Below are positions 1 through 8,468 of a DNA stretch of 8,468 nt, one piece after another. Where the stretch lies: the NCBI GenBank assembly GCA_028287415.1, contig JAQBPS010000616.1, forward strand, positions 1 to 8,468. The letters are read 5' to 3'. Positions within the stretch are counted from its first letter, which is position 1. Each line of letters begins with the position of its first letter. The stretch is from Bacillota bacterium. Lineage in GTDB: Bacteria > Bacillota > Sulfobacillia > Symbiobacteriales > Symbiobacteriaceae. The notes under the pieces are model-generated. The model ran no database searches and was not told the DNA's origin. It was given only the letters and a program-made list of their open reading frames with translations. Position numbers and translations under genes: made by a program.

Positions 1-427
1 GGACCTGATAGGCGACGTAGAACACGCGCTTCATCACATCGCCCTGCGGTCCCGTCCACTGCAGCGTGTACTGCCCCTCTTCGTCGAAGGAGACGTCGCC
101 ACGGAAAGCGGCCCCCTCGGTGACCGGGAGCGAGGCGGTGCGGCCGGAGGGATAGACCATCGTCAGGCTGTCCGACCGGATGCCGCCCCCGATCTTGCCG
201 GACACCGGAAACCGGTCGCCCACATAAATCCCGGACCAGCCGAGAAAGGCCGGCGAGCAGCAGTACAGGCGCGGCAGGGTGTCAAAGCACATCCCGTGGA
301 CGTTGTTCGCATTGCAGCCCCCGCCGGGCTGGGCCGCCTGAGCCTCGCCCCGAGTCGCAAATCCCGCCATCAGGGAGAGCAAGAGCGTCAGCAGCAACAC
401 GGTGGCAGTTCGTTTCAATCGCGGCAA
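1..427 (-). CDS. Secreted protein of unknown family (partial, C-terminus outside window)
   Basis: An uninterrupted minus-strand frame of 142 codons runs off the left edge. I chose the TTG at 427-425 as start because GGAGGAG (440-434) lies exactly 6 nt upstream. The N-terminus is a typical signal peptide: basic residues (PRLKR), a hydrophobic stretch (TVLLLTLLLSLMAGFA) and a likely cleavage site after AQA near residue 31. The mature part has four cysteines (residues 38, 47, 56 and 57, the last two adjacent) and a beta-rich segment (SLTMVYPSGR, GQYTLQWTG) that could be an Ig-like or sandwich fold. I do not recognise the family. The same frame stays open upstream through a solute-binding-protein remnant to an ATG at 706, but the signal peptide and SD argue that the real gene starts at 427. 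Seen: frame, SD, signal peptide. Inferred: export. Confidence 0.62.
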   Translation of the reverse strand, partial: MPRLKRTATVLLLTLLLSLMAGFATRGEAQAAQPGGGCNANNVHGMCFDTLPRLYCCSPAFLGWSGIYVGDRFPVSGKIGGGIRSDSLTMVYPSGRTASLPVTEGAAFRGDVSFDEEGQYTLQWTGPQGDVMKRVFYVAYQV

Positions 428-493
428 TCGAATCTCCTCCTCTTCGGAAACATCTGTCCGTAGGACGATCGTGGATGCGCGAAAGTTTCTGGG

Positions 494-658
494 CCAAGCA
501 ATCGGGTTGTTGCCCGCGGGGACCATCTGGGTCTTGTCCTTCAGCGCCATATCGGTCCAGAGCGAGAGCGCATCAATGCCGGCCTGGGAGTTCATTGTGA
601 CGCTCTTGCCATCATCGCTGAGCAGGTTGCCGCCGGCCTGGGCGATCATCGCAGAGGC
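494..658 (-). pseudogene. Remnant of an extracellular sugar-type solute-binding protein
   Basis: The minus-strand frame encodes about 55 residues including IAQAGGNLLSDDGK, then NSQAGIDALSLWTDMALKDK. This matches the conserved middle region of extracellular solute-binding proteins of carbohydrate ABC transporters (family 1, UgpB-like: QAGG-LLS-DGK, then N-p-G--AL-fW-dl). No N-terminal lobe or signal peptide precedes it: upstream the frame runs directly into the 332-bp repeat. The expected downstream F-x-G-k-AM segment is missing. It is therefore a gene fragment left by rearrangement, not a functional binding protein. The recognition rests on motif memory over a short stretch, so confidence is moderate. 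Confidence 0.5.
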
Positions 659-659
659 G

Positions 660-688
660 GCCCGCGGCCAGCGGCACGCACGAGGCAA
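660..688. repeat. 29-bp direct repeat, copy 1
   Basis: A 29-nt GC-rich sequence (GCCCGCGGCCAGC followed by GGCACGCACGAGGCAA) occurs identically here and at 1171-1199. Its last 16 nt are also the first bases of the 332-bp repeat; the copy starting at 2484 differs there by one base. It lies exactly where the solute-binding-protein remnant meets the repeat, so it probably marks an element boundary or recombination site. Confidence 0.75.
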
Positions 689-1004
689 CCGTTCAAATTC
701 CTCCATCTAACGCCATTGCGACACACTCAATCGTGGAGCAATCTGAATGGTTGTAGGGTATTACGGTAAACGAGCGGACACCGTGAAGCGTCCAGCTGGC
801 ATTGCGAGCTACACATCTCACAGTGACAAACAGCGAAACCCAAGCCTGGCTTGGGTTTCGCTGTTTCTCCAGCCAAGTAGCACCCTGGGCCCACCAGTCC
901 CACGGGGTCGAATCGTTCATCTTACTCCACCCGTGGCGGCGCAGGGCTTGGCGTAAGTTGAACGGTTCTCGGGCGACGCCGCCGTCAGCCTGGCCCGCCA
1001 CGGC
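673..1004. repeat. 332-bp direct repeat, left copy
   Basis: It aligns without gaps to 2484-2815 at a constant offset of 1811 bp, with about 18 mismatches counted by eye (about 95% identity). The two copies bracket the HTH-nuclease gene in the same orientation. The plus-strand frame from ATG 747 looks open, but the substitutions between copies almost all change the residue in that frame, so it is probably not coding. The most conserved part is a palindrome at 828-866, where only the central loop base differs. A mobile-element terminus or a structured RNA are possible readings. Confidence 0.85.
828..866. other. 39-nt near-perfect palindrome inside left repeat
   Basis: Two 19-nt arms (AAACAGCGAAACCCAAGCC and its reverse complement) are separated by one base (T). 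As RNA this would form a very strong hairpin on either strand. No T-run follows on either side, so an ordinary intrinsic terminator is not clearly supported, although a bidirectional transcription block is possible. Confidence 0.85.
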
Positions 1005-1170
1005 GAGGTGTTCGCTGCGGCCTGGCCCGGCGCCCGGCTCCGGCCGGCGCCCGGGCTCGGGCATAGCCGTCTGCTCAGTGACCCGCAGACAGTCGCGGAG
1101 GCGATTGCCTTCGCCGCCGAGCCGTAACCGTGGCAGCCGAGGGTGGCCAAACCCGCCGCCAGCAGACGCA

Positions 1171-1199
1171 GCCCGCGGCCAGCGGCACGCACGAGGCAA
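1171..1199. repeat. 29-bp direct repeat, copy 2
   Basis: Identical over 29 nt to 660-688 and in the same orientation. The two copies bracket most of the left 332-bp repeat plus its extra downstream segment, defining a unit of about 511 bp. Confidence 0.72.
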
Positions 1200-1236
1200 G
1201 GTGAGCCGGGGCGTGCGGGCCCTGCTCAGGGTCAGT

Positions 1237-1269
1237 GGGCGCCGAGCAACAAATTGTCGCTCGGCGCCC
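1237..1269. other. 33-nt palindrome upstream of the HTH-nuclease gene
   Basis: GGGCGCCGAGC at 1237-1247 is the exact reverse complement of GCTCGGCGCCC at 1259-1269. The intervening AACAAATTGTC can add an inner ACAA/TTGT stem. It lies about 55 bp upstream of the predicted -35 element of the nuclease gene. It could be an operator for a dimeric regulator, a terminator for transcription coming from the repeat, or an element end. No T-run follows. Confidence 0.6.
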
Positions 1270-1323
1270 GCCCCTGCCAGCACCGGCCACTACCACCATT
1301 CCGCGGCGGCCCCACCTTCGCTG

Positions 1324-1352
1324 TTGCGGTCCCTTAAGCGAAATGGTAAAAT
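1324..1352 (+). promoter_or_regulatory. Putative housekeeping promoter of the HTH-nuclease gene
   Basis: TTGCGG (1324-1329) and TAAAAT (1347-1352) are separated by exactly 17 nt. The -10 hexamer matches the TATAAT consensus at 5 of 6 positions; the -35 is weak. The promoter sits in a small AT-richer island in GC-rich DNA and would give a short leader before the ribosome binding site at 1366-1370. Confidence 0.45.
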
Positions 1353-1376
1353 TTGCCTTAATAAAGGAGGTTGATC

Positions 1377-2450
1377 GTGACTTTCACCAGGGTGACGGTA
1401 CCGGCCCCGCTCCTCATGGCCAGTGGTCTGAGCAAATCGGCCAAGCTTGTCTGGATGATGCTTAGGTTGCCCAAAGCAGGCGGAGGCGGCCCGCTCGAGT
1501 GGCCCCGCCGCAGAGCCGGAGCTCCCGGCCACCTGCACGCCCTCGCCGGAGTCGCGCGCTCCACAACCCGCACGGCACTGAGCGAGCTGGAGCGAGGGGG
1601 CTGGCTAGCGCCCACCCTTCACAGCAGTTTCACCCAGCCCCGCGTGACACTGCCCATCGAGCTGCTGACGGATAAACACCTTGGCATCCAGGTGAAACTG
1701 CTGTACGGGATGCTTCAACTCACCCCTGGTTTCCACGATCTGGCGGGGCAGTTCACCTATGCTAGCCTCAGCGCCCTGGCCGGCCTCAGCTTCAGCACGG
1801 CGAAGCGGGGGGTCACCGCCCTCTCCCGGACGGGCTGGCTCCAGATGACCAGGTCGGAGAAGTTCAGCCCGATTCACTTCACGCTGGGCAACCCTGCAGT
1901 TACGCAATATAATCGTGCGGTGAAAGCCATCAACCGCCGGCGCAAGCAGAATCCAAACAAGGGCGAGAGCCTGATGCACGAGTACCTCTCGGCCATCATC
2001 AACAGTGATGAGTACGATGACAACATGAGCCCGGCCTGGCTGCTCAATCCATTCACGGGCGAGGAGTTGCAGTTCGATCGTTACTATTGGGCCGGGTTGG
2101 CGTGGGAGTTTAACGGCCCCCAGCACTATGACACAACCGAACTTTACCCCGATGAGGATGAGGCCAGAAAGCAGCGCGCTCGGGATTTCCTGAAAGCCGA
2201 CATCTGTAAGGATCGGGGCATCCCTCTGGTGGTGGTGCACTCCGAAGATCTACGCTTTGCCACCATGCGCCAGAAGGTCAGCGAGGTGCTGCGCCAAAAT
2301 GTCGGCGGCGTACTGCGCCAGCGTGACCTGCGTGGAGACGAACCGGTGATCGCCTACCTGGATCTCCTCGGCCGCACTTATCGCGAGAACGCCGCGGAAG
2401 GATTCCACGGTGCGGCCCCGCCCGACGCCAGGTCCCGGACACCGCCCTGA
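1377..2450 (+). CDS. Winged-helix / Vsr-like nuclease fusion protein
   Basis: The product is 357 aa. The GTG at 1377 is preferred over the TTG at 1371 because AAAGGAGG ends at 1370, leaving 6 nt to the GTG and none to the TTG. Residues about 15-77 and 97-157 look like two winged-helix regions, each ending in a similar motif (LAGVARSTTRTALSELERGGWL; LAGLSFSTAKRGVTALSRTGWL). A basic linker (INRRRK) follows. Residues about 200-292 resemble the Vsr-like/DUF559 class of PD-(D/E)XK nucleases: D234 in QFD, E244 in WEFNGPQHY, K273 in DFLKADICKDRGIPLVVV. That family cuts DNA, often as homing or repair enzymes. The gene lies alone between two 332-bp direct repeats, which suggests a role in mobility of that segment. 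Domain calls are by eye; the exact family is not recognised. Confidence 0.78.
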   Translation: MTFTRVTVPAPLLMASGLSKSAKLVWMMLRLPKAGGGGPLEWPRRRAGAPGHLHALAGVARSTTRTALSELERGGWLAPTLHSSFTQPRVTLPIELLTDKHLGIQVKLLYGMLQLTPGFHDLAGQFTYASLSALAGLSFSTAKRGVTALSRTGWLQMTRSEKFSPIHFTLGNPAVTQYNRAVKAINRRRKQNPNKGESLMHEYLSAIINSDEYDDNMSPAWLLNPFTGEELQFDRYYWAGLAWEFNGPQHYDTTELYPDEDEARKQRARDFLKADICKDRGIPLVVVHSEDLRFATMRQKVSEVLRQNVGGVLRQRDLRGDEPVIAYLDLLGRTYRENAAEGFHGAAPPDARSRTPP

Positions 2451-2483
2451 GCAGCACTTCGCACAAGACCTTCAGCTGGCAGA

Positions 2484-2815
2484 GGCACGCACGAAGCAAC
2501 CGTTCAAATTCCTCCATCTACCGCCACTGCGACACACTCAGTCGTGGAGCAATGTGAATGGTTGTAGGGTATTACGGTAAACTAGCGGACATCGTGAAGC
2601 GTCCAGCTGGCATTGCGAGCACCACAGCTCACAGTGACAAACAGCGAAACCCAAGCCAGGCTTGGGTTTCGCTGTTTCTCCAGCCAAGTAGCCCCCTGGG
2701 CTCACCAGTCCCACGGGGTCGAATCGTTCATCTTACTCCACTCGTGGCGGCGCAGGGCTTGGAGTATGTTGAACGGTTCTCGGGCGGCGCCGCCGTCAGC
2801 CTGGACCGCCACGGC
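2484..2815. repeat. 332-bp direct repeat, right copy
   Basis: This is the ungapped partner of 673-1004 at about 95% identity. It begins 34 bp after the stop codon of the HTH-nuclease gene. Beyond 2815 the similarity to the left copy breaks off, apart from a short resumption at about 2832-2866. The frame starting at ATG 2558 remains open longer here than in the left copy, which has a stop at 954-956. This also argues against a conserved protein in that frame. Confidence 0.85.
2639..2677. other. 39-nt near-perfect palindrome inside right repeat
   Basis: Same 19-nt arms as 828-866. The only change is the single central base (A instead of T), which does not affect the stem. Perfect retention of both arms, while the rest of the repeat carries about 17 changes, suggests that the hairpin matters. 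Confidence 0.85.
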
Positions 2816-2967
2816 AAGCCGCGCCGGTCGGCGCTCGCGGCGCCCGCCCCTGCCGGTACCGGTCACGTGGCACCCGGTGCTCTCGTCAGGCCGCGTCGGG
2901 CCAGACCGGATAGCCAGCATTCAGAACGGAAGGCTACATCAGACTGGCATTGACCGGAGGCTGATGC

Positions 2968-3522
2968 ATGTCTTTTTCCATCGAGTACGCCCGCCATCTG
3001 ATTCTCAGCTACGGCGCCCTCGGGCCCCTGGCGGTCATCGGGCTGTATGTTGTGCACTCCTTCATCCCCTTCCCCGCCCAGGTCCTGACCTTTGCCGTCG
3101 GCGCGGTGTATGGGCCTGTGTGGGGAACGCTCCTGGTCTGGGCGGGTGTCGTGGCGGGGGCGCTGGCGGCCTTCGGGGCGGCCAGGCTGGGCGGGCGCCG
3201 GCTGGCAAAGCGATTCGTGCCTGCAGGGCGCCTGGAGCAGTTTGACGTCTGGGTAGAACAACATGGCGTCGGAGCCCTTCTGTTCGGACGCGTCATCCCA
3301 TTTTTCCCGGTCGCCCTGATGAACTTTGCCGCAGGGCTGGCCCATGTTTCCTGGCAGAGCTTCGCCTGGACAACCGCGGTGGGCACCTTGCCGATGATCA
3401 TCGTTGAAGTGATCGCCGCCGACCAGCTGCGTCACGGGAATCCGGTGGGGCTCTGGCTGATGGGAGCCCTGCTCATGCTGGGGGGGCTCATCTGGCTGCT
3501 ACAACGGAGGCGTATCGCGTGA
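2968..3522 (+). CDS. TVP38/TMEM64 family membrane protein (DedA superfamily)
   Basis: The 184-aa integral membrane protein starts at ATG 2968, 7 nt after GGAGG (2956-2960). It has the two hallmark segments of the TVP38/TMEM64 (SNARE-associated, VTT-domain) family. The first is IPFPAQVLTFAVGAVYG at residues 33-49, followed by a glycine/alanine-rich helix and AARLGGRRL. The second is GRVIPFFPVALMNFAAG at residues 107-123, followed by SFAWTTAVGTLP (131-142), with the conserved R108, P111, P114, N119, G123 and G139. A last hydrophobic helix (about 160-178) ends in RRR. Family members are implicated in lipid transport or scrambling and membrane homeostasis; the substrate cannot be read from sequence. 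It is a single-gene unit whose 3' end overlaps a convergent gene remnant by 24 bp. Confidence 0.88.
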   Translation: MSFSIEYARHLILSYGALGPLAVIGLYVVHSFIPFPAQVLTFAVGAVYGPVWGTLLVWAGVVAGALAAFGAARLGGRRLAKRFVPAGRLEQFDVWVEQHGVGALLFGRVIPFFPVALMNFAAGLAHVSWQSFAWTTAVGTLPMIIVEVIAADQLRHGNPVGLWLMGALLMLGGLIWLLQRRRIA

Positions 3523-3708
3523 CTCACGCTCAGCAGCCCACGGCGGCAGCGCGAGTGCTCGCTCATAGGCCACCCGATCGTGCACCGGCTCTCCGTGCGA
3601 GATGATCACGTGCTCGAACGGAAGATCGAGCAGCGCCCTGAGCGCGGGCAGCACGCGCTCCTGGTGCCACGGCGTCGACCAGACGCGCAGCTCACCGGCG
3701 CGTTGTTG
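3499..3708 (-). pseudogene. C-terminal remnant of an MBL-fold metallohydrolase gene
   Basis: The minus-strand frame between a TGA (3711-3709) and a TAG (3501-3499) encodes 69 residues with no credible start codon. The translation contains LLDLPFEHVIISHGEPVHD, then YERALALPPW, preceded by ELRVWSTPWHQ. This is the usual C-terminal end of small metallo-beta-lactamase-fold hydrolases, where the SHGEPV histidine is a late metal ligand. The N-terminal two thirds, including the HxHxDH motif, are absent: the sequence changes at about 3700-3711 into DNA leading to the small-gene array. The gene was probably truncated when the array or its flank arrived. Its end overlaps the TVP38 gene tail to tail. 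Confidence 0.6.
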
Positions 3709-3785
3709 TCACTTATTCGATCGTGGACTTATTTCTCCCCCTTGCGCCGCCACCTCGTGATCTACAGGAAGCCGTTGCTCTCGGG
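3709..3785. other. Spacer before small-gene array, nothing recognised
   Basis: This short stretch between the truncated hydrolase remnant and the first leader is less GC-rich at its left end (CACTTATTCGATCGTGGACT). It has no recognisable gene or repeat and may contain the junction of a past insertion. Confidence 0.4.
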
Positions 3786-3817
3786 CCGGGCGCACAGTGA
3801 CAAGCGTATTTGTGGTA

Positions 3818-3869
3818 ACCGATTGTGTAGGTCCAAGCATATAGTGACCTAGGGGGACGAACCCCAGGG
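3818..3869 (+). promoter_or_regulatory. Leader of gene A1: SigK/SigE-like promoter plus 5' hairpin
   Basis: AC (3818-3819), an 18-nt spacer, then CATATAGT (3838-3845). This resembles mother-cell sigma factor promoters (sigma-K: AC, about 16-17 nt, CATAnnnTA; sigma-E also uses a CATA-type -10). No good sigma-A -35 hexamer is present. About one helical turn downstream, CCTAGGGG / CCCCAGGG (3848-3855, 3862-3869) closes a GACGAA loop, with one A-A mismatch. The 3' arm merges into the G-rich ribosome binding site of the gene at 3882. Confidence 0.45.
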
Positions 3870-3881
3870 GGGTGCTAAATA

Positions 3882-4088
3882 ATGAGTGTTGATAAGGACC
3901 AGCTAACGATTCAGGAGGCCGTCGCACAGGAGGCCCGGCTGCTGTCTTACAGCGGCAGCGGCTACAGCGGCTCCAGGCGCCGTCGCCGCAACAACGTGTG
4001 GGTCAGCGTGTCGGTTTCCGTCGACAACCGTCGTCGTCGTAGTCGCCGGTTTAGTCGGCGTAGTCGTCGTAGTCGGCGCTACAGCTAA
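3882..4088 (+). CDS. Small Arg/Ser/Tyr-rich protein, type A (copy A1)
   Basis: 68 aa, with the start fixed by the G-rich SD and by conservation with copy A2. Residues 1-21 (MSVDKDQLTIQEAVAQEARLL) form a conserved acidic, probably helical head. A short Ser/Gly/Tyr linker (SYSGSGYSGS) follows, then RRRRRNN and a beta-like alternating stretch (VWVSVSVSV). The tail is made of RS/RR units ending in SRRSRRSRRYS. Eighteen of 68 residues are Arg. There is no signal peptide or membrane segment. Compared with A2, differences are in-frame and several are synonymous, which supports translation. The composition resembles CotG-like spore coat proteins with Ser-Arg/Lys-Tyr repeats, and the promoter fits, but sequence homology is not claimed. 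A RiPP precursor or nucleic-acid binding protein are alternatives. Confidence 0.7.
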   Translation: MSVDKDQLTIQEAVAQEARLLSYSGSGYSGSRRRRRNNVWVSVSVSVDNRRRRSRRFSRRSRRSRRYS

Positions 4089-4112
4089 GGGCTTAAACCC
4101 AGCCCGCCAGTA

Positions 4113-4153
4113 GCAGACCCCCGCCCTCTGCGTGATGCAGGGCGGGGGCCTGC
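4113..4153. terminator. GC-rich hairpin after gene A1
   Basis: CCCCCGCCCT (4118-4127) pairs with AGGGCGGGGG (4139-4148). Outer GCAG/CTGC pairing is interrupted by one A-C mismatch. It lies about 30 nt after the A1 stop codon and just before the leader of B1. No T-run follows, so it is either an atypical terminator or an intercistronic stabilising stem. Confidence 0.6.
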
Positions 4154-4168
4154 GCCGCGTATCGCCGT

Positions 4169-4216
4169 ACCCAATTGTGGAATACCAGCATAGAGTCAGC
4201 CGGGGGACAACCCCGG
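4169..4216 (+). promoter_or_regulatory. Leader of gene B1: SigK-like promoter plus 5' hairpin
   Basis: AC (4169-4170), 18 nt, CATAGAGT (4189-4196). Downstream, CCGGGG (4200-4205) and CCCCGG (4211-4216) form a perfect 6-bp stem around a GACAA loop, followed by a G-rich SD. The sequence is clearly related to the type A leaders but diverged. A T-A pair next to the GGGG core in type A (A2) is C-G here, which is a compensatory change. Confidence 0.45.
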
Positions 4217-4230
4217 AGGGGGGTTAGAGA

Positions 4231-4401
4231 ATGGGTGTTGAGAAGGATGAAGTGACCAGGAGCACCGGCAGCACCGCCAGCAGGAGCTCCCGCAGCGGCC
4301 GACGCAGTCGCCACAACAATGTGCGGATCAGCGTGTCGGGTTGGGTCGAAGACCGCCGTCATCGCGGGCGCCGTCGCACGACCGACCGGACGGGCAGCTA
4401 A
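4231..4401 (+). CDS. Small Ser/Arg-rich protein, type B, short form (copy B1)
   Basis: A 56-aa frame with ATG 4231 behind GGAGGGGGG. It starts MGVEKDEVT and ends VEDRRHRGRRRTTDRTGS. Against copy B2 it aligns end to end except for one clean in-frame loss of 33 residues after position 9. The loss removes most of the conserved IQEAVAREA head and part of the SYSR repeats; the join sits in short CAGGAG-type homology. The core SGRRSRHNNVRISVSGWVEDRR is retained. The intact frame, SD and leader suggest it is still expressed. Without the acidic head it may behave differently from its relatives, or be on the way to decay. The function guess is as for the other array members. Confidence 0.6.
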   Translation: MGVEKDEVTRSTGSTASRSSRSGRRSRHNNVRISVSGWVEDRRHRGRRRTTDRTGS

Positions 4402-4420
4402 CCCCGGTGATGACTGCGTA

Positions 4421-4531
4421 CACCACACGCCGGGCGCACAGCGACAAGCGTATTTGTGGTAACCGATTATGTGAGTCCGAGCATATAGTGACCTTGGGGG
4501 ACGAACCCCGGGGCGGTGTTGCTCTGGACCA
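4421..4531 (+). repeat. Orphan leader: promoter and hairpin without a gene
   Basis: A complete type A leader is present: AC at 4462-4463, 18 nt, CATATAGT at 4482-4489, then CCTTGGGG (4492-4499), loop GACGAA and CCCCGGGG (4506-4513), an 8-bp stem counting G-T pairs. No small gene follows. After 111 bp the same sequence starts again (4532) and leads to gene A2. It is a tandem leader duplication. If active, it would give an additional longer transcript start for A2 or a short leader RNA. Confidence 0.7.
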
Positions 4532-4573
4532 CACCACACGCCGGGGGCACAGCAGCCAAGCGTATTTGTGGTA

Positions 4574-4625
4574 ACCGATTATGTGAGTCCAAGCATATAG
4601 TGACCTTGGGGGACGAACCCCAGGG
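4574..4625 (+). promoter_or_regulatory. Leader of gene A2: SigK/SigE-like promoter plus 5' hairpin
   Basis: AC (4574-4575), 18 nt, CATATAGT (4594-4601). The hairpin CCTTGGGG / CCCCAGGG (4604-4611, 4618-4625) pairs along 8 positions with one G-T, around loop GACGAA. The 3' arm overlaps the start of the SD GGAGGTG (4624-4630), which is 7 nt from ATG 4638, so folding could reduce ribosome access. Confidence 0.48.
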
Positions 4626-4637
4626 AGGTGCTAGATA

Positions 4638-4850
4638 ATGGGTGTTGAGAAGGACCAGCTAACCATCCAGGAGGCCGTCGCACAGGAGGCCCGGCTGCTG
4701 TCTTACAGCGGCAGCGGCTACAGCGGCTACGGCTCCAGGCGCCGTCGCCGCAACAACGTGCGGGTCAGCGTGTCGGTTTCCGTGGACAACCGTCGTCGTC
4801 GTAGTCGCCGGTTTAGTCGGCGTAGTCGTCGTAGTCGGCGCTACAGCTAA
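4638..4850 (+). CDS. Small Arg/Ser/Tyr-rich protein, type A (copy A2)
   Basis: 70 aa, behind a perfect GGAGGTG SD. It is nearly identical to A1: S2 becomes G, D4 becomes E, one Trp in the VWVSV stretch becomes Arg (VRVSV), and a YG pair is inserted in the Ser/Gly/Tyr linker by a 6-bp in-frame insertion. Other DNA differences are silent. The layout is the same: acidic head (GVEKDQLTIQEAVAQEARLL), SYSGSGYSGYGS linker, five arginines, NNV-x-VSVSVSV, then RS/RR units ending in RRYS. The protein is strongly basic overall and has no export signal. It precedes B2 and is separated from it by a perfect GC hairpin and B2's own leader. Confidence 0.72.
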   Translation: MGVEKDQLTIQEAVAQEARLLSYSGSGYSGYGSRRRRRNNVRVSVSVSVDNRRRRSRRFSRRSRRSRRYS

Positions 4851-4875
4851 GGGCTTAAACCCAGGCCCGCCAGTA

Positions 4876-4916
4876 GCAGGCCCCCGCCCTCTGCGTGATG
4901 CAGGGCGGGGGCCTGC
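4876..4916. terminator. Perfect 15-bp GC hairpin after gene A2
   Basis: GCAGGCCCCCGCCCT (4876-4890) is the exact reverse complement of AGGGCGGGGGCCTGC (4902-4916), with an 11-nt loop. It corresponds to the hairpin after A1 but without the mismatch. No T-run follows; it sits between A2 and the B2 promoter. Confidence 0.65.
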
Positions 4917-4931
4917 GCCGCGTATCGCCGA

Positions 4932-4978
4932 ACCAATTGGGTAGTAGCAGCATAGAGTAAGCCGGGGGACAACCCCGG
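4932..4978 (+). promoter_or_regulatory. Leader of gene B2: SigK-like promoter plus 5' hairpin
   Basis: AC (4932-4933), 17 nt, CATAGAGTA (4951-4959): of the five leaders this is the closest match to the sigma-K pattern, including the final TA. The stem CCGGGG (4962-4967) / CCCCGG (4973-4978) encloses GACAA. A G-rich SD leads to ATG 4993. Confidence 0.5.
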
Positions 4979-4992
4979 GGGGGTGGTAGAGA

Positions 4993-5262
4993 ATGGGTGT
5001 TGAAAAGGATGAACTGACGATCCAGGAGGCCGTCGCACGGGAGGCGCAGATCCTGGGCGACTCCAGCGGAACCAGCACCGGCAGCAGCTACAGCAGGAGC
5101 TACAGCAGGAGCTACAGCAGGAGCACCGGCAGGAGCTACAGCAGGAGCTCCCACAGCGGCCGACGCAGTCGCCGCAACGATGTGCGGATCAGCGTGTCGG
5201 GTTGGGTCCAAGACCGCCGTCATAGCCGGCGCCGTCGCACGACCGATTGGAGCGGGAGCTAA
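4993..5262 (+). CDS. Small Ser/Arg/Tyr-rich protein, type B, full form (copy B2)
   Basis: 89 aa. The head MGVEKDELTIQEAVAREAQIL is shared with type A. A Ser/Thr/Gly stretch and SYSR tetrapeptide repeats (from 12-bp DNA repeats) follow, then SGRRSRRNDVRISVSGWVQD and a basic end RRHSRRRRTTDWSGS. The segment R-R-N-[ND]-V-x-[VI]-S-V-S is common to both types and looks like a short beta strand flanked by arginines. The Ser-Tyr-Ser-Arg repeats recall CotG-type coat proteins, whose serines are phosphorylated by CotH kinases; that link is inference. Its TAA overlaps the livF stop codon on the other strand (4 bp shared). Confidence 0.75.
   Translation: MGVEKDELTIQEAVAREAQILGDSSGTSTGSSYSRSYSRSYSRSTGRSYSRSSHSGRRSRRNDVRISVSGWVQDRRHSRRRRTTDWSGS
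5086..5145 (+). repeat. 12-bp tandem repeats encoding SYSR in gene B2
   Basis: AGCTACAGCAGG occurs three times in a row (5086-5121), then a variant AGCACCGGCAGG (5122-5133), then one more perfect copy (5134-5145). Each unit encodes Ser-Tyr-Ser-Arg. Such a tract can change length by slippage in steps of four residues without shifting the frame. Confidence 0.85.
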
Positions 5263-6017
5263 CCCGGGGGGTGACTAACCCCCGCCCTCTGCTTATCGAG
5301 GGCGGGGGCTCCGCGCCCCCCCAGGTACGCGGCAATCACCCGCGGGTCCCGCGCCAGCTCCTCCCCCGCCCCCTCCAGGGCCACCTTCCCAGTCTCAAGT
5401 ACATAAGCGTAGGTAGCCATCGCCAGCGCCTGCCGCGCATTCTGCTCCACCAGCAGCACCGTGGTCCCGCCCCGGTTGATCTCAACCACCAGGTCCAGCA
5501 CCTCCTTCACCACCAGCGGCGCCAGGCCCATCGACGGCTCATCCAGCATCAGCAGCCGCGGGCGGGCGATCAGCGCCCGGCCCATGGCCAGCATCTGCTG
5601 CTCGCCGCCCGACAGCGTGCCCGCCAGCTGCGTGCGCCGCTCCGCCAGGCGGGGGAAGCGGCCCCAGACCTGCTCCAGATCCGCCTTCACCCCTGCGGCA
5701 TCCCGACGACAAAACCCGCCCATCAGCAGGTTCTCCGCCACCGTCATCCGCGCCAGCACCTGACGCCCTTCCGGCACCTGCACCAGGCCCGCCCGGACCA
5801 CCTTGTCCGCACGCAGTCCGCCGATGGCCTTCCCCGCGAAAGTAATCGTCCCACGCGTGGGCTTCAACAGGCCGGAGATCGTCCGCAGCGTGGTCGACTT
5901 GCCCGCGCCATTCGCCCCGATCAGGGCCACGATCTGCCCCGCCGGCACTCGCAAATCGATGCCCTTTACCGCTGCGATCGCCCCGTAGTGGACGTGCAGG
6001 CCTTTAACCTCGAGCAT
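5259..6017 (-). CDS. livF: Branched-chain amino acid-type ABC transporter ATPase LivF
   Basis: 252 aa ATP-binding subunit that powers import through the LivHM channel at the inner face of the membrane. The start is ATG 6017, with AGGAGGTG just upstream; an upstream extension of the frame has no such support. Motifs: Walker A GANGAGKST (34-42), Q-loop Q80 in VQVPEGRQ, signature LSGGEQQ (135-141), Walker B LLMLDEP (155-161), and the family-typical LLVEQN after it. LivF proteins normally end soon after AYLGG (here residues 230-234). This one continues 18 residues (RGAPALDKQRAGVSHPPG) encoded by the terminator hairpin and the end of B2, so its original 3' end was probably replaced. The livG stop codon lies one base upstream of the start, implying one transcript. 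The substrate may be amino acids or related compounds such as amides or urea. Confidence 0.92.
   Translation of the reverse strand: MLEVKGLHVHYGAIAAVKGIDLRVPAGQIVALIGANGAGKSTTLRTISGLLKPTRGTITFAGKAIGGLRADKVVRAGLVQVPEGRQVLARMTVAENLLMGGFCRRDAAGVKADLEQVWGRFPRLAERRTQLAGTLSGGEQQMLAMGRALIARPRLLMLDEPSMGLAPLVVKEVLDLVVEINRGGTTVLLVEQNARQALAMATYAYVLETGKVALEGAGEELARDPRVIAAYLGGRGAPALDKQRAGVSHPPG
5279..5308. terminator. GC hairpin between gene B2 and livF (bidirectional)
   Basis: CCCCCGCCCTC (5279-5289) pairs with GAGGGCGGGGG (5298-5308) around an 8-nt loop. It begins 16 nt after the B2 stop codon. On the minus strand it lies inside the last codons of livF. It shares its stem sequence with the hairpins after A1 and A2. 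No T-run is present on either strand. Confidence 0.6.
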
Positions 6018-6018
6018 G

Positions 6019-6783
6019 CTAACCCACCTCCTGGCCCAGGTAGGCCACCACAACATCCGGGTTCTCGCGGACCGCGTCCGGAGTCCCCAGCGCAATGCGC
6101 TTGCCGAAGTTCAGCACCGCCAGCCGGTCGCAGACCGACATCACCACATGCATGTCATGCTCAATCAGCAACACGGCAATGCCCAGCTCCCGGATCTTGC
6201 CGACCAGGCGCAGCAGATCCTGACTCTCGGACTCGTTCATCCCGGCCGCCGGCTCATCCAACAGCAGGAGTTTCGGCTCCGTCGCCAGCGCCCGGGCAAT
6301 CTCCAGCCGGCGTTGCAAGCCATAAGGCAACGAGCCCGCATCCACATCGGCCACTTCGCTCAGGCCGGCAAACTCCAGCAGCGCCAACGCCCGCGCAGCC
6401 GCCGCCCGCTCCTCCCGCCGCTGGGCAGGTGTGCGGAGCAGCGACGCCACCAATCCGCTGCGCAGTCCGCTATGGCACCCCACGAGCACGTTGGTCAGCG
6501 CCGGCTGGTCCCCGAAGAGCCGGATGTTCTGGAACGTGCGGGCCAGCCCCAACTGCGTGCGCTGGTGGGGTTTCAGCCGACCGAGGTCCCGCCCGTCAAA
6601 ACGCACCCGCCCATCGCTGACCGGCACGAGGCCCGTCACCGCGTTGAACGCCGTCGTCTTGCCGGCGCCGTTGGGGCCGATCAGCCCCACCACCTCGCCC
6701 GGTTCCACCGTCAGGTTCAGCTCGCTGACCGCCACGAGGCCGCCAAAGCGCACCGTCACCTTCTCCATCGCCAGGAGACTCAT
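6019..6783 (-). CDS. livG: Branched-chain amino acid-type ABC transporter ATPase LivG
   Basis: 254 aa, the second ATPase of the importer. ATG 6783 overlaps the livM stop codon (ATGA), a sign of translational coupling. Motifs: Walker A GPNGAGKTT (36-44), Q-loop Q85 in ARTFQNIRLF, the LivG-specific signature LPYGLQRRLEIARAL (152-166), Walker B LLLLDEP (172-178) with the typical AAGMN after it, and the H-loop in LLIEHDM (H209). The C-terminus ...VAYLGQEVG is normal for the family, as is the length. The frame extends further upstream but only inside livM. It should pair with LivF to form the nucleotide-binding heterodimer. Confidence 0.94.
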   Translation of the reverse strand: MSLLAMEKVTVRFGGLVAVSELNLTVEPGEVVGLIGPNGAGKTTAFNAVTGLVPVSDGRVRFDGRDLGRLKPHQRTQLGLARTFQNIRLFGDQPALTNVLVGCHSGLRSGLVASLLRTPAQRREERAAAARALALLEFAGLSEVADVDAGSLPYGLQRRLEIARALATEPKLLLLDEPAAGMNESESQDLLRLVGKIRELGIAVLLIEHDMHVVMSVCDRLAVLNFGKRIALGTPDAVRENPDVVVAYLGQEVG

Positions 6784-7724
6784 GCCTGCACGCCCCCTTC
6801 CGCCGCCACGCGCTTGCCCTTCCGGGCGCGGCGCATCAGCAGGCCTTTGGGCCGGACCACCATCATCACCATTAAAAGCGCGCCATAGATGATGAGGCGC
6901 CACTCGGGCAGCGACCGCAGCGCCTCGGGCAGCCAGGTGACGATCAGGGCGCCCAGCACCGGACCCATCAGCACCGTGGTACCGCCCAGGACTACATAGA
7001 GCAGCATCTCCACCGTGCGCTCAAAGGCGAAATTGCCGGGGCTCACAATAAAAGTCATATGGGCCGACAAGGCGCCCGCGAGGCCGGCCAGGGCCGCGCT
7101 CTCCACGAAGGCGAGAATCTTGAACGCCGTCGTATTGACGCCCGTCGCCTCCGCAGCGATCTCGTCCGCCTTGATCGCCGCAAACGCCCGTCCGATACGG
7201 CTGTGCTGTTGCCGCCAGAGCAGGATGAGCACCAGCCCCAGGATCGCCAGCAGCACGAGTAAGGAGAGCAGCGACGACGCCTGATTGAAGGTCAGCCCCA
7301 AGGGGTTGTCGGCAAAGGTGGCGGAGAGCCACTTGCGCATGGCCGTGGTCAGGTTGGGGATGTTCTTCAGCCCCAGCGGCCCGCCCAGGGCCTCCGTGTT
7401 GTAAAGGATCACCCGGATCACTTCGGCAAACCCGAGGGTCGCAATCGCCAGATAGATGCCCCGGAGGCGGAGCACCGGCATCGCCAGTAGCAATGAGACC
7501 GCGATCGCCGCCAGCATCCCCGCCGGGATCGTCGCCCAGAACGGCAGCCCGTAATGGATGCTCAGATAGGCCGCCGTGTAAGCCCCGACGGCCATGAAAG
7601 CGCCGCTGCCCAGCGAGAGCTGGTCCGTGGCCAGGACGATGTAGACGGATAGCGCCAGCAGTGCGTTGATCGCCACGAAGCTGGCGATGCCCAGGTAATA
7701 GGGGTTAAAGATGGTGGCAAGCAT
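6780..7724 (-). CDS. livM: Branched-chain amino acid-type ABC transporter permease LivM
   Basis: 314 aa integral membrane permease. ATG 7724 follows GGAGGT (8-nt spacing), and that SD overlaps the end of livH. The protein is a series of hydrophobic segments with the LivM landmarks LATDQLSLGSGAFMAVGAY near the N-terminus, LRLRGIYLAIATLGFAEVIR, and the cytoplasmic coupling loop GRAFAAIKADEIAAEATGVN, which contacts the ATPases. It ends with VVRPKGLLMRR and a basic tail. Length is usual for the family. LivM and LivH form the membrane channel; a periplasmic or lipid-anchored binding protein delivers the substrate, but its gene is not in view. Confidence 0.94.
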   Translation of the reverse strand: MLATIFNPYYLGIASFVAINALLALSVYIVLATDQLSLGSGAFMAVGAYTAAYLSIHYGLPFWATIPAGMLAAIAVSLLLAMPVLRLRGIYLAIATLGFAEVIRVILYNTEALGGPLGLKNIPNLTTAMRKWLSATFADNPLGLTFNQASSLLSLLVLLAILGLVLILLWRQQHSRIGRAFAAIKADEIAAEATGVNTTAFKILAFVESAALAGLAGALSAHMTFIVSPGNFAFERTVEMLLYVVLGGTTVLMGPVLGALIVTWLPEALRSLPEWRLIIYGALLMVMMVVRPKGLLMRRARKGKRVAAEGGVQA

Positions 7725-7727
7725 CGG

Positions 7728-8468
7728 CTACGACCTCCGCACGAGTTGGTGACCGAAGAGCCCGTTGGGCCGCAGCACCAGCACCAGGAAGAGAAAGCCA
7801 AACGCCACCGCATCCCGCCAGCCGGAGCCGCCATAGGCGACCGTCAGCGCTTCGACCACGCCCAGGGCGAGCCCGCCCACCACGGCGCCGGTGAAGTTTC
7901 CGAGGCCGCCGAGCACGATCACCGCCAGGCCCTTGAGGCTGTATGACAGGCCCATGGACGCATTCACGTTCTGGAACGTGACGCCCACGAGCACACCGGC
8001 CGCACCGCCCAGACTTGATGCCAGCATCACCGTCAGTACAACGACGGCGCTCACGTTGACGCCGAGCAGGGCCGCCGTGCGCGGATTCTCGGCCACCGCC
8101 CGCATCGCCCGGCCCAGCCGGGTGTAGCGCAGCAGCACCTGCATCAGCCCCATCAGCGCCAGGGAGATCACCAGCACCAGGATCTGCACGCCGGCCACCC
8201 TTACGGGGCCTAGCTGGAGCTGCATCTGGGCCAGGTCCGTGCGGACCGGGAGGGGCTCAGGGCCAAAGAGTTTGATCAGCACTTCCTGCAGGATAATCGA
8301 AAGGCCGATGGTGCTGATCAGCGGGGCCAGATAGTCCGCCCCCCGGGCCCGCAAGGGCCGCAGCGCCACCAGTTCCACCACATAGCCCATGGCCGCCGCC
8401 ACCGCCATAGCGATGACGAGGCCGCTCCAGAAGCCGCCGTGCCAGGTGCCGATCACCACATAGGCCAT
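7728..8468 (-). CDS. livH: Branched-chain amino acid-type ABC transporter permease LivH (N-terminus outside window)
   Basis: 246 codons of a membrane permease are visible. An ATG happens to fall on the last three bases of the window, but LivH proteins are about 290 residues and begin with a helix and an NFAHG-type motif before the GAY(V/I)AY segment. The visible part starts at AYVVIG, so roughly 40 N-terminal residues lie to the right. Family landmarks: LRPLRARGADYLAPLISTIGLS, the coupling loop GRAMRAVAENPRTAALLGVN, GLKG-type SLKGLAVIVLGGLGNFTGAVVGG, and the terminal VLVLRPNGLFG. It is the first visible gene of the livH-livM-livG-livF operon; 3 bases separate its stop from the livM start. The operon promoter and any livK gene would be beyond the window. 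Confidence 0.93.
   Translation of the reverse strand: MAYVVIGTWHGGFWSGLVIAMAVAAAMGYVVELVALRPLRARGADYLAPLISTIGLSIILQEVLIKLFGPEPLPVRTDLAQMQLQLGPVRVAGVQILVLVISLALMGLMQVLLRYTRLGRAMRAVAENPRTAALLGVNVSAVVVLTVMLASSLGGAAGVLVGVTFQNVNASMGLSYSLKGLAVIVLGGLGNFTGAVVGGLALGVVEALTVAYGGSGWRDAVAFGFLFLVLVLRPNGLFGHQLVRRS

Follow-up and report, generated by a model that had tools for sequence, protein, structure and literature searches.

A tandem array of small Ser/Arg-rich genes in a Symbiobacteriaceae genome, with predicted mother-cell promoters and a candidate role in the spore coat

The window analysed here (the whole stretch of DNA, 8,468 nt) carries a row of short, repeated frames whose products are rich in Ser, Arg and Tyr, and the question it raises is what such small proteins do and why they stand in tandem. 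A sequence-only reading had guessed at spore-surface proteins of the CotG type. Homology searches tend to miss coat proteins outside Bacillus, whose fast evolution and low complexity make them hard to recognize. Composition, promoters and genome context were weighed here as well as relatives.

Layout of the array and its leaders

Both coordinates and direct repeats bore out the A-B-A-B array of four short frames (A1, B1, A2 and B2) that the earlier reading had described (Table 1). Direct repeats were found for the A leader with its gene (188 nt, copies 91% identical, spacing 756), for the A gene (156 nt, 94%, spacing 762) and for the B gene (159 nt, 89%, spacing 861), so the order reflects one A-B unit duplicated in tandem. 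The acidic head and the core that all four proteins were said to share do recur, except that the head is mostly gone from B1, where MGVEKDEVT remains. Next to the array, the window encodes a VTT/DedA protein and an HTH protein (domain scan), and a further frame reads by eye as a branched-chain amino-acid transporter.

Table 1. Positions of the array features in the window
Feature	Position	Strand	Description
A1 promoter	3817..3846	+	sigma-K/E type; -35 AACC 3817-3820, 17-nt spacer, -10 CATATAGTG 3838-3846; 1 mismatch (predicted)
A1 leader hairpin	3852..3865	+	core; between -10 box and ribosome-binding site
A1	3882..4088	+	68-aa Ser/Arg-rich protein; acidic head, RRNNVWVSVSVSV core, R/S-rich tail
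Hairpin 3' of A1	4118..4148	+	GC-rich
B1 leader, weaker promoter	4168..4216	+	TACC 4168-4171, N17, -10 CATAGAGTC 4189-4197; 2 mismatches, by eye (predicted)
B1 leader hairpin	4200..4216	+	
B1	4231..4401	+	56 aa; head deleted, probably decaying copy
Orphan A leader	4430..4518	+	without gene; predicted promoter AACC 4461-4464, CATATAGTG 4482-4490
A2 promoter	4573..4602	+	AACC 4573-4576, N17, CATATAGTG 4594-4602; 1 mismatch (predicted)
A2 leader hairpin	4604..4625	+	8-bp stem
A2	4638..4850	+	70-aa Ser/Arg-rich protein
Hairpin 3' of A2	4881..4911	+	GC-rich
B2 promoter	4931..4959	+	perfect consensus match (predicted)
B2 leader hairpin	4962..4978	+	
B2	4993..5262	+	89 aa; acidic head, SYSRS repeats, RRNDVRISVS core
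Hairpin 3' of B2	5279..5308	+	GC-rich

The leaders, previously taken to be near-identical, are instead of two types, A and B, with a common core, and a fifth, gene-less leader of the A type had been overlooked. Purine-rich ribosome-binding sites precede the frames. The same GC hairpin was found after A1, A2 and B2 and is absent after B1, in agreement with the three copies noted before; each of the three stretches folds better than 200 of 200 shuffles. A search for hairpin-plus-T-run terminators returned 0 sites, and a search for a sigma-70 promoter found none. With a covariance model of the leader, run over the host and four family genomes with 150 candidates scored per genome, nothing convincing was found outside the array (best outside match E ~1).

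Promoter motif and sporulation genes of the host

The leaders were compared with the sigma-K consensus [a/c]AC[a/c] N16 CATA N3 TA (PMC5749712), the -10 element of which is described as common to sigma-E and sigma-K promoters (PMC517825). The B2 promoter matches the consensus in full and ends 33 nt before the ATG, while those of A1 and A2 end 35 nt before it, with one mismatch and one extra spacer base (N17); the orphan leader also has one mismatch with N17. When N16 was kept and one mismatch allowed, the motif occurred once in the window against 0.35 expected, and at least once in 61 of 200 shuffles, so that on their own the weaker A matches carry little weight. Taken together, the array leaders are predicted to carry a mother-cell promoter of the sigma-K/E type.

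Perfect sites number 8 in the host's 4.12 Mb, and the probability of finding one by chance in the 100 nt upstream of any of the four starts is ~4e-4. The number of perfect sites was not raised relative to the backward control, either in the host (8 vs 5) or across five genomes (31 vs 28). Placement alone was enriched: 16 of the 31 perfect sites lie before a start (4 of 8 in the host), compared with 10/45 for permuted motifs, a figure that comes from other loci than the perfect sites (Fisher p = 0.008; p = 0.04 without B2 and three sigK sites). A relaxed motif occurred 8 times in 15 loci (3 from the host and 12 from the family), in 8/8 cases before a frame start, although the loci were chosen for cotH, sigma and spo0A genes and are thus not a random sample; 47 permuted motifs gave means of 0.96 matches in these loci and 0.21 matches before a start. 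Of the eight sites, three precede sigK (in as many genomes), one a cotH and one a Ser/Arg repeat gene. The motif stands 26 nt before sigK in 3/3 genomes of a sister genus, three sites that count as one inherited site, and in another relative it precedes a cotH and a Ser/Arg repeat gene. Perfect sites in one family genome (G002) precede a cell-wall hydrolase (PF07486 over cut-off, the SleB model below it) and a protein whose match to the BMQ_0737 coat family is weak and below cut-off.

The host belongs to the same order as Caldinitratiruptor, and C. microaerophilus is a Symbiobacterium relative whose genome paper reports endospore genes (PMC9933637). Spo0A_C was found in 5/5 family genomes, host included, and CotH in 4/5 of them as against 4/36 others. 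Two CotH genes are present in the host, on contigs C431 and C596, the latter matching PDB 5jd9 'Spore coat protein H' (1.1e-59); the contig of the window (C252) gave no CotH match. The SigK model exceeded its cut-off in 3/5 family genomes. In the host assembly, a draft that is 77.8% complete, sigma-K/E genes were not found, the best SigK-model match scoring 72 bits, whereas in relatives sigma-K scored ~385 bits and sigma-E (as read here) ~255 bits. The guess at CotG-type spore-surface proteins thus gained from Spo0A, the two CotH genes, the endospore genes reported for Caldinitratiruptor in the same order, the promoters and a repeat shared with a frame on C596 (see below), but it is only partly supported, because the assembly yielded no sigma-K/E genes and the number of motifs is not enriched genome-wide.

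Relatives of the proteins and competing explanations

The earlier reading had recognized no named family, and the databases gave none either. No protein of the four matched Pfam or NCBIfam over a cut-off, PHROGs returned no match, and the PDB held no relative of the array profile at E 1. Two sub-threshold hits of B2, one to Pfam (E 0.54) and one to an NCBIfam serine-rich family (E 0.011, 13 of 650 bits), were rejected as composition. No paper on a tandem family of Ser/Arg-rich coat proteins came up in a literature search, which is not proof of absence.

The array family was present in 1 of 101 near genomes, that one being the host, and G002 gave no match to it. Across 398 genomes of the phylum, with at most 13 candidates scored per genome among the matches listed, the host was the only convincing carrier; four profile matches outside it (E 0.004-0.007) were rejected as being about at chance level for 398 genomes at E 0.01. 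The DNA of one of these four (L119) was inspected. With A2 as query, a search for close relatives only gave 0 among 461 pattern matches in viral contigs and 0 among 595 in genome contigs. Two single JGI metagenome proteins, P0001 and P0002, encoded on contigs of 3714 and 2202 bp, are related to the array proteins. The convincing homologs therefore comprise the host and these two proteins, and the distribution mainly in non-sporulating lineages that would have spoken against a spore role was not seen.

The array is a tandemly duplicated two-gene unit whose basic, Ser/Arg/Tyr-rich products are likely small coat proteins of the CotG type, with phosphorylation by the CotH of the host predicted. 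Three of the four genes stand behind leaders that fit the sigma-K/E-type mother-cell promoter with at most one mismatch (plus the extra spacer base of A1 and A2), and would be transcribed late in the mother cell. The 5' hairpin between promoter and ribosome-binding site may stabilize the mRNA. The positive charge of the proteins (+9 to +15) would be offset by phosphorylation of Ser, as reported for Bacillus CotG. The acidic head is a putative docking part, as is the N-x-V-x-[VI]-S-V-S core, and the Ser/Arg/Tyr stretch would serve as a spacer that varies in length.

An improbable though not negligible alternative is that the proteins bind nucleic acid, as protamine- or SASP-like condensers that sporulating cells make and that cover DNA or RNA with their Arg-rich tails. 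The short Arg/Ser runs of the A-type tails (RRRRSRRFSRRSRRSRRYS) and the net charges of A1 (+14) and A2 (+15) would suit such a role, but B1 and B2 reach only +9, and B2 has a Ser/Tyr/Arg repeat in common with a frame adjacent to cotH. The forespore is the site of spore DNA packing and has its own promoter consensus, whereas the promoter type predicted here is that of the mother cell. No curated SASP or protamine family matched over a cut-off in Pfam or NCBIfam, and none at E 1 in the PDB.

It is very unlikely that the array is a non-coding repeat or a set of small RNAs with accidental frames. The strong hairpins and repeated leaders would fit, as would the B pair, where pN (0.105) about equals pS (0.113) and there is no sign of constraint. 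Against it stand the indels, in-frame as had been claimed (of 6 nt in the A pair and 99 nt in the B pair), the ribosome-binding sites, the related proteins on two metagenome contigs and the divergence of A from B, which shows fewer protein-changing than silent changes per site (A2/B2, pN 0.24 and pS 0.40). The six A1/A2 differences fall on codon positions as [2,0,4] (pS 0.058, pN 0.020). Rfam, searched up to E 1, gave sub-threshold matches only and no family at gathering score; isrG on the minus strand, which scored highest within the array, lay far below (23.2 of 100 bits, E 0.0048). Least likely of all are ribosomally made, modified peptide precursors with the constant head as leader peptide and the variable tail as core, for while the conserved head, variable middle and tandem copies recall them, no modifying enzyme or peptide exporter was recognized within the window, the C-terminal core is conserved besides the head, and B1 has no head.

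B1 looks like a decaying copy: its head is lost, its promoter is weaker, the 3' hairpin is absent and pN is close to pS. That weakens the idea that the tandem is kept for dosage or variation. Repeat number does vary between B2 and P0002. Composition, promoter signature and genome context converge on a family that has no name, from an uncultured lineage of high GC content. They suggest that the sigma-K/E promoter and a module of CotH and Ser/Arg proteins are recognizable there, and searching for this promoter together with small frames could serve to list the coat proteins of further genomes of the family.

Comparison with CotG and CotH-linked proteins

The features of CotG-like proteins were taken from PMC9765600, which describes them as modular, with a central tandem-repeat region and, in most members, a positive charge, organized as cotG is in B. 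subtilis (adjoining cotH), phosphorylated by CotH and built into the outer coat. They show no primary-sequence homology to each other (PMC9765600, PMC7821199). All the array proteins and their relatives are positively charged (B1, B2 and the A proteins as above; P0001 +13, P0002 +10). SYSR/SSYSRSTG repeats lie between head and core in B2 and P0002, while A1, A2 and P0001 have only a short Ser/Gly/Tyr stretch in their place and B1 has lost it.

A 150-aa frame on C596 (G000:C596:24-476; 39% Ser, 25% Arg/Lys) lies upstream of the longest cotH frame, with 96 bases between the two. It resembles the array proteins in its high Ser/Arg content, its basic charge (+29) and the stretch SRSYSRSYSRS, shared with B2. 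None of 1000 B2 shuffles reached 11 residues, residue shuffling being a lenient control; the 11-mer is of low complexity and B2 its sole carrier in the array. For A1, A2, B1, P0001 and P0002, what is shared with the C596 protein did not exceed the level of their shuffles. This protein differs in having a collagen-like stretch (PF01391, 3.7e-7) and poly-Ser, in adjoining cotH, and in having neither the array head nor the core. In G002 (contig C200, L058:4766-7414), two proteins with Ser/Arg-rich tails or repeats form a row with cotH; here too Ser/Arg repeat proteins adjoin cotH and the same promoter motif stands 52 nt before the start of the repeat gene, but the repeat proteins are longer.

As far as the excerpts of these papers go, Bacillus CotG and the array proteins are alike in being basic and Ser-rich, in a low-complexity middle with short repeats (B2, P0002), in late mother-cell expression (predicted for the array) and in a CotH kinase encoded in the genome. 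They differ in size (56-101 aa for the array family, 168-195 for CotG and CotG-like proteins), and the acidic head and the core are not mentioned for CotG in the excerpts of PMC9765600 and PMC7821199. Unlike cotG, the array genes do not lie beside cotH, and for this reason we regard them as probably working like CotG-like proteins and do not file them as members. Where CotG is one gene with many internal repeats, the array has several independent genes, every one of them behind a leader of its own. A tentative and rather doubtful extension is that a kinase-substrate coat protein exists here as separate promoter-driven minigenes in place of one long repeat protein, each a unit like the ancestor of CotG, with promoter and gene duplicated together, B2 and P0002 beginning to elongate internally, and CotH substrates uncoupled from cotH and restricted to one lineage on the Symbiobacterium side. 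CotG is itself thought to have grown by gene elongation from such stand-alone units.

Layout and copies of the array

The host draft assembly totals 4.12 Mb over 822 contigs, with a completeness of 77.8%. Its contig C252 is the window, where four short frames, A1, B1, A2 and B2, sit between a VTT/DedA-family gene and a putative branched-chain amino-acid transporter operon. Repeat copies are spaced by 756-762 bases for A1/A2 and by 861 bases for B1/B2 (gene part), so that the array is one A-B unit, duplicated. This explains the A-B-A-B alternation described in the sequence-only reading, whose claim of in-frame indels also held, as length differences between copies are all divisible by three. 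A fifth A leader with no gene behind it suggests another, incomplete duplication.

Alignment showed columns common to the A and B proteins (M-x-V-x-K-D-x-x-T, R-R, N-x-V and S-V-S-x-x-V), which bears out a shared acidic head and core, except that most of the head is missing in B1. B1 also has a weaker promoter and no hairpin downstream, and silent changes are not in excess in the B1/B2 pair (pS 0.113, pN 0.105); from these features we read B1 as a decaying copy.

The last transporter ATPase frame abuts the B2 stop, and the third hairpin overlaps its coding end, the final codons reading through the hairpin. Elsewhere in the window, two direct 301-bp repeats (94%) with an internal palindrome enclose a 359-aa frame whose N-terminus looks HTH-like and which weakly matches phage homing/HNH endonucleases. 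Further copies occur in host contigs C754 (75%) and C10 (70%), and the repeat is possibly a mobile or dispersed element.

Features of the array, the window and the cotH-adjacent loci
Feature	Position	Strand	Remarks
301-bp repeats	669-969; 2480-2780		palindromes at 825-869, 2636-2680
359-aa frame	1371-2450		between the repeats
VTT/DedA-family gene (PF09335)	2968-3522		one flank of array; Pfam
Fifth A leader	4430-4518
Stretch where third hairpin and ATPase coding end overlap	5259-5320	minus
Last transporter ATPase frame	5259-6095	minus
Transporter operon		opposite	other flank of array; read by eye
150-aa frame	L055:24-476 (G000:C596)		upstream of cotH; ends 96 bases before longest cotH frame
Ser/Arg/Asp-tailed protein, Ser/Arg repeat protein, cotH	L058:4766-7414 (G002:C200)		in a row; cotH of similar look, by eye

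Promoter motif in the leaders and beyond

Common elements of the four leaders are CC-x-ATT, GCATANAGT, the GGGG/CCCC hairpin, a ribosome-binding site rich in purines, and ATG. For sigma-K, an excerpt of PMC5749712 gives the consensus [a/c]AC[a/c] N16 CATA N3 TA, whose -10 is common to sigma-E and sigma-K promoters (excerpt of PMC517825). The B2 leader matched this consensus perfectly, and the A1, A2 and gene-less leaders matched it with one mismatch and N17. A point against the promoter reading is that, within the window, the N16 motif with up to one mismatch was found once, where shuffles gave 0.35.

Fifteen loci, retrieved because of their cotH, sigma or spo0A genes, were searched for a relaxed motif (N16-17, TA or TG); L061 and shorter copies were left out. 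All eight occurrences lay ahead of a frame start that has a run resembling a ribosome-binding site; 47 permuted motifs gave a mean of 0.96 occurrences and 0.21 before a start (maximum 5 and 3). The eight frames include three sigK genes, one Ser/Arg repeat gene and one cotH, which has GCATAGAGTG, almost identical to the B box; the others are putatively, by eye, two sugar nucleotidyltransferases and one acyltransferase.

Also against the promoter reading, perfect sites were not commoner than a backward control, at 8 versus 5 in the host and 31 versus 28 in five whole genomes. Sixteen of the 31, however, lay before a frame start versus 10/45 for permuted motifs in other loci (Fisher p 0.008; p 0.04 without B2 and three sigK sites), and 15 preceded no frame by the criteria used. 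Among the genes behind the 16 sites are a cell-wall hydrolase (PF07486), several small low-complexity frames and a protein with weak resemblance, below the cut-off, to the BMQ_0737 coat family; some others have no apparent spore link. Perfect sites at L090 (G000:C312:258-286), L110, L114 and L100 precede other small or repetitive frames, which are Gly/Pro/Tyr-, Ala/Tyr-, Cys/His/Asp/Arg- and Met/Gly/Pro-rich, the Met/Gly/Pro-rich one with a rubrerythrin domain; these are candidates for further coat proteins.

Distribution of the proteins and sporulation genes of the host

None of the four array proteins matched anything above cut-off in Pfam or NCBIfam, or at all in PHROGs or PDB, in agreement with the earlier failure to recognise a named family. 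Searching 5.8 billion proteins with A2 (12 candidates) found P0001, an A type of 66 aa, and a profile search that scored only the 7980 candidates with most words in common yielded P0002, a B type of 101 aa with more SSYSRSTG repeats; each is a single JGI metagenome protein. With A2 as query, no relatives were found among named genome contigs or viral contigs, and the near-genome search matched the host only (1/101, host counted). A phylum-wide profile search (398 genomes), of the kind proposed in the earlier reading, gave convincing matches (down to E 4.5e-32) in the host only; four non-host matches (E 0.004-0.007) were rejected as chance level.

The host's order is that of Caldinitratiruptor microaerophilus, whose genome has endospore genes and which is kin to Symbiobacterium (excerpt of PMC9933637); the host's lineage is thus one carrying endospore genes. 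The Spo0A C-terminal domain was present in 5/5 family genomes, the host among them. The SigK model passed its cut-off in three of the five, all of genus g2; in the 77.8% complete host assembly the best match reached 72 bits and did not pass. CotH was found in 8/41 genomes searched (4/5 in the family, 4/36 others), and the host has two CotH genes.

CotH-adjacent proteins and a predicted coat role

The CotH of host contig C596 matches PDB 5jd9 ('Spore coat protein H') and PF08757 (2.1e-59). The 150-aa frame beside it is 39% Ser and 25% Arg/Lys, and SRSYSRSYSRS, the longest string that it shares with B2, is of a length reached by 0/1000 B2 shuffles; for the other five family proteins, strings shared with this frame were no longer than in their shuffles. 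This 150-aa protein contains, in addition, a collagen-like stretch (PF01391, 3.7e-7), of a kind that occurs in some spore-surface filament proteins. In G002, a member of the host's family, the contig C200 row resembles CotB/CotG/CotH; its Ser/Arg/Asp-tailed protein has a DUF6897 domain (PF21838, 28.5 bits; cut-off 23.9). Excerpts of PMC7821199 and PMC9765600 report that Bacillus CotH phosphorylates Ser/Lys/Arg repeats in CotB and CotG, and that phosphorylation of CotG balances its charge and is required for its assembly.

The array, a duplicated A-B unit, probably encodes small CotG-type coat proteins that would be made late in the mother cell and are predicted CotH substrates. Each array promoter would fire late in the mother cell, and because transcription would start a few bases past the -10 box, the hairpin would lie at the transcript 5' end, which it could protect. 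By analogy with CotG, CotH would phosphorylate Ser in the S-R/S-Y stretches of these small basic proteins, with the head and the N-x-V-x-[VI]-S-V-S core as contact parts, and the phosphorylated proteins would then be laid into the coat. One defining feature of CotG-like proteins is an adjoining cotH, whereas the array genes lie away from cotH; we therefore regard their products as CotG-like in manner, and not as members of that group.
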